From Bryobacteraceae bacterium (GTDB taxonomy: Bacteria > Acidobacteriota > Terriglobia > Bryobacterales > Bryobacteraceae): a stretch of DNA of 64,000 nucleotides. The number at the start of each line of letters is the position of its first letter. Position 1 is the stretch's first letter. The stretch lies in contig JAHCHE010000014.1 of the NCBI GenBank assembly GCA_026129905.1, forward strand, positions 1-64,000, given 5' to 3'. Positions 1-64,000 of this stretch are shown here, piece after piece. Both the position numbers and the translations under genes were made by a program. The notes beneath the pieces are model-generated. The model saw only the letters and a list, made by a program, of their open reading frames with translations. It ran no database searches and was not told where the DNA came from.

Positions 1-1
1 T

Positions 2-205
2 GTGTACGCCTCTAACGGATGGGTGCACACACCAGCCGGGTTTGGATATGGCGCGGATGAAAACAACACTCTGGATACCGTTTATCTACTGGTGACGCCG
101 GACGCAAGCGAAGAGATGACATTTGCCGCGAACGGTCTCCGCTATGGCGGGAGGCTGACCTATCTGTATATCTACCGCTTTGGAGGGCTGAAGGTTACCG
201 AGTAG
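2..205 (+). CDS. C-terminal fragment of an unidentified protein
   Basis: The frame is open from the window edge to a TAG at 203-205, so only about 67 C-terminal residues are visible and the true start lies upstream. The piece is rich in aromatic and small polar residues (motifs such as GWVHTPAGFGYGADE and YLYIYRFGGLK), which fits the edge of a beta-rich secreted domain. No family can be assigned. It is followed by a convergent gene ending at 240. Confidence 0.45.
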   Translation: MYASNGWVHTPAGFGYGADENNTLDTVYLLVTPDASEEMTFAANGLRYGGRLTYLYIYRFGGLKVTE

Positions 206-239
206 GCTGCGGCAGTGGGCCGGGGCGCCTCTGCCGCCG

Positions 240-1391
240 TCACCGCGACGGCGTTTGCTCGGGAGCGCCGAGAAACCCCTCTTCATAGAACACGGACTTG
301 TAGCCGCGGCGGGTCACCCACTGGATCGCGCGCTCCACCCGCTCGCGGTAATCCGGCTCGTAGGCGACGTAATCCGGATAGAAATACTGCTCGTGGATCA
401 TCAGCTCCATTACTTCCGACTGGTGCGGATCGGCCGCAATGCGCTCCAGCCACGCGTCGATCTGGTCCAGCGGGACGGTGTTGATGACGATGTCGTGCCG
501 GATAAAGATCAGGTCCTCGCGCGTGTCCTTCCAATAATCGCGCCCCATCAGGTAGCGCACCTGTTCGAGCGGCAAGTAATAGGAGACCGACGGCCGCCCG
601 TCCTGTAGCCGGAAGTATCCGGCCAGGATCTTGATCCCCTCCTTCCGCAGCGCGCGGGCGCCGTCCAACGTCGTCTCGCCCCAGTGCACCGTCGTCGCCG
701 GGCTCAGCAATTGCTTCCCGGCGAAGCGCTCGATCTCGCGGGTGACAAGCCGGTAGTCCTCTCCGACCTTTTCGCCGGACGCGTGAATGTAGGGCCGGTC
801 GGGATCGTTGGCGCGGGCGTGAAAGGTGAGCCGTATCCAGTCCTGGTTGGCCTGCCATTCGGGCTTGTACTTGTCGGGCATCATCGACAGGTTGAAGCCG
901 TCGGTTTCGTAATAAATGTTGAAGTGAATTCTCGCGCCGTACTTCTCGCGCATGCCGCGCCACATCGCCAGGTACGGGTTCTCGAAGATCGAGCCGTAGC
1001 GGCCGGCGTTGCGCGCGATGTCACGCAGAAACCAGATGTTGTCGTCGGTGGAGAAGCGGTAGCGCGGAAACGAATCGCGGTCCCATAGGATGGTCCGCGT
1101 ATCGCGGGCGCCCGCCGCTTCGGCCACCAATCGCGTCTCGCGGTCCTTCAGCGTCACCGGCGCTTCAAACAGGCCATTCCCGACGCGAGCCGCAACGCCG
1201 TTTACCCGGACGGCGGCTTCCGGGCCGCACACCCCCTTGACCGTGATCTTCAGTCCCGCGGGCGTCACCTCGCCGTCATGCCGGTTGAGAATCGCGCCGT
1301 CGGGCGGCTCGGTGATTCGCACGGCAACCTCCCCCCGCGCCAGCCCCGCGGCGAGGACGGCCGCCGAGAATATCCTGCAAGCTGTATTCAT
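240..1391 (-). CDS. Secreted deacetylase-fold-like protein of unknown function
   Basis: The protein has 383 residues with a signal peptide (MNTACRIFSAAVLAAGLARG), a short beta-rich N-terminal segment resembling a bacterial Ig-like domain (about residues 20-100), then a larger domain. The larger part contains FSTDDNIWFLRD, LTFHARANDPDRPY, HWGETTLDGARAL and MIHEQYFYPDY. The order of Asp, His and Glu/His clusters recalls the polysaccharide-deacetylase (NodB) barrel, but I cannot place all metal ligands, so this is a fold-level guess. It is divergent from the oxidoreductase gene at 1412 with only 20 bases between, so the promoters must reach into the neighbouring coding regions. Likely periplasmic, acting on carbohydrate. 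Confidence 0.6.
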   Translation of the reverse strand: MNTACRIFSAAVLAAGLARGEVAVRITEPPDGAILNRHDGEVTPAGLKITVKGVCGPEAAVRVNGVAARVGNGLFEAPVTLKDRETRLVAEAAGARDTRTILWDRDSFPRYRFSTDDNIWFLRDIARNAGRYGSIFENPYLAMWRGMREKYGARIHFNIYYETDGFNLSMMPDKYKPEWQANQDWIRLTFHARANDPDRPYIHASGEKVGEDYRLVTREIERFAGKQLLSPATTVHWGETTLDGARALRKEGIKILAGYFRLQDGRPSVSYYLPLEQVRYLMGRDYWKDTREDLIFIRHDIVINTVPLDQIDAWLERIAADPHQSEVMELMIHEQYFYPDYVAYEPDYRERVERAIQWVTRRGYKSVFYEEGFLGAPEQTPSR

Positions 1392-1411
1392 CTGCTCGCT
1401 CCGTTTGTAGT

Positions 1412-2467
1412 ATGCATGAAGCGATGCATCGAAGAAAGTTCCTGCAAGCCGCCGCGGCGGGCGCCGGCGCCGCGCTGGCCTCGGACCGGAAAATCCGGAC
1501 GGGCATCCTCGGTATCCAGCACAGCCACCTGGCGGGAAAGATCATGGCCATGCGCGGCCACCCCGCCTATGAACTTGCTTCGGTCTGCGAGCCCGACGAG
1601 GCAACGCGCAAGGCGCGCCAGGGCGAGGAGTTCCTCGGCGGTCTGAAATGGGTCACGCTCGACCAGATGCTCGAAGACTCCTCGCTCGAACTCATCGTGT
1701 TCGAAGGCGAGGTGAAGGACGCGATTCCATTCGCCAGAAGAGTCATCGAAGCCGGCAAGCACCTCCACCTGGAAAAACCGCCCGGCGACCGGCTCGAGCC
1801 CTTCCGCGAACTGGCGGACCTCGCCCGCGAACGCCGGCGCCTCCTGCAACTCGGCTATCTCTGGCGCTTTCACGAGGGCGTCGAGCGCGCCCACGAAGCG
1901 ATGACCAACGGCTGGCTTGGCCGGGTGTTCCTGGTTCGCGCGGCCATCAACTCCGACCGCGACGCCGCGCAGCGGGCGGTGGAGGCCCGGTATCCCGGCG
2001 GGTCGATGTTCGAGTTAGGCGGGCACATGATCGACCTGGTGGTCCGTTTCCTCGGACGGCCGGCGAAGGTGCAGCCGTGGCTGCGGCACGATGGCGCCGC
2101 GGCCGACAACCTGAAGGACAACACCCTGGCGGTCTTCGAGTACGACCGCGCGCTCGGCATCGTCACCAGCGCCGCCATGATGGGCGGCAGCAGCCCGCAT
2201 CGCGGCTTCGAGCTGCTGGGGGAAGACGGCTCGATAGCGGTGCAACCGATGGAGCCGGCGCCCGTCATGAGAGTGTATCTCCGCGCTCCGCGGGGACCGT
2301 ACCGGGCCGGCTGGCAGACGCTTCACCTTCCGCCGCAACCTCGCTATGTTGCTGATTTTATTGAACTTGCCGCTGCCATCCGCGAATCGAGGCCGCTGCG
2401 GTTCGACTGGGACCATGAGCTGCTTCTGCACGAGACGCTGCTGCGAGCTTCGGGCGAGCTGAGCTGA
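1412..2467 (+). CDS. Gfo/Idh/MocA-family oxidoreductase, probably Tat-exported
   Basis: This is a 351-residue NAD(P)-dependent sugar-dehydrogenase-like protein. The N-terminus HRRKFLQAAAAGAGAAL is a twin-arginine-like signal. It is followed by a Rossmann start (RTGILGIQHSHLAGKI) and the family's EKPPGDRLEPF motif, matching the catalytic EKP lysine motif. GGSMFELGGHMIDLVVRFLG is the usual C-terminal-domain helix with a conserved His. Length is normal for the family. An alternative ATG at 1424 (MHRRKFLQ) suits the Tat signal better; neither start has a clear ribosome binding site. Substrate unknown. Acidobacteria carry many exported paralogues of this family next to sugar-processing genes. Confidence 0.85.
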   Translation: MHEAMHRRKFLQAAAAGAGAALASDRKIRTGILGIQHSHLAGKIMAMRGHPAYELASVCEPDEATRKARQGEEFLGGLKWVTLDQMLEDSSLELIVFEGEVKDAIPFARRVIEAGKHLHLEKPPGDRLEPFRELADLARERRRLLQLGYLWRFHEGVERAHEAMTNGWLGRVFLVRAAINSDRDAAQRAVEARYPGGSMFELGGHMIDLVVRFLGRPAKVQPWLRHDGAAADNLKDNTLAVFEYDRALGIVTSAAMMGGSSPHRGFELLGEDGSIAVQPMEPAPVMRVYLRAPRGPYRAGWQTLHLPPQPRYVADFIELAAAIRESRPLRFDWDHELLLHETLLRASGELS

Positions 2468-2518
2468 GGACGGGTGTAAACCACTGAAAATACTTAATAA
2501 AAAAATAGTAAAAAATAC

Positions 2519-2547
2519 TTGACATGTTTACGCTTAGATTTTATACT
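2519..2547 (+). promoter_or_regulatory. Near-consensus sigma70 promoter of the Hsp20 gene
   Basis: TTGACA at 2519-2524 and TATACT at 2542-2547 are separated by exactly 17 bases, one mismatch from perfect consensus. The 45 bases upstream are unusually A/T-rich for this genome (A-tracts around 2490-2515), like an UP element. The -35 is part of CTTGACA, identical to the left arm of the HAIR-like site on the dnaK promoter at 48340-48346, but the right arm is poor here. Confidence 0.85.
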
Positions 2548-2591
2548 GGAAACGTAGATAGGAAATGAATCCAAGGGAGGACATAAAGACA

Positions 2592-3026
2592 ATGACGCTT
2601 ACCAGATACAATCCTTTCCGCAGCTTCGAGGAATCCGGGCTCCAGTTGTTCCAGGACACCCTGAACCGCTTCTTCAGCGAGCCGGCCACCGCCCGGCCAT
2701 GGACGCCGCACGTCGACGTGCTGGAAACCGAGAACGAAATCGTGGTGAAGGCCGACGTGCCCGGCATCGACGAGAAGGACATCGATATCAAGATCGAGAA
2801 CGGCGCCCTGACCCTCAAGGGCGAGCGGAAGTTCGAGAAGGAAGACCGCGAGAAAGGCTATCACCGCATCGAGCGCGGCTACGGCTCGTTCGTGCGCTGC
2901 TTCAGCCTGCCCGAGTCGGTCGATGCCGAGAAGGTGAACGCCGGCTACAAGGCTGGGGTCCTGACGGTTACGCTGCCGAAGCGCGAGGCCGCAAAGCCCC
3001 GGTCCATCAAAGTTTCCGTCAACTGA
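2592..3026 (+). CDS. hsp20: Small heat-shock protein, Hsp20/alpha-crystallin family
   Basis: This is a 144-residue ATP-independent holdase chaperone. The alpha-crystallin domain covers about residues 35-140: it begins at PHVDVLETENEIVVKADVPG, contains the typical IENGALTLKGER strand, and ends with the AGVLTVTLPK signature and a short basic tail. I start at ATG 2592 (MTLTRYNPFRSF, the usual family N-terminus) because GGGAGG at 2575-2580 lies 11 bases upstream; an in-frame ATG at 2565 would leave no site. It is a single-gene unit with its own strong promoter and a terminator directly after it. Confidence 0.95.
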   Translation: MTLTRYNPFRSFEESGLQLFQDTLNRFFSEPATARPWTPHVDVLETENEIVVKADVPGIDEKDIDIKIENGALTLKGERKFEKEDREKGYHRIERGYGSFVRCFSLPESVDAEKVNAGYKAGVLTVTLPKREAAKPRSIKVSVN

Positions 3027-3040
3027 TCAGGGCAGAACAG

Positions 3041-3065
3041 AGGTGGGGCAAGCGTCCACGCTTGC
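3041..3065 (+). repeat. Copy 1 of a dispersed intergenic hairpin element
   Basis: The 20-base core (AGGTGGGGCAAGCGTCCACG, 3041-3060) recurs with one change at 7748-7767 and 49552-49571. In this copy GCAAGCG (3048-3054) and CGCTTGC (3059-3065) form a perfect 7-bp stem around TCCA. A second hairpin, the terminator, follows immediately. Confidence 0.7.
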
Positions 3066-3090
3066 AAGGCGGCCTCCGGGCCGCCTTTTT
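3066..3090 (+). terminator. Intrinsic terminator after the Hsp20 gene
   Basis: AAGGCGGCC (3066-3074) pairs perfectly with GGCCGCCTT (3079-3087) across a 4-base loop and runs into TTTTT. It lies 40 bases after the Hsp20 stop. Confidence 0.85.
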
Positions 3091-3168
3091 CGTCTGCCCC
3101 GCGGTGCCGCGGCGGATCGTCCGCGTCCCGTGTCTGGCGCTATGAGAAGATTGAATTGGGGATAGTCG

Positions 3169-4023
3169 ATGAACAACGTCAAAACAGTTCTGTTGCTTGG
3201 CTTGATGAGCGGCGTGCTGCTGATCGGCGGCGAAGCGCTGGGCGGCCGCAACGGTCTGGCGATGGGTCTGATGCTCGCGGTCGGGCTGAACTTCTTCAGC
3301 TATTTCTTCTCCGACAAGCTGGCCCTGAAAATGTACAACGCCCAGCCGGTAAGTCCCACCGAAAACAGCGAGATCTACAAGCGCATCGGGCCGATGACCC
3401 ACACGCTGACCCGGCGCATGGGGCTGCCGATGCCGAAGCTTTGGGTCATCCCGCAGGACGCGCCAAACGCCTTCGCCACCGGGCGCAATCCCAACCACGC
3501 GTCGGTGGCCGTCACCGCCGGCATTCTCCGCCTGATGAACGACCGCGAAGTCGAAGGCGTGATCGGCCATGAGCTCGGGCACGTCCGCAACCGCGACATC
3601 CTGATCAGCTCCATCGCGGCGACCCTGGCCGCGGCCATCACGTTCCTGGCGCGCATGGCGTTCTTTTTCGGCGGATCCCGCGAAAGCAACGACCGCGGCA
3701 ATCCCATGGCGGGACTGTTCATGCTGATCCTGGCGCCCATCGCCGCCCTGCTGATCCAGATGGCCATCTCTCGCACCCGGGAGTACGCCGCCGACGCGAC
3801 CGCCGCCAAGTACACCGGCTCGCCCGACGGCCTGATCTCCGGACTCAAGAAGCTCGAGACCTGGTCGAAGCGCATCCCCATGGACGCGTCGCCCGCGCAC
3901 GAGCACATGTTCATCGTGAAGCCCTTCACGGGCAGCGGGATGCTCAAGCTGTTCTCCACGCACCCGCCGACGGAAGAACGCATCGAGCGGCTGTCTAAAC
4001 TGCGCTACCAGCAGACGTTCTGA
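3169..4023 (+). CDS. htpX: Membrane zinc metalloprotease HtpX (M48 family)
   Basis: HtpX is an inner-membrane endopeptidase that degrades damaged membrane proteins. At 284 residues it has normal length. Two N-terminal membrane helices lie at about residues 5-55. The zinc site HELGH is in GVIGHELGHVRNRD, followed by two more helices (around 145-200) and the third-ligand glutamate region SRTREYAADATAAKYT. A GGGGA site lies just upstream of ATG 3169. It follows the Hsp20 gene, so two protein-quality genes are adjacent, but the terminator at 3066-3090 separates them. Confidence 0.95.
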   Translation: MNNVKTVLLLGLMSGVLLIGGEALGGRNGLAMGLMLAVGLNFFSYFFSDKLALKMYNAQPVSPTENSEIYKRIGPMTHTLTRRMGLPMPKLWVIPQDAPNAFATGRNPNHASVAVTAGILRLMNDREVEGVIGHELGHVRNRDILISSIAATLAAAITFLARMAFFFGGSRESNDRGNPMAGLFMLILAPIAALLIQMAISRTREYAADATAAKYTGSPDGLISGLKKLETWSKRIPMDASPAHEHMFIVKPFTGSGMLKLFSTHPPTEERIERLSKLRYQQTF

Positions 4024-4087
4024 CCGATTCGCGGGCCGGAACCGTCACCGCCGGCCCGCGCGCTATTCTTTCCGTATAGTTCTCTCC

Positions 4088-5248
4088 ATGGTCCGAGTGA
4101 ACCGGCAGGCGGCGGATCGACTCGAGGACGGTCACGTCTGGGTCTACTCGGGCGAAATCGTCGACCGCGGCGCCGCCGAGGCCGGAGACGTCGTCGCCGT
4201 CACGGGCCCGGGCGGACGGCGGCTCGGAACCGCGCATTACAGCGCCTCGTCCCAGATCGCCCTGCGCCTGCTGAGCCGCCGGACGGTCCCGATCGACCGC
4301 GGCTTCTGGCGCGCGCGCCTGGAAACGGCGATCGAATACCGCAAGCGCGTCGTAACCGGCAGCGACGCCTGCCGCCTCGTCCATGCCGAAGGCGACCGCC
4401 TCCCGGGGCTGGTGGTGGACCGGTACGGCCCTTACCTCGCCATCCAGACGCTCTCCCAAGGAATGGAGCGCGCGAAGGCGGATATTCTCGACTGTCTCCA
4501 GGAACTTCTCGCCCCCGCCGGAATCGTTGAGCGAAACGACGCCCCGCGCCGCAAGCAGGAGAAGCTCCCGCTCCAATCCGGCGTTGTCTCGGGGGAGGCG
4601 CCGCCCGCCGTGCGTTACCAGATGAACGGCCTTCGCTTCGAAGCCGACCTCCTGCACGGACAGAAGACCGGCGCATTTCTCGACCAGCGCGAAAACTACC
4701 TCGCGGCGGCGCGTTGGGCGCACGGCCGGGCCCTGGACTGCTTCACCTGCTCGGGCGGCTTCGCGCTGCACATGGCGCGCTCGTGCGAATCGGTGGAAGG
4801 CGTGGATTCCTCCGAACCCGCCCTTGAGGCCGCCCGGCGCAACGCTGCCGCCAACGCCATTGCCAACGTCAACTTCCGCCAGGCCAGCGTCTTCGAACTG
4901 GTCTCCGGCTACGCGATTACGGGCCGCCGCTTCTCCACCATCGTGCTCGATCCGCCCGCGTTCGCCAAATCGCAGCAGATGGTCGCCAAGGCGCTGGAGG
5001 CTTACCGCCAAATCAACTACCGCGCGCTGCAACTGCTGGAACCCGGCGGCGTGTTGGTCACCTGCTCCTGCTCACAGCACGTCAGCGAAGCACACCTGCT
5101 CGGCGCTATCCATTCCGCGGCCGCCGAGGCCCGGAAAACGCTGCGCCTGCTCGAGCGCCGCGCGCAGTCCGCCGACCACCCCATCCTTCTCTCCGTCCCC
5201 GAAACGTTCTACCTCAAATGCCTGATCCTCGAAGCGCTGGGCGACTGA
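4088..5248 (+). CDS. rlmI: 23S rRNA (cytosine1962-C5)-methyltransferase-like, RlmI family
   Basis: This is a 386-residue SAM-dependent RNA methyltransferase. An N-terminal PUA-like domain (about 1-75, with VWVYSGEIVDRG) is followed by a linker with DRLPGLVVDRYG. The Rossmann methyltransferase domain has QKTGAFLDQREN, motif I DCFTCSGGFALHMA, motif IV VLDPPAFAKS and motif VI LVTCSCSQHVS. The Cys in TCSCS is the likely catalytic residue. All hallmark motifs of RlmI/YccW are present. Exact target C1962 is inferred from family. Monocistronic by position. Confidence 0.9.
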   Translation: MVRVNRQAADRLEDGHVWVYSGEIVDRGAAEAGDVVAVTGPGGRRLGTAHYSASSQIALRLLSRRTVPIDRGFWRARLETAIEYRKRVVTGSDACRLVHAEGDRLPGLVVDRYGPYLAIQTLSQGMERAKADILDCLQELLAPAGIVERNDAPRRKQEKLPLQSGVVSGEAPPAVRYQMNGLRFEADLLHGQKTGAFLDQRENYLAAARWAHGRALDCFTCSGGFALHMARSCESVEGVDSSEPALEAARRNAAANAIANVNFRQASVFELVSGYAITGRRFSTIVLDPPAFAKSQQMVAKALEAYRQINYRALQLLEPGGVLVTCSCSQHVSEAHLLGAIHSAAAEARKTLRLLERRAQSADHPILLSVPETFYLKCLILEALGD

Positions 5249-5502
5249 AGGATACGTGCGGCGCCCGCGCCTTGCTCCCGACGATCCCGCTCCTTTCTCC
5301 GCTCCGGAGATTCGGCTACCTGTCCTGGTTCCGACCGATCGAGACGGACGCGGACCGCCCCGCGCCCGAACGTCGGATCCGCGACTATATGCTCATGTGG
5401 ATTCACTCCGAAGAGCCGACCAATCGCCCAGCGGTTGCAGCCGCTTCGTGGCCGAACGACAGGCATCGGCGGCGCAGGTTTGCCGTCCGCTGCATGCCCT
5501 GG

Positions 5503-5820
5503 TTAGGCCTGGGCGTCCGAATGAACCTCGCTCCCAGTCCACGGCTTAATCTTCGCTAGCTTTTTGGCGAGGAGGTCCTTGGCACGGGCCGCGTCATAGT
5601 CCATCTGCAAACCGATCCAGAACCCCTCCGACATCCCGAAGAACCGCGAGAGACGCAGGCCCGTATCGGCGGTGACGGCGCGCGCACCCGCCACGATTTC
5701 GCCGATGCGCCGCTGCGGCACGCCGATTTCCTTGGCCAGCCGGTATTGCGTGATGCCCATGGGCCTCAGGAATTCTTCCAGCAGGATTTCACCGGGGTGC
5801 GGGTAGGGAACTTTGCGCAT
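5503..5820 (-). CDS. higA: HigA antitoxin (XRE helix-turn-helix)
   Basis: This is a 105-residue antitoxin. The start MRKVPYPHPGEILLEEFL is the canonical HigA beginning, followed by the helix-turn-helix (TQYRLAKEIGVPQRRIGEIV, about residues 24-45). I use ATG 5820 because GAAGGAGAG sits 7-13 bases upstream; a longer frame to 5934 would run back through the toxin gene. HigA neutralises HigB and represses the operon, here probably by binding the palindrome at 6121-6145. It begins 13 bases after the higB stop, the usual toxin-first order. Confidence 0.92.
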   Translation of the reverse strand: MRKVPYPHPGEILLEEFLRPMGITQYRLAKEIGVPQRRIGEIVAGARAVTADTGLRLSRFFGMSEGFWIGLQMDYDAARAKDLLAKKLAKIKPWTGSEVHSDAQA

Positions 5821-5833
5821 GTGGTTCTCTCCT

Positions 5834-6115
5834 TCAGTGGTAGTCCACGATCTCAACATCCTCCGGACCTTCCGCCGTCCACACGAAGCACACTCGGAAC
5901 TGGTCGTTAACGCGTATACTGTGTTGACCGGCACGGTTGCCCTTCAACGCTTCCAGCCGATTGCCCGGCGGCACGCGCAGGTCGTCGAGTTTCAAGGCCC
6001 GGTTCAGCATCGCGAGCTTGCGCATGGCCACCGGCTCGACGTTTACAAATCGCTTCACACGATCGCCGCCGAACAGCGCTTGCGTATCGGCGCACTTGAA
6101 CGACCGGATGGGCAC
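5834..6115 (-). CDS. higB: HigB toxin (RelE-superfamily mRNA interferase)
   Basis: This is a 93-residue RelE-fold toxin that cleaves ribosome-bound mRNA. It carries the family pattern: PIRSFKCADTQALF, KRFVNVEPVAMRKLAMLNRA, LRVPPGNRLEALKGNRAGQHSIRVNDQFRVCF and the C-terminal VEIVDYH. The conserved basic residues and the final His/Tyr are intact, so it looks functional. The start is GTG at 6113-6115; the predicted -10 ends only 6 bases upstream, so the message is probably leaderless and no ribosome binding site is visible. Confidence 0.92.
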   Translation of the reverse strand: MPIRSFKCADTQALFGGDRVKRFVNVEPVAMRKLAMLNRALKLDDLRVPPGNRLEALKGNRAGQHSIRVNDQFRVCFVWTAEGPEDVEIVDYH

Positions 6116-6120
6116 AGATA

Positions 6121-6150
6121 AATAGTAACGAATTCCGTTACTATTGTCAA
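6121..6150 (-). promoter_or_regulatory. higBA promoter with a perfect operator palindrome
   Basis: On the minus strand TTGACA (6150-6145), a 17-base spacer and TACTAT (6127-6122) form a good sigma70 promoter. The spacer and -10 are covered by a perfect inverted repeat, AATAGTAACG (6121-6130), 5 bases, CGTTACTATT (6136-6145), which is the expected HigA/HigBA autorepression site. Confidence 0.85.
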
Positions 6151-6208
6151 GCGTCAGTACGTGAGGTCCTTCTCATTAAGGCCGAGCGGACGCCACGTTA
6201 CGTGAGGC

Positions 6209-6316
6209 CTACCGTTGCGCTTCAGCGGCGGGCCGCCCAGTGGACCGTCCGCTGCAACCGTAAGCTTCGGCGATGTCGAGTTCGGCTTCTGGCGTAACAA
6301 CCAGTTCAGCGGCCAT
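6209..6316 (-). pseudogene. Remnant of a ParE/RelE-type toxin
   Basis: From ATG 6316 the frame reads [18 protein letters not shown], the standard N-terminal strand and helix of ParE-type toxins. After 20 residues the homology stops and the frame ends at a TAG (6209-6211) after 35 codons. The start overlaps the antitoxin stop by 11 bases, the normal arrangement for a working pair. The catalytic C-terminal strands are absent, so the toxin cannot be functional. Confidence 0.75.
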
Positions 6317-6530
6317 ACGGCCTGCGAACCCTTTGCGTTACCTCGTCCCAGGGCAGTGCCGAAGCCGGGTTTTTCAGAAGATTCGCCTTTCTTCGCGCCA
6401 GCTCCAGCTTCTGCCAATCGTGGACCGGCACAGCTTCGGGCGTGCCGGCGAGGTCGTCCCACAGATCCTCCACGAGTTGAAGCTTTTCCGCGGGGCTGAG
6501 GTCAAAAATCGACGGTCCTGTCGGGTCCAT
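6306..6530 (-). CDS. Addiction-module antitoxin, ParD-like (unstable antitoxin family)
   Basis: This is a 74-residue protein of the small 'addiction module' family ([21 protein letters not shown], then [16 protein letters not shown]). These pair with RelE/ParE toxins encoded just downstream. I use ATG 6530 (MDPTGPSIF); the frame opens further upstream but the family starts here. Its partner gene is truncated, so this is a leftover antitoxin, possibly still acting on toxins elsewhere in the genome. Confidence 0.8.
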
Positions 6531-6705
6531 TCGAATCTCCAATTCAATTCTCTCAAACGTGGCCGCTCGCTTGGCCGAAAAACGCCCCTCGATCCCATAT
6601 GCCCGACGCATAGATCCTCCCACACGGCGCCGATGTCGAGCGCCGCGTCACGATGCGGGATACTTAAGGAACTGGGAACCTACCAACCCCACAAGGAGGG
6701 ATTTT

Positions 6706-7719
<1,014 letters not shown>

Positions 7720-7747
7720 AATCCGTTAGCCAACCGTCAGTGCCAGG

Positions 7748-7794
7748 AGGTGGGGCGAGCGTCCACGCTGGCAAGCCGGCTTTCACGCCGGCTT
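7748..7794 (+). repeat. Copy 2 of the dispersed hairpin element
   Basis: Core 7748-7767 matches copy 1 at 19 of 20 bases. It is followed by a second hairpin, AAGCCGGC (7773-7780) and GCCGGCTT (7787-7794) around a 6-base loop. Layout is the same as copy 1 but the stem sequences differ with compensating changes, and no T-run follows. It lies between convergent genes. Confidence 0.7.
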
Positions 7795-7807
7795 GTCCCC
7801 CACCGCC

Positions 7808-8998
7808 TCACGACATCGCGGCCTGAAGCATGGCCCGGGTATAGCCGACATTGTATGAAATGGCCGCGTAGCCGCCCCCGCCGGGATAGCCTCCAAGCTG
7901 CATGCACTGCGTGTCGTAGTCGAGCCGCCGCGGATGCTCGGGGTAGATCTGCCGCGTGTACTTTTGCTTCACCAGCTCTTTCATCACGGCGAACATGTTG
8001 TTCAGCCCTTCGTCGATCCACACTTCCGTGTACCGCTCGTAGGGCTTCATCACCAGCACGTTGCGGAAATGGCAATGATTGATGCGGTCGCGCGAGCCGA
8101 AGTATCGGCAGACTTCGATCGGGTCTTCGCCCAGTTCGCGGGTGACGCCGCAGTCGTAGGTGATGCCGTTACACGGACTGTCCACGATGCCGATCAGCTT
8201 CTTCCAGCCCGCCAGCGTCGCCATGATCTGCTCGGAGCCGCGGCTGATGGGCGCCGGAGGATCGTTGGGATGCAGCGCCAGCCGGACCCCGGCCTTCTCC
8301 GCCGTCGGTATCACCGCCTTCAGGAAGTAGGTGATGTTCGCCCACATCTGGTCCAGCGTGTGGGCCCCGATCTCCGGCAGCGGCGGCAGGTCCTTGAACT
8401 TCATTCCCTTTTCCTCCGGGCGCGTCTGGTACGGCCGGTCCGCCGTCTGCACCAGCTCGTAGTCGAACCCTGTCCAGCCCGAGTTCCCCCGATTGACGTT
8501 GGTCTCTTCGAAATACCCTTCCATCGCCCGGTGCGCGTAGAAGTTGTACTCGATCACCGGCAGGCCCACCTTGGAGGCCGCGACAATCGACTGCTTGATG
8601 TGTTCTAAATCCTGGTCGCGTTTGTCGCCCGCCTTGCCGTACAGGATGTCCCGGGACAGCCCGATCATCAGGTTGCCCACCGTGATCCCGGCCGCCTTCC
8701 ACCGGTCCATAATCGGTTTCAGATTCTCTTCGGTCCACGGAACCCTCGGCCCGCCGCCCAGGACGTGATCCACGCCAAGCTGCTTGATCCGGCGCGGTCC
8801 CGTGGCCGGGTCGGAGCCCGAATCCGCGCCTCCTCCCCGCGAGTCGCGCACGCCGGAATCGAACATGCCCAGAGCGATCTTCGGCGTGTCCTTTCCTTCT
8901 TTGGGCGCAGGCGGGACCTGCTCCGCCTGAACAGGCAACGCGGGCGCCAGCGCTCCCGCGCCGAGTACCTCCATGGCTGTTCTACGCGAGAATTTCAT
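7808..8998 (-). CDS. uxuA: Tat-exported mannonate dehydratase-like protein (UxuA family)
   Basis: The protein has 396 residues. It opens with a twin-arginine-type signal (FSRRTAMEVLGAGALAPALP) and continues as a TIM barrel of the xylose-isomerase-like group. The HPNDPPAP motif is the UxuA metal/substrate signature, and GITYDCGVTRELGEDPIE, INHCHFRNV and YPEHPRRLDYD provide further His/Asp ligands. Classical UxuA is cytoplasmic and dehydrates D-mannonate to 2-keto-3-deoxygluconate; the export signal suggests a periplasmic sugar-acid role in this lineage. AAGGAG lies 6 bases before ATG 8998. Convergent with the methyltransferase. Confidence 0.82.
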   Translation of the reverse strand: MKFSRRTAMEVLGAGALAPALPVQAEQVPPAPKEGKDTPKIALGMFDSGVRDSRGGGADSGSDPATGPRRIKQLGVDHVLGGGPRVPWTEENLKPIMDRWKAAGITVGNLMIGLSRDILYGKAGDKRDQDLEHIKQSIVAASKVGLPVIEYNFYAHRAMEGYFEETNVNRGNSGWTGFDYELVQTADRPYQTRPEEKGMKFKDLPPLPEIGAHTLDQMWANITYFLKAVIPTAEKAGVRLALHPNDPPAPISRGSEQIMATLAGWKKLIGIVDSPCNGITYDCGVTRELGEDPIEVCRYFGSRDRINHCHFRNVLVMKPYERYTEVWIDEGLNNMFAVMKELVKQKYTRQIYPEHPRRLDYDTQCMQLGGYPGGGGYAAISYNVGYTRAMLQAAMS

Positions 8999-9207
8999 TC
9001 GTTACTCCTTGTTCGTTGCGCGAAATCCCGGCGGACGTCCGAGCCGATGGTTACGGCGCGGACTCTCGCGGAATCTCCCGATGTCGCAAGTATATATCAC
9101 GCCCGCCGCGGCGACGCGCCAGGCGCCGTCAAGCGCCTGACGCTCCCTCGTGTGCCGGCTGCGAAGCCTGATGTTATCGTCGTTGGCCACGAAGACATCA
9201 CGCGGCT

Positions 9208-9774
9208 TTACGCGCTGTGCAGTTCGCGATCCAGTTCCGCAATCTGCCCATCGAGCTGTCGTGCGGCGCGTTGATTCAGCCAACCGATCAGCCAGAAAAA
9301 TGCGGCAGCCGCCACAGCATATGCAACTGGAAACCACCGCCGTTCGGGAGCGGCGACCCAAATTCCATATAACACGAGGAGACTCAGCCCTGGGACCAGC
9401 GGTCCGAGATACCACTTCCAGATGCTGCGCAGCAGGTTTCGCTGCCGTTCGAGTTCGTCCCGATAGAATCCCACGCAATTCGCGCGTCCCAGATCCGCCG
9501 CCAAAGCCCTCGGCGATCCCCATTTCTGGATGTGCCAGGCGACATAGATGGCGCCTGCGATAATCAGCGCGAACGAAATTCGCGGGACGGTTTGAGTAAT
9601 CTTGAAGCTCATTGCGCCAAACGCCGTAATCACCAACAGACACGCCGCCTGTTCCCGTAAGTTCCGCCAACGAATGCGCCTCTCAAACTTCCCCGCCTTT
9701 ACGCGGAGTACGTCCACCGGAAACTTCACTTCTTCTACCTCCTGTTTCTGCCAGAGATTTCTAACGTCGTCCAT
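9208..9774 (-). CDS. Membrane protein co-transcribed with the ECF sigma factor
   Basis: A 188-residue protein with an acidic N-terminus, two close membrane helices at about 40-80 (ACLLVITAFGAMSF and ISFALIIAGAIYVAW), two more at about 115-160, and a charged C-terminal helix. It starts at ATG 9774 with AAGGAGG just upstream and overlaps the sigma-factor stop (9761) by 14 bases, so the two are translationally coupled. No Asp box or zinc motif typical of known anti-sigma factors is seen, but its position is that of a membrane anti-sigma partner. This is inference from context. Confidence 0.75.
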   Translation of the reverse strand: MDDVRNLWQKQEVEEVKFPVDVLRVKAGKFERRIRWRNLREQAACLLVITAFGAMSFKITQTVPRISFALIIAGAIYVAWHIQKWGSPRALAADLGRANCVGFYRDELERQRNLLRSIWKWYLGPLVPGLSLLVLYGIWVAAPERRWFPVAYAVAAAAFFWLIGWLNQRAARQLDGQIAELDRELHSA

Positions 9775-10288
9775 CGCTGCCTCCTTGAAAATTGCGGGCC
9801 AGGATACTTTTGATGCGATGAACTTTTGTCGCCACATTTCCTGGCGATAGTCCCGTGAGTTCCGCGATCTCGCCCGCCTCCATGCCGTCGAGCCATGCCA
9901 GGATGACGTGCCGGTCGAGCTGCTTCAGGCGCTGGATCAGATCCATCAACTGATCCAGCGCGACCTTCCGGTTCGCGTCCGGCTGGATCGCCACGGCCTG
10001 CGCTTCCTCCAGACTCACCAATATTTGACGGCGCGCGCGGCGCTGTCGAAGCACGTATGACGTTGCCGTATTGTGCGCCACGCGATAAACCCAGGTGCGC
10101 AGGGAACACAGCCCATCGAAGCCTTCAAGACTGCGCCACAGCGCGAAGTGGATTTCTTGGAGCAGGTCGCGCCGCTGAACAGGATCGGCTTCGTAGCCAC
10201 GCGCTAGACGCGCCAGCGCCGCTCCAAATTCCGATGTGGCCCGCTCGTAAAGGTCGTCCTGGCCTCTCACATTTGAGATAGTCGTCAC
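9761..10288 (-). CDS. ECF-type RNA polymerase sigma factor
   Basis: This is a 175-residue sigma factor. Region 2 covers about residues 15-80 with RRDLLQEIHFALWRSLEGFD and SLRTWVYRVAHNTATSYV. Region 4 covers about 110-165 with LDRHVILAWLDGMEAGEIAELTGLSPGNVATKVHRIK, a clear helix-turn-helix. Start is GTG 10288. It directs transcription of an unknown regulon and is coupled to the membrane protein downstream, the usual ECF/regulator layout in Acidobacteria. Confidence 0.92.
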   Translation of the reverse strand: MTTISNVRGQDDLYERATSEFGAALARLARGYEADPVQRRDLLQEIHFALWRSLEGFDGLCSLRTWVYRVAHNTATSYVLRQRRARRQILVSLEEAQAVAIQPDANRKVALDQLMDLIQRLKQLDRHVILAWLDGMEAGEIAELTGLSPGNVATKVHRIKSILARNFQGGSDGRR

Positions 10289-10467
10289 GGCGCGGCTCTT
10301 CTTACACGCGGGTCTGATCGCCCCTCGCCTCAGAGTCAGTCACACCCCCTACAAAATCTTCCTAACCTACTCCATCCATTGCACTTACCTCCTCCTACCC
10401 CGCTTCCCTCCGATCCGTTTTCTTTGACTTCCATGCCACACTGGTAGCGAAGCGATAAGCAACTCCT

Positions 10468-10496
10468 AAGGCCCCGGGCGCCGTCCCGGGGCTTTT
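10468..10496 (+). terminator. Terminator-like hairpin just upstream of the KSTGP gene
   Basis: GCCCCGGG (10471-10478) and CCCGGGGC (10485-10492) form a perfect stem with a 6-base loop. A/U flanks extend it (AAG with TTT) and a T-rich run follows (TTTTCCTTTTT). It faces the same way as the gene starting at 10520 and no plus-strand gene lies upstream, so it looks like a leader attenuator rather than the end of another gene. Confidence 0.6.
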
Positions 10497-10519
10497 CCTT
10501 TTTCCGAGGTACTTCAACC

Positions 10520-11392
10520 ATGCACGACTCCGTTTCCCAGCCCCTCCCCGGCTCGGTCAGCCCTCGCAAGCTCGAAGCCAACCGCGCCAACGCCCTCAAA
10601 TCCACTGGTCCCGTCTCTGAAGCCGGCAAAAAGCGCTCCAGCGCGAATTCCACCCGGCATCGCATCCTCGCCTCCGCCGCCACCCTGCTCGCCAAACCCA
10701 ACCAGGAACTCCAATCCCTCCTCACCAACTACCGCGCCGACTTCCGCCCCTCCTCCGTCCACGAGCAGACCCTGGTCGACGAAATCGCCGTCGCCGCCTG
10801 GCGCATGAAACACCTCGCGCGCATCGAAACCGGCCTCCTCGCCTCCCAAATGCACGACGCTTACGTCCACGCCACCGAGGAGCCCAAGCGCATCGTCCCC
10901 CGCTGGCGCGAGTCCATACCCGACGACGGCTCTTTCTTCGGCGATACCGTCCCTCCGAAAACGCCCGAAGTCTCCGAGCCCGACCCGCCCGCGCTCGCCG
11001 AAGAGCCCGAGGACGTGCAGGAACTGATGGCCGGCCTCGCCTGGGCCAGCAACCCGCAGGCCTTCTCCTTATTGGTGCGCTACCAGGCGCAGTCCCGCCG
11101 CGACTACTACCGCGCGCTGAAGGAACTCGAGCGCGTCCGCACCGGCCAGGCCGGCTACCTGCCCCAGGAGCCGCCGCCGGAAATGGCCCGGCCCATCGAG
11201 CCGGAACCGAACGCCGCCGCAAGCGAAACGAAGCCAACCGCGCCGCCCCCCAGGACCGCCGCAGCCTCCGCCTCCAACCAAACGGACCCACCGGTGGCCG
11301 CCCCGGCCCCTCGACAGGAGAATTCAACTCCCGCCTCCGCCGAAACTCCATCGAATTCAGAGCCGAATTCCGAAGTTATGCGGGCAAAATAG
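10520..11392 (+). CDS. Conserved 'KSTGP' hypothetical protein
   Basis: This is a 290-residue protein whose N-terminal segment (SPRKLEANRANALKSTGPVSEAGKKRSSANSTRHRI) is a recurrent motif in proteins of unknown function from Acidobacteria and Planctomycetes. A helical middle follows (residues about 60-115 and 165-215), then a Pro/Ala/Glu-rich, probably disordered C-terminus. No enzyme motif, signal peptide or membrane segment is present. The basic, Arg/Lys/Ser-rich N-terminus would suit nucleic-acid binding, which is speculation. The terminator-like hairpin 24 bases before the start suggests controlled expression. Confidence 0.7.
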   Translation: MHDSVSQPLPGSVSPRKLEANRANALKSTGPVSEAGKKRSSANSTRHRILASAATLLAKPNQELQSLLTNYRADFRPSSVHEQTLVDEIAVAAWRMKHLARIETGLLASQMHDAYVHATEEPKRIVPRWRESIPDDGSFFGDTVPPKTPEVSEPDPPALAEEPEDVQELMAGLAWASNPQAFSLLVRYQAQSRRDYYRALKELERVRTGQAGYLPQEPPPEMARPIEPEPNAAASETKPTAPPPRTAAASASNQTDPPVAAPAPRQENSTPASAETPSNSEPNSEVMRAK

Positions 11393-11478
11393 TGGTTTGC
11401 GCCGCTCGATAATTCGTCGTCTCCCTCAGCCGCGGGCTCCGTGTGCCCGAACCCGCCCGCCTTCCGGAAGCGGAGTCT

Positions 11479-12144
11479 TCAGCCGTGCGCTCCGGGCGGC
11501 CGCCGGCGCTTCCAGGCGCGCAGGCCGAGCAGGATCGCTCCGCCGCCGACCAGCGAGACGGTAGCCGGTTCGGGAGAAGAGTGATCGAGCCGGAGTTCGG
11601 CGCGCTCGAGATCGAACGCCCAGCCGCCGTCGCCGTACGGAACTCCCGTGAACCACAACGTGGCCTGTCCGCGCCCTCGCACGTTGAAATCGAAGAGTTG
11701 GTCCGGCGCGATGTAGAACATCCCCCGGTAGGCGGCCAACTGGAGTTCGTACCGGACCGGAGTTGTCAGCCCGAACTCGGTGGTGGGGAAATCGGGGAAT
11801 TGCAGCGTCCCAAATTCGAAGTACATTCCCCCGTATAAGTAAGCTTCCGGGTCGAGGCGGTTTCGAATCAGCATCGCGTCGCCGTCGTAAATCGTGTGGA
11901 ATTGACAGCCGGATCCCGTCACTCGCGCTCCCGGGGTCAACACGTCCGCGCCGAAAACGCAGCCGCCCCAATCGTTGCCTGCGAAATCGAACAAAGCAAA
12001 AGCTCGGCCGTTTTCGAGGCCAATCAGATAATCGCCGCCGACATTATGGCCCTGGATTTCCATCCGGGCCTGAAGGAGAGTGGACGCCTGCGCGGGAAGC
12101 GCAAGCGCCAAGGCGAAAGCAATGCCTGCCACGCGTACTGCCAT
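11479..12144 (-). CDS. Secreted PEP-CTERM-anchored protein
   Basis: This is a 221-residue protein with a signal peptide (MAVRVAGIAFALALALPAQA), a beta-rich body with few charged clusters and two or three cysteines, and a C-terminal PEP-CTERM sorting signal: SPEPATVSLVGGGAILLGLRAWKRRR, which has the PEP-like motif, a hydrophobic helix and a basic end. Exosortase (EpsH-type) would cleave and attach it at the surface. I set the start at ATG 12144; the frame continues upstream only as antisense of the dehydrogenase gene. Body function unknown. Confidence 0.8.
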   Translation of the reverse strand: MAVRVAGIAFALALALPAQASTLLQARMEIQGHNVGGDYLIGLENGRAFALFDFAGNDWGGCVFGADVLTPGARVTGSGCQFHTIYDGDAMLIRNRLDPEAYLYGGMYFEFGTLQFPDFPTTEFGLTTPVRYELQLAAYRGMFYIAPDQLFDFNVRGRGQATLWFTGVPYGDGGWAFDLERAELRLDHSSPEPATVSLVGGGAILLGLRAWKRRRPPGAHG

Positions 12145-12324
12145 AGCGTCAGTAAGATAGCGCTCGGATTCCTCCGAGTCAAGCAACGCGGTTCTAGTAC
12201 GTTCGGTTCTTGCGCCCCGAGTTCCCCCGCGGCCAAACCGCAGGGTTTTCGGAGTTCGCCGCCTGATATGATTGCAGGCGGAACACGCGAGCCGCGCGGT
12301 TCGCGTTCTCCCGGAGCTAAGCCT

Positions 12325-13377
12325 GTGAGCCAGATGAAAGCGGCGGTTTTCACCGATGGCGGACGCGTCGAATTGGTCGGATTGCCCCGGCCCGCGTGCG
12401 GCGCGGGCGAGGTTCTGCTCGAGGTCGCGGCTTGCGACGTCCTGGAAACGGACCCCGCCGCCACCCCGGCGGGCCAGGTCCCCGGCCGTGCGATGGCGGG
12501 CATCGTCGCGGAAGTGGGTCTGGGCATCAAGCGGTGGAGTCCGGGAAACCGCCTGGCGATCGGCGCCGCGGTACACTGCGGCGTCTGCCACTACTGCCGC
12601 CGCGGCCTGTTCAACCTGTGCGACCGGCTGAAGCTCTTTGGGCGGGACTTCGCCGGAGGCCTCGCCGAGTTCGCGCTCCTCAACCGCGAGGTCGTCGATC
12701 ACGGCATCGTCAACAAGGTTCCGGACGGCCTGCGCCTGAGCCATGCCGTTCTCGCCGACGCCGTCGCCGCGGCCCTCGCGGTGCACGACGACCTGGCCGT
12801 GTCGGAAACCGACACGGTTGCCCTCCTCGGCTGTGGCGCGGCCGGCCTGCTGCACTTCCAACTGCTGGATGTCCGGGACGCCAGCGTCATCATCGTGGAG
12901 CCATCCTCCTCGCTGCTCGAGCGGGCCGAGCGCGATTTCGATGTCCAGTTCACGGTGAACTCGACCGCTGTCGATGTCGCCGAAGCAGTGATCGAACTCA
13001 CCGAAGGCCTTGGCGCCGACGTCGTGATCTCACCGGCCCATTCACCCGAGGCGCTGGGTCTGGCCGTCAGCGCCGGGCGAAAGCGCAGCCGGATTGCCCT
13101 GCTTGGCGCGCCGCCGAACGGGAGGGCGGAACTGGACGTGACCGCGGTTCACCAGCGCGAACTGAGGATTTTCGGAAGTACATCCTACCACCCCGGTTAC
13201 CATGCGCGAGCGCTCGATGCGCTGGCCTCCGGCGCGCTGCACTGCGACAAGCTGATCACCGCCTATCCGCTGGAACAGGCCGAGCGCGCCCTGCGCGATG
13301 CCCGCGGAGGCGAGACGCTTCTGCCTGTGATCTGCCCCCGGGACGACGCCGCAGCCAGTCCGGCGCTCCCGTCCTAA
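12325..13377 (+). CDS. Zinc-type medium-chain dehydrogenase with an altered catalytic site
   Basis: The 350-residue MDR-fold protein keeps the structural zinc site (CGVCHYCRRGLFNLC, the four cysteines), a GDRLA-like GNRLAIG segment and a cofactor site (VALLGCGAAGLLHFQ). The usual GHE motif that supplies the catalytic His and Glu is replaced by GRA in VPGRAMAGIVAEVG, so the catalytic zinc chemistry is doubtful. GTG 12325 is preferred over ATG 12334 because GGAG lies 8 bases before it. Divergent from the PEP-CTERM gene; its 3' end overlaps the convergent glycosyltransferase by 4 bases. Confidence 0.85.
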   Translation: MSQMKAAVFTDGGRVELVGLPRPACGAGEVLLEVAACDVLETDPAATPAGQVPGRAMAGIVAEVGLGIKRWSPGNRLAIGAAVHCGVCHYCRRGLFNLCDRLKLFGRDFAGGLAEFALLNREVVDHGIVNKVPDGLRLSHAVLADAVAAALAVHDDLAVSETDTVALLGCGAAGLLHFQLLDVRDASVIIVEPSSSLLERAERDFDVQFTVNSTAVDVAEAVIELTEGLGADVVISPAHSPEALGLAVSAGRKRSRIALLGAPPNGRAELDVTAVHQRELRIFGSTSYHPGYHARALDALASGALHCDKLITAYPLEQAERALRDARGGETLLPVICPRDDAAASPALPS

Positions 13378-15545
13378 CGCAGCCGGAACAGGTACACGTT
13401 CTCGGTTTCTCCAAGCGCCTCTACGCCCCAGTCCGACGGCCGCTCCGCCAGCGATGCCGTCACCGGGCCCCAGCCGTCCGGCCGCCTGGGCGCCAGAATG
13501 TAGCGGAAGCCCTCGTGGCGCAGCAGCCGGTTCACGCTGCGGCGCATGTTCAGGGCCGGCAACGGCGCCGGCTTCAGCGGTTCCGACAGCCGTTTCCAGG
13601 CGCCGTCCGGTTCCCTGCCCTCAAACACGATGTCGCCTTTTTGTTCGTGTCCAAGAAGCACCGCGCGAACGCCGGTCAAGCGCTGCGGCTGGTCGAATTC
13701 CGCCGCCAGGTATGCCTCCGGCCGCGCCGGCGCCCACGTTCCCCAGCGCGAAACCAGGTTGCCGTCGAACGCCAGGCCCGCCTCCCAGCGCATGGGCTTT
13801 GCGGTGAATCGCCACCCCGGCTGCGGCTGGACGCGATCGGAGCCTCGAAAGAACTCCACTTCGTTGACGCCCCACTGCTCCTCGGACGAGCCGGTCTGCG
13901 AGATGCGAACCGCGCGCAGTTCCCGCTCCGGCCAGTCCGCCTCGGCCTCGCAGAAAACGCCGGTCTGAATCACGATGCCGATTTTCAAGGCGTAGCCCGC
14001 CCGGTCGCCCGACGCGGACTGCCACGGCGCCACCGCCACCGCGTTGACGTACGCGTTCGTGGTTCCTGCCAGGTCCAGCACGCGCTCGCCGGCGGGGACG
14101 TGCCGGTTCACCATCTCGGCCGGCCGGTATTCCCAAAGCGCGCGCCGCAGGTAGTCCTGCTCCGGCTCCAGCCGCAACGCCGCCCGCCAAGGAAAGCCCC
14201 TGAGACGCCAGGCGTCGCGATCCGCGTACAGGCCCGCGGCGGGTGGAAGGCATACAAGGGCGTGAAACGCCGCGCAGGCTAGCGCAAACCGTCGCGGCAG
14301 CGCGATCGCGAGACCGAGCGCGAGAAAGACGAGGCTCGGCATGACGAAGCGCGCGCCGATGTTGAACAGCCACGGCGCAGCCATCAGTCCGGCAGCCGCC
14401 AGGACGATTCTCCCCTCTTTACGGCGCAGCGCCAACAGCGCCAGCGGCGCCAGCAGGAAGACCGGCCCGGTGAGCCCTTGCAGACGCATCCCGCGCACCG
14501 TGATCTCCAACGGCAGCGTCCCCGGCGTCACGCCCTGGTAGGAGCGCAGGTCCCGTCCCAGGTTCTGTTCGGTAACGACGTGAAAGTGGCGGTTCGGAAA
14601 CAGGCTGTTGAACAACGGCGCGAACGGGTTGCGCGTCCAGATCAGGTTGCGCCCCATCCATGGCGCGATCGTCAGCGCCGCACCCAGCAGCGCGGCGGCC
14701 GCGGCCTTCCGTCGCCGCCGGACAACCGCCCATCCGATCACCGGCGGCGCCACCACCAGCCCCGTGAACTTGATCGCGTAGCAGAAGCCCGCCGTCAGTC
14801 CCGCCAAAAACAGGAGCCGGTCGTCGCGCTCCTGCTCCCACGCCAGCGCGAGGTGGAACGCGGCGAGCGCGTAGAACACCAGCGCCGCGTCGTTGTATGC
14901 CGCCGCCCCGCTTGCGCCAACCACCGGCGAACAGAAGTAAAGGACCGCCGCGGCGCCCGGGACCCACTCGGGAACTCGCAGCCTCCGGCCAGTGGCGAAC
15001 AACAGTGGTATCGTAGCCGCGAGGAACGCCAGGTGAACCAACTTCGCCGCCGAGTGACGCCCGATGGCGAACGCGAAAACGAACAGCATCTCCAGACCCT
15101 GCGGCAGAATTTCGTAGAAGCCGATGCGTCCCGCAAAACCCCGCAGCCGCAGCCACTCGGCCGGCAGCGCCAGGTGATAGCTGTAGCCGTCCGGCTGGGT
15201 TTCAGGCGCCAGCGCGTGCACGGCGTACAGCGCCCCGTATACGGGGAGGACCACCAGCAGGAGGAGACGGGCGCCGCGGTCCGCCGGCAAAGAAGCGGAC
15301 GGCCGCCGCGGCTTTCGGCCGAGAAAGCCCAGCGCCAGCGCGGCCACCCCCAGCGCCAGAAACGCCGGCAGGGTCGCCGCCCGCGCGAGCATCAGCAGAA
15401 ACACCGCGTGGCTGAGGACCGCCGCGCCAACGGCAAGCGCGACGGAACCCGGCAGTTCGAATCTCCGGAGTAGGAATCGGCCTAGCGCGTAAGCGGAGGC
15501 GACGGGGAGAAAGCCGCCCGCCAGAATCCCAAGGACCTCAGGCAA
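13374..15545 (-). CDS. Membrane glycosyltransferase (GT39/ArnT-like) with a discoidin-like C-terminus
   Basis: This 723-residue protein has about ten hydrophobic helices over residues 1-430. An early luminal ETQPDGYSYHLALP with acidic and His residues resembles the catalytic first loop of dolichyl/polyprenyl-phosphate-dependent GT-C enzymes. The C-terminal 290 residues form a soluble beta-rich part: RAVRISQTGSSEEQWGVNEVEFF and FDGNLVSRWGTW are strongly reminiscent of F5/8 type C (discoidin) carbohydrate-binding folds. It would transfer a sugar from a lipid carrier on the outer face of the inner membrane. The start TTG 15545 is uncertain. Confidence 0.75.
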   Translation of the reverse strand: MPEVLGILAGGFLPVASAYALGRFLLRRFELPGSVALAVGAAVLSHAVFLLMLARAATLPAFLALGVAALALGFLGRKPRRPSASLPADRGARLLLLVVLPVYGALYAVHALAPETQPDGYSYHLALPAEWLRLRGFAGRIGFYEILPQGLEMLFVFAFAIGRHSAAKLVHLAFLAATIPLLFATGRRLRVPEWVPGAAAVLYFCSPVVGASGAAAYNDAALVFYALAAFHLALAWEQERDDRLLFLAGLTAGFCYAIKFTGLVVAPPVIGWAVVRRRRKAAAAALLGAALTIAPWMGRNLIWTRNPFAPLFNSLFPNRHFHVVTEQNLGRDLRSYQGVTPGTLPLEITVRGMRLQGLTGPVFLLAPLALLALRRKEGRIVLAAAGLMAAPWLFNIGARFVMPSLVFLALGLAIALPRRFALACAAFHALVCLPPAAGLYADRDAWRLRGFPWRAALRLEPEQDYLRRALWEYRPAEMVNRHVPAGERVLDLAGTTNAYVNAVAVAPWQSASGDRAGYALKIGIVIQTGVFCEAEADWPERELRAVRISQTGSSEEQWGVNEVEFFRGSDRVQPQPGWRFTAKPMRWEAGLAFDGNLVSRWGTWAPARPEAYLAAEFDQPQRLTGVRAVLLGHEQKGDIVFEGREPDGAWKRLSEPLKPAPLPALNMRRSVNRLLRHEGFRYILAPRRPDGWGPVTASLAERPSDWGVEALGETENVYLFRLR

Positions 15546-15579
15546 GTCCTCATTCTAAACGAGCCGCCGAGGGAGGACG

Positions 15580-15621
15580 AAGGCGCAGTTGCGCCGGCGG
15601 GGGAGGCGTGTCTCCCCCGCC
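15580..15621 (-). terminator. Two hairpins after the DUF1326 gene
   Basis: In minus-strand order the first is a perfect 10-bp GC-rich stem (15612-15621 with 15596-15605, loop 6), the second GGCGCA/TGCGCC (15580-15593). There is only a weak T-rich tail, so termination is plausible but not certain. They lie directly after the stop at 15632. Confidence 0.5.
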
Positions 15622-15631
15622 GCGCGGATCC

Positions 15632-16318
15632 TTAATTCTGATAGTTGAAGGTGGCGACGAACGCGCTGCGCTGGCCCGGCGTGCTCCACACCGTGTTCAG
15701 GTCCTTGCCCTTGTACGCGTGCGCCAGGGTGTAGGCCGGCATCGCATGGTCCACCTTCACCAGCGGCTGATACCAGATCTCTTCGTTCGAGCAGACGTGA
15801 TCGCCGGCATTGATGGCGCGGGTCTTCACCCGGGCGAGTTCGCCGGCCGAGAGCGTTGCCGCGGCGCCATGCACGTTGCCGTTTTCCACTTCGAGGTTGA
15901 TCGGGCGGTACTCGATCTTGACGATGTCCTGAAGCAGGTCGCCCGCCATCCGCTGGGCGAAGTTCTTCAGAGCGAGCCGCTGTTCGGCGTCGGCGCGCTC
16001 ATCGACGATCAGCACGGCCTTCACCGGGTAGGCGTTGGTGGTGATGTTGCCGAGCGTCGAGCTGGCTTTCACCGCGCCCACGACGCCCAGTCCGTCCAGG
16101 CTGACGCCTTCCCAGGTCCCCCGATCGATCTTCCAGCCGAAAACAGCAAGATCGCCCACAATTCCGCCCTCGGAGTTCCCAAAGCAAGCTCCGGTGTATA
16201 CGTCGGCGGTCCGGGCTTCCACGTAGGTGCCTTCGACGCGCGTCGACGGCAAATTGGCCCCTAATACGATGCTGCTTGACAGCAGGATTGTCCCGATGGT
16301 GAGGGTAACGTTACGCAT
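15632..16318 (-). CDS. Secreted DUF1326-family protein
   Basis: This is a 228-residue protein with a signal peptide (MRNVTLTIGTILLSSSIVLG) and the family opening RVEGTYVEARTADVYTGACF, whose Cys is conserved in DUF1326. VFGWKIDRGTWEGVSLDGLGVVGAV and VKAVLIVDERADAEQRLAL follow as in the family. A second Cys occurs near the end (DHVCSNEEIWYQPL). Molecular function of DUF1326 is unknown to me. GAGGAG stands 10 bases before ATG 16318. Single gene ended by the paired hairpins. Confidence 0.85.
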   Translation of the reverse strand: MRNVTLTIGTILLSSSIVLGANLPSTRVEGTYVEARTADVYTGACFGNSEGGIVGDLAVFGWKIDRGTWEGVSLDGLGVVGAVKASSTLGNITTNAYPVKAVLIVDERADAEQRLALKNFAQRMAGDLLQDIVKIEYRPINLEVENGNVHGAAATLSAGELARVKTRAINAGDHVCSNEEIWYQPLVKVDHAMPAYTLAHAYKGKDLNTVWSTPGQRSAFVATFNYQN

Positions 16319-16420
16319 CCGTAGTAATCTCCTCTGAGGTCGTTGTCCTTAATTATACCATTCGGTGCGCTTTCGGAACCATCTCCTGGGACCAGGAGCT
16401 TCATCCGACCGATCCCCCCG

Positions 16421-18619
16421 CTACCGGACCCAGACGGCGCCCGCCTGCCGCCATCCCTCCAATCCGAAGTTCACCTCCACGTCGACCGGCTGCAATTGAT
16501 TTTGCGCCCCGGGGATGAATGTCTCCACCGTCACCAGGCCTGCCTCCCAGTCCGAGTCCGCGCCCGTTACGCGCGCCGGACTGGGGATTCCGCCGATACG
16601 GACAGCGATGGTCGCGCGCGCTCGGTGGCTGGTTGGAACGTGAAGCGTGATCGCGGCGCCAGGGGCTGCGGGGCGTTCGGCGGAGTTGATGGAGCCGTCC
16701 GCATGGAAAACCACCGCAGCCGGGTGCGGCGTCGATGCAGCGGCTGACGGCGGAGCGCTTCCCGAAGGCTGAAAGACCGCGTGCACATTCAGAGTGGCGG
16801 TCATCCGAACCGTCTCCGGGTTCCGATCCCCCGACAGGTCGCCGAGCCAGTAGCCGAACTCCCAACCGGGGTTCGGCACAGCCGTTACTTCCACGCTCGA
16901 ACCTGAAGGGAAACGCCATGGTGTCGCGTCGCTGGATGGAGAGGCGAAGACGCGGCCCCCGGGCGCGGGACTCACGATCCATCCCAATGTGTGTTCCCGC
17001 CGGAACGAAGCGGTCAGCGTCAGCGGCTCGCCGGTGGCGTCAATCGCCCGTTCTCCCGTGGAGCCATCTTCCCAGCCGGTGAAGACATACCAAGCGGTTG
17101 GGGCCCTCTGCTCGAGAGGGATCCGAAACGAGTAGCTCCGCCCGGGCGTGTTCGCAAAGTTCGCGGGCAGGAAAGCCGTCCCCGCAACGTCGCTGGATTC
17201 AACCTCCACCGCGGCGCCAACAATGTTGGATAGGATGCGGATCGGAGCACGGTCGGTGAACCTTGCCGTGTACTCGAGCCCCTCGAACATCGGCGTCAGC
17301 AACGGCTCCGATGAGAGACCAACCGTCCTCGACAGGCCGCCCGGCGATGCCCAGATGTAATCGGAGAGAATCGCCGGCGCCCAACGTTCGAGGAAATACC
17401 CGTCGCGGGGGACGGCGGACAGCTCGACGAAGCTTCGTAAGCGATAGAACCGATCGGCGGCTTGCGGATAAAGGCGTACCTCGCCGGAGTCCGCGGGTTC
17501 GCTTTTCAACGATAGCAGGTGGTGCGCCACGAAGTTCGCCGTATAGACCGTCACGTCCGGGCCGGCGGCGACGGTATGCGTGCGGGCGCCGCCGTCGCTC
17601 CAGCGGCCAAAAGAGTACCTGGCGCCGGGTCGAACCTGTTCCTCGACGTGCACCGAGTGCGTCTCACCTGGCGCCCAGTCGAACACGTGCGGGCTCGTGT
17701 AGGCAGCTCCATCGACGATCACCTGGAGACCTTCGGGATTCGTCGTGATGGTGGTCCGTGACGGCGCGGCGCCGTACAGCCGGCTAATGGCGTCAATGTC
17801 GCCGGCCGACAGCAGCGCCGAGTGATTGACAGGGATGCCGGGCGGAATCGTTTCGAAGTGCATCCGGAAGCCGCTCTGCTGCGTGGGATCGTAGTGCATG
17901 ATTGAGGCGTAGTCATACGGACCGAGGCCGGCGTTGGTGAGGTCGCCCAACGGGCCGTACGGCCCGAGATGCCCCGGCTGCTCCAGGCAGTAGTTGCAGA
18001 AGTCGACGGTGCGAACACGGATATACGCGTCGCGGTCGTGCCGGTGCTGTTCGTGAAGCAGACCGGCCGCATGACCGAGTTCATGGAGGATGGTCTGCAT
18101 CATGAGTCCGCGCGGCGCGTTTGGGTCTGCCAGCCTGGTGCTAAGAAAAAGCTCCTGGCGCCCGCCGGCCATCCCGATCCACGACGCCCCCAAAGCACCG
18201 GGATCGTCAAAGCGTCGAATCCATACCCAATTCTCTTCAGTCTGCCGGGCAACCAGCTTCAACGGAGCGCGGTCGTTCCAGTACCGTATCGCGTCGTCGA
18301 TTGCGTCCAGGCCGGACATCCCGGCCTCAATCTCGTACGGCATCACGGCGCCGGGCCACCGGCGGATCTGGTTCAGCACGGCGCGGGCTTCGCGTCCGCG
18401 AGCGGGGGCAGTGAGTTCCGCCGTCCTCCCGAGAATGATGTCGCCGTCCCCCATGGCGAGCCCGCCAAGGTCGCGGAACACCAGGAGACTGGCGTTGGTC
18501 CAAAGCGAGTGAATGTCAGGGTCCGAGGAGGCGCCGGGCATAACGCCGCTGCGCGAGCCAGGACCGGCGGCGCCGATCAGCGAAATGCACGCGATGAGGA
18601 GGAGAAGCGGTTTTTTCAT
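16421..18619 (-). CDS. Secreted astacin-like zinc protease with repeat and TIGR03437-like domains
   Basis: This 732-residue protein has a signal peptide (MKKPLLLLIACISLIGAAG). Its catalytic domain carries the full astacin zinc site HELGHAAGLLHEQHRHD and the Met-turn SIMHYDP, as in peptidase family M12A. Several beta-repeat units follow, each with a YxFxxWxDG core (YSFGRWSDG, YVFTGWEDG, WEFGYWLGD), resembling bacterial InlB-like repeats. The last about 100 residues resemble the TIGR03437 domain seen complete in the upstream gene. ATG 18619 lies 4 bases after the NHL gene stop, so the two are coupled. An extracellular peptidase is likely. Confidence 0.85.
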   Translation of the reverse strand: MKKPLLLLIACISLIGAAGPGSRSGVMPGASSDPDIHSLWTNASLLVFRDLGGLAMGDGDIILGRTAELTAPARGREARAVLNQIRRWPGAVMPYEIEAGMSGLDAIDDAIRYWNDRAPLKLVARQTEENWVWIRRFDDPGALGASWIGMAGGRQELFLSTRLADPNAPRGLMMQTILHELGHAAGLLHEQHRHDRDAYIRVRTVDFCNYCLEQPGHLGPYGPLGDLTNAGLGPYDYASIMHYDPTQQSGFRMHFETIPPGIPVNHSALLSAGDIDAISRLYGAAPSRTTITTNPEGLQVIVDGAAYTSPHVFDWAPGETHSVHVEEQVRPGARYSFGRWSDGGARTHTVAAGPDVTVYTANFVAHHLLSLKSEPADSGEVRLYPQAADRFYRLRSFVELSAVPRDGYFLERWAPAILSDYIWASPGGLSRTVGLSSEPLLTPMFEGLEYTARFTDRAPIRILSNIVGAAVEVESSDVAGTAFLPANFANTPGRSYSFRIPLEQRAPTAWYVFTGWEDGSTGERAIDATGEPLTLTASFRREHTLGWIVSPAPGGRVFASPSSDATPWRFPSGSSVEVTAVPNPGWEFGYWLGDLSGDRNPETVRMTATLNVHAVFQPSGSAPPSAAASTPHPAAVVFHADGSINSAERPAAPGAAITLHVPTSHRARATIAVRIGGIPSPARVTGADSDWEAGLVTVETFIPGAQNQLQPVDVEVNFGLEGWRQAGAVWVR

Positions 18620-18623
18620 TGGA

Positions 18624-21368
18624 TCACCGGATGGCGATGGTAACGCCCTGACGGCTAAAGCCATCGCCGACCAGCAGCTCGATGGGGACGGCGGCGCCGG
18701 GGAGGGTCTGCTCGGGAACGCGCGCGTTCACCTGGAAGAGGCCGGCGATTGCCGAGGGCGCCGCGCCGGCGTATTCGATTCGCGCCGACATCCCCCCGAT
18801 CCGCACAAACACCGGCAGCTTGGGCTCTCGCAGAACGGCGCCGGTAATCTCGCCTTCGTCTCCCGGCGGGTCCGTCTGGCCCTCGCCGGTGGCGTAGAGA
18901 GAGACGATCGATCCTCGCGCCGCGGGATTCTCCGGCGTGTTAAGAGAGCCGTCTTCGTTCAGGATCGCGCCGGGCCCCGCGCCGGACCCGTCCTGGGTGA
19001 ACAAACCAGGCAGGCTGTCGAACACGCGAAGCTCCACCGCCCGTGTCCTGGCGCCGCCGTATTCAATCTCCATCCGCGTGACGCTGTTTCCCGCCACGGC
19101 GTACGGCACGATCACGCTGACCTGCGCCGCCGAGGCGTAGACGATGGGCGCCGCCACGCCGTCGAACGTCACGCGGGTCCCTCCCACCGACGTACTCAGG
19201 CGGCCGGACGAGTCGATCTCGAGGGGAGCGAGTGCGGCCGGACCGAGAGTTGCGCCAAAGATGGTGACGATCTCGCCGGGCGCGACGCCGCCTCCTTCGT
19301 AGCTGGCGGCATTGACAACGCCCGCGGCGGAAGTCCGGGCAGGTGTGAGTCTGCGGATGCGGTGGTTGCCGCTGTCGACCACGTAGATGTTGCCGGTCGC
19401 GTCCGGGACCACCGCCGACGGCCGGCGCAGACCAGCCCGAACGGCCAGCCCGCCGTCACCCGAGTCGCCCGCTTCCCGCGTCCCGGCGATCACGCCAGCC
19501 AACCCTCCTGACGTGACGATGCGGACAATGTGGTTGAACGTGTCGGCGAGCAGAAGATCCTGACTCGGAGTGACAGCGACGCCCCAGGGCGCACGCAGCC
19601 CATCGGATGCGACGATCTCGAAGTACAGCCAGACGGACTCCGGAAGATGCAGCCAATTGAGTGCGCCTGCGGGCGTGATCCTCCCGATTCGCCACACGAA
19701 CGAGTCTGCCAGGTACAGGTTCCCGCTGGAATCGAGCGCCAGGCCGCGTGGATCTCCCACCTGCGAACTCGCAGCCTGACCGGCGTTGCCGGAGAATCCA
19801 GGGATGCCCGTCCCCGCGATCGTGACGATGGCGCCGTCGCGAGAGATTCTGCGGATGCGCGCGTTGCCGCTGTCGGAGATGTAGATTGAGCCCTCGCCAT
19901 CGACGGCCAAGCCGCGCGGGGCGTTCAGTTGCGCTGCTGCCGCCGGCCCGCCATCGCCGGAAAAACCCGAGGCGCCGGTTCCGGCGATCGTCGAGATCGT
20001 CCCGCCGCGAACCAGGCGAACGCGGTGGTTGAGCGTGTCGGCGATCAGGACATTGCCGTCGTTGTCGACCGCCACGTCCTCCGGGTAGTAGAGTTGGTCC
20101 CGGGTCCCGTCGCCGGCGACCGTGGAGACCCGGCCGTCCGGAGAGATCTTGCGGATGCGGTGATTGTTGCGATCCGCGACGTAGAGGGCGCCCGCGGCAT
20201 CAATCGCGGCGCCGCGCGGGTCGAAGAATTCGGCTTCCGCAGCCGGCTGGTTTTCGAGGACGGATCGGCTTCTCCCGGCAATGGTTCGGATAGCGCCGGA
20301 CGCCGCGACCTCTCGGATGCGGTTGTTCTCCGTGTCGGCGATAAGGAGGCGGCCGGAGGCGTCCGCGGCCACGGCGTGCGGAATCTGGAGGCTGGCGGCG
20401 GTGGCTGGTCCCCCGTCTCCACCAAAGCCGAACGACCCTCCACCGGCCACTGTCTGGATAACGCCATCCTGAATCGACCGTATGCGCTGGTTACAGGTGT
20501 CGGCAATCAGCAGCGAGCCATCGGCGAGCGCCCACACCCCGGAGGGACAGGCAACCGCGGCCTGGGCCGCGGCGCCCCCGTCGCCGCCAAACGCGAAAGC
20601 TCCCGTGCCCGCGACGGTCGTAACAGCGCCAGCCGCCGAAACCTGGCGGATTCGATTGTTGCCGGTGTCGGCGATGTACAACGTCTCCCCGGCCCCCACA
20701 GCGACGCCGCGCGGAGCTTGCAGCATCGCTTGCGCCGCGGGGCCGTCCAGGAACCCCGGTTGGCCCGCGCCGGCGACGGTGGCGATCGTCCCGCCGGGAG
20801 TGACCCTCCGGATCCGATGGTTGCCCGTGTCGGCGATCAACAGGTTCCCCGACGCATCCAGGACGACACCCCACGGAAAGCTAAGTGATGCCTGCGTCGC
20901 CGGGCCTCCGTCTCCTCCGAAGCCTTGTCGGCCCGACCCGGCCACCGTCTGAATCACCCCGTCCGGCGACACCCGGCGAATCCGATGATTGTCCGTATCG
21001 GCAATGTAGACGTTGCCGGCCGCGTCGGCGGCCAGGCCTATCGGGAAGAACAGGCGCGCCGAGGTTGCCGCTCCGCCGTCATTCAGATAGCCCGGCTCGC
21101 CGGAGCCTGCAAGGGCGAAAACCCGTCCGTCCGCGGCGACGCGCCACACGCGGTGGTTTTCCGTATCGCTTACGTAGACGGCGCCGTCCGGTCCGGGAGC
21201 GACGCCTTTCGGAAAATGGAGAAGCACCGACGCCGCTGGGGAACCATCCGGGACAACGGGACTCTTCCCCGCGAAGGGGTCGATGTCATACGTCTGCGCT
21301 CCGGCGAACGTTCCGCACGTCAGTACGCTCCAACAGGCGAGGGCCCGGAAAAGCGTGGAGTTCAACAT
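18624..21368 (-). CDS. Secreted NHL-repeat beta-propeller protein with TIGR03437 C-terminus
   Basis: This is a 914-residue protein with a signal peptide (MLNSTLFRALACWSVLTCGTFAGAQ), then about eleven NHL repeats, each with a variant of GxxxxxYIADTxNHRIRRV and a following TVAGxGxxGFxGDGGPA spacer. These build one or two beta-propellers for protein or ligand binding. The C-terminal 230 residues are a TIGR03437 domain (GGVAPGEIVTIFGATLGP, YGGARTRAVELRVFDSLPGLF). I start at ATG 21368; GGAGG precedes it, though closely. It forms a unit with the astacin-like gene, suggesting both act outside the cell. Confidence 0.88.
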   Translation of the reverse strand: MLNSTLFRALACWSVLTCGTFAGAQTYDIDPFAGKSPVVPDGSPAASVLLHFPKGVAPGPDGAVYVSDTENHRVWRVAADGRVFALAGSGEPGYLNDGGAATSARLFFPIGLAADAAGNVYIADTDNHRIRRVSPDGVIQTVAGSGRQGFGGDGGPATQASLSFPWGVVLDASGNLLIADTGNHRIRRVTPGGTIATVAGAGQPGFLDGPAAQAMLQAPRGVAVGAGETLYIADTGNNRIRQVSAAGAVTTVAGTGAFAFGGDGGAAAQAAVACPSGVWALADGSLLIADTCNQRIRSIQDGVIQTVAGGGSFGFGGDGGPATAASLQIPHAVAADASGRLLIADTENNRIREVAASGAIRTIAGRSRSVLENQPAAEAEFFDPRGAAIDAAGALYVADRNNHRIRKISPDGRVSTVAGDGTRDQLYYPEDVAVDNDGNVLIADTLNHRVRLVRGGTISTIAGTGASGFSGDGGPAAAAQLNAPRGLAVDGEGSIYISDSGNARIRRISRDGAIVTIAGTGIPGFSGNAGQAASSQVGDPRGLALDSSGNLYLADSFVWRIGRITPAGALNWLHLPESVWLYFEIVASDGLRAPWGVAVTPSQDLLLADTFNHIVRIVTSGGLAGVIAGTREAGDSGDGGLAVRAGLRRPSAVVPDATGNIYVVDSGNHRIRRLTPARTSAAGVVNAASYEGGGVAPGEIVTIFGATLGPAALAPLEIDSSGRLSTSVGGTRVTFDGVAAPIVYASAAQVSVIVPYAVAGNSVTRMEIEYGGARTRAVELRVFDSLPGLFTQDGSGAGPGAILNEDGSLNTPENPAARGSIVSLYATGEGQTDPPGDEGEITGAVLREPKLPVFVRIGGMSARIEYAGAAPSAIAGLFQVNARVPEQTLPGAAVPIELLVGDGFSRQGVTIAIR

Positions 21369-21711
21369 CCCCTCCGGCAGTCTGGTTTGAGGGCGCGCCG
21401 GCACCGCAGTGCACTGCGGACGCCCGGAAATTGGATTACCACCAGCCTATCACGCACGGCGCGGGCTGGACCCGCGCCGGCGAGGTAATGCGCAAAAGGC
21501 AAGGAGGCGATCGCTAAAGTACAAAAATCGCCTCTTCCGCTATACGGCAAGTGGACCTTCGAAGACGTCGGATAAGGCAGGCGTTGCGGGCGCCGGCTTA
21601 TTGCGCCGCGGATCCCGGAGCGATGGCGTCCCGTTCCTCCTCAGCGGTGAACCCGAAACGCGCGGCAAAGTCAGCGTCGCCCCGCCGCGCGCCAAGGTCA
21701 GCAGCGCTCGA
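21369..21711. other. Gap upstream of the NHL gene, possible gene remnant
   Basis: No convincing gene is seen. On the minus strand, in the same frame as the small gene ending at 21712 and directly after its stop, codons read ADFAARFGFTAEEERDAI before a TAA near 21600. This is protein-like but has no start, so it may be a decayed 3' extension. Confidence 0.3.
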
Positions 21712-21912
21712 TTAAGCCAGCCCCGGCATATTGTGCCGGCGGAAGGCCCCGGCTAGTGCCACCCGCAGCGCCGCGCCGTTGGGTTGCTCGAAAGCCTGGC
21801 GGTAGTCCTCCAGTATCCGTATCAAGCTATCGACGGCCACTCGCCGCAAATAAAGCTGTTCCAAATGCCGTTCGAGTTCTTGGATCGTAGGGGAGGGGTA
21901 AGTAGTTCGCAT
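21712..21912 (-). CDS. Small hypothetical protein
   Basis: A 66-residue, mostly helical protein (TIQELERHLEQLYLRRVAVDSLIRILEDY) with alternating charged and hydrophobic residues that could form a coiled coil or dimer. No family is recognised. Upstream on the minus strand is an AT-rich stretch with an AGTAC-N5-GTACT palindrome (about 21928-21942) and TATAGT, which could be a regulated promoter. No good ribosome binding site is visible. It may be an antitoxin-like or orphan fragment. Confidence 0.4.
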   Translation of the reverse strand: MRTTYPSPTIQELERHLEQLYLRRVAVDSLIRILEDYRQAFEQPNGAALRVALAGAFRRHNMPGLA

Positions 21913-22009
21913 GGGAGCATATTAGCAGTACTATACGTACTAGTAAATGGCGTTGGTAAGCTCTTTTGCGGGTAGCTGCTTGTCCCCGATGCGGGCACTC
22001 TTTGAGCGG

Positions 22010-22045
22010 CGGACAATCCGTCCGGCATCCCGGACAGAGCGTCCG
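22010..22045. promoter_or_regulatory. Tandem palindromes, site pair 1 (putative activator sites)
   Basis: CGGACA-ATC-CGTCCG (22010-22024) and CGGACA-GAG-CGTCCG (22031-22045) each differ by one base from the perfect form CGGACA-N3-TGTCCG found at 25625-25670. They are 21 bp apart (two helical turns). The proximal copy ends 64 bases before the GG of the sigma54-like element at 22109. Confidence 0.6.
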
Positions 22046-22108
22046 GAGGCCGGCGCGCTCCCAGCGCGCCGCCTCTGTCAGTTCAGTGGTTTACATCCCG
22101 GTATGCCG

Positions 22109-22123
22109 TGGCCCGCCACGTGC
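22109..22123 (+). promoter_or_regulatory. Putative sigma54 promoter of the first subtilase operon
   Basis: TGGCCCG-N4-GTGC matches the -24/-12 consensus TGGCACG-N4-TTGC at 9 of 11 positions with the required GG-N10-GC spacing. The predicted start of transcription is near 22135 and the ATG at 22153. Confidence 0.45.
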
Positions 22124-22152
22124 CATGTTCCAGCCGGAGAAAGACGTTGCCC

Positions 22153-23754
22153 ATGAAACGCATGTTCCTTTTGGTTGCCTTGCTGGCGTCCGTCGCCGTG
22201 GCGTACGCCGGGCCAAGAAAGCTCTCGCGCGATCTGGAACGGGCCGATCCCGCTCGGCAGGTGGATGTCATCATCCAGTTCAAGGGCGCCCCGGGCGAGA
22301 AGCAGAAGGACAAAGTAAAGAAACGCAGGGGCGCCTTCAAGAAAGACCTGAACGTCATCAAGGCCGGAGTCTACACGGTGCCGGCCAGCGAACTGGACGG
22401 CCTCGCCGACGACCCCGACGTCGCCTACATCTCGCCGAACCGCGAGGTCCGTCCCACAATGGATGTTTCCCGGCCGGCCCTCGGAGGCGACTTGGCGGCC
22501 AGGTACGGCTATACCGGCGCCGGCATTGGCGTCGCAGTGGTCGATTCGGGCATTTCCATGGTGTCCGACTTGTACAGGCAGGTGGTGTACAGCGAATCCT
22601 TCATCGGTCTCAGCGCAAATGAGGTCTATGGCCACGGCACGCACGTCGCCGGGATCATCGCCGGGACCGGGGCCGGTTCGTATGGCAAATACCGGGGCCT
22701 TGCCCCGGGAGTGAAGCTTGTGAATCTCCGCGTGCTTGACGACGACGGAGTCGGTACCGACGCCGCGCTGATCGGCGCCATCAGCCGGGCCATTGAACTG
22801 AAGAGCCGGTACAACATTCGCGTCCTCAACCTTTCCGTTGGCCGGCCGGTCTACGAAAGCTATCTCGACGATCCTCTCTGCCAAGCGGTGGAGCAAGCCT
22901 GGCAGGCCGGCATCGTCGTGGTCGTGGCGGCCGGCAACTTGGGCCGGGAGAACCCGTCCGGGAACCAGGGCTACGGCACGATCACTTCTCCGGGTAACGA
23001 CCCGCTGGTGATCACGGTTGGCGCAATGAAGACAGGACGGACGCCCGCCCGCGGCGATGACGTCATCGCCAGTTACAGTTCCAAGGGACCAACGGCAATC
23101 GATCGCATCCTGAAGCCCGACCTCGTGGCGCCCGGCAACCGCGTGATTTCCGTCGGGGCCAAGGGCGACAGCAAACTCGAGCAGCGGTATCCGCAGAACA
23201 AAGTGGGCTTGCTGTATTTCGAGCTGAGCGGCTCCAGCATGGCTACGCCCATGGTCAGCGCCGCCGCGGCGATGCTGCTGGAAAAGAACCCGTTCCTCAC
23301 GCCGGACCAGGTAAAGGCGCGGCTGATGAGAACCGCGTCGAAATCCTTCCCCGCCTCCACCGTGGCCACCGATCCAGCGACGGGGGCGACCTACGTGAGC
23401 TACCACGACATCTTCACTGTTGGCGCCGGATATCTGGACATCACCGCCGCCCTGGTTGACTCGACCACGGTTCGCGGTACAGCGGTTTCACCTGCGGTCA
23501 CCTTCGACCCTGTCACCAACACGGTTTCCCTGCTTCAGGCGAGCGGCGTGGTTTGGGGGACGGGCGTAGTCTGGGGCACGGGCGTCGTCTGGGGGACCAA
23601 CGTGGTCTCCGGAACCGGCGTCTGCTGGGGCACGGGCGTCGTCTGGGGTACTGGCGGCGATCCCGCCGGAACCGGGGTGATCTGGGGCACGGGCATCGTC
23701 TGGGGCACGGATGCGGTACGAGCCGAGAACATCCGGATGAATGGCGAGAAGTAA
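22153..23754 (+). CDS. Secreted subtilase (S8) with VVWGTG-repeat tail, paralogue 1
   Basis: This is a 533-residue serine protease. A signal peptide (MKRMFLLVALLASVAVAYAG) is followed by an I9-like propeptide (DVIIQFKGAPGEKQKDKVKK through VAYISPNREV) and the S8 domain. The triad is Asp131 (GVAVVDSG), His161 (GHGTHVAG) and Ser362 (GSSMATPM), all intact. After about residue 460 the chain becomes a string of WGTG hexapeptides (GVVWGTG and variants, one with NPE-like GGDPAGTG insert) and ends IRMNGEK. ATG 22153 is the start matching the signal peptide; GGAGA lies 12 bases upstream. The next paralogue begins 17 bases after its stop. Confidence 0.93.
   Translation: MKRMFLLVALLASVAVAYAGPRKLSRDLERADPARQVDVIIQFKGAPGEKQKDKVKKRRGAFKKDLNVIKAGVYTVPASELDGLADDPDVAYISPNREVRPTMDVSRPALGGDLAARYGYTGAGIGVAVVDSGISMVSDLYRQVVYSESFIGLSANEVYGHGTHVAGIIAGTGAGSYGKYRGLAPGVKLVNLRVLDDDGVGTDAALIGAISRAIELKSRYNIRVLNLSVGRPVYESYLDDPLCQAVEQAWQAGIVVVVAAGNLGRENPSGNQGYGTITSPGNDPLVITVGAMKTGRTPARGDDVIASYSSKGPTAIDRILKPDLVAPGNRVISVGAKGDSKLEQRYPQNKVGLLYFELSGSSMATPMVSAAAAMLLEKNPFLTPDQVKARLMRTASKSFPASTVATDPATGATYVSYHDIFTVGAGYLDITAALVDSTTVRGTAVSPAVTFDPVTNTVSLLQASGVVWGTGVVWGTGVVWGTNVVSGTGVCWGTGVVWGTGGDPAGTGVIWGTGIVWGTDAVRAENIRMNGEK
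23547..23733 (+). repeat. 18-bp repeats coding the WGTG tail of subtilase 1
   Basis: About nine diverged copies of a unit coding G-V-V-W-G-T (for example GGCGTCGTCTGGGGGACC) are seen in frame, with variants SGTG, CWGTG and a GGDPAGTG spacer. They are part of the gene, not a CRISPR or intergenic repeat. Confidence 0.85.
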
Positions 23755-23771
23755 GCGCCAGAGGACTTACC

Positions 23772-25514
23772 ATGACGCCGGACTGCACATTGATACCAAC
23801 TACGATGTCGAAGATTCAGACTGCGCTCCTCGTTGTGTGCCTGGCCGTCCTCATTCCCGCTCAGGCGCAGGCCAAGCCTCGAAAAGTGGCCCGCGACTTC
23901 GACCGGGTCGCGCCCGGCGCCACGGTCGACGTCATCGTGCAATTCACGGTGGCGCCGCCGGACCGTCAGCGGCACAAAATCGAGAGGCGGGGCGGCCGCC
24001 ACAAGCGCTCGCTTCCCCTGATTCGCGCGGGGGTATATTCGCTGTCCTTATCGGAAGTGAAGATTTTGAGCAACGATCCGGACATCGCTTATATCTCGCC
24101 GGACCGGCCTGTAATGGCGTCGCTGGACTACGCACATCCGGCGGTCGGCGCCGGCATAGCCCGCTCCTATGGCTGGACCGGCAATGGCATCGGCGTGGCC
24201 GTCATCGACAGCGGCATTCTGGCGGTGTCCGATCTGGAGGGTACAAATCACGCCAAGAGCCAGGTCGTCTATTCCGAAAGCTTCGTCGGATCAAGCGCCC
24301 AGGATGCTTACGGTCATGGAACTCATGTGGCCGGCATTCTGGCCGGCAACGGAAAGAAATCGACGGGTCCGGCGCACACCAGAACATTCCTGGGGGTCGC
24401 GCCGGATGTGAAACTGCTCAACCTCAAGGTACTCGATGACCACGGCGCCGGGACCGACAGCGCCGTCATTGCCGCTATCGAACGGGCCATCCAGCTCAAA
24501 GAGGCCTACAACATCCGAGTCATGAACCTTTCGCTGGGCCGTCCGGTATTCGAAAGCTACGCTGTCGATCCCCTTTGCCAGGCCGTCGAACGCGCCTGGA
24601 AGGCCGGCATCGTCGTTGTCGTCGCCGCCGGAAATTGGGGAAGAGACAACTCCGCCGGCAACGACGGTTACGCTACGATCGCTTCGCCCGGCAACGACCC
24701 CTACGTGATCACCGTCGGCGCAATGAAGACCATGGGCTCCGCCTCTCGCGAGGACGACCAGATCGCCACGTACAGTTCCAAGGGGCCAACCGCGATCGAC
24801 CACTACTTGAAGCCCGACCTCGTGGCCCCCGGCAACCGGATCGTCTCGCTCACCGAGGCCGTCACCGCGTTATACAGGCAGTCCAGCGCCAACCTTGTGC
24901 CTTTGTCGTATTACAACCGGGGCGGCGGCGCGGGCTATTCTCCCAAGTATTTTCGGCTTAGCGGCACCAGCATGGCGGCGCCGATGGTGAGCGGCGCCGC
25001 GGCTCTCCTGCTCGAGAAGCAACCATCCCTTACGCCCGATGGCGTAAAGGCGCGGCTCATGCGTTCGGCCGCCAAGACATTCCCCGCCCAAAGCGTCACA
25101 ACGGATCCGGCCACTGGCGAGACCTTCACCAGCCAGTACGACGTCTTCACCGCCGGCGCGGGCTATCTCGACATTTGGGCAGCCCTAAACGACACCGAAA
25201 CGTCAACAGGGGCCGCCCTCTCCCCAAGGGCTGCCTACGAGGAGGCGTCCGGAACTGTGCGCCTGCTTTGCGACTCCGGCGCCGCCTGGGGAAGCGACGC
25301 CGTTTGGGGGACGTGCGCCACCGGCGCCGTCTGGGGCACAGACGTGTTCCTGTCGGGTACCGGCGCCGTTCGGGGGACCGGAGCGGTCTGGGGAACCCAG
25401 TCCGCCACCGGTTTTGGCGCGGTCTGGGGAACAGGGGCCGTCTGGGGCAGCGGCGCGGTTTGGGGCACGAACTCTCTGCAGGGGTTGGCCATCAGTCTGA
25501 ACGGCGAGAACTGA
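23772..25514 (+). CDS. Secreted subtilase (S8) with WGTG-type tail, paralogue 2
   Basis: This is a 580-residue protease with the same plan as paralogue 1. The signal region is KIQTALLVVCLAVLIPAQAQA, the I9-like propeptide runs from DVIVQFTVAPPDRQ to IAYISPDRPV, and the S8 domain has Asp146 (VAVIDSG), His182 (GHGTHVAG) and Ser400 (GTSMAAPM). The tail is more diverged: AVWGT, AAWGS and AVRGT units with Cys-containing and SATGFG spacers, ending ISLNGEN. GAGG stands 7 bases before ATG 23772; an ATG at 23805 is the alternative. It is co-transcribed with paralogue 1. Confidence 0.92.
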   Translation: MTPDCTLIPTTMSKIQTALLVVCLAVLIPAQAQAKPRKVARDFDRVAPGATVDVIVQFTVAPPDRQRHKIERRGGRHKRSLPLIRAGVYSLSLSEVKILSNDPDIAYISPDRPVMASLDYAHPAVGAGIARSYGWTGNGIGVAVIDSGILAVSDLEGTNHAKSQVVYSESFVGSSAQDAYGHGTHVAGILAGNGKKSTGPAHTRTFLGVAPDVKLLNLKVLDDHGAGTDSAVIAAIERAIQLKEAYNIRVMNLSLGRPVFESYAVDPLCQAVERAWKAGIVVVVAAGNWGRDNSAGNDGYATIASPGNDPYVITVGAMKTMGSASREDDQIATYSSKGPTAIDHYLKPDLVAPGNRIVSLTEAVTALYRQSSANLVPLSYYNRGGGAGYSPKYFRLSGTSMAAPMVSGAAALLLEKQPSLTPDGVKARLMRSAAKTFPAQSVTTDPATGETFTSQYDVFTAGAGYLDIWAALNDTETSTGAALSPRAAYEEASGTVRLLCDSGAAWGSDAVWGTCATGAVWGTDVFLSGTGAVRGTGAVWGTQSATGFGAVWGTGAVWGSGAVWGTNSLQGLAISLNGEN

Positions 25515-25624
25515 AGCGGAACGGAAGTTGCAAGCGACCCGCGGCCGTCCGGGGATTACTTCTCCGGGTCGGCCGCGATCCATTTCTATACAACGCTCGC
25601 GGGCGGCGCCGATCCGTCCCCCTC

Positions 25625-25670
25625 CGGACACGATGTCCGCCCGCTTGCAGACCTTCGGACACAATGTCCG
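25625..25670. promoter_or_regulatory. Tandem perfect palindromes, site pair 2 (putative activator sites)
   Basis: CGGACA-CGA-TGTCCG (25625-25639) and CGGACA-CAA-TGTCCG (25656-25670) are perfect inverted repeats 31 bp apart, close to three helical turns. They lie in the 258-bp gap before the HD-GYP gene, 62 bases upstream of the GG of the element at 25732. The rest of the gap shows no coding signal. Confidence 0.75.
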
Positions 25671-25731
25671 CTCGCAGCCTGAAAGGCACGGTTTTCTAGT
25701 TGAAACTAAAGAGTTTTGGACAACAAACGAT

Positions 25732-25746
25732 CGGCCCTCGGCTTGC
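25732..25746 (+). promoter_or_regulatory. Putative sigma54 promoter of the HD-GYP/GGDEF gene
   Basis: CGGCCCT-N4-TTGC keeps GG-N10-GC and TTGC but matches the full consensus at only 8 of 11 positions. The AAGGAG site and ATG 25773 follow at the same distance as in the first subtilase operon. Confidence 0.35.
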
Positions 25747-25772
25747 CTGAACCAGGAAGGAGCTTATCCGGC

Positions 25773-28220
25773 ATGACCCTTAAAGCCCGGCTGTATCTTG
25801 CCGCCATCATCGTCTCGGGCTCGATGACGTTGATCTGGCAACTGGCCAACTGGGAATCGTCGAACCTGAACAAGTTCGGCGTGTACCTAGTGATGACGAT
25901 GGTGGCCTCGGTGCTCAAGATCCACCTGCCGGGCATCACGGGAACGATGTCGGTGTATTTTCTGTTCGTCCTGATCGGCATCACCCAGCTCAGCTTGCCG
26001 GAGGTCATGGTGGTGTGCTCCGCCGCAACCCTGCTCCAGTGTTTCTGGCACGCCACCCGGCGCCCGCGGCCCATCCAACTGGCTTTCAACCTAGCGAGCA
26101 ATGCTTTGGCGGTAGCCAGCGCCGCGTGCGCCTATTACTGGAACGACCTGACGCACTGGGGGTTCGGCCTTCCCGTCCGCCTGGCGGCAATGGCCCTGGT
26201 CTTCTTTGTCCTGAACACCGGCCTGGTAGCGGTGGTGATCGCGCTGACCGAAGGCAAGCCGGCGCGCCGCCTCTGGCATGAGTGCTATTTCTGGTGCTTT
26301 CCTTATTACCTGCTCGGCGCCTCGATGGCAGGCGCATTCAAGGCGATCAGCGATCTGGCGGGGTGGGAGACGTCGGTGTTGATCCTGCCGATCTTCTACG
26401 TCGTCTACGGCTCGTACCGGCTGTATCTCGGCCGTCTTCAGGATGAGAAATACCACGCCGAACAGGTCGCCGCGCTTCACCTGCGCACCATCGAAGCCCT
26501 TGCGCTCGCCATCGACGCCAAGGACCACACCACGCATCAGCACCTCCAGCGCGTCCAGGTCTACACGATGGAGGTCGCCAAGGAACTTCACCTGCCCTCC
26601 GAGGAACTGCGCGCCCTCGAAGCCGCTACCCTGCTGCACGACATCGGCAAGCTCGCCGTCCCCGAACACATCATCTCGAAGCCAGGCAAACTCACTCCGG
26701 AAGAGTTCGAGAAGATGAAGATCCATCCGGTGATCGGGGCCGAGATCCTGGAGCGGGTGAAGTTCCCCTACCCGGTTGTGCCGATCGTATTGGCGCACCA
26801 CGAGAAATGGGACGGTACCGGCTACCCGTTCGGACTCAGAGGCGAGGAAATCCCGCTCGGCGCCCGCATCCTTTCCGCGGTGGACTGTCTGGATGCGCTG
26901 TCGTCGGATCGCCCCTACCGCCGCGCGCTCCCGCTGGAGGAGGCCGTCAAGTTCATCCAGTCGGAAGCGGGCAAGAGCTACGACCCCGGGGTCGTGGACA
27001 TTCTGGTTCGCCGCTATCGCGATTTCGAACGCCTGGCGCAAAGCGGCCGCAAAGGCGGGGAACTGGCAATGCTTTCGCGCGACGTCAAAGTCGACCGCGG
27101 CCAAGCCCCGGCGACCGGACTGGATACGTCGGCTGCCGGTCAGACCGGGTCCTCGGCGCCCCCCGCCGAGTTCCTGATGTCCATCGCCGCGGCCCGCCAG
27201 GAAGCGCAGGCCCTATTCGAGTTGGCCCAGACGCTGGGCAGTTCCCTGAGCTTGAACGACACCCTTTCGGTGATGGCCACCCGCCTGAACAAGCTGACAC
27301 CCTTCGATGCCATGGTGGTTTACCTGGTTCGAGACGGATTCCTCCAGGCCGAGTATGCGACGGGCGAGGAAGTCCGCCTGCTCTGCTCGCTCCGGGTTCC
27401 CGTCGGCCAGGGTCTGTCCGGATGGGTTGTTGAGAACCGGCAGCCCATCGTGAACGGCTCGCCCGTCCTGGAGTTCGCCTTCGCCGAGAACACCCCCTCT
27501 TGCTGCAAGCTCTCCTCGGCGCTGCTGGTCCCGCTCGAAAGCGCCGATTGCGTCGTTGGAGTCCTCGCCCTCTACAGCCTCGAGCGCGATGCTTTTTCGC
27601 GGGATCAACTGCGCGTCCTGCAGGCCGTCAGCTCGAAACTGAGCGCCTCGGTAGAAAACGCCTGCAAGTATGAGCAGGCCGAGTCCTCGGCCACCACGGA
27701 CTACTTGACGAACCTGCCGAATGCCCGCTCGCTGTTCGTTCACCTGGATGGAGAGGTCGCGCGCTGCGCCCGCACCAATACTCCGCTCGCGATCGTTGTC
27801 TGCGACCTCGACGGGTTTAAGCAGGTGAACGACCGATTCGGACACCTTGCGGGCAACGAAGTTCTAAAGCTCGTTGCCGCGGGTCTGCGCGAGTGCTGCC
27901 GCGAATACGATTACGTCGCCCGGATGGGCGGCGACGAGTTCGTCATCGTTCTACCCGGCCTCCCCGCTTCCTCGGCGTCGGCGCGGATCGAGGAATTCGA
28001 TCGCGTCGCTGTGGAAGTCGGAATGCGAGTCTGCGGCGAGGAGATCCTGTCCCTCAGCGCCGGACTGGCCTTCCACCCCGAGGATGGCCGGCGCGCCGAG
28101 GATCTGCTGGCGGAAGCCGACCGCCGCATGTACAAGGAGAAGCAGGAGCGCAAGCGCGTGCGCTCGCTCTTCAACCTGGCCGGCCGGCAAACAGGCGTCT
28201 CAACGGTGATGGTGCAGTAG
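25773..28220 (+). CDS. Membrane HD-GYP / GAF / GGDEF protein (c-di-GMP turnover)
   Basis: This is an 815-residue inner-membrane signalling enzyme. Six to seven membrane helices occupy residues 1-215. The HD-GYP phosphodiesterase domain covers about 230-435, with HDIGK at 289-293 and HHEKWDGTGYP from 342. A GAF sensor domain lies at about 470-630. The GGDEF diguanylate cyclase domain covers about 640-800, with an intact GGDEF at 719-723 and the inhibitory I-site RxxD (REYD, 710-713) five residues before it. Both catalytic signatures are present, so it may make and break c-di-GMP. AAGGAG lies 10 bases before ATG 25773. The serine hydrolase follows 47 bases later. Confidence 0.93.
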   Translation: MTLKARLYLAAIIVSGSMTLIWQLANWESSNLNKFGVYLVMTMVASVLKIHLPGITGTMSVYFLFVLIGITQLSLPEVMVVCSAATLLQCFWHATRRPRPIQLAFNLASNALAVASAACAYYWNDLTHWGFGLPVRLAAMALVFFVLNTGLVAVVIALTEGKPARRLWHECYFWCFPYYLLGASMAGAFKAISDLAGWETSVLILPIFYVVYGSYRLYLGRLQDEKYHAEQVAALHLRTIEALALAIDAKDHTTHQHLQRVQVYTMEVAKELHLPSEELRALEAATLLHDIGKLAVPEHIISKPGKLTPEEFEKMKIHPVIGAEILERVKFPYPVVPIVLAHHEKWDGTGYPFGLRGEEIPLGARILSAVDCLDALSSDRPYRRALPLEEAVKFIQSEAGKSYDPGVVDILVRRYRDFERLAQSGRKGGELAMLSRDVKVDRGQAPATGLDTSAAGQTGSSAPPAEFLMSIAAARQEAQALFELAQTLGSSLSLNDTLSVMATRLNKLTPFDAMVVYLVRDGFLQAEYATGEEVRLLCSLRVPVGQGLSGWVVENRQPIVNGSPVLEFAFAENTPSCCKLSSALLVPLESADCVVGVLALYSLERDAFSRDQLRVLQAVSSKLSASVENACKYEQAESSATTDYLTNLPNARSLFVHLDGEVARCARTNTPLAIVVCDLDGFKQVNDRFGHLAGNEVLKLVAAGLRECCREYDYVARMGGDEFVIVLPGLPASSASARIEEFDRVAVEVGMRVCGEEILSLSAGLAFHPEDGRRAEDLLAEADRRMYKEKQERKRVRSLFNLAGRQTGVSTVMVQ

Positions 28221-28267
28221 CGATGCGCCGGAATCCTCGCGTACCCTGCCGCCGCTAGAGGTCCTAT

Positions 28268-29764
28268 ATGACGTCCACCCGTTTAGACCCTTGCCGCCTG
28301 GACGCGGCGGCGCAATCGATCGTTGAGGCCTCGGGGGCACCCGGCTTGGCGGTGGCGGTCCGAGCCCCGGGCGGCGAATATCTTCAAGGCTATGGCTACG
28401 CGGATGTGGAGCGCGCCCAGCGGGTGACGCCGTCCACCCAATTCCGCATTGCCTCGCTTACCAAAACCTTCACCGCGACCGGGGTCGCGCTGCTGGTAGA
28501 AGAAGGCAAGCTTCACTGGGACGACCAGGTCGAGCGGCGCCTGCCCTTCTTCGAAATGGCGGACCGCGACGCCTGTGGCCGCCTCACTCTCCGCGACCTC
28601 TTGTGCCATCGCGCCGGTTTCGGCTGGCTGGATCCGCTCTGGTATAACTCGCCCTGGGACCGTTGCGCCGTGTTGCGCCGCGCCGGACGCGCGCCGCTCG
28701 AAGATGGTTTCCGGCGCGGTTTCCGCTACAGCAATATCGGCTTTATACTCGCCGGCGAAGTGGCCGGACGGGCGGCCGCCGCAACTTATGAAGAGTTCGT
28801 CCACCACAGGCTGCTCGCCCCTCTCGGCATGCGCGCCAGCGGTTTCGGTCTCGGGCCCGGAATGGCCGCCGGATACCAGCGGCAAGGGCGGCGCGACGTC
28901 GTGCCCGTACCGCCCGTCGCCGTCGACAAGGCCAACCCGGCGTGCGGCTTGCGGTCGTCGGCCAGGGACTTGGCGAAATGGCTGGGGCCGTTTGTGAATT
29001 ACGGCTATGCGGACGGAAAACGGTTGATCGGGCCGGCCGCCTTGCGGGAACTGCTGACGCCCCACGTCGAGATCGGCCCCGACGAGGATGCGCGCGTCTG
29101 CTCGTACTTTCCGGCGACCCGGCGGCTCCACTATTGCCTGGGTTGGTTTCACTCCGACTACAGAGGCAGGACGCTGGTCTCCCACTCGGGTTCCTTGCCC
29201 GGCTATCGGGCCCACCTGGCTGTCCTCCCGGGGGAAGGCATCGGCATCGCCGCGGTAGCTAACCTGAGTCTCACCTGGGCGCCCGACGCCATGATCTACA
29301 GCGCCCTCGATCGACTCCTTGGCGAATCGCCGGTCGATTGGGCGGCCCACTTCGAGCAGACCCGCTCCCCATACTCCGACGCCGCCGCGGATCCCGATCC
29401 CTGCGCCGGCAGCCATCATCCGGATCCACAATCGTTCTGCGGCTCGTATTCGCACCCCGCGTACGGCGATCTCACCATCGGCCGCTCGGCCGGAACCTTG
29501 ACCTTCGAGTGGACCAACTACCGAACGCGTATGCGCCCCACGGGAGACGACGGCTTCCTGCTGGCGGACCTGGGCTGCGCATTGCTCGCCGATAACCGCC
29601 AGGTCCGCTTCGTGCGCGGCGACGCGGGCGAGGTCGAGGGACTGTACTTCCTGGACGTCCGATTTCACCGCGTCACGGCGCCGGAACTCCCGGGCCGCTT
29701 TCCCGCGCTCGTTTCCCCTTGTTTCAGCCCGACCGGACAGTTCGTCCCCGCAAGCCAGGCGTAA
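28268..29764 (+). CDS. Serine hydrolase, beta-lactamase class C / PBP4*-like
   Basis: This is a 498-residue protein of the penicillin-binding/esterase-type fold. The catalytic SxxK is SLTK in RIASLTKTFTATG, the Tyr motif is YSNIGFILAGEV, and the third box is HSGSLPGY. A C-terminal 120-residue beta domain follows (FCGSYSHPAYGDLTIG), as in D-aminopeptidase and EstB-like relatives. No signal peptide is visible, so it may be cytoplasmic. AGAGG precedes ATG 28268. It probably shares the HD-GYP transcript. Its 3' end contains part of the third palindrome pair. Confidence 0.85.
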   Translation: MTSTRLDPCRLDAAAQSIVEASGAPGLAVAVRAPGGEYLQGYGYADVERAQRVTPSTQFRIASLTKTFTATGVALLVEEGKLHWDDQVERRLPFFEMADRDACGRLTLRDLLCHRAGFGWLDPLWYNSPWDRCAVLRRAGRAPLEDGFRRGFRYSNIGFILAGEVAGRAAAATYEEFVHHRLLAPLGMRASGFGLGPGMAAGYQRQGRRDVVPVPPVAVDKANPACGLRSSARDLAKWLGPFVNYGYADGKRLIGPAALRELLTPHVEIGPDEDARVCSYFPATRRLHYCLGWFHSDYRGRTLVSHSGSLPGYRAHLAVLPGEGIGIAAVANLSLTWAPDAMIYSALDRLLGESPVDWAAHFEQTRSPYSDAAADPDPCAGSHHPDPQSFCGSYSHPAYGDLTIGRSAGTLTFEWTNYRTRMRPTGDDGFLLADLGCALLADNRQVRFVRGDAGEVEGLYFLDVRFHRVTAPELPGRFPALVSPCFSPTGQFVPASQA

Positions 29765-29780
29765 CCGGGCTGGTTGTCCG
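29734..29780. promoter_or_regulatory. Degenerate palindromes, site pair 3
   Basis: CGGACA-GTT-CGTCCC (29734-29748) and CGGGCT-GGT-TGTCCG (29766-29780) are two-mismatch versions of the motif, 32 bp apart. The first lies inside the end of the serine hydrolase gene. The proximal copy ends 65 bases before the GG of the element at 29845. Confidence 0.4.
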
Positions 29781-29844
29781 GTCGTCGTTGTCCGCTATAT
29801 ATCGCAACCTTCCTCGAATCAGTAGCTTGCCTGCGCTCGGCCGA

Positions 29845-29859
29845 TGGCGCGACGCGTGC
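29845..29859 (+). promoter_or_regulatory. Putative sigma54 promoter of subtilase 3
   Basis: TGGCGCG-N4-GTGC followed by T matches the -24/-12 consensus at 9 of 11 positions with GG-N10-GC spacing. It has the same deviations in position as the element at 22109. Confidence 0.45.
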
Positions 29860-29911
29860 TCTTCTAACGGCGTCCGTGAGAACGAGCAGGACTTACCTAA
29901 CAGGAAACCAA

Positions 29912-31570
29912 GTGCGCATGCGAATCATTCAAATCATGGGGCTGCTCGGCAGCCTCACGGTCACACTGTCCGCCGGTCCAAAGCTGGCCCGGGACCTGGA
30001 ATCGATCGCGCCCTCGAAGGAGATCGACGTCATCATCCAGTTCACTGCCAAGGCCACCGATAAGCACAACCAGAAGGTTAGCAGCGAGGGCGGCCAGTTC
30101 AGGAAGAAGCTGGATCTGGTGAAAGGCGGCGTCTATCGCATCCCCGCCGGTCAACTCAGGAAATTGGCCGAAGACCCGGAGATCAGGCAGATCACGCCCG
30201 ACCGCCAGGTGCAAGGCGCGCTCGACCATTCTCGCGGAGCGTCGGTGGCGACTATCGCCCAGTCTTACGGGTGGACCGGCGCCGGCGTGGGCGTTGCGGT
30301 CATCGACAGCGGTTATGTGGCCCACCCCGATATCGGCGCCCGCGTCGTCTACTCGGCAAGCTTTGTCGACAACAACTCGGTTGACCGCTATGGACACGGC
30401 ACGCATGTGGCCGCCGCCATCGCCAGCACCGGGGGCGCGGCGCCTTTCATGAAGAAATACAAGGGGATTGCTCCGGGCGCTAATCTCGTTATCTTGAAGG
30501 CGCTGAATGCCGAGGGCCTGGGCTCCGACAGCGCCGTGATCGCCGCCATCGAGCGGGCCATCGCGCTGAAGGCCACCTATAATATCCGCGTGATGAACCT
30601 TTCGCTCGGCCGGCCGATCGTTGAGAGCTATGCGGACGACCCGCTGTGCCAGGCGGTCGAACGCGCCTGGGAGGCCGGCATCGTCGTGGTGGTCGCCGCG
30701 GGGAACGAGGGCCGAAACAACTCGGCAGGCAACGAGGGTTACGGCACCATTCTCTCTCCGGCCAACAACCCCCGCGTCATCACGGTCGGCGCGATGAAGG
30801 CGATGGATACCACTTCCCGTGGCGACGACCAGATCGCCAGCTACTCCTCGAAAGGCCCCAGCGCCATCGATCACGTGGCCAAGCCCGACCTCGTGGCCCC
30901 TGGAAACCGCGTCGTGGCGGCCATCAACGGAGCGTCCTACCTCGCAACCAACTATCCCGCCAATGCGGTCTCCGTGCCCGGCGCGACCGGTCCCTATTTC
31001 CGACTCAGCGGTACCAGCATGGCCACCCCGGTGGTCAGCGGCTCCGTCGCGCTGCTGCTGGAGAAAACGCCGTCGCTGACTCCCGACCAGGTAAAGGCGC
31101 GGCTGATGAAAACCGCGACGAAGAGTTTCCCGGCCTCCACGGTGGCCACCGATCCCGTCACCGGGCAGACCTTCACCAGTTACTATGACCTGTTTACCGT
31201 CGGCGCCGGCTACCTGGACATTTGGGCGGCGCTGAACAACGACGATCTCGCCACCGGCTCGGCCGCCTCGCCCGCAGCCGTCTACGACCCGCAGTCGAAC
31301 ACGGTTTCTCTCGTATTCCCGAACGGCGTGGTGTGGGGAACGGGCGTGGTTTGGGGTACCGGAGTGGTCTGGGGTACCGGCGTGGTTTGGGGTACCGGAG
31401 TCGTTTGGGGTACCGGAGTCGTTTGGGGTACCGGCGCCAACCCCGAAGGCACCGGCGTGGTCTGGGGTACCGGCGTGGTCTGGGGTACCGGCGTGGTCTG
31501 GGGTACCGGCGTCACGTGGGGTACCGGAATTGTATGGGGTACGTCATCCGTGGCGCTCCGCGGCGAGTGA
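29912..31570 (+). CDS. Secreted subtilase (S8) with regular VVWGTG tail, paralogue 3
   Basis: This is a 552-residue protease. A short signal (IIQIMGLLGSLTVTLSAG) is followed by the I9-like propeptide (DVIIQFTAKATDKHNQ to IRQITPDRQV) and an S8 domain with Asp132, His162 (GHGTHVAA) and Ser369 (GTSMATPV). The tail has about twelve nearly identical VVWGTG units with one ANPEGTG spacer. GTG 29912 has AGGA 6 bases upstream; ATG 29918 is the alternative. The stretch AGGACTTACC near 29889 is also found just before paralogue 2, a trace of duplication. It is the last gene before a two-way terminator. Confidence 0.92.
   Translation: MRMRIIQIMGLLGSLTVTLSAGPKLARDLESIAPSKEIDVIIQFTAKATDKHNQKVSSEGGQFRKKLDLVKGGVYRIPAGQLRKLAEDPEIRQITPDRQVQGALDHSRGASVATIAQSYGWTGAGVGVAVIDSGYVAHPDIGARVVYSASFVDNNSVDRYGHGTHVAAAIASTGGAAPFMKKYKGIAPGANLVILKALNAEGLGSDSAVIAAIERAIALKATYNIRVMNLSLGRPIVESYADDPLCQAVERAWEAGIVVVVAAGNEGRNNSAGNEGYGTILSPANNPRVITVGAMKAMDTTSRGDDQIASYSSKGPSAIDHVAKPDLVAPGNRVVAAINGASYLATNYPANAVSVPGATGPYFRLSGTSMATPVVSGSVALLLEKTPSLTPDQVKARLMKTATKSFPASTVATDPVTGQTFTSYYDLFTVGAGYLDIWAALNNDDLATGSAASPAAVYDPQSNTVSLVFPNGVVWGTGVVWGTGVVWGTGVVWGTGVVWGTGVVWGTGANPEGTGVVWGTGVVWGTGVVWGTGVTWGTGIVWGTSSVALRGE
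31325..31545 (+). repeat. Near-identical 18-bp repeats in subtilase 3 tail
   Basis: The unit GGCGTGGTCTGGGGTACC and its one- or two-base variants occurs about twelve times in frame, much more uniform at the DNA level than in the two paralogues. This fits recent expansion by slippage or recombination. Confidence 0.9.
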
Positions 31571-31910
31571 CGCGACGCTTCCAACCACGAGGTTCCTGAA
31601 CGTGGCACTCCCTGTTATAGATTCCCGCGCTGGCCGGCGGCTCCGGCCAGGGGATAAGATCCTGCTCGCAGGCGGCGCCGGTCCTGGTGACCGGCGTCGC
31701 CTCACGGCGCAGCTCAGCCTGGAGGAAATCCGAATGGCAGCCGGCGACAACGAGATCGATCAACAACGGCACGACCAGCGACTGGTTTGGGATTCATCGT
31801 CTGCCGCCCCCGTATGGCAGGCAGGCGCGGTTTGGGGAGCGCTCGATGCCGCGCTCTCTGAAATGAACTGTTTCGCCAGCGATATTCGCGGCGTGATGGA
31901 AACGTTGGAA
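31571..31910 (+). other. Structured 340-base segment with a stop-less small reading frame
   Basis: No recognised gene fills this stretch. It contains GC-rich hairpins (CTGGCCGG/CCGGCCAG near 31632-31652, GCCGGTC/GACCGGC near 31675-31695). A good site GGAGG (31721-31725) stands 8 bases before ATG 31734, which opens a frame reading VWDSSSAAPVWQAGAVWGAL. The frame has no stop before the terminator at 31911. It may be a 3' UTR, a structured RNA, or a broken small gene. Confidence 0.3.
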
Positions 31911-31937
31911 AGCGGGGCTCACACGAGCCCCGTTTTA
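31911..31937. terminator. Two-way intrinsic terminator between subtilase 3 and PilZ
   Basis: CGGGGCTC (31913-31920) and GAGCCCCG (31925-31932) form a perfect stem around ACAC, followed by TTTTATT on the plus strand. It directly follows the PilZ stop on the minus strand, so it can serve both convergent units. Confidence 0.85.
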
Positions 31938-32222
31938 TTGCGTCGGCTGTCTCACCCCGCCATTGACGACCAGAAACCCGCTCGCCATCTGCTCCTCGAG
32001 AATCCTCGTCCACACCACGACGGCTTCACCCGATCCGAACGCGTGCGAGAATCGGACTCTTTCCCCTGCCGTGAGTTCGCGATCGGCGTGCAGGGCCCGA
32101 AAGCCGTGCGCCGAGACGTCCGTCAACTTTCCGTGAATTAGCCGCCGGAGTGGCGGCAGGGTCTCCAAGCTGACTTCACCTTCCGCGGCGAAGCGTTCTT
32201 CCCTTCTCCGGTCCGCACTCAT
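31935..32222 (-). CDS. Single-domain PilZ protein (c-di-GMP receptor type)
   Basis: This is a 95-residue cytoplasmic protein with both PilZ signatures: RxxxR at residues 6-10 (RREER) and DxSxxG at 35-40 (DVSAHG). These residues bind the c-di-GMP dimer in known PilZ proteins. There is no second domain, so it should act by binding a partner. Its ATG overlaps the stop of the sigma54 activator gene by 4 bases, so the two are translationally coupled. A role as c-di-GMP-responsive partner of that activator is my inference. Confidence 0.88.
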   Translation of the reverse strand: MSADRRREERFAAEGEVSLETLPPLRRLIHGKLTDVSAHGFRALHADRELTAGERVRFSHAFGSGEAVVVWTRILEEQMASGFLVVNGGVRQPTQ

Positions 32223-33277
32223 CGGGCGCCTTCCAAAACCACCTCAGGCGACTCTTCGCCGGCCGGCGGAGGGCACGCGAGCGCTTCCCACTCCCGCAGT
32301 TTCCGCCGCAACGTGCGCGAGGAAATCCCCAGAATTCTCGCCGCTGCTTCCTGCCGCCCTCCCGCTTGCTTCAGCACGGTCAGGATCAGCCGCCGCTCGG
32401 TGCACGCCAGCAGGCCCTCTCCCGGGAACGGCTCGACGGATGCCAGATCCGACAAGCCCGCCAGATTCAACAGATCCCGCGTCTGCCGCACCTGCTCGAC
32501 GACCGCTTCCAGAATCTCCGGCGGCAGATGGTCGGTTTGCAGCTCCTCCTCGTCCCCCTCTGCCGCGGCCGCCACCACGGTGTTCCGCAGCTCCCGAACG
32601 TTGCCCGGCCATTCGTAGCGGAGGAAGATATCCTTGACCGGCCCGGAGAACTCGGCCACAATGCCGTACTTCTCGCGGAACGTCTCCGCCAGCGGCAGAA
32701 TATCCTCCGGCCGCTGCCGCAATGGCGGCACTTCCACCCGCAGTTGCGCCAGCCGGTGGTAAAGATCCTTCCGAAAGCGGCCCTCTTCCACCGCGCGGCC
32801 AAGGTCGGTGTTCGTCGCCGCCACAATTCGTACGTTGACTTTCGTTTTCTTGAGGCCGCCCAGCCGGAAAAACTCGCCGCAATCCAGCACCCGCAGCAGC
32901 TTCACCTGCATTCGCGAATCCAGTTCCCCGACTTCGTCCAGGAACAATGTACCGCCTTCGGCCAGTTCAAAGATTCCGGGTTTCCGCCCGTCGGCGCCGC
33001 TAAATGCGCCCTTTTCGTAGCCGAACAGCTCGCTTTCCACCAGGTGCTCGGGCAGCGCCGCGCAGTTAATGTCCACCCACGGCTTGCCGCTCCGCATGGA
33101 ATAGTGATGCAGCGCCCTGGCGACAACCTCCTTGCCGACGCCGCATTCGCCCTGCACCAGGACGGCCGCCGGCGTCAAAGCCGCCCGCTGCACCCGCTCC
33201 AGCACCGCCTTCATGACGGGGCTGGCGAACACCGCGGTCATGCCGAGGAAATCGTACGTCTCGACCGGACCGTTCAT
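32219..33277 (-). CDS. Sigma54-dependent activator (bEBP) without a receiver domain
   Basis: This is a 352-residue AAA+ activator. Walker A is GECGVGKE (43-50), the sigma54-contact loop is GAFSGA (90-95, with Ser in place of the usual Thr), and Walker B is GGTLFLDEVGEL (109-119). The arginine-finger region RFRKDLYHRLAQLRV and the sensor II segment WPGNVRELRNTV are present. A Fis-type helix-turn-helix lies at about 294-334 (RQEAAARILGISSRTLRRKL). There is no N-terminal sensory domain, as in PspF, so control must come from a partner. It precedes and overlaps the PilZ gene. Candidate binder of the CGGACA palindromes in this locus. Confidence 0.92.
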   Translation of the reverse strand: MNGPVETYDFLGMTAVFASPVMKAVLERVQRAALTPAAVLVQGECGVGKEVVARALHHYSMRSGKPWVDINCAALPEHLVESELFGYEKGAFSGADGRKPGIFELAEGGTLFLDEVGELDSRMQVKLLRVLDCGEFFRLGGLKKTKVNVRIVAATNTDLGRAVEEGRFRKDLYHRLAQLRVEVPPLRQRPEDILPLAETFREKYGIVAEFSGPVKDIFLRYEWPGNVRELRNTVVAAAAEGDEEELQTDHLPPEILEAVVEQVRQTRDLLNLAGLSDLASVEPFPGEGLLACTERRLILTVLKQAGGRQEAAARILGISSRTLRRKLREWEALACPPPAGEESPEVVLEGAR

Positions 33278-33615
33278 CTATCCCGGCCACAGTGTAACCG
33301 AGATGCGTCTGCCGAACACTCGGTTAACACCCCGACCCACCCAGGGCAAAACGCCTGAGGCCGGCTAGGGCGCCTCGACGTTCCCCTCTCAGAGCCTTGC
33401 CCGTCGTTTCCGGCGCCATTTCGCGCGCCGTTCGCCGGGGGATTTCCACAGTTTCTTCACAAGATTGTAATGGACCTTTTTGAATAGTACTGGTACAATC
33501 GAATAACAGCCGAAACGGCAGAACGCCGAACAGCAACTCCTCCTAAGCGTTCGCGGTTCTCAAGTGCGTGGGTGTATCTTGCCGGCGAAGCAGGTTGGAC
33601 GGGAGGTAGTGCGCA
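33278..33615. promoter_or_regulatory. Divergent intergenic region with sigma70-like promoter
   Basis: No gene is seen. Toward the receiver-like gene, TGGACC (33471-33476), 17 bases, then TACAAT (33494-33499) preceded by TGG gives an extended -10 promoter. GGGAGG stands shortly before ATG 33616. No clear promoter for the activator gene is seen; its ATG at 33277 is preceded by a weak GGGAT. Confidence 0.6.
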
Positions 33616-34122
33616 ATGAGCAATAATCCATTCGGAGACGGGGATGCCCGCCGCGCAGTCGCCGCTATGTTGGCCAGTTCATCGGAATACGACCACTTGT
33701 ACTTCGACCACCTGTTTAGCCGCACGAACTGGAACCTGTTTCATGCTCACAACACGTCGGAAGCCATCGAAACGCTCGCCAGCGACGTGATTCCCGTCGT
33801 GGTCGCCGACGAACGAGTCGAACCGGGTGGGTGGAGGGCGTTGCTCGATGTGATGCAGAACTCGAAATATTCGCCTAAACTCATTGTTTCGTCTATGCTT
33901 ACCGTGGACGGCCTGTGGGGCGACGTGCTGAACATGGGCGGGTATGACGTGCTGGCGCGGCCTTTTGACGCCGACGAGGTCCTGCACTCCATCGGCTCCG
34001 CCTGGCTGTCCTGGAAGCACGACCTCGAACACGCCAGACCCGTGCCTCGGCCTGGGCCCGCCGCGGAAACGACGCCCGGACGCCTGAGCGGGAACCTCAT
34101 CTGGCGCGCCGTGTCAGGTTAG
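33616..34122 (+). CDS. Receiver-like protein, tandem paralogue A
   Basis: This is a 168-residue protein with a CheY-like pattern: alternating strands and helices, VVVADERVEP at the place of the phosphorylated Asp, and YDVLARPFDADEV at the place of the Lys-Pro motif (Lys replaced by Arg). The N-terminal acidic pair is not clear. A lineage-type insert SSSEYDHLYFDHLFSRTNWNLFHAHNTSEA marks the family. The C-terminal 40 residues are Pro-rich and probably disordered. No output domain is present. It may be a degenerate receiver that acts by protein contact. Confidence 0.7.
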   Translation: MSNNPFGDGDARRAVAAMLASSSEYDHLYFDHLFSRTNWNLFHAHNTSEAIETLASDVIPVVVADERVEPGGWRALLDVMQNSKYSPKLIVSSMLTVDGLWGDVLNMGGYDVLARPFDADEVLHSIGSAWLSWKHDLEHARPVPRPGPAAETTPGRLSGNLIWRAVSG

Positions 34123-34318
34123 CGCGGGCCGCCCTGCCCGGCTTTTCCCTTCCGCAACTTACGTGTAATTCCGCGTTTCGGCTTGCGAATATACTTGGTA
34201 ACCTCGAATTGAAGGTTCGAATTACCGAGGATCGCCACCGGACGGCCGTGGCCTATCCATCCGACGCCGAAACGTCGCTACGCCTCCGGCCGGCGCGATT
34301 CCGAGGAGGAAGACGCCC

Positions 34319-34801
34319 TTGGCCACATCGATCTCCGCCGGCCCGGACGAGCGGGTCGCCACGGCGCTGTTGGTCAGTCCCCACCGGGACGATCACTTCT
34401 ACTTTGACGCCCTATTCAGCCGCACGAACTGGCAACTCCATCACGCCTACACCAGCGACGACGCCTTGGCCATGCTCGACGCGGGACTGGCGCCCGTGAT
34501 CATCGTCGATGAGAAACTCGACGGCGAGGCCTGGGACGCCCTTCTCGAAGCCATCCGCCGGTCCCCGGCTTCGCCGAAGTTGCTGGTGACCTCCCTGCTC
34601 GGCGGGCCCTCCAGCCACTCGCTTGACGAAGGCGCCTATGACATTCTCGCCCGGCCCATGGTCCAAGCGGAGGTTTTGCACTCCATCAGCATGGCCTGGC
34701 TGGCCTGGAAGTGCGAGCGATACGCGGGACCCAGCCCGCTGCGTCCGCCTCAGGTCACGGCGACGCCCGCCGCGGCCAGCGCCACAAACACGATCGAGTA
34801 G
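34319..34801 (+). CDS. Receiver-like protein, tandem paralogue B
   Basis: This 160-residue paralogue of the preceding gene shares DHFYFDALFSRTNWQL, VIIVDEKLDGEAW and the YDILARPMVQAEVLHSI segment. The start is TTG 34319 with GAGGAGGA about 8 bases upstream. A possible -10 (TATACT, 34191-34196) and an imperfect inverted repeat (GGTAA...TTACC, about 34197-34226) precede it. Its last 52 bases overlap the convergent YwiC-like gene. No output domain; function unknown. Confidence 0.7.
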   Translation: MATSISAGPDERVATALLVSPHRDDHFYFDALFSRTNWQLHHAYTSDDALAMLDAGLAPVIIVDEKLDGEAWDALLEAIRRSPASPKLLVTSLLGGPSSHSLDEGAYDILARPMVQAEVLHSISMAWLAWKCERYAGPSPLRPPQVTATPAAASATNTIE

Positions 34802-35547
34802 ACGATCTCGAGAATACCGATTCGGCGCAAGGACAAGGTCCGGGCGGGTCGCGCCAGCTCCCAGAAAGCTCGCGCGATCACCGGCGCGTAGGCCAGCGGC
34901 ACCCAGACGCCAAACCGCTCCGAAGCGGTGACCCCCAGCGCGAGCGCCGCCAAGCCGATGTGGTAAGCGAAGCACAACCGCCGCATGCGATCCCATTCCG
35001 GCGTTTGGCCCGCGTGCGCCGTTAGTACGCGCAGCTTCACGTAAAACACGCTGCTGCCGAAGTAGAGCCCGCTCAGAAGCCAGAGCCATAGCGCCACGCT
35101 GCTCCACTCCCCGCGGCCCGCGCAGAAGGCCGCCGGCGCCGTCAGCGTCAGCCCCGCGATCCCGATCAGTTCCGTCGCCAGCGTGCGCTCCTCCCGTTTC
35201 ACGGCCTGTTGCGAGTTCCAGGCCAGGAGCGCGGCGGAGATACCTCCTAACGCCAGCATTCCGTAGAGCCGCTCGAATACCACCAGCGGCGCTCCGACCG
35301 CCGCGGCCAGCGCGAAATACGCCAGCGCCAGGCGTCCCGCGTTGTCCGGGTCGCGCCCACGTACCCGCGCCCGCCGCCATGCCAGCGCGGGCTCGCGCCC
35401 CACGAAAACGAAGGTGGCCGCCAGCGCCAGCAACGCGATCCGCCCCGCGCCCTCGCCGGCCGCCAGCGCGCCTAACACGAGCGGCGCGTACAGCATGCCC
35501 CAGGCGCCGTGCTCCTTGGGTAGCCGTAACCTCGTGCGCCACCGCAT
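34750..35547 (-). CDS. YwiC-like membrane protein
   Basis: This is a 265-residue, largely hydrophobic protein with about seven membrane helices. The N-terminal PKEHGAWGMLYAPLVLG is the hallmark of the YwiC-like family. Function unproven; in other bacteria these genes often sit near nitrate/nitrite or redox genes, which is not the case here. Its 3' end overlaps the receiver-like gene by 52 bases in convergent orientation. Confidence 0.85.
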   Translation of the reverse strand: MRWRTRLRLPKEHGAWGMLYAPLVLGALAAGEGAGRIALLALAATFVFVGREPALAWRRARVRGRDPDNAGRLALAYFALAAAVGAPLVVFERLYGMLALGGISAALLAWNSQQAVKREERTLATELIGIAGLTLTAPAAFCAGRGEWSSVALWLWLLSGLYFGSSVFYVKLRVLTAHAGQTPEWDRMRRLCFAYHIGLAALALGVTASERFGVWVPLAYAPVIARAFWELARPARTLSLRRIGILEIVYSIVFVALAAAGVAVT

Positions 35548-35598
35548 CGGCCGGTTATGTGGGCCGCCCGTTCTCCGCCGGCGGCCGGGATGAACGCC

Positions 35599-36843
35599 TC
35601 ATCCCCACCACGTCTCGCCCGCGGCCAGGTGAGCCTTCACGACGTCCGGGTTCAGCTCGATCCCAAGGCCTGGCTTGACCGGGACCTCGATGAACCCGTT
35701 CTTGATCGCCGGCCCGTCCCGCAGGATCACATCGTCCATCCAGTCGCCTTTGCCGACCACCGTTTCGCACGCCATGTAGTCGCGGATCGAGGAGGCCCAC
35801 TGCACGGTGGCCATCGTATTGACGATGCTTCCGGTGTTGTGATTCGCCATCGGCAGGAAGAACAGGTCCGCCAGGTCCGCCATCCGCTTCGTCTCGAGAA
35901 ATCCTCCGGAATTCCGCAGGTCCGGATGCAGAATGTCGCATCCGTGATTCAGGACGAACGGCAGCGCCTCGGCTCGCCGCATCCAGTTCTCGCCCGTTTG
36001 TATTGGAACGTTCGAGGCGGCGGTGAGGCGCGGCCAGCTATCGGAGTACGCCACCGGGAGCGGGTCTTCCAGCCAGAGCGGCCGCGCCGGTTCCACCGCT
36101 TGGGCCAGTTGGATCGACGTGCGCAGGTCGTACTCCCAGTGGCAATGCACCATGAGGTCGTGGTCCCAGCCGATGGCCTCGCGACAGTTCTCGTAACTCT
36201 GGCGGATCTGCGTCAGTTCCTTGGTCGAGAGCTGCCGGTTCGAGAGGTCGCGTCCGGGGTCTTCGGCCGGGTCCGTGTGATCCGGCCCGAATTTGTGCGC
36301 TGTGAAGCCGCTCGGATGCGCCTTGGCCTTCTCGGCCCACTCGCGGCACGAGGCCTTGTCCAGCATGTTCCTCGGCCGCGCGTGATCGTACATCCGGACC
36401 TTGTCCCGGAACCGGCCGCCCAGCAGCGTTGACGCGGGTTGGTTGAGGATCTTGCCCGCCAGGTCCCACAGCGCCATCTCGACGCCGCTCACCGCCCGCA
36501 TCAGCGCGTGCGCCGAACCGTCCGTGCGCGTCCCCAGCTTGGTGTAGATCGCGTCGATCTCCAGCGGATCCTTTCCGATCAGCTCGGGCTTGACCACGTG
36601 GATCTGCTCCTTCACCCCTGCCCCGGGAGAGCCGTACGCTTCGCCGATGCCGTACAGCCCGGAGTCGCTTTCGATCTTCACCAGCGTGTACGTGCGCGGT
36701 CCCTGGAAAACCATGGTCTTGACATCGCGTATCCGGACCTTGCCCTTGTCCGGCGCCGCCAGCAGGTGGTACTTCGCGAGAAACGAAGCCCCCGCCACGG
36801 ACTGAACAAATGCGCGCCGCGATAGAGTCCCCATGGATTGCAT
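35599..36843 (-). CDS. Tat-exported enolase-superfamily enzyme (mandelate racemase/galactonate dehydratase-like)
   Basis: This is a 414-residue protein with a twin-arginine-type signal (LSRRAFVQSVAGASFLA). It has an N-terminal capping domain (KTMVFQGPRTYTLVKIESDSGLYGIGEAYG) and a TIM barrel with metal-binding candidates in WLEDPLP and QTGENW and the HPDLRNSGG and ANHNTGS loops. The pattern is closest to sugar-acid dehydratases, with substrate unknown. ATG 36834 is an equally good start. It suits periplasmic sugar-acid chemistry like the mannonate dehydratase-like gene at 7808. Confidence 0.85.
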   Translation of the reverse strand: MQSMGTLSRRAFVQSVAGASFLAKYHLLAAPDKGKVRIRDVKTMVFQGPRTYTLVKIESDSGLYGIGEAYGSPGAGVKEQIHVVKPELIGKDPLEIDAIYTKLGTRTDGSAHALMRAVSGVEMALWDLAGKILNQPASTLLGGRFRDKVRMYDHARPRNMLDKASCREWAEKAKAHPSGFTAHKFGPDHTDPAEDPGRDLSNRQLSTKELTQIRQSYENCREAIGWDHDLMVHCHWEYDLRTSIQLAQAVEPARPLWLEDPLPVAYSDSWPRLTAASNVPIQTGENWMRRAEALPFVLNHGCDILHPDLRNSGGFLETKRMADLADLFFLPMANHNTGSIVNTMATVQWASSIRDYMACETVVGKGDWMDDVILRDGPAIKNGFIEVPVKPGLGIELNPDVVKAHLAAGETWWG

Positions 36844-36910
36844 CGTAGGCTAACCGCTCTCCGTTGTCCACTGGCGGGGCATGGCAAACTCGGAAATGGA
36901 GGTTCGCCCG

Positions 36911-37384
36911 ATGACACACGACGCTTCTTTGCGCGACCACCTGCTTCAGCTTCTCCACGGCGGCCACGCCCACGTCCGGTTCGACGATGTCGTCAACGGC
37001 TTTCCGCTCGACCGGATCGGAATTCGCCCGCCGCCCGCGCCCCACTCCGCATGGGAACTCCTCGAACACATCCGCATCGCGCAGAACGACATCCTCCGTT
37101 TTTCCAAGGAGGCCGACTATGTCTCGCCGGATTGGCCCGAAGGCTACTGGCCCGCGGCGCCCGCGCCTGGCGATGCCGAAGCCTGGACCCGTTCCGTCGC
37201 CGCCTTCCGAAGCGATCGGGCCGAATTCGAGGGCTTGATCTCCGACCCTGCGCGAGACCTGTTCCAGCCGTTCTCGTGGGGAGACGGCCAAACCTTGCTC
37301 CGCGAAGCGCTGCTCATCGCCGATCACAACGCCTATCACCTTGGCCAGCTCATGCTGCTGAAGCGGCTCGTCGGGGCCGCTTGA
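36911..37384 (+). CDS. DinB-family protein
   Basis: This 157-residue four-helix-bundle protein has the DinB pattern of metal-binding His: HSAWELLEHIRIAQNDI in the first half and DHNAYHLGQLMLLKR near the end. DinB-like proteins are often thiol-dependent transferases or of unknown role. ATG 36911 is preferred because GGAGG lies 8 bases upstream; ATG 36881 is the alternative. It is divergent from the enolase-superfamily gene. Confidence 0.85.
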   Translation: MTHDASLRDHLLQLLHGGHAHVRFDDVVNGFPLDRIGIRPPPAPHSAWELLEHIRIAQNDILRFSKEADYVSPDWPEGYWPAAPAPGDAEAWTRSVAAFRSDRAEFEGLISDPARDLFQPFSWGDGQTLLREALLIADHNAYHLGQLMLLKRLVGAA

Positions 37385-37488
37385 ACCCTCCCGAGCGGGG
37401 CAACGGCGCCTGACGCCGGATGGTTTCCATTAGATCAGAACGCCGCGCGCCGGCCCAAGAAGGCCAGGGAGCCAGGGGAGTTCCCCAT

Positions 37489-37518
37489 TTGACACGGCCC
37501 GGCGCCGGGAATTAGACT
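37489..37518 (+). promoter_or_regulatory. Sigma70-like promoter of the receptor gene, long leader
   Basis: TTGACA (37489-37494), 18 bases, TAGACT (37513-37518). The leader to the start at 37660 is about 135 bases. It holds a short frame beginning MADRLLERVGPQFSHETF (ATG near 37534) that ends in TGA near 37610, a possible leader peptide. I see no known riboswitch pattern. Confidence 0.6.
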
Positions 37519-37659
37519 CCACTGAGTCGCGCGATGGCCGATAGGCTGCTGGAGCGCGTCGGTCCACAATTCTCCCATGAAACGTTCCGCCCAGCCGTGT
37601 GTCTCTGCTGATAGGCCTGTTGTGGCGAGCCCTTCTCAAGCTGACTCCGGTAAACGTAC

Positions 37660-39708
37660 GTGAACCTGAAACCGATGCGCCTGTCGCTGCATCCGGCGCG
37701 CCGCCGCGCCTGCGCGCTTTGGATGCTCCCGATCCTGCTCCTGATGCCCGCCCGCGGCGTTGAGCCTGGCGCGGACCCCCAGGGTGACCAGCCCAGCCCG
37801 GCGGCTCTCAAGACGCTGAGCATCGAGCAACTGGCGCAACTCGAAGTAACCACCGTCGCCAAGGAGCGTCGCCCGGCCTTTCGCACCCCGGCCGCTGTCT
37901 TTGTGATCACCCGGGAGGACATCCGCCGCTCCGGCATCAACAACCTGCCGAACCTCCTCCGCCTCGCGCCCGGCGTCGAGGTCGCCCAGATCGATTCCGT
38001 CAAGTGGGCCATCGGCATACGCGGTTTTCAGGGCCGCCTTTCCCGAGCCGTGCTGGTCCTGATCGACGGCCGCACCGTCTATACCCCGCTGTTCGCCGGC
38101 GTCTACTGGGAGGTTCAGGACACGCTCATCGAGGACATCGAGCGGATCGAGGTCGTCCGCGGACCCGGCGGCACCGTCTGGGGTTCAAACGCCGTTAACG
38201 GCGTCATCAATATCATCACGCGGAACGCCAAGGATACCCGCGGCGCGTTGATCACCGCCGGCGGCGGGAATGTCGAACAGGGCACCCTCAAGTGGCGTTA
38301 CGGCGCCGGCAGCGACAAGCTCGCTTTCCGGGTCTTTGGCAAAGGCTACACGCGCGGCCCCCAGTTTCACTCCGACGGGAGGAACTTCGATGATTCGCGG
38401 CGCGGCCACCTCGGCTTCCGCCTGGATTGGGATACCAGTGAACGCGACGCCGTAACGCTCCAGGGGGACGCTTACGGCATGATCGCCGGTCAGAACCTGA
38501 ACATCAGTACGTTTTCTCCGCCCGCGTTCTCCCGGCTCGATGCCAACGCCTACCTATACGGGCAGAACCTGCTCGGCGGCTGGCGGCGCACGCTGCGCTC
38601 GGGATCGTCCATCGAGGTCCGCGCCTTCTTTGACCGCACCGACCGGCAGGACCTCAATTTTCGCGAGGTCCGCAACACGTACGATGTCGACCTGGTTTAC
38701 CGCATCCCGACAGCTCGCCACATTTTCACTTGGGGCGGCGGCGCGCGGGTCAGTCCCGCCCGCTTTTTCCAGGTTGTCGAAACCGTCAACTTCATCCCAC
38801 ACGAGCAAACTTACAACCTGTTTAGCGGTTTCCTGGAGGACGAGATCGCGCTGATTCCGGACCGGCTCGCCTTCACCGTCGGCGCCAAGCTCGAGCACAA
38901 CAGCTTCAGCGGCTTTGAAATCCAGCCCAGCGGGCAGCTTGCCTGGACGCCGAACGAGCGGAACACGATTTGGGCGGCTATCACTCGCGCCGTTCGCACC
39001 CCCTCGCGGGTCGAAGACGGGTTCAGCTTCTCCGCGCTCGCCGAGCCGAGCATCCCTCTATATCTCCGCCTGGTCGGCGACGGGGAATTTACGCCCGAGC
39101 AGTTCCTGGGCACGGAACTCGGCTACCGGCGGTATTTCGCCAGGAGCGGGTTCATCAGCGTCGCCACCTTTTACAACTGGCACGACGACCTGCTGAGCGT
39201 CGAAAGCCGGCCGTTTATGGCTGAAACGTCTCCGCCTCCCCCGCGGCTCGTTCTGCCGTTGCTGCTCCGCAACGGCGTACAGGCGCGCACCGGAGGAGCG
39301 GAAGTCGCCACCCTGTGGGATCTGCGACCGTGGTGGCGCGTGAGCGGCTCTTACTCCTCGCTGTTGCTGAACGCGCGCAACAAACCGTTCAGCAATGACG
39401 CATCCACGGTCCGGCAACTCGAAGGCGACACGCCGATCCACAAGGTGGTGGCCGTTTCCAGTTTCACCCTACCCGGAAACGGTGAAATCGATTTGTTCTT
39501 TCGCCACGTCAGCGCCGTGCCAAACCAGCGGGTTCCGGCGTATTCCACCGGCGACGCCCGCTTCGGATGGCGCCTCACGCCCCGGCTGGAGCTGTCGATC
39601 GTCGGAAGGAACCTCCTGCAGCCGTATCATTTTGAGTATGGAGGCAACCCCGGACCCCTCGTCGGAATCCGGCGCGCTGTGTTCGGACGACTGACATGGA
39701 GCGAATGA
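37660..39708 (+). CDS. TonB-dependent outer-membrane receptor (siderophore/vitamin type)
   Basis: This is a 682-residue protein with a signal peptide around residues 17-33. The plug domain covers about 60-190 (TPAAVFVITREDIRRSGINNLPNLLRLAPGV, IERIEVVRGPGGTVWGSNAVNGVINIIT). The remainder is a 22-strand-type barrel ending RRAVFGRLTWSE. LSIEQLAQLEVTTV near residue 50 resembles a TonB-box region. Start is GTG 37660 or ATG 37675. It imports an unknown ligand using TonB energy and is followed by YfiR, kinase and regulator genes on the same strand. Confidence 0.9.
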   Translation: MNLKPMRLSLHPARRRACALWMLPILLLMPARGVEPGADPQGDQPSPAALKTLSIEQLAQLEVTTVAKERRPAFRTPAAVFVITREDIRRSGINNLPNLLRLAPGVEVAQIDSVKWAIGIRGFQGRLSRAVLVLIDGRTVYTPLFAGVYWEVQDTLIEDIERIEVVRGPGGTVWGSNAVNGVINIITRNAKDTRGALITAGGGNVEQGTLKWRYGAGSDKLAFRVFGKGYTRGPQFHSDGRNFDDSRRGHLGFRLDWDTSERDAVTLQGDAYGMIAGQNLNISTFSPPAFSRLDANAYLYGQNLLGGWRRTLRSGSSIEVRAFFDRTDRQDLNFREVRNTYDVDLVYRIPTARHIFTWGGGARVSPARFFQVVETVNFIPHEQTYNLFSGFLEDEIALIPDRLAFTVGAKLEHNSFSGFEIQPSGQLAWTPNERNTIWAAITRAVRTPSRVEDGFSFSALAEPSIPLYLRLVGDGEFTPEQFLGTELGYRRYFARSGFISVATFYNWHDDLLSVESRPFMAETSPPPPRLVLPLLLRNGVQARTGGAEVATLWDLRPWWRVSGSYSSLLLNARNKPFSNDASTVRQLEGDTPIHKVVAVSSFTLPGNGEIDLFFRHVSAVPNQRVPAYSTGDARFGWRLTPRLELSIVGRNLLQPYHFEYGGNPGPLVGIRRAVFGRLTWSE

Positions 39709-39772
39709 AAGGGGCGGGCCGGATGGCGCGATTCGGAGGGGCTCGCCCGCTGCAAGGAGGGCGCTCGAAAGG

Positions 39773-40357
39773 GTGACGCCGCCCCCCAAGTCGCCGCGCC
39801 GGAGCTGCCTCTACTCTTGGGCCAGCGCGCCGCGCGCCGCCGGAATCCTACTGTGCCTGTCCGCCTGCATACCGGCCTTCTCGGCATCTCAACGCGCGCC
39901 CGAGCCGCCGCCCGAATACCACGTCAAAGCCGCGTTCCTGCTGAATTTCACCCGGTTCGTCGAATGGCCGCCGGAGGCGTTTCCAAACGACGAATCGCCT
40001 TTCGGCGTCTGCGTCGCCGGCAACGATCCGTTCGGCGGCGTTCTGGATGCCATCTTTGAGGGGGAAACCGCAAACTCCCGGCCCGTGGCGATCCATAGGA
40101 TAAAAGGAGAGGTTCCCAAAGCGTGCCATCTATTGTTCATCGGCGCGTCCGAGAACCATCCCGGCGGCCTGCTGGCCGGGTTGCCGCCCGGCGTTCTGAC
40201 GATCGGCGAGGAAGAGCCGTTTATTCGCGCCGGCGGCGTGATTGCCTTTGTCGTCGAGAAGCGGCGCGTGCGTTTTGACATCAACCAGACCGCCGCGCGA
40301 AAGGCGGCGCTGAAGATCAGTTCCCGATTGCTGAGTATCGCGAGGACCGTTGAGTAA
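39773..40357 (+). CDS. YfiR-like periplasmic protein
   Basis: This is a 194-residue protein with a signal region (about 20-38) and the YfiR/DUF4154 signature EYHVKAAFLLNFTRFVEWP. Later come FGVCVAGNDPFGGVL, CHLLFIGASE and VIAFVVEKRRVRFDIN. In Pseudomonas YfiR is a periplasmic regulator of a diguanylate cyclase; in many other bacteria it is encoded with a receptor and a kinase, as here. Start is GTG 39773 with AAGGAGG 11 bases upstream. The kinase start overlaps its end by 8 bases. Confidence 0.9.
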   Translation: MTPPPKSPRRSCLYSWASAPRAAGILLCLSACIPAFSASQRAPEPPPEYHVKAAFLLNFTRFVEWPPEAFPNDESPFGVCVAGNDPFGGVLDAIFEGETANSRPVAIHRIKGEVPKACHLLFIGASENHPGGLLAGLPPGVLTIGEEEPFIRAGGVIAFVVEKRRVRFDINQTAARKAALKISSRLLSIARTVE

Positions 40358-42641
40358 TACCGAGATCCAAACGGGAGAGCAACCGCCCGGAGGCGCCTTC
40401 CGGGACATGCCGATCAAGCGCAAGCTGATGGTGATCGTCATGGCCACCACCACGGCTGCCCTGATCGTCGCCGGCGCGGGCGTGGTGTGGTTCGATTCCC
40501 TCGTTTTTCGAGACTATTTGCAGCGCGATCTCTCGGTTCTGGGCCGCATCATCGCCGACGCCAGCGCCGCCGCGCTCGCCTTCGACGATCCGAAAACCGC
40601 GGCGGAAACGCTCGCCGCGCTCCAGGCGCGAACTCATCTGCGCTCGGCTTGCATCTACCGCATCGAAGGGCCGCTCTTCGCTTCGTACGCGCGGTCTGGC
40701 GAAGCGGTGAAGTGTCCCCAAGCTGCCCCAGCGGACCGAGTTCGCTGGACCCCCGACGAGCTTATGGTCGCCCGCACGATCCGGCTTCAGGACCGCGAAC
40801 TGGGAACCCTGGCTTTCTTCTACGATCTGGACGAGATCGGTCGCCGCCGGAATTCGTACAGCGCCATCGTCCTGTGCGTCCTCGTGGCCTCGGGCTTTCT
40901 CGCCTTCCTGCTCTCGTCCAGACTGCGCGCGGTGATCGCGACGCCGATCGCGCAACTGGTGAACGCCACCTCCGCCGTCTCCAGGACGAAGGATTACTCC
41001 ATCCGAGCGCGAAAGCTTTCCGCCGACGAGCTGGGCGTCCTGGCGGATGCCGTCAATGACATGCTGGCCGGCATCCAGTCGCGGGACCGCGAACTTCGCG
41101 AGGCGCTCGCCGACCGGGAGCAGGCCCTCAACGACGCTCGCAATGCGCGCGATTCGCTCGCCACCACCCTTGCCAGCATCGGCGACGCCGTCATCTCCAC
41201 CGATGCGGAGGGCCGGATATTGTTTCTCAATCCCGTCGCCGAGTCGTTGATGCGCTGGCCGGCCGCCGAGGCGGTCGGAAAGCCGATCGAGGACGTTTTC
41301 CGCATCGTAAACGAATATACCCGCGAAACCGTCGAGAGTCCGGTGCGCCGCGTCCTGCGCGAGGGCGCCATCGTGGGGCTGGCCAACAGCACCATGCTGC
41401 TCGCTCGCGATGGAACCGAAATCCCCATCGACGACAGCGGGGCCCCGATCCGCGATCGCGACGGAACGATTCTCGGCACGGTGCTCGTGTTTCGCGACGT
41501 CACCGCCCGCCGCCGCGCTGAGGAGACCAGCCACCTGCTTGCGGCCATCGTCGAGTCTTCCGACGAGGCGATTATCAGCGCCAACCTCAATGGCATCGTC
41601 ATGAGCTGGAATCGGGGCGCCGAGAGAATCTTCGGATACTCGGCCGAAGAGATGATCGGCCGATCGATCTCGGTGATGGCGCCGCCGGGCCGGGTTGACG
41701 AAATGATCGCGATTCTGGCCAGGATCAGGAGCGGCGAGCGGATCGAGGAACTGCAGACGTTGCGCCGCGCCCGCCATGGCGGTCTCGTCAATGTTTCACT
41801 GACCGTGTCTCCGCTTCGCGACGCCTCCGGCGCCGTCGTCGGCGTCTCAAAGATCGCCCGCGACATCACCGAACGCGTCCGCTCGGCCGAGCGCCTTGCC
41901 CTTCTGAACGCGGACCTCCAACGTTCCAATCAGCGCCTGGCCAGTTCCAACGAGGATCTCGAACGGTTCGCCTTCATCGCCAGCCACGACCTTCAGGAGC
42001 CTCTCCGGATGATTACCACGTATTCCCAGCTCCTGGCGCGCAACTATCCCGACGCCCTCGATGGCAATGCCGGAATGTGCGTGCGGAACATCATGGAAAG
42101 CGCGCAACGGATGCGGGAACTGATCGCCGATCTGCTGGCCTACACGGAAATTACCGCGCGCCAGGACGAGCCGGTCGAAGCCGTCGACCTGAACGGCGTT
42201 GTCGAAAAAGCCATGCAGAACCTCAAGGCTTCCATCGACGAGACGGGCGCCGTCGTCACCTGCGATCCGCTGCCCAGCCTGACCGCCCGCGAAGCGCATT
42301 TCCTCCCGCTCTTTCAAAACCTCATCGGCAATGCGATCAAGTATCGCGGCGAGCAGCCGCCGCGCATCCATATATCGGCGCGCGATGTCGAGGGCCAGCT
42401 TCAGTTCAGCGTGAAGGACAATGGCATCGGCATCGATCCGCAGTATCACGAGCGGATCTTTGTCGCCTTCAAAAGGCTGCATGGCAAGAAGATTCCGGGC
42501 ACCGGCATCGGACTCGCCATTTGCCAGCGGGTGCTCGAGCGTTATGGCGGGCGGATCTGGGTCGAGTCCCAGGTGGGCGAAGGCGCGACGTTCCTGTTCA
42601 CGTTGCCGGATATGGCCGCGCAGAAGGCGCGGAGGGCTTGA
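40350..42641 (+). CDS. Membrane histidine kinase (CHASE-HAMP-PAS-PAS-HisKA-HATPase)
   Basis: This is a 763-residue sensor kinase. Membrane helices at about 28-48 and 172-192 enclose a periplasmic CHASE8-like domain. HAMP (about 190-245) and two PAS domains (about 270-380 and 395-515) follow. The phospho-accepting box FAFIASHDLQEPLRMI is of the phytochrome-kinase type. The ATPase domain has NLIGNAIKYR, DNGIGI and GTGIGLAI. The start is TTG 40350 with GAGGA upstream, overlapping yfiR; ATG 40407 is the alternative. Probable partner of the periplasmic YfiR-like protein and the regulator downstream. Confidence 0.92.
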   Translation: MSNTEIQTGEQPPGGAFRDMPIKRKLMVIVMATTTAALIVAGAGVVWFDSLVFRDYLQRDLSVLGRIIADASAAALAFDDPKTAAETLAALQARTHLRSACIYRIEGPLFASYARSGEAVKCPQAAPADRVRWTPDELMVARTIRLQDRELGTLAFFYDLDEIGRRRNSYSAIVLCVLVASGFLAFLLSSRLRAVIATPIAQLVNATSAVSRTKDYSIRARKLSADELGVLADAVNDMLAGIQSRDRELREALADREQALNDARNARDSLATTLASIGDAVISTDAEGRILFLNPVAESLMRWPAAEAVGKPIEDVFRIVNEYTRETVESPVRRVLREGAIVGLANSTMLLARDGTEIPIDDSGAPIRDRDGTILGTVLVFRDVTARRRAEETSHLLAAIVESSDEAIISANLNGIVMSWNRGAERIFGYSAEEMIGRSISVMAPPGRVDEMIAILARIRSGERIEELQTLRRARHGGLVNVSLTVSPLRDASGAVVGVSKIARDITERVRSAERLALLNADLQRSNQRLASSNEDLERFAFIASHDLQEPLRMITTYSQLLARNYPDALDGNAGMCVRNIMESAQRMRELIADLLAYTEITARQDEPVEAVDLNGVVEKAMQNLKASIDETGAVVTCDPLPSLTAREAHFLPLFQNLIGNAIKYRGEQPPRIHISARDVEGQLQFSVKDNGIGIDPQYHERIFVAFKRLHGKKIPGTGIGLAICQRVLERYGGRIWVESQVGEGATFLFTLPDMAAQKARRA

Positions 42642-42647
42642 GCCAAC

Positions 42648-43139
42648 ATGAGCGAACAGGACGCGCCGCAACGGCACAAGATCCTGGTGATCGAAGACAA
42701 TCCAGGCGACGTCGAGTTGCTCCGGCTGGCCCTCGCCGGCGCCGGGCTCGATTGCGAGCTCACGGTGATCGACGACGGCGGCGACGCGCTTACCTTTGCG
42801 GCTTCCAGCGCCGTCCCCTTCGATCTCGCCGTCCTCGACCTCAACCTCCCGAAAAACGACGGCCTGGAGATCCTCGAGGCGATGCGGGCCAACCCCGTTC
42901 TCTCGGATATGCCGGTGGCGCTGCTCAGCTCCTCGTCCTCGCCCCGTGAACAAGCGCGGCTGGAGGCGTTTCGCATCGGACGCTACCTCACCAAGCCGTC
43001 GGACCTGGACGCCTATCTGCAGATCGGGGCCGTGCTGAAACAGATGCTGACCGAGCGGGGTCCCTCCGTGAACAGCGCGTCCGGCGCACCCACCGGTCAG
43101 GCGCGAAACTTGTCGCGGCAACTCTCCGAGCAGAAATAG
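42648..43139 (+). CDS. Single-domain response regulator (Rcp1-like)
   Basis: This is a 163-residue CheY-like receiver with acidic pocket VIEDNPGDVELL, phospho-acceptor Asp in AVLDLNLPKNDG, Ser in ALLSSSSS and Lys in YLTKPSD. The helix after the Asp is of the Rcp1 type, which pairs with phytochrome-type kinases, matching the kinase 6 bases upstream. No output domain. Its 3' end overlaps the convergent YHS gene by 43 bases. Confidence 0.92.
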   Translation: MSEQDAPQRHKILVIEDNPGDVELLRLALAGAGLDCELTVIDDGGDALTFAASSAVPFDLAVLDLNLPKNDGLEILEAMRANPVLSDMPVALLSSSSSPREQARLEAFRIGRYLTKPSDLDAYLQIGAVLKQMLTERGPSVNSASGAPTGQARNLSRQLSEQK

Positions 43140-43369
43140 AAGTCTCTACCGTCGATCGTCTTGCGGACACGCGTCGCCGTCGAGACGTAGATGCCGCACA
43201 CCGGGTCCTGCCGCAGTTCCCCGCCTTCCGGCGGCGCGCCTCCGCGAGCCTTATCCGGAACGTCGGGCTGGAACAGTTCCGCCACCCCTTTGCCGATGAG
43301 ACCGATCGCCGCCCGAATGAAGGTAATCAGGAAGATGGCGATAATCAGGTAGAGGAAGGTGCGTACCAT
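43097..43369 (-). CDS. Small membrane protein with a YHS-like metal-binding domain
   Basis: This is a 90-residue protein with one N-terminal membrane helix (FLYLIIAIFLITFIRAAIGLIG), a linker, then a YHS-like domain: DPVCGIYVST and FYFCSESCRDKFRA, with three conserved Cys. YHS domains are found with heavy-metal or heme proteins. The last codons overlap the response regulator gene by 43 bases. Confidence 0.8.
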   Translation of the reverse strand: MVRTFLYLIIAIFLITFIRAAIGLIGKGVAELFQPDVPDKARGGAPPEGGELRQDPVCGIYVSTATRVRKTIDGRDFYFCSESCRDKFRA

Positions 43370-43419
43370 GGACCCGGGGCGCCCGCGGCGGGGCGCCCGT
43401 TCGCCTGCCTTGTATCAGG

Positions 43420-44574
43420 CTATTTCTTCTTGGCCGGCGCCGGCTTCTTGGCGTCGGGGTTTACATACTGCGTCTGAACCGTTGCTTCCAGCGTCTGGAG
43501 CATCCCCTGGGCCGATGCGGCGAACGCGCCGTTGGGCTCCAGTTGCAGGTACTTCTGAAACGCCTCTTTGGTACCTTCCGGCGGCACAATCTGGCCGTCT
43601 GGGGTCGTGGTAGCCTTCGACACCAGGTACATGCCGTACTGATATTGCGCCGGAGCGTAGTTCGGGTCGGCTTCAATCGCCTTCTTGAACGCCTCGCCCG
43701 AAGCTTCGAGCTGGTTCGTATTTACGAGCACCGCGCCCAGGTTGTAGAAGTACTTGCCCGCGCCAGCCGGATCGAGCGATGCCGCTTTTTCCAGTTGGGC
43801 CTGCGCCTCCTCGTTCTTCTTGGCCTTAGCCAGCGCCAGGCCGTAGTTATTGTGGTAGGCCGGCTCCTCCGGCTTCATCGAGACCACCTTGGCGTATGCT
43901 TCCAGTCCCTGCTCCATCGCCGCGTCGCGCTCGGGACCCGTCTTGGCGTCGGCCAGGCTCATGTAGGACTCGCCGAGGTTGGCGTAGATGACGTGCTGCG
44001 TCGCATCGAGTTCCGTCGCTTTCTTGAACGCATCGATGGCGGCGTCCCATTGTTTGGCCTGCTTGGCGGCCATGCCCGCGTTGAAGGCATCGTTGAGCGC
44101 CTTGTTCTTCTTCATCGCCTCCGAGCGTTCCTGCATCTGCTTCTCGATGGCTTCGCGCTGTTCCTTCGACAACCCGCGCATCTGGTCGTCGCTCAACTGT
44201 CCCGTTTGCGCCGCCGCCTGCAACGCTTCCTGCCGCTTCCGCACCTCCGCGAGGTTGAAGTTCACCGGGGTGGGATCGCCAAGCCCTACGCGCACTCCCT
44301 TGACGGCGTCCAGCATCTTGCCGTCCACTTCCACCATCACATTGTACGTGCCTAGGGGCAGGCCGGCATGGAAGTAGCGGCCTTTCTTGTTGCTTTTAAC
44401 TTTGTAGTTTCCTCTGATGTCCACGCGTTCGATCTTCACCAGCGCGTCCTTCAGAGGGCCGCCTTCCGGTGCGATGATCTCTCCTTCGATCGCCCCGGTC
44501 TGCGCCTTCGCACCCGGCGCAAGCAGCAGGGCAAAAGCCGCTGCGACAGCGAGCATTCGCGCCATTGCCAGCAT
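43420..44574 (-). CDS. Secreted carboxypeptidase-regulatory-like/TPR protein
   Basis: This is a 384-residue protein. A signal peptide (MLAVAAAFALLLAPGAKA) is followed by a beta-sandwich domain (GAIEGEIIAPEGGPLKDALVKIER to GTYNVMVEVDGK, about 25-100). A helical stretch (REAIEKQMQERSEAMKKN) precedes five TPR units (about 165-350) and a Lys/Pro/Ala-rich end. It is likely a periplasmic scaffold. GGAGG stands 9 bases before ATG 44574. Same strand as the chaperone operon but separated by 92 bases. Confidence 0.82.
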   Translation of the reverse strand: MLAMARMLAVAAAFALLLAPGAKAQTGAIEGEIIAPEGGPLKDALVKIERVDIRGNYKVKSNKKGRYFHAGLPLGTYNVMVEVDGKMLDAVKGVRVGLGDPTPVNFNLAEVRKRQEALQAAAQTGQLSDDQMRGLSKEQREAIEKQMQERSEAMKKNKALNDAFNAGMAAKQAKQWDAAIDAFKKATELDATQHVIYANLGESYMSLADAKTGPERDAAMEQGLEAYAKVVSMKPEEPAYHNNYGLALAKAKKNEEAQAQLEKAASLDPAGAGKYFYNLGAVLVNTNQLEASGEAFKKAIEADPNYAPAQYQYGMYLVSKATTTPDGQIVPPEGTKEAFQKYLQLEPNGAFAASAQGMLQTLEATVQTQYVNPDAKKPAPAKKK

Positions 44575-44666
44575 AAGATTAAAACCTCCACGTATGGCGT
44601 ATTTGTTCCACCTACAGCATACTATAACGCTCCGGCAACGGGGTAGGCGCCCGGTTCACGGCGCGG

Positions 44667-45083
44667 CTACGCTCGCCGCGAACGGCGGAGGGCGCTCCGT
44701 TGTCCAGGCCCTTGCGGGGAAAGTTCGATCACCGGGATCAGGGACTGTCCGGGGCCGGCCGGCCCCGGCGCCGCGTGGGCCGCAAGTTCGAGATTCAGCG
44801 TGGCGACGAACTCCTCGAACTGCTTTTGCATTTCCTCCATCTTTTCCCGCATATTGAGGATGATTTCCACGCCCGCCAGGTTCACGCCCAGGTCGCGGGT
44901 CAGCTTCAGGATCACCTCCAGCCGCTCCAGGTCGGCATCCGTGTACAGTCGCGTGTTCCCATCGCTCCGCGACGGCTTCAGCAGCCCCTCGCGCTCATAG
45001 AGCCGGAGCGTCTGTGGATGAATGCCGTATTCTTCGGAGACGGCCGAGATCATGTAGGCGGCTTTCTTCCTGGATTTGCGCAT
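44667..45083 (-). CDS. hspR: HspR heat-shock repressor (MerR family)
   Basis: This is a 138-residue MerR-type protein. AAYMISAVSEEYGIHPQTLRLYEREGLLKPSRSDGNTRLY (residues 9-48) is the HspR winged-helix signature. A dimerisation helix (LNMREKMEEMQKQFEEFVATL) follows. HspR represses chaperone genes by binding HAIR repeats and uses DnaK as co-repressor. I start at ATG 45083, one base after the dnaJ stop, since the upstream frame is antisense to nothing conserved. It is the third gene of the dnaK operon, consistent with autoregulation. Confidence 0.9.
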   Translation of the reverse strand: MRKSRKKAAYMISAVSEEYGIHPQTLRLYEREGLLKPSRSDGNTRLYTDADLERLEVILKLTRDLGVNLAGVEIILNMREKMEEMQKQFEEFVATLNLELAAHAAPGPAGPGQSLIPVIELSPQGPGQRSALRRSRRA

Positions 45084-45084
45084 G

Positions 45085-46263
45085 TCACACCTTGGTCCAC
45101 ACGTCGGCGCGAGGATCTTCCGGGTGCAGGTCGGCCAGTTCGCGCAGTAGCTGCCGGGTACGTTCGTCGCGGGCGGGCGGGGACTGAACCGCCACTTCGA
45201 CAATCTGGTCGCCGCGCACGCCCTTGCGGCTGTTCATCACGCCTTTTTCGCGAAGGCGGAATTTCTGCCCGTTGTGGGTTCCCTGCGGGATCTTCAGGAG
45301 GCTCTTGCCGTCGATGGTGGGCACATCGATCTTAGCCCCAAGGGAAGCCTCCCAAACGGAAATCGGGACGCGCGTCTTAATGTCGTCGCCGTCCCGCTCG
45401 AAATATTCGTGCGGGTCGACGCGCACCGTGATGTACAGGTCGCCGGCGGGAGCGCCCATCGAACCGGCGTTGCCCTTGCCGGGCACGCGCAGACGCGAAC
45501 CGGACGACACCCCCGGAGGAATCCGCACCTCGACGGTCTCCGATCGGGAGATCCGCCCATCGCCGTGACAGGTAGGGCAGGCATTTCTGAGCTCGCCGGT
45601 TCCCTCGCAGCGAGGGCAGGTCATGTTGAAGCGCATGGCGCCGGCGACTTGGGTAACAGTCCCTGTTCCCTTGCACTCCGGACACTGCGCCCGGCTTTTC
45701 CCGGCCGACCCCGTCCCGCCGCATACGTCGCAGGCATCCTGGCGGTTGATCTTCAGCCGAACCTGCGTTCCGCGAATGGCCTGCCAGAAGTCGACATTCA
45801 GAGCATATTCCAGATCGGCGCCTTTTTCCGGTTGCGTCTGCGGCGGGCGGCGCCCTCCGCGCCCGAAAAACTGGCTGAACAGGTCCGAGAAACTCCCGCC
45901 CGCCGCCGAGGTGAAGGGGGACTCCGCGCCGGGGCCACGGTTGGCGCCGCGCGGCGGGTAATCCGTGAAATCGAACCCGCCGAAATCGAATCCGGCATGG
46001 GGACCGCCGCGGAAACCTCCCGCCGCCTCCTCAGGATTCACCTTGTCGGAATAGAAGCCGAACTGGTCGTACATCTTCCGCTTCTTGGCGTCGCTCAGGA
46101 TGTCATAGGCTTCCTGAACCTGCTTGAAGCGTTCCTCCGCGGCTTTGTCGCCGGGATTCAGGTCCGGGTGGAACTTGCGCGCAAGCCGGCGGTACGCCTT
46201 CCGGATCTCCTCCGCTTCGGCGCCCCGTTTCAGTCCCAGCGTTTGGTAGTAATCCTGCGCCAT
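45085..46263 (-). CDS. dnaJ: Chaperone DnaJ (type I)
   Basis: This is a 392-residue co-chaperone. The J-domain (about 1-70) has HPD in KFHPDLNPGD and is followed by a Gly/Phe-rich linker (about 75-125). Four zinc-binding repeats follow (CDVCGGTG, CPECKGTG, CPRCEGTG, CPTCHGDG) and C-terminal substrate domains with LRVPGKGNAGSMG. It stimulates DnaK ATPase and hands over unfolded clients. Second gene of the operon, 54 bases after dnaK. Confidence 0.97.
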   Translation of the reverse strand: MAQDYYQTLGLKRGAEAEEIRKAYRRLARKFHPDLNPGDKAAEERFKQVQEAYDILSDAKKRKMYDQFGFYSDKVNPEEAAGGFRGGPHAGFDFGGFDFTDYPPRGANRGPGAESPFTSAAGGSFSDLFSQFFGRGGRRPPQTQPEKGADLEYALNVDFWQAIRGTQVRLKINRQDACDVCGGTGSAGKSRAQCPECKGTGTVTQVAGAMRFNMTCPRCEGTGELRNACPTCHGDGRISRSETVEVRIPPGVSSGSRLRVPGKGNAGSMGAPAGDLYITVRVDPHEYFERDGDDIKTRVPISVWEASLGAKIDVPTIDGKSLLKIPQGTHNGQKFRLREKGVMNSRKGVRGDQIVEVAVQSPPARDERTRQLLRELADLHPEDPRADVWTKV

Positions 46264-46317
46264 AGATGGACTCTGGGGCGGGCCGGGCCCGCCCGCGGTT
46301 AGAATGCAGACGACGCC

Positions 46318-48228
46318 TTATGCCTTCTTGGCGTCCTCGTCGTCGACGAACTCGGCGTCGACCACCGTGTCCTTGCCGTCCGTAGGCTTCTGGCCGGGCG
46401 GAGGAGGCTCCTGCTGGCCTCCGGGCCCTGCCGTGGTCTTGTACATGGCCTCGGCGAGCTTGTGCGAAGCGCTGGTCAGCTTGTCCATCGAGGCCCGGAT
46501 ATGGTCGGTCCCGCCGGCGGCGATCGCCTTCTTCGTGTCCTCGACAGCGTCCTCGACCTGTTTGGCTTCGGCCGCGCCGATTTTGTCGCGATGCTCGCGC
46601 AGCATCTTTTCGATGTTGTAGACCATCGCGTCGGCCTGGTTCTTGATTTCGATCTCTTCTTTCTTCTTCCGGTCGTCGGCCGAGTGCGATTCGGCGTCCT
46701 TGGCCATCTTGTCCACTTCGTCCTTGCTCAAGCCGGACGAGGAGGTGATGGTGATCTTCTGCTCGTTCTGCGTCGCGCGGTCCTTGGCGGTCACGTTGAG
46801 AATGCCGTTAGCGTCGATATCGAAGGTCACCTCGATCTGCGGGACGCCGCGCGGCGCCGGCGGGATGCCGACCAACTGGAAGACGCCCAGCAGGCGATTG
46901 TCCGAGGCCATCGCGCGCTCGCCCTGGAAGACCTTGATCTCCACCGACGTCTGGCTGTCCGCCGCGGTGGAGAAGACCTCGCTCTTGCGGGTCGGAATGG
47001 TGGTGTTGCGGTCGATGAGCTTGGTGAACACGCCGCCCAGCGTCTCGATGCCGAGCGAGAGCGGGGTGACGTCAAGCAGCAGGACGTCCTTTACCTCGCC
47101 GCCCAGGACGCCGCCCTGCACCGCGGCGCCGACGGCAACCACCTCGTCCGGATTGACGCTTTTGTTGGGCTCCTTGCCGAACAGGTTGCGCACGATCTGC
47201 TGCACCTTCGGAATGCGCGTGGAGCCGCCGACCAGAACCACCTCGTCGATGTCGCCGGGCGTCATGTTGGCGTCCGAGAGGGCCTGTTTGCAGGGGCCGA
47301 CCGAGCGCTGGAGGATATCGTCCACCATCTGCTCGAAGCGGGCGCGGGTCAGCTTCATGACCAGGTGCTTGGGGCCGCTGGCGTCGGCGGTGATAAAGGG
47401 CAGGTTGATTTCGGTCTCGAGCAGCGTCGATAGCTCGATCTTCGCTTTCTCGGCGGCTTCCTTGAGCCGCTGTAGGGCCATCTGGTCGCGCGAGAGGTCG
47501 ATGCCCTGCTCTTTCTTGAATTCGTCGATGATCCAGTCCATCAGCCGCTGGTCGATGTTATCGCCGCCCAGGTGGGTGTCGCCGTTGGTCGACTTCACCT
47601 CGACGACGCCTTCGCCTACTTCGAGAATCGAGATATCGAACGTGCCGCCGCCGAAATCGTAGACGGCGATGGTCTGGTCCTTCTTCTTGTCGAGGCCGTA
47701 GGCGAGCGCGGCGGCGGTCGGCTCGTTGATGATGCGCATCACCTCGAGCCCGGCGATTTGCCCGGCGTCCTTGGTAGCTTGCCGCTGCGAGTCGTTGAAG
47801 TAGGCGGGAACCGTAATCACCGCCTTGGTCACCTTTTCACCGAGGTAGGCTTCGGCGGCTTCCTTCAGCTTTCCGAGGATCATCGCCGAGATCTCCGGCG
47901 GCGACTGCACCTTGCCTCCGGCCGAGATGCGCGCGTCGTTGTTATCTCCGCGGACGACCTTGTAGGGAACCATCTTGGTCTCTTCCGGCACTTCGTCCAG
48001 GCGCCGTCCCATGAACCGCTTGATGGAATAGACGGTGTTCTCGGGGTTGGTGACGGATTGGCGCTTGGCCACCTGGCCGACCAGACGGTCTCCGCTTTTC
48101 GCGAAACCCACAACCGACGGCGTCGTGCGGCCGCCCTCCTGATTGGGGATCACCACGGGCTGGCCGCCTTCCATGACGGCGACCACCGAGTTGGTGGTTC
48201 CGAGATCGATCCCGATAATCTTACTCAT
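46318..48228 (-). CDS. dnaK: Chaperone DnaK (Hsp70)
   Basis: This is a 636-residue Hsp70. The nucleotide domain starts [17 protein letters not shown], with [16 protein letters not shown] and [13 protein letters not shown]. The substrate domain has [14 protein letters not shown], and the C-terminal lid ends in the acidic tail [13 protein letters not shown]. It folds and remodels proteins with DnaJ and, here, is the expected co-repressor of HspR. The promoter with a HAIR-like site lies about 90 bases upstream. No grpE gene is present in this window. Confidence 0.98.
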
Positions 48229-48316
48229 AAAGCTTTCCAGACCTCCGTAACGAACAGCCTCAAGGCGAGGCTGAAGAACTTCGGATGGGCGAGACCCACA
48301 TCCTTAGCACAATTTT

Positions 48317-48346
48317 ATTATCAAACTTTAGTCAGTTGTTGTCAAG
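48317..48346 (-). promoter_or_regulatory. dnaK promoter with HAIR-like HspR operator
   Basis: On the minus strand TTGACA (48345-48340), 17 bases, GATAAT (48322-48317) is a strong sigma70 promoter. Overlapping it, CTTGACA (48346-48340), 7 bases, ACTAAAG (48332-48326) matches the HAIR consensus CTTGAGT-N7-ACTCAAG at 5 of 7 and 6 of 7 positions with correct spacing. Confidence 0.8.
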
Positions 48347-48402
48347 GAAATTAGCGGGGCGGCTGCTGGCCTCTCCTTTGGGCCGCTGCGTGACCGAAGC
48401 CG

Positions 48403-49488
48403 TCAGGGACCCTGGCGCGCCCGGTTCAGATCCAGAAAGATCTTGCGATGCCTGGCGGCATCGCCGTCGCGTCCGGAGCGGCCGTAGGCAGTTGCAAGCT
48501 GGAAGTGCGCGTCGGGGTTGGTGGGGGCGAGTTTCACCGCCTTCTCGAGGTGGAGCACGGCTTCCTTCAGGCGGTTGGCATCGAGCAGGAGCCGGCCGTA
48601 GACGGTTTGGGCCGAGAAATCCTCGGGCGCCAGCGCGGCGGCCTCCTTGGCGTAGGGGAGACCGGCCTCGGCCTCGCCCCTCTGAAGGTATTCGTAAGCG
48701 ATGCGGAGGCGTGCTTGGACATGTTTGGGGGAGATCTCCAGTTCCTTGCGGAACTCCGCCATGGCCTCGTCCGACTGCCGAAGAGACAGCACGTAGCCCC
48801 TCAGGTAGTGGACGTTCGGCTGGCGCGGATATAACGCGGCAAGCGTGTTCACCGCCTTGAGCGCATCGTCGAGGCGGTTCGCCCACGCATCGACCGCGGC
48901 GCGGCCGGCAAGGAGGATCTTCTCCTTCTCGGTAGCGGGCGCTTCGGCGGGCAGCAGCGACAGGCGGAGGGCGCTGAGGCCGGCTAATTCAACAAGGATC
49001 GGCTCGGAGGACCCGTCACGCGCCATGTCGGCGAGCAGATCGCTGGCCAGCTCGAACTGGCCGATCTTGTTCGCGAGCATGAGGTAGTGGCGGTGCGCGA
49101 CTTTTTCGAGCTCCGAGCCGGCGGGGATGCCTTTCTGACGGCCGAGGACGATATGCGCGAAAGCTGTTTCGTACTTGCCGCTACGGAACTCGCACAGGCC
49201 GAGCACGGTAAGACCGCCTCCATGCTCCGGGTTCTGTTCGACCAGGCGCGCGAAGGCCGTTTCCGCCTCAGCGTAGCGGTTGAGATCGAAATAGTTCAGG
49301 CCCTGGTACCACCAGGATTCCGGGTCCAGCGGCCGCTGTGAAAGGGCCTTGCGGTAAAGGTCGATCGACTCCTGGAGGCGGCCCGCCTCACGCGCGGCGA
49401 GCGCTTTACGGGCAAGATCCGCCGGGGGAGGCTGAGCGGCGGAGAGCAGGATGGCGCTAAACAGGAGTGACCCGAACTTCAGCCACAT
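48403..49488 (-). CDS. Secreted TPR protein
   Basis: This is a 361-residue protein with a signal peptide (MWLKFGSLLFSAILLSA) and at least seven TPR-type helix pairs along its length (for example LARKALAAREAGRLQESIDLYRKAL and AVLHLEKAVKLAPTNPDAHFQLATAYG). It is probably a periplasmic or outer-membrane adaptor. ATG 49488 follows directly after an in-frame TTG. No partner domain identifies its pathway. It is separate from the dnaK promoter region. Confidence 0.82.
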   Translation of the reverse strand: MWLKFGSLLFSAILLSAAQPPPADLARKALAAREAGRLQESIDLYRKALSQRPLDPESWWYQGLNYFDLNRYAEAETAFARLVEQNPEHGGGLTVLGLCEFRSGKYETAFAHIVLGRQKGIPAGSELEKVAHRHYLMLANKIGQFELASDLLADMARDGSSEPILVELAGLSALRLSLLPAEAPATEKEKILLAGRAAVDAWANRLDDALKAVNTLAALYPRQPNVHYLRGYVLSLRQSDEAMAEFRKELEISPKHVQARLRIAYEYLQRGEAEAGLPYAKEAAALAPEDFSAQTVYGRLLLDANRLKEAVLHLEKAVKLAPTNPDAHFQLATAYGRSGRDGDAARHRKIFLDLNRARQGP

Positions 49489-49505
49489 CAATCAAGATAA
49501 CAGAA

Positions 49506-49571
49506 GGGACGGGGGTTGCCGCCCGTCCTTGGAGTTTGCAGGTTTCCGAGGAGGTGGGGCGAGCGTCCACG
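49506..49571. repeat. Two short repeats: GGGACGGG hairpin and copy 3 of the dispersed element
   Basis: GGACGGG (49507-49513) pairs with CCCGTCC (49522-49528); a closely similar hairpin is at 49961-49984. At 49552-49571 lies the third copy of the AGGTGGGG...TCCACG element, identical to copy 2 over 20 bases but without the downstream stem. Confidence 0.6.
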
Positions 49572-49582
49572 AGGGGCCGGGG

Positions 49583-49879
49583 CTACGCGGCGGTATGCGG
49601 CTCGTAGCGCTCGACCCGAATGGCTTTCGCCCGCTTGCGCGTCTTGGCGATATCGCAGGAGTTCTGCATCCGCATGAGCGTGTCCATATCGACGCCGAAC
49701 GCGTTCTCGAAGCGCAGAGCCATGTCGCCGGAAAGATCGGCCTTCGCGTTCAGAAGACTGGAGAGGGTAGGGCGCGATACGCCCAGAACCTTCGCCGCCT
49801 CGGTGACGGAGAGGCCGTGGGCCTCGATGATTTCGGTCCGCAGGAAGCGGCCAGGATGTACCGGATTCAGCATCCGCAT
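49583..49879 (-). CDS. Solitary HigA-like antitoxin
   Basis: This is a 98-residue XRE protein with the HigA opening NPVHPGRFLRTEIIEAHGLS and helix-turn-helix VTEAAKVLGVSRPTLSSLLN. The C-terminal tail is basic. HigB toxins are normally encoded directly before HigA, but only about 120 bases separate it from the receptor gene end at 50002 and they contain no toxin motif. It is therefore an orphan antitoxin or stand-alone regulator. It is distinct in sequence from the HigA at 5503. Confidence 0.85.
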   Translation of the reverse strand: MRMLNPVHPGRFLRTEIIEAHGLSVTEAAKVLGVSRPTLSSLLNAKADLSGDMALRFENAFGVDMDTLMRMQNSCDIAKTRKRAKAIRVERYEPHTAA

Positions 49880-49960
49880 GGCTTTCCCGCCTGTCGCCTT
49901 TCAGCTTGAAATCCTTGATCTTATCGATCCCGCCGCCCGGTGTGAACTTCTGAATGGCGA

Positions 49961-49984
49961 GGGACGGGCGTTGCCGCCCGTCCC
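49961..49984 (-). terminator. Perfect hairpin after the Oar-like receptor gene
   Basis: GGGACGGGC (49961-49969) and GCCCGTCCC (49976-49984) form a 9-bp stem with a 6-base loop, about 18 bases after the receptor stop. There is no T-run. It is the second copy of the hairpin at 49506. Confidence 0.5.
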
Positions 49985-50001
49985 CTGGAACGACGTTGGA
50001 G

Positions 50002-53000
50002 CTAGAACTCGAACTTCAGGCCGAGCTGGATGATGCGCCGGCCGACCTTGGAGTCCGCGTAGCCGAACCGCGAGTTCTCGATCCTCCCGGTCTCGTCGAA
50101 CTCGAGGCGCAGGTTGGGATCGCCGCTGATGAAGGACCGAACCGGGTGGTTCGGGAAGTTGTAGGCGGAAGCCCGGAACTGGAGGCTCTTGGACTCCGAG
50201 ACCCGGAACCGCTTGAAGATGGACAGGTCGGTATTGAAGAACGCCGGACCGGACATGTACGGCATGATCATCGCGCCGTTGGTACCGGGCTGCCCATTGA
50301 CTCCGGCGATTGGCGGCGCGAAGCAGGAGGCGTTGACGTACTGGCCGCTGGAGAGGCCGGAACGCGGGTCGCAGAGGATGATCGGCATGGCGGCAACCGC
50401 GTTGGTGCCGGTGATGTCCGGACCACCGATGGTGCGGCTGCTACCGGGAATTTCGGCGCGCATGTTGAAGTTGCGCCCGCCTTCACCCTGCGCCTGTTGG
50501 AGGTTGATGCCGCTCTGCCACTGCACGATGCCGGAAAGTTGCCAGCCGTTGAGGACCTGCCGCGCGAAAGCGTTGCCGCCGCGGGCGACATCCGGCACGT
50601 TGAGGACCCAGCTCGACGCGAACACGTGGGTGCGGTCGAAGCCGAGCGGCCCGTAGTTGTTGCCGATACGCAGCCAGTCGATCGGATTGTCGACGATGCC
50701 CATGGCCTTGGACCAGGTGTAGGCGACCGTGAGGTTCACCAGACCGGTCTGCTTGGTAACGGTGGTTTGCAGCGAGTTGTAGTTGGAGTAGGCTTGGTGA
50801 CTGTTGATCTGAAGCGCCCGGTACTGCGGCCGCGGCCGGTAGGCGTTGGTGTCGCCGCCCGGATCGTTGAGCATCGCCCCGACCGGTACAAGATTGACGT
50901 CTCGAAGGTTGCCCGCCAGGTTGAGGTTGGTGCTCTTGTTGCCTACGTAGGAGAGCTCGACCAGGGTCCGGCTGGGAAGCCGCTGCGACACCGTCGCGCT
51001 CCAGGTGTACGTGGTTGGCTGCGAATCGTCGGCGCCGTCGACCGCTTCGCCGCCGAACACGAGGCTGCCCTGCGTGCTGACGCGATCGATTTCCGAAAGC
51101 AGGAAACCGCCGCTGACATTGGTGTTGCGCAGACCCGCCGGGAGGTCCATTGCGCCGGCGGCCATTTGGGGATCGTGATAGATGAACGTACCGAAGCCGC
51201 CGCGGAGCACCGTACTGCCGTTTCCGAACAGGTCATAGGCGCCGCCGACGCGAGGCGCCCAGAAGAGCGCTCGGGTCGCCCAGCCGCTGAGCGGAACGTT
51301 CGGGTCCCGGGCGTGCCAGTTGATGCCCGGCAGGTCGGCCGAAGGCGCGTCGGCCCGGTACTGGTTCTCGACCCAGGTGGCGATGCCGATGCCGTTGCGG
51401 GCCGTCCAGGGCTGCATGTGCTGGGCGCGCAGGCCGTATTCCAGCGTGAACCGTGGGTTTAGCTTCCAGCTATCCTGCGCGAAGAAGGCAAACTCGTGCC
51501 AGCCCATATCGCGAACGATGGCCAGCGTATTCTCGGTGTAGCCTTCGCCGATGCCCGCCACCATGTCGGCGAGGATATTGCCTGAGGTCCGATCGGTCCA
51601 GTTGCCGAAAGTGATGAGACCGGCGGAAGGCTCGTTGCCCGGCTGCTTGTTGATGATGTAGCCCCAGTAGCCGCCCAACTTCACGGTGTGGGTGCCGATT
51701 ACCTTGGTGGTGTTGTTGGTCATCGTGACCAGGTGCTTGGTGGCGAACAGGACGGGATCGAATCCGCCGGCCAGCCACATGCCCGCCGTCGGCCCGCCCC
51801 AGGAGAGGAAGCCCGGGATCTTGTCGTCCTGGCGGAAAATGCCCTGGTACGGGTAGCCGACCGAGCTCTTGGTCATCTGGTCGTAGTCGTTATACGCGTT
51901 CGGGAAATCGACGAAGGTATAGCCGAAGACCGTCTCGTTGGTCATCGTCGGGTTGATGACCTTGGTGAAGTTGAACGAGATCGAGTCGCTGGCGTTCTTG
52001 CCGTCGATGGGCGTGGGCAGCGGTACGGCGCCGGCGTTGCGCCACCAGAGTTGGATGGGGAACTTCTGGAGTTCGCGCTGGAGGTTGTAGCGGACGAAGA
52101 GCTTGGTGTAGTCGCTGATGGAGTAGTCGGCGCGGGTGATGAACTGGTGCATGTTCTGGTCGACCACCAGGGCATTGGCCCAGTTGTAGCCGTCGAGCGC
52201 GTTGGGATCGGAGTTGGGCTGCGGGACGAGCTTGAGCAGCGCCGCCATGCCCGGATCGACTTGCGAACTCGGGATGATGTTGTTCGGGAACATGTCGGCA
52301 ATCGACCCCGAGACGTTCTGCGTCGCCCTTCCGAGCGCGTTGCGATAAGCGGAGTCGCTGAAATTGCCGGCCCTCATGGCGTCGGTCGGCACAATCGCGC
52401 GGAGCAGGCCGGTGTCGATGGTCTGCCGGAAATACTCATAGCCGGCGAAGAAGAACAGCTTGTCGCGGTTCCGGTTGAAGTTGGTACCGGGGAGCACCAC
52501 CGGCCCGCCGATGTTGAAGCCTGGGAAATAATACTTGTTTTCCGGCTCCTGAACGCCGTTGCGGTTCAGCAGCCAGTCGTTGGAGTTCAGGGCGTGGTGC
52601 CGTGCGTACAGGTAGCCGGCCCCATGAAAGTCACGGCCGCCGGCCTTGGTGATCGAGTTCAGCACCACCGGACCCTTGGCGTACTCGGCGGAGAAATTCG
52701 ACTGTTGGACTTTGAACTCGGCGATCATCTCCGGGTTCGGATTCACCGGGGTCGCGCAGTTGCAGCCCGGGTCCGAAACGTGAGCGCCGTCGGCGGTGAT
52801 ATCGAGAGCCGCGGCGCGCGTGCCGTTGGCCGACACGTTGCCGATCATGCTCTGCTTGCCGGCGTCGCCGTTGCCGTTGATGCCGATCGTTTCGCCATTG
52901 AATCCGGGTCGGTTTTCGATGTTCGATGAGATCGTCGCCATGCCCGGAAGGATCTTGACGTACTCGGCCGCGCTGCGGCCGACCACGGCGACGTCGTTGA

Positions 53001-53445
53001 ACTGCTTCGCCGTCAGCACGACGGACTTCTCGCCGGATTCGATCGGCGTGAGTTCGGAGACGACCGCGGTCACCGTTACCTCTTCCGCGGCCCGCGCCAC
53101 GTCGAGGGTGATCCTGCCGAGCGTGCGGCGGTCGCCGGCGGTGAACGGTACCTTTTCCGCCTGATAGGTGTTGAAGCCGGAGTGCTCGATCCGGACCGTA
53201 TAGGTTCCGGGCATGACACCGGTAATCGAGAAGTAGCCCTCCTCGTTGGTTTCACTCCGGCGAATATCTCCGGAGTTTTCGTTGGTCATGGTGACAGCAG
53301 CGCCGGGAATCGAAGCTCCACTCGGATCCGAGACGATGCCTGTCAATGTACCTGTGATTTGCTGCGCCATCCCGGCGCCTGCGATGAGGCAGCAGAGGAT
53401 GACAATCAGGGCTGGCGCCCTGCCACACGTTCGAATCGTGTCCAT
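50002..53445 (-). CDS. Large Oar-like TonB-dependent receptor with carboxypeptidase-regulatory N-terminus
   Basis: This is a 1147-residue outer-membrane protein with a signal peptide (APALIVILCCLIAGAGMAQQ). A Cna/CarboxypepD-type beta-sandwich (TGIVSDPSGASIPGAAVTMTNENSGD to YTVRIEHSGFNTY, about 35-115) precedes a plug-like domain (VLTAKQFNDVAVVGRSAAEYVKILPG, about 130-260) and a long barrel ending RRIIQLGLKFEF with the C-terminal Phe. Acidobacteria carry dozens of such receptors, thought to import oligosaccharides or peptides. It has its own promoter and a hairpin after the stop. Confidence 0.9.
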   Translation of the reverse strand: MDTIRTCGRAPALIVILCCLIAGAGMAQQITGTLTGIVSDPSGASIPGAAVTMTNENSGDIRRSETNEEGYFSITGVMPGTYTVRIEHSGFNTYQAEKVPFTAGDRRTLGRITLDVARAAEEVTVTAVVSELTPIESGEKSVVLTAKQFNDVAVVGRSAAEYVKILPGMATISSNIENRPGFNGETIGINGNGDAGKQSMIGNVSANGTRAAALDITADGAHVSDPGCNCATPVNPNPEMIAEFKVQQSNFSAEYAKGPVVLNSITKAGGRDFHGAGYLYARHHALNSNDWLLNRNGVQEPENKYYFPGFNIGGPVVLPGTNFNRNRDKLFFFAGYEYFRQTIDTGLLRAIVPTDAMRAGNFSDSAYRNALGRATQNVSGSIADMFPNNIIPSSQVDPGMAALLKLVPQPNSDPNALDGYNWANALVVDQNMHQFITRADYSISDYTKLFVRYNLQRELQKFPIQLWWRNAGAVPLPTPIDGKNASDSISFNFTKVINPTMTNETVFGYTFVDFPNAYNDYDQMTKSSVGYPYQGIFRQDDKIPGFLSWGGPTAGMWLAGGFDPVLFATKHLVTMTNNTTKVIGTHTVKLGGYWGYIINKQPGNEPSAGLITFGNWTDRTSGNILADMVAGIGEGYTENTLAIVRDMGWHEFAFFAQDSWKLNPRFTLEYGLRAQHMQPWTARNGIGIATWVENQYRADAPSADLPGINWHARDPNVPLSGWATRALFWAPRVGGAYDLFGNGSTVLRGGFGTFIYHDPQMAAGAMDLPAGLRNTNVSGGFLLSEIDRVSTQGSLVFGGEAVDGADDSQPTTYTWSATVSQRLPSRTLVELSYVGNKSTNLNLAGNLRDVNLVPVGAMLNDPGGDTNAYRPRPQYRALQINSHQAYSNYNSLQTTVTKQTGLVNLTVAYTWSKAMGIVDNPIDWLRIGNNYGPLGFDRTHVFASSWVLNVPDVARGGNAFARQVLNGWQLSGIVQWQSGINLQQAQGEGGRNFNMRAEIPGSSRTIGGPDITGTNAVAAMPIILCDPRSGLSSGQYVNASCFAPPIAGVNGQPGTNGAMIMPYMSGPAFFNTDLSIFKRFRVSESKSLQFRASAYNFPNHPVRSFISGDPNLRLEFDETGRIENSRFGYADSKVGRRIIQLGLKFEF

Positions 53446-53497
53446 ATATCGTTACCCCTGGATGTTGGAAGGTCAGCCTCACAAGCTGACGGTTCTA

Positions 53498-53526
53498 ATT
53501 CTATTCCGTTAGTTCGACCTTGTCAA
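53498..53526 (-). promoter_or_regulatory. Sigma70 promoter of the Oar-like receptor gene
   Basis: TTGACA (53526-53521), 17 bases, TAGAAT (53503-53498) on the minus strand. The about 45-base leader contains a GTCAGC/GCTGAC hairpin (53472-53490). Confidence 0.8.
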
Positions 53527-53632
53527 TCGAAAGATTCAACCAGGAGACCTTAAAATATAAACATCCTAAAATGTGTGGTTTGAACGGGGATACGCAAGAG
53601 CCTAGTTTCTTGGTACTAGGGTGGAGCGGAGG

Positions 53633-55783
53633 CTAACGCAGGTCGAACGCGTAGATCTCCTGAATGCTGAGATCGCGCAGGACGACGGGCGAGTCGTCCG
53701 GCGCCAAAGAAAGACCGTACGGACCCAGTGCGCCCGCAACGTCGATGCCATGCAGACTCGCGACTTTTTCCACCTGCTGCGTGCGCACGTCGAATCGATA
53801 AATGCCGCGTTCGTCGGTGAAGGCGTGAAAGACATAAACGAAGTGGCCGTCCCCCGACCAGGCGGGAAATCCGCCCAGAAACGGGAACGAGGTCCACGTC
53901 GCGGTCTGCAGGTCATAGACCCGGGGCCCGCCGCTCTCTTGCAGCGCGAACAGCCGGCGTCCATCCGGCGACCAGCGCGGCGAGAACAGGCCTTCGGAAC
54001 CCGGAACGACGGAGATCTCCTGGGTAGCGAGATCGACGATGCGGATCTGGGTCTGCTGAGGGCGGACCTCCCACGGGAACGGAGCGTAGACGATGCGGCG
54101 TCCGTCCGGCGACCAGTTCGGATCGGCTTCGGTTCCCTCGCCGTCCACGAGTTGCCGCGGCGTGCCGCCGTCGGCGGAGATCACGTAGGCCCGCCACCGT
54201 CCGCGCGGCAACCGGCCCATGAAGGCGATCTGGCTCGCGTCCGGGGAAAAGCGGGGCAAATAGACCTGCATCGGGTGGAAGGTGAGCTGAAGGCGGTTGC
54301 TGCCGTCGGCGCGGCTGCGCCAGAGGTTGTTCTCCGGAAATGTCGCATAGGTCAGCCAGGCGCCGTCGGGCGTGAAGTGGAGTTGCTCGGCCGACAGACC
54401 GGGGCGATACGCCACGAACCGGCCGGCGCGAAAGTCCCAGCGCAGGAGTTCGCCCCGGCGGATCTCGCCAATGGCATACATGGTGCGCCGGTCGGGTCCC
54501 AGGCGCGGGTAGAGAAAGCGCATGGGACCGGAACTGAGGCGCTCCAGCCTCTGAGAACCGCTGAACGGCCGCCAGGGCTCCATGCTGAGCCAGAGCTTGG
54601 AATCGGTGGGCGAAAAGAAGACAAAGAACCGGCTGTCAGGGCCCCAGTCGCCGAACTGTTGTTCAAATTCCCAGTCCGGAAATACCTGGCGCAGGCCCGA
54701 ACCGTCGGCGCGCACTTCCCACAGAGCCGTGTGGTAGCGTCCTGGAAAGGCCGTCCGGAAGCGCAAGCGGGCGGCATCGGGCGACCAGACGATGTCGCTG
54801 TTGTTGCCCGGCTTGCGGGCGATTAGCCGCGGCGAAGAACCGTCGCGGTTCGCGATATAGAGGTTCTCTCCGGCCGAGTAGGCCAACAGGTCGCCATTGG
54901 GCGACCAACGGGCATCGTTGGCGGCGACATCGCCCACCCTCCTGGCCATGCCGCTGGTGGGCGAGAGAATCCACAGCGGATCTTCATTGGTTTCCGGATT
55001 GACGCCCGACCCGGTCTTGATGAGCAACTGGCCGCCGTCGCGCGCGACATCAAGGACGAAGACGGAGGCTTTCGGGTCGAACGGAGTCGGAATCAGGGTC
55101 GTCTCTCCGCCTTCGGCCGAAACCTGCGCGGGAAGTACCCGTCCGTCGCGGAACTCGGAGAAGTAAATATGCCGCCCGTCGGTGCACAGCGCCGCCACCT
55201 TCTGCCGGGCATCGTTGGTAAGCTGCCGCGAACCCACGATGCTGGGCGGCGTACTCATCCGCAGCGACATCAGGACAACCAAGGCGAGCGCGATCAGCGC
55301 CAAAAACGCCGCGGCAATCGTCCACTTGGGCAGCCCACGCCGTTCCCGGGCCGGCTGGAGAGACGCTTCCGCCGCCGGTTCTGTCGGCGGCTGCGGTTCG
55401 GGCATCAATGCCGGCGGTGTGGCGGGCGCCGCTTCCGCCGGCAGCTCGATATTTTCCACCGGCGCCAGAAAACGATATCCCAGCCTAGGTTTTGTCTCAA
55501 TGAACCGAGGGGTGTCGGGAGAGTCGCCGAGGGCCGTCCGAAGCTTATTGATCGCCTTGTTAAGGTTGCGGTTGACATCCGCCGGAGCTTCGCCCATCCA
55601 AAGGCGCTCGCTCAACTGCTCGCGGGTGACGAAATCGCCGGCCCTCTCCAGCAACGCTTCCAGCAGATCGAAAGGCTTGTCCTGCAGTTTGATGCGGATA
55701 CCACGCTTGCGCAGTTCACGCGCGTCGAGATCCACCTCGAACACGCCGAAGCGGAGGCTGCCCCGGGTTGTTACGTCCGACAT
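53633..55783 (-). CDS. Winged-helix / membrane / PD40 beta-propeller regulator (CadC-like)
   Basis: This is a 716-residue one-component regulator. The N-terminal OmpR-type winged helix (about 8-105: FGVFEVDLDARELRKRGIRIKL, RFIETKPRLGYRF) would bind DNA. One membrane helix (KWTIAAAFLALIALALVVLMSL, about 155-178) is followed by a periplasmic WD40-like PD40 propeller with repeated SPDG/SPDA units (WSPNGDLLAYS, FSPDASQIAFMG, WSPDGRRIVYAP). It senses an external signal and controls genes directly from the membrane. It lies upstream of the Oar-like receptor on the same strand, a likely target. Confidence 0.9.
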   Translation of the reverse strand: MSDVTTRGSLRFGVFEVDLDARELRKRGIRIKLQDKPFDLLEALLERAGDFVTREQLSERLWMGEAPADVNRNLNKAINKLRTALGDSPDTPRFIETKPRLGYRFLAPVENIELPAEAAPATPPALMPEPQPPTEPAAEASLQPARERRGLPKWTIAAAFLALIALALVVLMSLRMSTPPSIVGSRQLTNDARQKVAALCTDGRHIYFSEFRDGRVLPAQVSAEGGETTLIPTPFDPKASVFVLDVARDGGQLLIKTGSGVNPETNEDPLWILSPTSGMARRVGDVAANDARWSPNGDLLAYSAGENLYIANRDGSSPRLIARKPGNNSDIVWSPDAARLRFRTAFPGRYHTALWEVRADGSGLRQVFPDWEFEQQFGDWGPDSRFFVFFSPTDSKLWLSMEPWRPFSGSQRLERLSSGPMRFLYPRLGPDRRTMYAIGEIRRGELLRWDFRAGRFVAYRPGLSAEQLHFTPDGAWLTYATFPENNLWRSRADGSNRLQLTFHPMQVYLPRFSPDASQIAFMGRLPRGRWRAYVISADGGTPRQLVDGEGTEADPNWSPDGRRIVYAPFPWEVRPQQTQIRIVDLATQEISVVPGSEGLFSPRWSPDGRRLFALQESGGPRVYDLQTATWTSFPFLGGFPAWSGDGHFVYVFHAFTDERGIYRFDVRTQQVEKVASLHGIDVAGALGPYGLSLAPDDSPVVLRDLSIQEIYAFDLR

Positions 55784-55921
55784 TCGATCGTCAGCGGAGT
55801 TCTACCGCGTCCAGCTTAGCACGAATGCAAAAAAAGTGGAAGGTCCATCCGGGCATGGTTCACGATAAGCTGTTCGTTTAGCGTGAGATAGACGGGTACA
55901 CGCAGGCTGCGCAAGAATCAG

Positions 55922-57106
55922 CTAACCTTTTCGCACTACGATGGGATCCTCGGCCAGCGCCCTGCCCAGCTTCAGGAAACTGTCACCCACCAGCGCGTCG
56001 GCGTACAGGGTCACTACCGGCGTCCCTGCCTTCTGCGCCAGCACGCAGGCGTCAGCAGCTGGCGGGATTAATCCGGCAATGCCCACCCCGAGTTCCCTGG
56101 CTATTTGTTCCAAGTCCAGCGGAATGGCAAGCGGAGTGCGGTGTACAATTATGGCGCCAATTAGAGCCTCCGTGTTCCACCCTCGGAGGTGATCGAGAAC
56201 GATTTTACCCGCTGCTACGCAGCTAGGTTCCCGTTCCAGCACGAGCCCGACAAAGTCGCAAAGCGATACCGCATTTCGGTTCGACTCCGAGGGTTCCGAT
56301 GGCAGATCGAGCGCCACGAACTCGGCCGAAGCGCTCAGCATGCCAACAATGCGGCGGGCGGTCTCTCCAGCAATAGGCTTTGCCTCCCCTGCTTTTTGTG
56401 GTCCGAAGAGCACGCCAAAGCCGGTGGAATGCCGTGTGAGGCAGGCATGAAGTTCTGCTTCCGTAAACGCCACTTCGGCCCGGTTCGAAAGCCGCGAGAG
56501 GTTTGACGCCGGAATCTGGCGCTGGAAAAAGTGGTGCGACAACGTGCCGCAGGAGCCGCGCAGTTCCGCCAGAATTACGTTCCGTTTTTGCTCTGCTATG
56601 GCGGCGGCGGCATTCAGCGCCACCGTCGTCGTCCCGACTCCGCCCTTGGCGCCGATGAAGCCCACCACCCTGCCCTTCTTTCTACCGTTACCGCTCGGCG
56701 TGGCCGCCGAACGCCGCTGCCGGGCATAGCGCTCAATGGTATACCGGATGGAGCGCCCGAGTGAGTCGGCGGAGACCGTTCCCTTTACCAGGTAGTCCTC
56801 CGCGCCGGCTCGCACGGCGCTGACCGCAAGGTCGTCGTCCTCGCGTCCGGAAAGAACGATGATCGGCGCGTGCGGGGCAGCCTGATGAAGCCTTAAGAAC
56901 GTATCAAGCCCCTGGCTGTCCGGCAGCCCCAGATCCAGCAGCACGATGTCAATCTGCCCGGCCCGCGCGCGCGCCAGGCCCTTCGCCAGCGTGTCCGCCC
57001 ACTGGACAGTGAAGGGAGAGGCCGGCAGTTCCAGCAACATCTCACGGATCAGGATCGCATCGCCCGGGTTGTCCTCAATCAGCAGCGCGGTGGTCTTGCC
57101 GTCCAT
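55922..57106 (-). CDS. Receiver-ParA/MinD fusion (CpaE-like), paralogue 2
   Basis: This is a 394-residue two-domain protein. The receiver (about 1-125) has ALLIEDNPGDAIL, acceptor Asp in VLLDLGLPDSQG and Lys in YLVKGTV. The P-loop domain has the CpaE-type deviant Walker A GAKGGVGTTTVALNAAAAI and a helical C-terminal part with VALDLPSEPSESN and VVTLYADALVGDSF. In pilus systems CpaE places the Tad secretion apparatus. Start ATG 57106 lies one base after the preceding stop. No pilus genes are in the window. Confidence 0.88.
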   Translation of the reverse strand: MDGKTTALLIEDNPGDAILIREMLLELPASPFTVQWADTLAKGLARARAGQIDIVLLDLGLPDSQGLDTFLRLHQAAPHAPIIVLSGREDDDLAVSAVRAGAEDYLVKGTVSADSLGRSIRYTIERYARQRRSAATPSGNGRKKGRVVGFIGAKGGVGTTTVALNAAAAIAEQKRNVILAELRGSCGTLSHHFFQRQIPASNLSRLSNRAEVAFTEAELHACLTRHSTGFGVLFGPQKAGEAKPIAGETARRIVGMLSASAEFVALDLPSEPSESNRNAVSLCDFVGLVLEREPSCVAAGKIVLDHLRGWNTEALIGAIIVHRTPLAIPLDLEQIARELGVGIAGLIPPAADACVLAQKAGTPVVTLYADALVGDSFLKLGRALAEDPIVVRKG

Positions 57107-57107
57107 C

Positions 57108-58337
57108 TCAGTTCTCCCATGCGCCCGCGGGACCGGCATCCCTCGCGCCGAGCCGCGCAAGCCGGCGCAGCGAGAAGCCGCGGAGATTCCCATCCGGCGC
57201 TACGCCTGCCGCGGCCGCCGCCAGCGCCGCTGTACTGCGCCTGAATCGCGACCCCTCCTCCAGCAGGCGTCCCTTGGCGTACGCCGCGTTCAGTTCCTCG
57301 CGGCAGTACGGCAGCAGCGCGCGGACGGGAACGTCGACGACAGCCTCGAGCATCTCCCGGTCGCCGGACCATCTCGCCGCCTGGTTCTGGATCACCGAAA
57401 GCGCGTTTCTGGGCAGGCCGGAGGCGACAAGATTCTCCACCGTCCGCGTAAGCTGGTACATCGACACGATTTCCGCCGTGGCCACCAGCGCCGTCTCGTC
57501 GGCTTCTCGCGCGAGCCCGGCGGAAAACGGACTCAACCGGCCCAGGTCGAGCACGATGTGCGCGTAAAGCTGCCGGACAAACCGCAGCGTATGGAGGATC
57601 CGTCCGGCTTTGGGCTCCGCCCGTTCCGCCGTCCCTCCCGTCCACGAAATCACGTCCACTCCCTCGGGCGTCGTGCTGACGATCGACCTCCAAAAGGTGG
57701 CGTCGAGACGGTTCAGGTTCTCCGACGCGTCCAGAATCGAATACGGCGAGTGGACCTTCATCAGGAAGGCGACCGCAGCGCCGCTGATATCCAAATCGGC
57801 CAGCAGTACAGGCGCTTTGGTCACGCGGCGCAGGTCCACGGCGAAATGACACGCGACCGTCGTCGTTCCGGCGCCGCCGCTGGCGCCCAGAATCCCGATG
57901 ATTTTGCCTCCCCGATTATCGGCTTGCGCGGGATCCGGCTCCAACCGCTTCTGGTGGCGGAGCACCGCGTAGCGCAACGCCCGCGTCAGCGCCTCCGGGT
58001 TGAGCCGATCCTTCATGAGGTAATCCTGCGCCCCCGCCTCCACCGCCGCCAGCGCGACCGCGTCGTTGTCGTTACCCGTCAACAGAACAATTGGCGTTCC
58101 GGGCGCGTGCGTTTTCATCGTCAGGAACGTCTCGATTCCGAAACTGTCCGGAAGGCTTAGATCGAGCAGGATGACGTCGGCCTTCGTGCGGGATAGTCTG
58201 TCGAGCCCGTCCAGCAGCGAATCCGCGCGCTCCATCGTAAACGGCGGGCCGCCGGCGTCAAACAGCATCTGCTGCACCAGCACTGCGTCTCCCGGATTGT
58301 CTTCAATGAGAAGGACGTGGAGTAGTTTTTCAGACAT
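57108..58337 (-). CDS. Receiver-ParA/MinD fusion (CpaE-like), paralogue 1
   Basis: This is a 409-residue paralogue of the next gene. The receiver has VLLIEDNPGDAVL, acceptor Asp in ILLDLSLPDSFG and Lys in YLMKDRL. The ATPase domain has GASGGAGTTTVACHFAVDL (Lys of the GG signature replaced by Ser), VLLADLDISGAAVAFLM and IVLDLGRLSPFSAGL. A basic, Ala-rich tail ends it. The two genes are adjacent and coupled, so they may form a heterodimer. Start ATG 58337 matches the receiver beginning (MSEKLLHVLLIED). Confidence 0.88.
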   Translation of the reverse strand: MSEKLLHVLLIEDNPGDAVLVQQMLFDAGGPPFTMERADSLLDGLDRLSRTKADVILLDLSLPDSFGIETFLTMKTHAPGTPIVLLTGNDNDAVALAAVEAGAQDYLMKDRLNPEALTRALRYAVLRHQKRLEPDPAQADNRGGKIIGILGASGGAGTTTVACHFAVDLRRVTKAPVLLADLDISGAAVAFLMKVHSPYSILDASENLNRLDATFWRSIVSTTPEGVDVISWTGGTAERAEPKAGRILHTLRFVRQLYAHIVLDLGRLSPFSAGLAREADETALVATAEIVSMYQLTRTVENLVASGLPRNALSVIQNQAARWSGDREMLEAVVDVPVRALLPYCREELNAAYAKGRLLEEGSRFRRSTAALAAAAAGVAPDGNLRGFSLRRLARLGARDAGPAGAWEN

Positions 58338-58470
58338 TGACCACCGAGGACATGCGGTTCTCTGCCCCAACAGATCGGACGAAAATGGTAGCGGCGTAAT
58401 AAGGCGTTCCGCTTAGTTCGGCCTCAATCCGCCTACTCCGGCCAAGCTTGCAAGCCGCGAATCGCCCGCC

Positions 58471-61400
58471 TCACCAGTTTCCGGTCACCGGCGCAACGCC
58501 GGGCCAGCCGAACCCGAAGCTCCTGTCCGTGCCCGATCCGTTCCAGACCCCGTTGCCATTTAGGTCCAGGTACCACGCCCCCTCGTGGAACACGCCCACC
58601 TTCGTCTTGCCGTTGGCATTCCAGTCCCCGACCACCGCCGTCACCCCGGCCCAGCCGAACAACGACTGCCGGTCCACGCCCGCTTCCCACGCCCCATTCC
58701 CGTTCATGTCCAGGTACCACCAGCCGTCCTTGAATACCCCAACCTTCGTCTTGCCGTCTCCGCTCCAGTCGCCCACCACCGCCGTCACGCCCGCCCATCC
58801 GAACCCGTACGCCCGGTCGCTCCCCGTTCCATCCCAATTCCCATTGCCGTTGTAATCCAGATACCACGCCCCCTCGTGGAATACCCCGATCTGCGTCTTG
58901 CCGTCCCCGTTCCAGTCCCCCACCACCGGCGTCACCCCAGGCCAGCCGAACATCGACGCCCGGTCCACGTTTGCTTCCCATACCCCATTTCCGTTCATGT
59001 CCAGGTGCCACCAGCCGTCCTTGAACACCCCAACCTTCGTCTTGCCGTCCCCGTTCCAGTCGCCCACCACCGCCGTCACGCCCGGCCATCCGAACCCGTA
59101 CGCCCGGTCCGTCGTCGTTCCGTTCCAGGCCCCGTTGCCGTTGTAGTCCAGGTACCACGCGCCGTCGAGGAACACCCCGATCTGCGTCTTGCCGTCCCCG
59201 TTCCAGTCCCCCAACACCGGCATCGTTCCCGCCCAGCCGAAGCTCGCGCGGCGGTCCGAGGCCGGTTCCCAAACCCCGTTGGCGTTCACGTCCAGGTACC
59301 ACTCGCCGTTGAGAAACACCCCCGCCTTGGCCAGCCGCGCCACCGGCGCCGCCGTGGTGAACGACCAGATGTTGGAGTTCGTCGTACCAACCCCGTTCCT
59401 GGCCACCACCCGCCAGTAGTACGTCGTCCCCTTGCTCAGATTCTCCACCTGGTAATTCGTGGCCGTCGTGTTGCCCAACGGTGGCGGCGGCGAAGCCACC
59501 CCGAAATGCACGTCGTAGGACATCGCCCCACTGGCCGCGCTCCAACGCAACGTCACGCTCGTCGCCTGCCCCTTGGCCCCGCTGGCCGGCGTCGGATTCC
59601 CCGGCTTGGCGGGCAGTTGCGGCGCCGCCTGCGTGGTGAACGACCACACTGCCGAGGTCTTCGTGCCCCCGGCGTTGCGCGCCACCACCTTCCAGTAATA
59701 CCGTTGTCCCGCCGCCAGCGCGCCCGGAGCGTAGCTGGTTCCCGTCACGTTCTGCGCCAGCGGCGGCGACGTCGCCGTGCCGAAGTACACGTCATGCGAG
59801 GTCGCGCCCGATCCGCCCGTCCAACTCAGCGTCGGCGCCAGGGCGATGCCGGTAGCTCCGTTCGAAGGCGACGGCGCGCTCGGCGTCCCCGGCGCGGGAG
59901 GCAGGACGACGGTGCAACCCGCCGTCCCGGTTCCTTTCATCCCTGAGGCGCCGCTGGTGGCGATGGCGTTGACGCTGTAGGTCCCCACCCCCGTCCCGGC
60001 GGGCGGCGTCTTGGTCAGCGTCGCGCTCAACGATGCGCCGGGATCGATGGTCAGTGACGCCGGCGAAAAGCTCCCCGCCGGCCACCCGTTCGGTACGCTC
60101 GAACTCAGATCGAACGACGCCGCGGCGCACCCTGCCGAATCGTTGTTCTTCACAGTCACCGTATAGCTGACCGGGTTGCCCGCCTGCGTGCTTGGGTTCG
60201 ACGGCGTCATCGTAACCGCCGGCGCCGCCCGCGTGCACGGCGTGGCCCCGTACGTCACCGTCAGGTTCAGCATGCCGTTAACGATGCCATCCACCCTCAG
60301 GCTCAGATTCGTGTACGGGTCCGTCCAGGTCTGACCAGCCATCAGCGGCGAATCCATGCGGTTGGCGGTGGCGGGCTTGAAATCGAGCAGGTGCGTATAC
60401 CCGCCAGTGTAGGAATCGCGGTAATGGACGAGAGCGGAGTCGAAGTGGTTCGTATTGTAGATGCCTTGCTTGCGGATGAACTCCACAACCAGCGTGGCGT
60501 TGTCGGCGGGCGCGCCGCGCCGGATACGCAGCGCCTTCAGTCCCGCCGGCTGCGTCCCGTACCATGGCAGCGAATAGGCGCCGCTCGTCGATACGTCCAG
60601 GTAATTCAGGCCCGGCTTCAGCCAACCCAGTTGCTGAATCGCATGATCGGCGTTGTAGAAGCCCAGGTTCCAGTCGCCCATTGTCGCGAAGCTGTCCCCG
60701 TACTCGGTGACATCGCCCATTACGCCGAGCGGCCCCAGCGTCTCGCCGCCGAACGTGCGGGTATTGGAATGGCGCAGCGTCAGGTTGTGTCCGACTTCGT
60801 GCGTGGTCAGATGGACGCCGGCAGAGCGGCTTGCCATCTGATCGGCGCGCTGCCACGACCACGAATAATTGCAGGCGCCATCGCCCGGGCAGGTGGAGGA
60901 GAAACAACCCACGGTTGCCAGCCCCGCCCACTGGCTGCATGCGCCGTTGTTCGGAGCGACGACGACAGTACGGGAGAAATCGTTGTAGTCGACGTCGCCG
61001 TCAGCCGCCGCCCAGGCCGCCTCTACCATCGCGAAATAGTCGCAGTTGTTGTCTGTGTTGTAATCCGCCGGCAGGTTGTAGGGACCCACAATCTTGAGCC
61101 CCCCGGGCCCTGAGCGGTTCACCCAAAGCTGGCCGTCGGAATTCTGCCGCCAGAAATCGTCTACCGACAGGTCCGTGGCGCTCTGATCCCCGCCGCCGGC
61201 ATTGCCGAACATCACCCCCGTAATGAAATTTCGCGTCATCGACGTCGGCAGCGGGTAACTTTTCAGATTCACCAGAATCACTACGATGTTCTGCGGACCG
61301 GTTGTCAAGCACGCCGCCGCGGCCGGCGCCACCTGCGCCTCCTCCACCGCTATCCGATCGCCCGCTTGCAAGCCGCGCACCGTAAGCGTATCGCCGCTAT

Positions 61401-61875
61401 GGAATGCCGGTTGAGGACCGGCGAAATGAAGGTACGCCGTCCTGCCGCCGGTCCGCATCCGCACGATCGATTCTGACGTAGCGAAGTTCACGCCGTCCTG
61501 AACGATGTACTCCACCTGACCCTGCCAGGCGCCATGCGCTTCGAGCCGGCTACGAAGCTCTGGCGCCGCGCCGGCGATCCGTTCAATCAGGTCGGGGGGA
61601 AAAGCCACCAGGAGCGCCTGGCGGGGGTCGCGCTCGATCAATGCGCTCAGCGCGGCTAGCCGCTCGTCGAACAACGTGGTCGCCTGCGCAGCGGCGACGG
61701 ACTGCGCGCTGATCCCAGCGGTCTGCGCCACGGCGCCGAACTGCAAGACTCGCGCGTTCAATTCGCGGAGTTGGTCCGATTGCGCGTTGCTCTGGGCCAG
61801 GAGCGTGGAATCCGCGGCAAAGGAGGCAAGAAGCGCCAGGGGAACGGCGCGCATCTGGCTAAACGACTTCGTCAT
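58471..61875 (-). CDS. Multidomain M11-like secreted metalloprotease with Asp-rich repeats
   Basis: This is a 1134-residue exoprotein. A signal region (VPLALLASFAADSTLLAQ) precedes an N-terminal domain to about 190. The peptidase domain (about 190-520) has the zinc site HEVGHNLTLRHS, as in gametolysin-like M11 enzymes. A NEW3-type domain (about 530-650) and two fibronectin-III domains (about 660-750 and 760-845, WSGGSGATSHDVYFG type) follow. The end is six repeats of about 46-48 residues, each GVFxxGxWYLDxNxNGxW then GDWNGDGKT. The Asp/Asn/Gly loops suggest calcium binding. Probably degrades glycoproteins or cell-wall material. Confidence 0.88.
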   Translation of the reverse strand: MTKSFSQMRAVPLALLASFAADSTLLAQSNAQSDQLRELNARVLQFGAVAQTAGISAQSVAAAQATTLFDERLAALSALIERDPRQALLVAFPPDLIERIAGAAPELRSRLEAHGAWQGQVEYIVQDGVNFATSESIVRMRTGGRTAYLHFAGPQPAFHSGDTLTVRGLQAGDRIAVEEAQVAPAAAACLTTGPQNIVVILVNLKSYPLPTSMTRNFITGVMFGNAGGGDQSATDLSVDDFWRQNSDGQLWVNRSGPGGLKIVGPYNLPADYNTDNNCDYFAMVEAAWAAADGDVDYNDFSRTVVVAPNNGACSQWAGLATVGCFSSTCPGDGACNYSWSWQRADQMASRSAGVHLTTHEVGHNLTLRHSNTRTFGGETLGPLGVMGDVTEYGDSFATMGDWNLGFYNADHAIQQLGWLKPGLNYLDVSTSGAYSLPWYGTQPAGLKALRIRRGAPADNATLVVEFIRKQGIYNTNHFDSALVHYRDSYTGGYTHLLDFKPATANRMDSPLMAGQTWTDPYTNLSLRVDGIVNGMLNLTVTYGATPCTRAAPAVTMTPSNPSTQAGNPVSYTVTVKNNDSAGCAAASFDLSSSVPNGWPAGSFSPASLTIDPGASLSATLTKTPPAGTGVGTYSVNAIATSGASGMKGTGTAGCTVVLPPAPGTPSAPSPSNGATGIALAPTLSWTGGSGATSHDVYFGTATSPPLAQNVTGTSYAPGALAAGQRYYWKVVARNAGGTKTSAVWSFTTQAAPQLPAKPGNPTPASGAKGQATSVTLRWSAASGAMSYDVHFGVASPPPPLGNTTATNYQVENLSKGTTYYWRVVARNGVGTTNSNIWSFTTAAPVARLAKAGVFLNGEWYLDVNANGVWEPASDRRASFGWAGTMPVLGDWNGDGKTQIGVFLDGAWYLDYNGNGAWNGTTTDRAYGFGWPGVTAVVGDWNGDGKTKVGVFKDGWWHLDMNGNGVWEANVDRASMFGWPGVTPVVGDWNGDGKTQIGVFHEGAWYLDYNGNGNWDGTGSDRAYGFGWAGVTAVVGDWSGDGKTKVGVFKDGWWYLDMNGNGAWEAGVDRQSLFGWAGVTAVVGDWNANGKTKVGVFHEGAWYLDLNGNGVWNGSGTDRSFGFGWPGVAPVTGNW
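58474..59335 (-). repeat. Six about 143-bp coding repeats in the M11-like gene
   Basis: The repeats differ between odd and even copies (KDGWW/EANVD type and HEGAW/NGTGSD type), so the array looks like a 286-bp pair amplified about three times. The DNA is highly similar across copies (for example GGCGACTGGAACGGGGACGG on the minus strand). Confidence 0.85.
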
Positions 61876-61998
61876 ACAGCAGCCTTCTGGGCAATGAAGC
61901 CTTTTGAGCCCAGACGTATCATAGGTCGAGCCGTCGCCCGGGTCAATTCTCTATGGTAGCTTTTTCGCTCCCGCTGTGAGGCGGCCCTGACCCTACCG

Positions 61999-62775
61999 TC
62001 ACCGTCCCGCGAACTGGCGGTGGTTGTCGAAGTATCGCCGGTCCTCCCGGCCCAGCGCCTCGAGCCGTTTCGCCGTGAGCGTTCGCCCAAGCTTGGCCGC
62101 GTTCGCCCGGTTCATCTCCGACGGCGATTTTTCGACATACGAATCCGGTATTTCGAACAACTTCGGGTCGGGGGCGCCAATCCGCACCGAGACGGCATAC
62201 AGTTCGAAGCGTCCGGTGATCTGGCCCGTATCGGCGTCGCGCCGCTCCTCGGTCATCTTGAGCGTCGCGCAGCGGAGGTCCGGCGCTTGCCAGACCTTGT
62301 TCAGGTACGGACCCTCCTCGGTCTGGATCACAACAGTTCTGTACCCCAGAATCGTCTCTTCCCCTCGGAGTACGGGCTTGACCGACGCCGCAAGGCGTGC
62401 GAATCCGCACTGGGGATCGGGATCTGCGGGCTGAATCGCCGGGGCTGGCGGGGCGTACCAGGTGGTGGTCGCCTGCAGCGCGTCGTCGACCGTTACCTTC
62501 TTCCGTTGCGGGACCAGCGTCACTTGGCGAACGCCGTAGTGCCTGGAGTCTCCGGCATCGGAGGCATCCGCGGTTATCCGCGAACCGTCCGCCCTTCGCG
62601 CCTCCACAACCAGCCGTTCCAGGGCGACGTTCGCCGTGTCAGCCGACTTCTCGGCTCTAACGATCGTGAACTCGTCCGGCGCTGTGCCCGGCGAATTGTC
62701 GCCTGCTAACACGGAAATTCCGCACATCATGATGGCGGCCGCCACGATGCACCGTCCGCCCTTTGTTTGTTTCAT
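61999..62775 (-). CDS. Secreted protein of unknown function
   Basis: This is a 258-residue protein with a signal peptide (IVAAAIMMCGISVLAG). The body contains LERLVVEARRADGSRI, VILGYRTVV-like (ILGYRTVVIQ) and LRCATLKMTEERRDADTGQITGRFELYAVSVRIGAPDPKLFEIPDSYVEKSPSE. This resembles periplasmic proteins that carry a 'DUF' outer-membrane lipoprotein-like fold, but I recognise no family. GGAGGAGG stands directly before ATG 62775. Minus strand, next to the divergent partial gene at 63084. Confidence 0.7.
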   Translation of the reverse strand: MKQTKGGRCIVAAAIMMCGISVLAGDNSPGTAPDEFTIVRAEKSADTANVALERLVVEARRADGSRITADASDAGDSRHYGVRQVTLVPQRKKVTVDDALQATTTWYAPPAPAIQPADPDPQCGFARLAASVKPVLRGEETILGYRTVVIQTEEGPYLNKVWQAPDLRCATLKMTEERRDADTGQITGRFELYAVSVRIGAPDPKLFEIPDSYVEKSPSEMNRANAAKLGRTLTAKRLEALGREDRRYFDNHRQFAGR

Positions 62776-63083
62776 GTTCCTCCTCCGCTTTCCGGTCATT
62801 TCTGGCGCCAGGGAGCCCATGCCGATATGGCCGAACCAGGCCGAACCAGCCGCCTAACGCACAGAATACGTCAATTTCCCCGCTTATCTTAACATGCAAT
62901 GCGTTGAATGCACCAATATGTTTGTACACCAATCAGTTTAATCTTTACCTTTACGTAGCAATATGGTTTTTGTCTTACTGGCGGGCTTTGGATCCGGCTC
63001 GTCGGAGGGGCGATAGTCCATCCTGGCCCGATCGCGCGGGCTGCCCGGATAACCACCGCGGCGTTTTCTGTTATGTTCCCACT
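62776..63083. other. Divergent intergenic region, AT-rich core
   Basis: No gene or RNA pattern is seen. The middle (about 62885-62980) is clearly A/T-rich compared with the rest and should hold the promoters of both flanking genes. I could not find a convincing -35/-10 pair on either strand. Confidence 0.4.
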
Positions 63084-64000
63084 ATGGCCAACATTCGATT
63101 CATCCTCCTGGTCCTTTGCGCCGCAAGCTGCTGCATCGCCCAGCCGGACCGCATTCCGAAGGCGAAATGGCTGCGCGACGGGATAATCAACGCCGGCGGT
63201 TCTCATGAGCCGCACCTGTTCATCGTGCGCCGCGGAGGCTACCGGCTGGACGCGCGGGCGCACTACGAGCGCGCGCAGAGCGAAGAGACGATCCGTAGGC
63301 TGAAGGAGCAGGGCGTCGAGGTCTTTCATACCCACCTCTATAAGGGCTTCGGCATGGCCGCCGAAAAGCCCGAGATGGAGGACGCGGTCCGCGCGGCCGC
63401 CATCGCCCATCGCTACGGCCTCAAAGTGGATTCCTACATCCAGTGGAACACCATGATGTACGAGACGTTCTTCGCCGAGGAGCCGAAGGCGAAGAACTGG
63501 ATCCAGCGCGACGCGCAGGGGCAGCCCATCATGCTCACCTATGGATACCAGCAGTCGTACCGTTTCCGGCCCTGCTTTTCCAATCAGGAATATCTGGATT
63601 ATCTGAAGCGCATCGTCCGGTTCGCGATGGAACAGGTGAAAACCGACTTTATCCATTTCGACAATTTCGATCTGAATCCGGAACCGGAGAGCTGCCATTG
63701 CGACTGGTGCGTGCGAGGATTCCGCAACCATTTACGGAAGAAATACCCGCCCGAGAGGCGGAAGGAGCGGTTCGGCTTCGAGAACGTCGATCATGTCAGT
63801 CCGCCGCGCTGGAACATGCACCACCCGCCGTCGAGAATGGACATCATCTTCGACCCCGCCATCCAGGAGTGGATCGACTACCGCTGCCAGTCGATGACGG
63901 ACGCGCTGGCGCAGATGGCGCTGTACGCGCGCTCGTTCAACCCCGACGTGGCCATCGAGATCAACCCGCACGGCATCAACGGAGGCAATCGCGCCTGGGA
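63084..64000 (+). CDS. Secreted TIM-barrel hydrolase-like protein, 3' end outside the window
   Basis: The frame is open from ATG 63084 to the window edge, at least 305 residues. It starts with a signal peptide (IRFILLVLCAASCCIAQ) followed by an alpha/beta pattern with EPHLFIVRRGGYRLDARAHY, GVEVFHTHLYKGFG, LKVDSYIQWNTMMYETFF, FIHFDNFDLNPEPESCHCDWC and DVAIEINPHGINGG. The acidic residues at strand ends (DNFD, EINPHG) are like clan GH-A glycoside hydrolases and beta-galactosidase-like proteins. Exact family not assigned. Confidence 0.7.
   Translation, partial: MANIRFILLVLCAASCCIAQPDRIPKAKWLRDGIINAGGSHEPHLFIVRRGGYRLDARAHYERAQSEETIRRLKEQGVEVFHTHLYKGFGMAAEKPEMEDAVRAAAIAHRYGLKVDSYIQWNTMMYETFFAEEPKAKNWIQRDAQGQPIMLTYGYQQSYRFRPCFSNQEYLDYLKRIVRFAMEQVKTDFIHFDNFDLNPEPESCHCDWCVRGFRNHLRKKYPPERRKERFGFENVDHVSPPRWNMHHPPSRMDIIFDPAIQEWIDYRCQSMTDALAQMALYARSFNPDVAIEINPHGINGGNRAW

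Follow-up and report, generated by a model that had tools for sequence, protein, structure and literature searches.

The analysed window, positions 1 to 64,000 of contig JAHCHE010000014.1 from a Bryobacteraceae bacterium (GCA_026129905.1), encodes three S8 subtilases with C-terminal hexapeptide tails (Table 1). This architecture was found across Acidobacteriota genomes, the repeat is under selection, and genes for MASE9-like membrane proteins recur beside the tailed proteases. The repeats are probably a rod-like domain for assembly or anchoring, which none of the searched libraries describes.

Table 1. Features of the tailed subtilase locus (window positions)
Feature	Position	Strand	Description
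S8 subtilase 1	22153..23754	+	533 aa; signal-like N-terminus (by eye), propeptide, hexapeptide tail; catalytic Asp131/His161/Asn262/Ser362
Subtilase 1 tail	23545..23751	+	3 hexapeptides, degenerate unit, 2 hexapeptides, GGDPAGT, 2 hexapeptides, MNGEK end
S8 subtilase 2	23805..25514	+	569 aa; catalytic Asp135/His171/Asn277/Ser389
Subtilase 2 tail	25278..25511	+	GAVWGT units with interruptions; spacers DVFLSGT and QSATGF; LNGEN end
Membrane signalling protein	25716..28220	+	between the proteases; its relatives are repeatedly found next to tailed proteases
MASE9-like membrane domain	about 25761-26438		
HD-GYP-type HD domain	about 26508-26990		
GAF	about 27246-27647		
GGDEF	about 27690-28154		
S8 subtilase 3	29918..31570	+	550 aa; start ATG 29918; catalytic Asp129/His159/Asn262/Ser366, numbered from the codon at 29921
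Subtilase 3 tail	31325..31567	+	six GVVWGT units, GANPEGT spacer, five further units, LRGE end

Tailed S8 subtilases of the window

The three protease open reading frames (ORFs) are located where the original prediction had placed them, and the complete catalytic set (Asp, His, Asn, and Ser) that it proposed was found in each. Peptidase_S8 (PF00082) was the sole Pfam match of each protein at E ≤ 1, with scores of 166.7, 180.1, and 168.9 bits for subtilases 1–3 against a gathering score of 21.8. The same family was matched by all 56 proteins of alignment A1, which includes the three window proteins; none of its rows has a substituted catalytic residue, and gaps occur in 8, 7, 3, and 0 rows at Asp, His, Asn, and Ser, respectively. 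The best NCBIfam matches of the three proteases (mycosin and other S8 models) were all below the cut-offs, the mycosin match of subtilase 3 extending to residue 482, just inside the tail. The source genome contains 13 S8 matches, nine of them tailed proteins. The signal peptides of the window proteases were assigned by eye.

An I9-like propeptide had been expected in all three proteases. At the level of fold it was recovered in protein 3, the only one modelled for this, where AF2 predicted a ferredoxin-like beta-alpha-beta-beta-alpha-beta arrangement ahead of the catalytic domain (pLDDT about 98), but the Pfam profile Inhibitor_I9 (PF05922) matched none of the three window proteins at E ≤ 1 and, weakly, three of the 56 aligned ones. 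The protein 3 model resembled Pro-Tk-SP (3afg) over the propeptide and catalytic domain (Z 45.8, rmsd 3.4, 399 residues) and pro-subtilisin E (3whi; Z 40.9, rmsd 1.6, 336 residues, aligned from residue 33). The likeness to these S8 structures covers the propeptide and the catalytic domain, and the modelled tail of protein 3 is of low confidence.

The array unit in all three proteases is [SNGT]-[AVI]-[VIA]-W-G-[STDN], and 18-bp arrays were detected by TRF in all three tails. The tails had been described as VVWGTG-type runs with a shared GDPAGTG/NPEGTG spacer; repeats occur in each protein, but those of the middle one are GAVWGT and often interrupted, and the spacer is present in two of the three. 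The similar last segments (MNGEK, LNGEN, and LRGE) turned out to be general, since G[ED] with at most two further residues ends 62 of 83 tails, truncated proteins being scored as misses. The hexapeptide logo was built on 730 units from 83 tails, which contain from 3 to 20 Trp units each. Unit spacings other than 6 were mostly 12 (43), 13 (25), or 11 (11), as if single units had degenerated in place. Of 28 spacer-to-spacer distances, 21 were multiples of three units (15.4 expected; 21 reached in 40 of 2000 random draws); this periodicity is weak, and the 28 cases are interdependent. In line with the remark that the tail resembles no domain that can be named, no best match to Pfam or NCBIfam lay within it, and neither library yielded a characterised repeat family.

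Distribution of the tails and selection on the repeat

The tail queries matched 105 of 396 Acidobacteriota genomes at E ≤ 1e-3. At E ≤ 1e-5, 54 of 297 genomes of this phylum were matched, compared with 8/299, 1/296, and 3/301 genomes of three other phyla, known by the records Cupriavidus, Streptomyces, and Chloroflexi. The domains attached to WGTG-type repeats were searched as had been proposed: S8 and tail lie in one ORF at 52 of the 53 fetched Acidobacteriota loci and at none of the 15 from the comparison phyla, where no S8 was found. A scan of genome contigs with the tail pattern gave at least 117 stretches, with 80 loci among the matches listed. S8 and tail share a frame in 52 of these loci, three (L260, L266, and L281) have S8 upstream in another frame, and one (L236) starts within the tail, its head being outside the sequence; the other 24 had no S8 in the matching frame, and only L249 of them was read in all same-strand frames. 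Two of the 56 loci in the first three groups carry non-acidobacterial labels, L259 (Acidimicrobiia) and L288 (Armatimonadetes). The sample of the L259 phylum repeats contig places of the Acidobacteriota sample, and in the L288 phylum 17 of 151 genomes matched the tail queries, with S8 and tail in 11 of 12 loci. The tail was seen in 34 of the 39 P0003 matches of relatives; the other five (G003:C331:2-751, G009:C92, G009:C47, G009:C141:12417, and G022:C239) were truncated where the contig ends, were broken, or displayed no tail.

A viral origin of the tails was considered and rejected: the loose pattern gave at least 120 stretches in viral contigs, of which the 80 listed loci were low-complexity or short frames, and none of the 15 stretches found with a stricter pattern had the S8 serine motif in its best frame. 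Three of the nine genomes searched for an SWSG-type tail matched, and reading eight loci revealed no S8 protein that carries one. A literature search for VVWGTG found nothing, and a search for six repeat strings gave no relevant title among the matches listed. The excerpts available from two papers mention acidobacterial S8 proteases without mention of a hexapeptide tail (PMC5900883, PMC6411800).

The tail arrays exceed chance, and the protein-level likeness of their units is kept by selection. In all 49 arrays of at least five units, two of which belong to window protein 3, pS was greater than pN, with pN biased low because the pattern used to pick units requires Trp and limits the residues allowed at four further positions. 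Across 82 tails, agreement at the four variable positions was 77% among units of one tail vs 30% between tails. Synonymous codon identity in the same set reached 0.478 within a tail (0.361 between tails), while the codon usage of the gene itself predicts 0.412; therefore, DNA homogenisation explains little of the unit likeness. The L288 array encodes one peptide in 11 units with 11 distinct DNA sequences. The L271 array has four DNA variants over 17 units and is therefore partly a recent duplication.

The MASE9-like membrane neighbour

The membrane signalling gene located between the proteases, which the original prediction left unmentioned, is the best clue to function. The window protein scored 18.7 against MASE9 (PF20972; cut-off 24.3), and five of the 23 scanned neighbour proteins exceeded this cut-off (L033, L246, L225, L034, and L036; 29.2–32.7). 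The MASE9-like neighbours contain HD-GYP/GGDEF domains, a (hybrid) kinase, or the membrane domain alone, with no output domain in L240, L225, L244, and L265. A literature search for MASE9 found nothing.

A MASE9-like ORF lies at most 1 kb downstream of the tailed gene on the same strand in 19 of 78 loci. It was not seen in the available DNA of 53 loci, although 1 kb of downstream sequence is available in 64 of the 78; the partner is therefore not obligatory. In nine genomes, 9 of 25 MASE9-like genes had a P0003-type S8 gene at most 3 kb away (0.14 expected), the query being the window's own domain and related loci sharing descent. The tail was seen in eight of these nine S8 neighbours, and the G022 contig stops short of it. 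In addition, the MASE9-like domain was present in 9/9 genomes with P0003 matches (E ≤ 1e-60) compared to 10/32 without them. Further recurrent neighbours, named by eye, occur at 5 to 9 loci each and include TonB-like receptors and transporters.

Predicted tail fold, possible roles, and known repeat systems

The suggestion of a regular beta structure was supported for the uninterrupted 17-unit array of one relative (L271), but not for the interrupted tail of window subtilase 3, which remained below pLDDT 50 with the 56-row alignment. For the L271 array, the best AF2 model is a regular beta-solenoid with EEEE-- per hexapeptide; the mean pLDDT values of the five models were 80.6, 62.8, 31.2, 31.1, and 29.7, two exceeding 60, and the models disagree. 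The solenoid form of the tail is a prediction only, for the array of this relative.

The leading reading, which we hold tentatively, is a homotypic solenoid that assembles or anchors the exported protease and is tied to membrane signalling. The tail would be a folded repeat domain in which each hexapeptide contributes a four-residue strand ([SNGT]-[AVI]-[VIA]-W) and a Gly-polar corner, and we infer that a triangular beta-solenoid with like residues stacked probably takes three hexapeptides per turn. Activation by propeptide loss is established for subtilases, and the exported enzyme may likewise be activated by losing its I9-like propeptide. The solenoid would then retain the protease, by end-to-end or lateral homotypic stacking, within an assembly located in the matrix or at the cell surface, and contact with the MASE9-like protein encoded beside some of these genes might couple the extracellular enzyme to signalling by c-di-GMP or phosphorelay. 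The data are compatible with surface anchoring and with fibre formation by the tail, both raised in the original prediction. A Trp hexapeptide maintained by selection would offer materials work a natural solenoid of a new type; it may also connect extracellular proteolysis with c-di-GMP signalling in soil bacteria.

Less likely, though a serious competitor, is a module that binds a surface, a polymer, or a membrane with its Trp ladders and exposed valines, docking the protease onto its substrate or the envelope without polymerising. Among 732 units, position 1 carries a polar or small residue in 667 and position 3 a hydrophobic one in 703; if the strand alternates, both positions share one face, on which position 3 exposes a hydrophobic ladder. 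Membrane-protein genes adjoin some tailed genes. However, unit identity within a tail exceeds what binding seems to need, and no known binding family was matched in Pfam or NCBIfam. It is unlikely that the tail is a signal, with the folded solenoid or protease-released hexapeptides being read by the adjacent MASE9-like protein. Signalling domains (HD-GYP, GGDEF, and hybrid kinase) occur in many of the partners, and each protease has a unit of its own, conserved among its repeats in protein and less so in DNA, as in a multi-copy peptide precursor; yet four partners have no output domain, most loci have no visible partner, inspection by eye revealed no obvious processing site, and a solenoid accounts for the identity of the units just as well. 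It is similarly doubtful, as a bolder conjecture, that tailed subtilases and MASE9-like proteins make up an undescribed outside-in module, each tail having its own hexapeptide code, as solenoid or released peptide, that the partner reads into c-di-GMP turnover or a phosphorelay. A C-terminal pro-region or export aid, cleaved during secretion and without a role in the mature enzyme, is improbable: the common terminal G[ED]x could be a sorting or processing signal, but by eye the GE[NK] end aligns as a Trp-less last hexapeptide (ALNGEN vs VVWGDN), and the number of Trp units varies widely. Functionless, disordered low-complexity products of neutral slippage, already disfavoured, have very little probability left, as the low pLDDT of the window tail, the 18-bp tandem repeats, and recent duplications such as L271 are opposed by the pS excess in every array and by the single peptide of L288.

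Among known systems, the predicted solenoid was compared with bactofilins. The best L271 model was superposed on 6rib_A by VIA-align with an rmsd of 2.2 Å over 94 residues (Z 12.0; for repeats, Z under about 13 may reflect a common arrangement only). A Foldseek search yielded no PDB match at E ≤ 0.001, and the 6rib_A alignment produced by Foldseek itself was poor (rmsd 9.7, TM 0.34; 0.34–0.45 for bactofilins 2n3d and 6rib). The bactofilin Pfam profile was absent from the three window proteins (E ≤ 1) and the 56 aligned ones (E ≤ 0.01), and bactofilins are cytoplasmic cytoskeletal proteins, unlike the exported tailed proteases. According to the available part of one paper, bactofilins polymerise spontaneously, and one was modelled as a right-handed three-sided beta-helix (PMC9507126).

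Left-handed beta-helix hexapeptide proteins (LpxA, LpxD, PglD, and others) share the six-residue unit with the tail and gave Z of about 11–14 at an rmsd of about 12 Å, a value to be expected for a model of the opposite hand. The hand was judged from rmsd alone (about 12 Å for a left-handed vs 2.2 Å for a right-handed coil, with one right-handed structure and one AF2 model), and AF2 can mistake the hand of repeats. The consensus of these proteins is [LIV]-[GAED]-x-x-[STAV]-x; the tail unit, W-G-x-x-[AVI]-x, resembles it, with Trp in place of the aliphatic residue. No hexapeptide-family Pfam profile was found in the three window proteins (E ≤ 1) or among the 56 (E ≤ 0.01). Curli CsgA and other repeat amyloids are short extracellular beta repeats with a unit length unlike the hexapeptide. 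The CsgA fibril 8enq was the first Foldseek row for the L271 model (E 0.012), but with a TM of 0.20, and, unlike these amyloids, the tail repeat is attached to an enzyme.

Tailed subtilases and their distribution

Three S8 subtilases were recognised in the window by ORF reading and Pfam (Table), each with an intact catalytic domain, an N-terminus judged by eye to be signal-like, and a C-terminal tail of tryptophan hexapeptides with G-E-x or G-E as its last residues. In the AlphaFold2 model, the protein 3 propeptide is predicted to have the I9 fold and was aligned to known pro-subtilases; a Pfam match to I9 was not obtained. A short hairpin (residues 452-465) was predicted directly before its tail. 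Literature searches on tail repeats and acidobacterial subtilases yielded no description. The C-terminus of the large minus-strand protein carries about 48-residue repeats (DWNGDGKTKVGVFKDGWWYLDMNGNG...), underlain by 144/291-bp DNA repeats.

Features of the window and of other fetched loci
Feature	Sequence	Position	Strand	Content
Protein 1	Window	22153-23754	+	Tailed S8 subtilase
Protein 2	Window	23805-25514	+	Tailed S8 subtilase
Partner	Window	25716-28220	+	Membrane domain with weak likeness to MASE9, followed by HD-GYP, GAF, GGDEF (domain matches)
Beta-lactamase-fold protein	Window	28268-29764	+	PF00144; between partner and protein 3
Protein 3	Window	29918-31570	+	Tailed S8 subtilase
Large exported-looking protein	Window	58471-61875	-	HExxH stretch, two fibronectin-like repeats (named by eye)
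Subtilase pair	L030	4958-8484		Tailed
Subtilase pair	L031	5688-9233		Tailed
Repeat ORF	L082 (viral contig)	match at 14208-14266		AQVWGN/AQVYGD-like hexapeptides

The window's genome contains 13 S8 matches, including nine tailed genes on five contigs, paired on C6, C22, and C10. The L030 and L031 pairs, on separate contigs of this genome, have very similar tails; in the DNA fetched, the membrane-sensor gene was seen with the L030 pair only. Protein 3 gave 39 matches (E<=1e-60) in 9 of 41 genomes searched, 34 of them with a visible tail. A tail query (E<=1e-3) matched 105/396 genomes of the window's phylum, and a second (E<=1e-5) matched 54/297 in an overlapping sample and 17/151 in an Armatimonadetes-labelled phylum, versus 8/299, 1/296, and 3/301 in three other phyla. 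S8 domain and tail shared one ORF in 52/53 loci fetched from two overlapping samples of the window's phylum, 11/12 from the Armatimonadetes-labelled phylum, and 0/15 from the three others. A pattern scan of named genomes agreed with this distribution: among the 80 matches listed, at least 52 loci had S8 and tail in frame, with nearly all titles acidobacterial. All 56 aligned proteins matched S8 in Pfam; five further families were each found in 1 to 3 of these proteins.

In L260, L266, and L281, all or most of the tail is out of frame with the catalytic domain, which may reflect assembly error, decay, or repeat slippage; the L260 tail contains an N. In L413, sampled from the phylum of a Chloroflexi-labelled genome, a short stretch of GETIVWG units switches from one frame to another and may be a decayed tail, although the locus yielded no S8. 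The L082 hexapeptides are a different repeat sharing the VWG core.

The MASE9-like partner

Clustering of ORFs around tailed genes revealed a recurrent neighbour, the partner, present in 25/78 loci with tailed genes; in 19/78 it follows a tailed gene in the same orientation at a distance of no more than 1 kb, room for which exists in 64. Some relatives combine HD-GYP with GAF, those in L030 and L230 are PAS hybrid kinases, and those in L240, L225, L244, and L265 are without an output domain; the ORFs of L256, L034, and L223 run to the sequence edge. Across nine genomes, 9/25 partner-type genes lie <=3 kb from a protein 3-type S8 gene (0.14 expected by chance placement), a tail being visible in eight of these nine cases, and the MASE9-like domain occurs in 9/9 genomes with such genes versus 10/32 others, numbers inflated by shared descent, with the window's own partner domain as query.

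Repeat unit and selection

The consensus from 730 units of 83 tails is [SNGT][AVI][VIA]WG[STDN]; single degenerate units break runs, often giving a spacing of 13 then 12. Polar or small residues prevail at positions 1 and 6, hydrophobic ones at positions 2 and 3. Since position 1 is Arg, Gln, or Glu in some tails, the sequences suggest that it faces solvent; if the strand alternates, Trp (position 4) and position 2 would point inward.

Within arrays, median pS was 0.63 versus a median pN of 0.053, the latter lowered by the pattern used for picking units, and pS exceeded pN in 49/49 arrays. Identity at the four variable positions was 0.77 within tails versus 0.30 between tails. Because protein identity is high and the within-tail codon identity of 0.478 lies close to the 0.412 set by the gene's codon use, each protein's own unit is kept largely by protein-level selection; some arrays, including L271, are partly recent duplications. 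Such sameness would be required by like-on-like stacking or by the recognition of a single repeated ligand. The most economical account is a homotypic beta-solenoid that would organise an exported protease on the cell surface or within the matrix; roughly a quarter to a third of the loci examined encode a membrane signalling protein next to it. The tail may instead be a binding module or a signal precursor.

Predicted structure of the tail

The protein 3 model (56-row alignment) was good throughout except in the tail. For the 17-unit L271 array (33 array rows), strand and turn were predicted in every hexapeptide; the best model had a mean pLDDT of 80.6 and pTM of 0.66, the other four mean pLDDTs of 62.8, 31.2, 31.1, and 29.7. 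Foldseek returned nothing at E<=0.001 for this model. Profile tests for bactofilin and hexapeptide transferase failed, and the tail was filed as neither.

The tail is likely a three-sided solenoid, which may be of either hand. VIA-align superposed the L271 model on bactofilin 6rib_A (Z 12.0; rmsd 2.2 A for 94 residues) and on many left-handed hexapeptide proteins (Z about 11-14); for repeats, Z values of this size may, by the VIA-align note, reflect only a common arrangement. Foldseek's own alignment with 6rib_A fitted poorly. For the left-handed proteins the rmsd was about 12 A, as would be seen if the distance maps agree and the hand is opposite.
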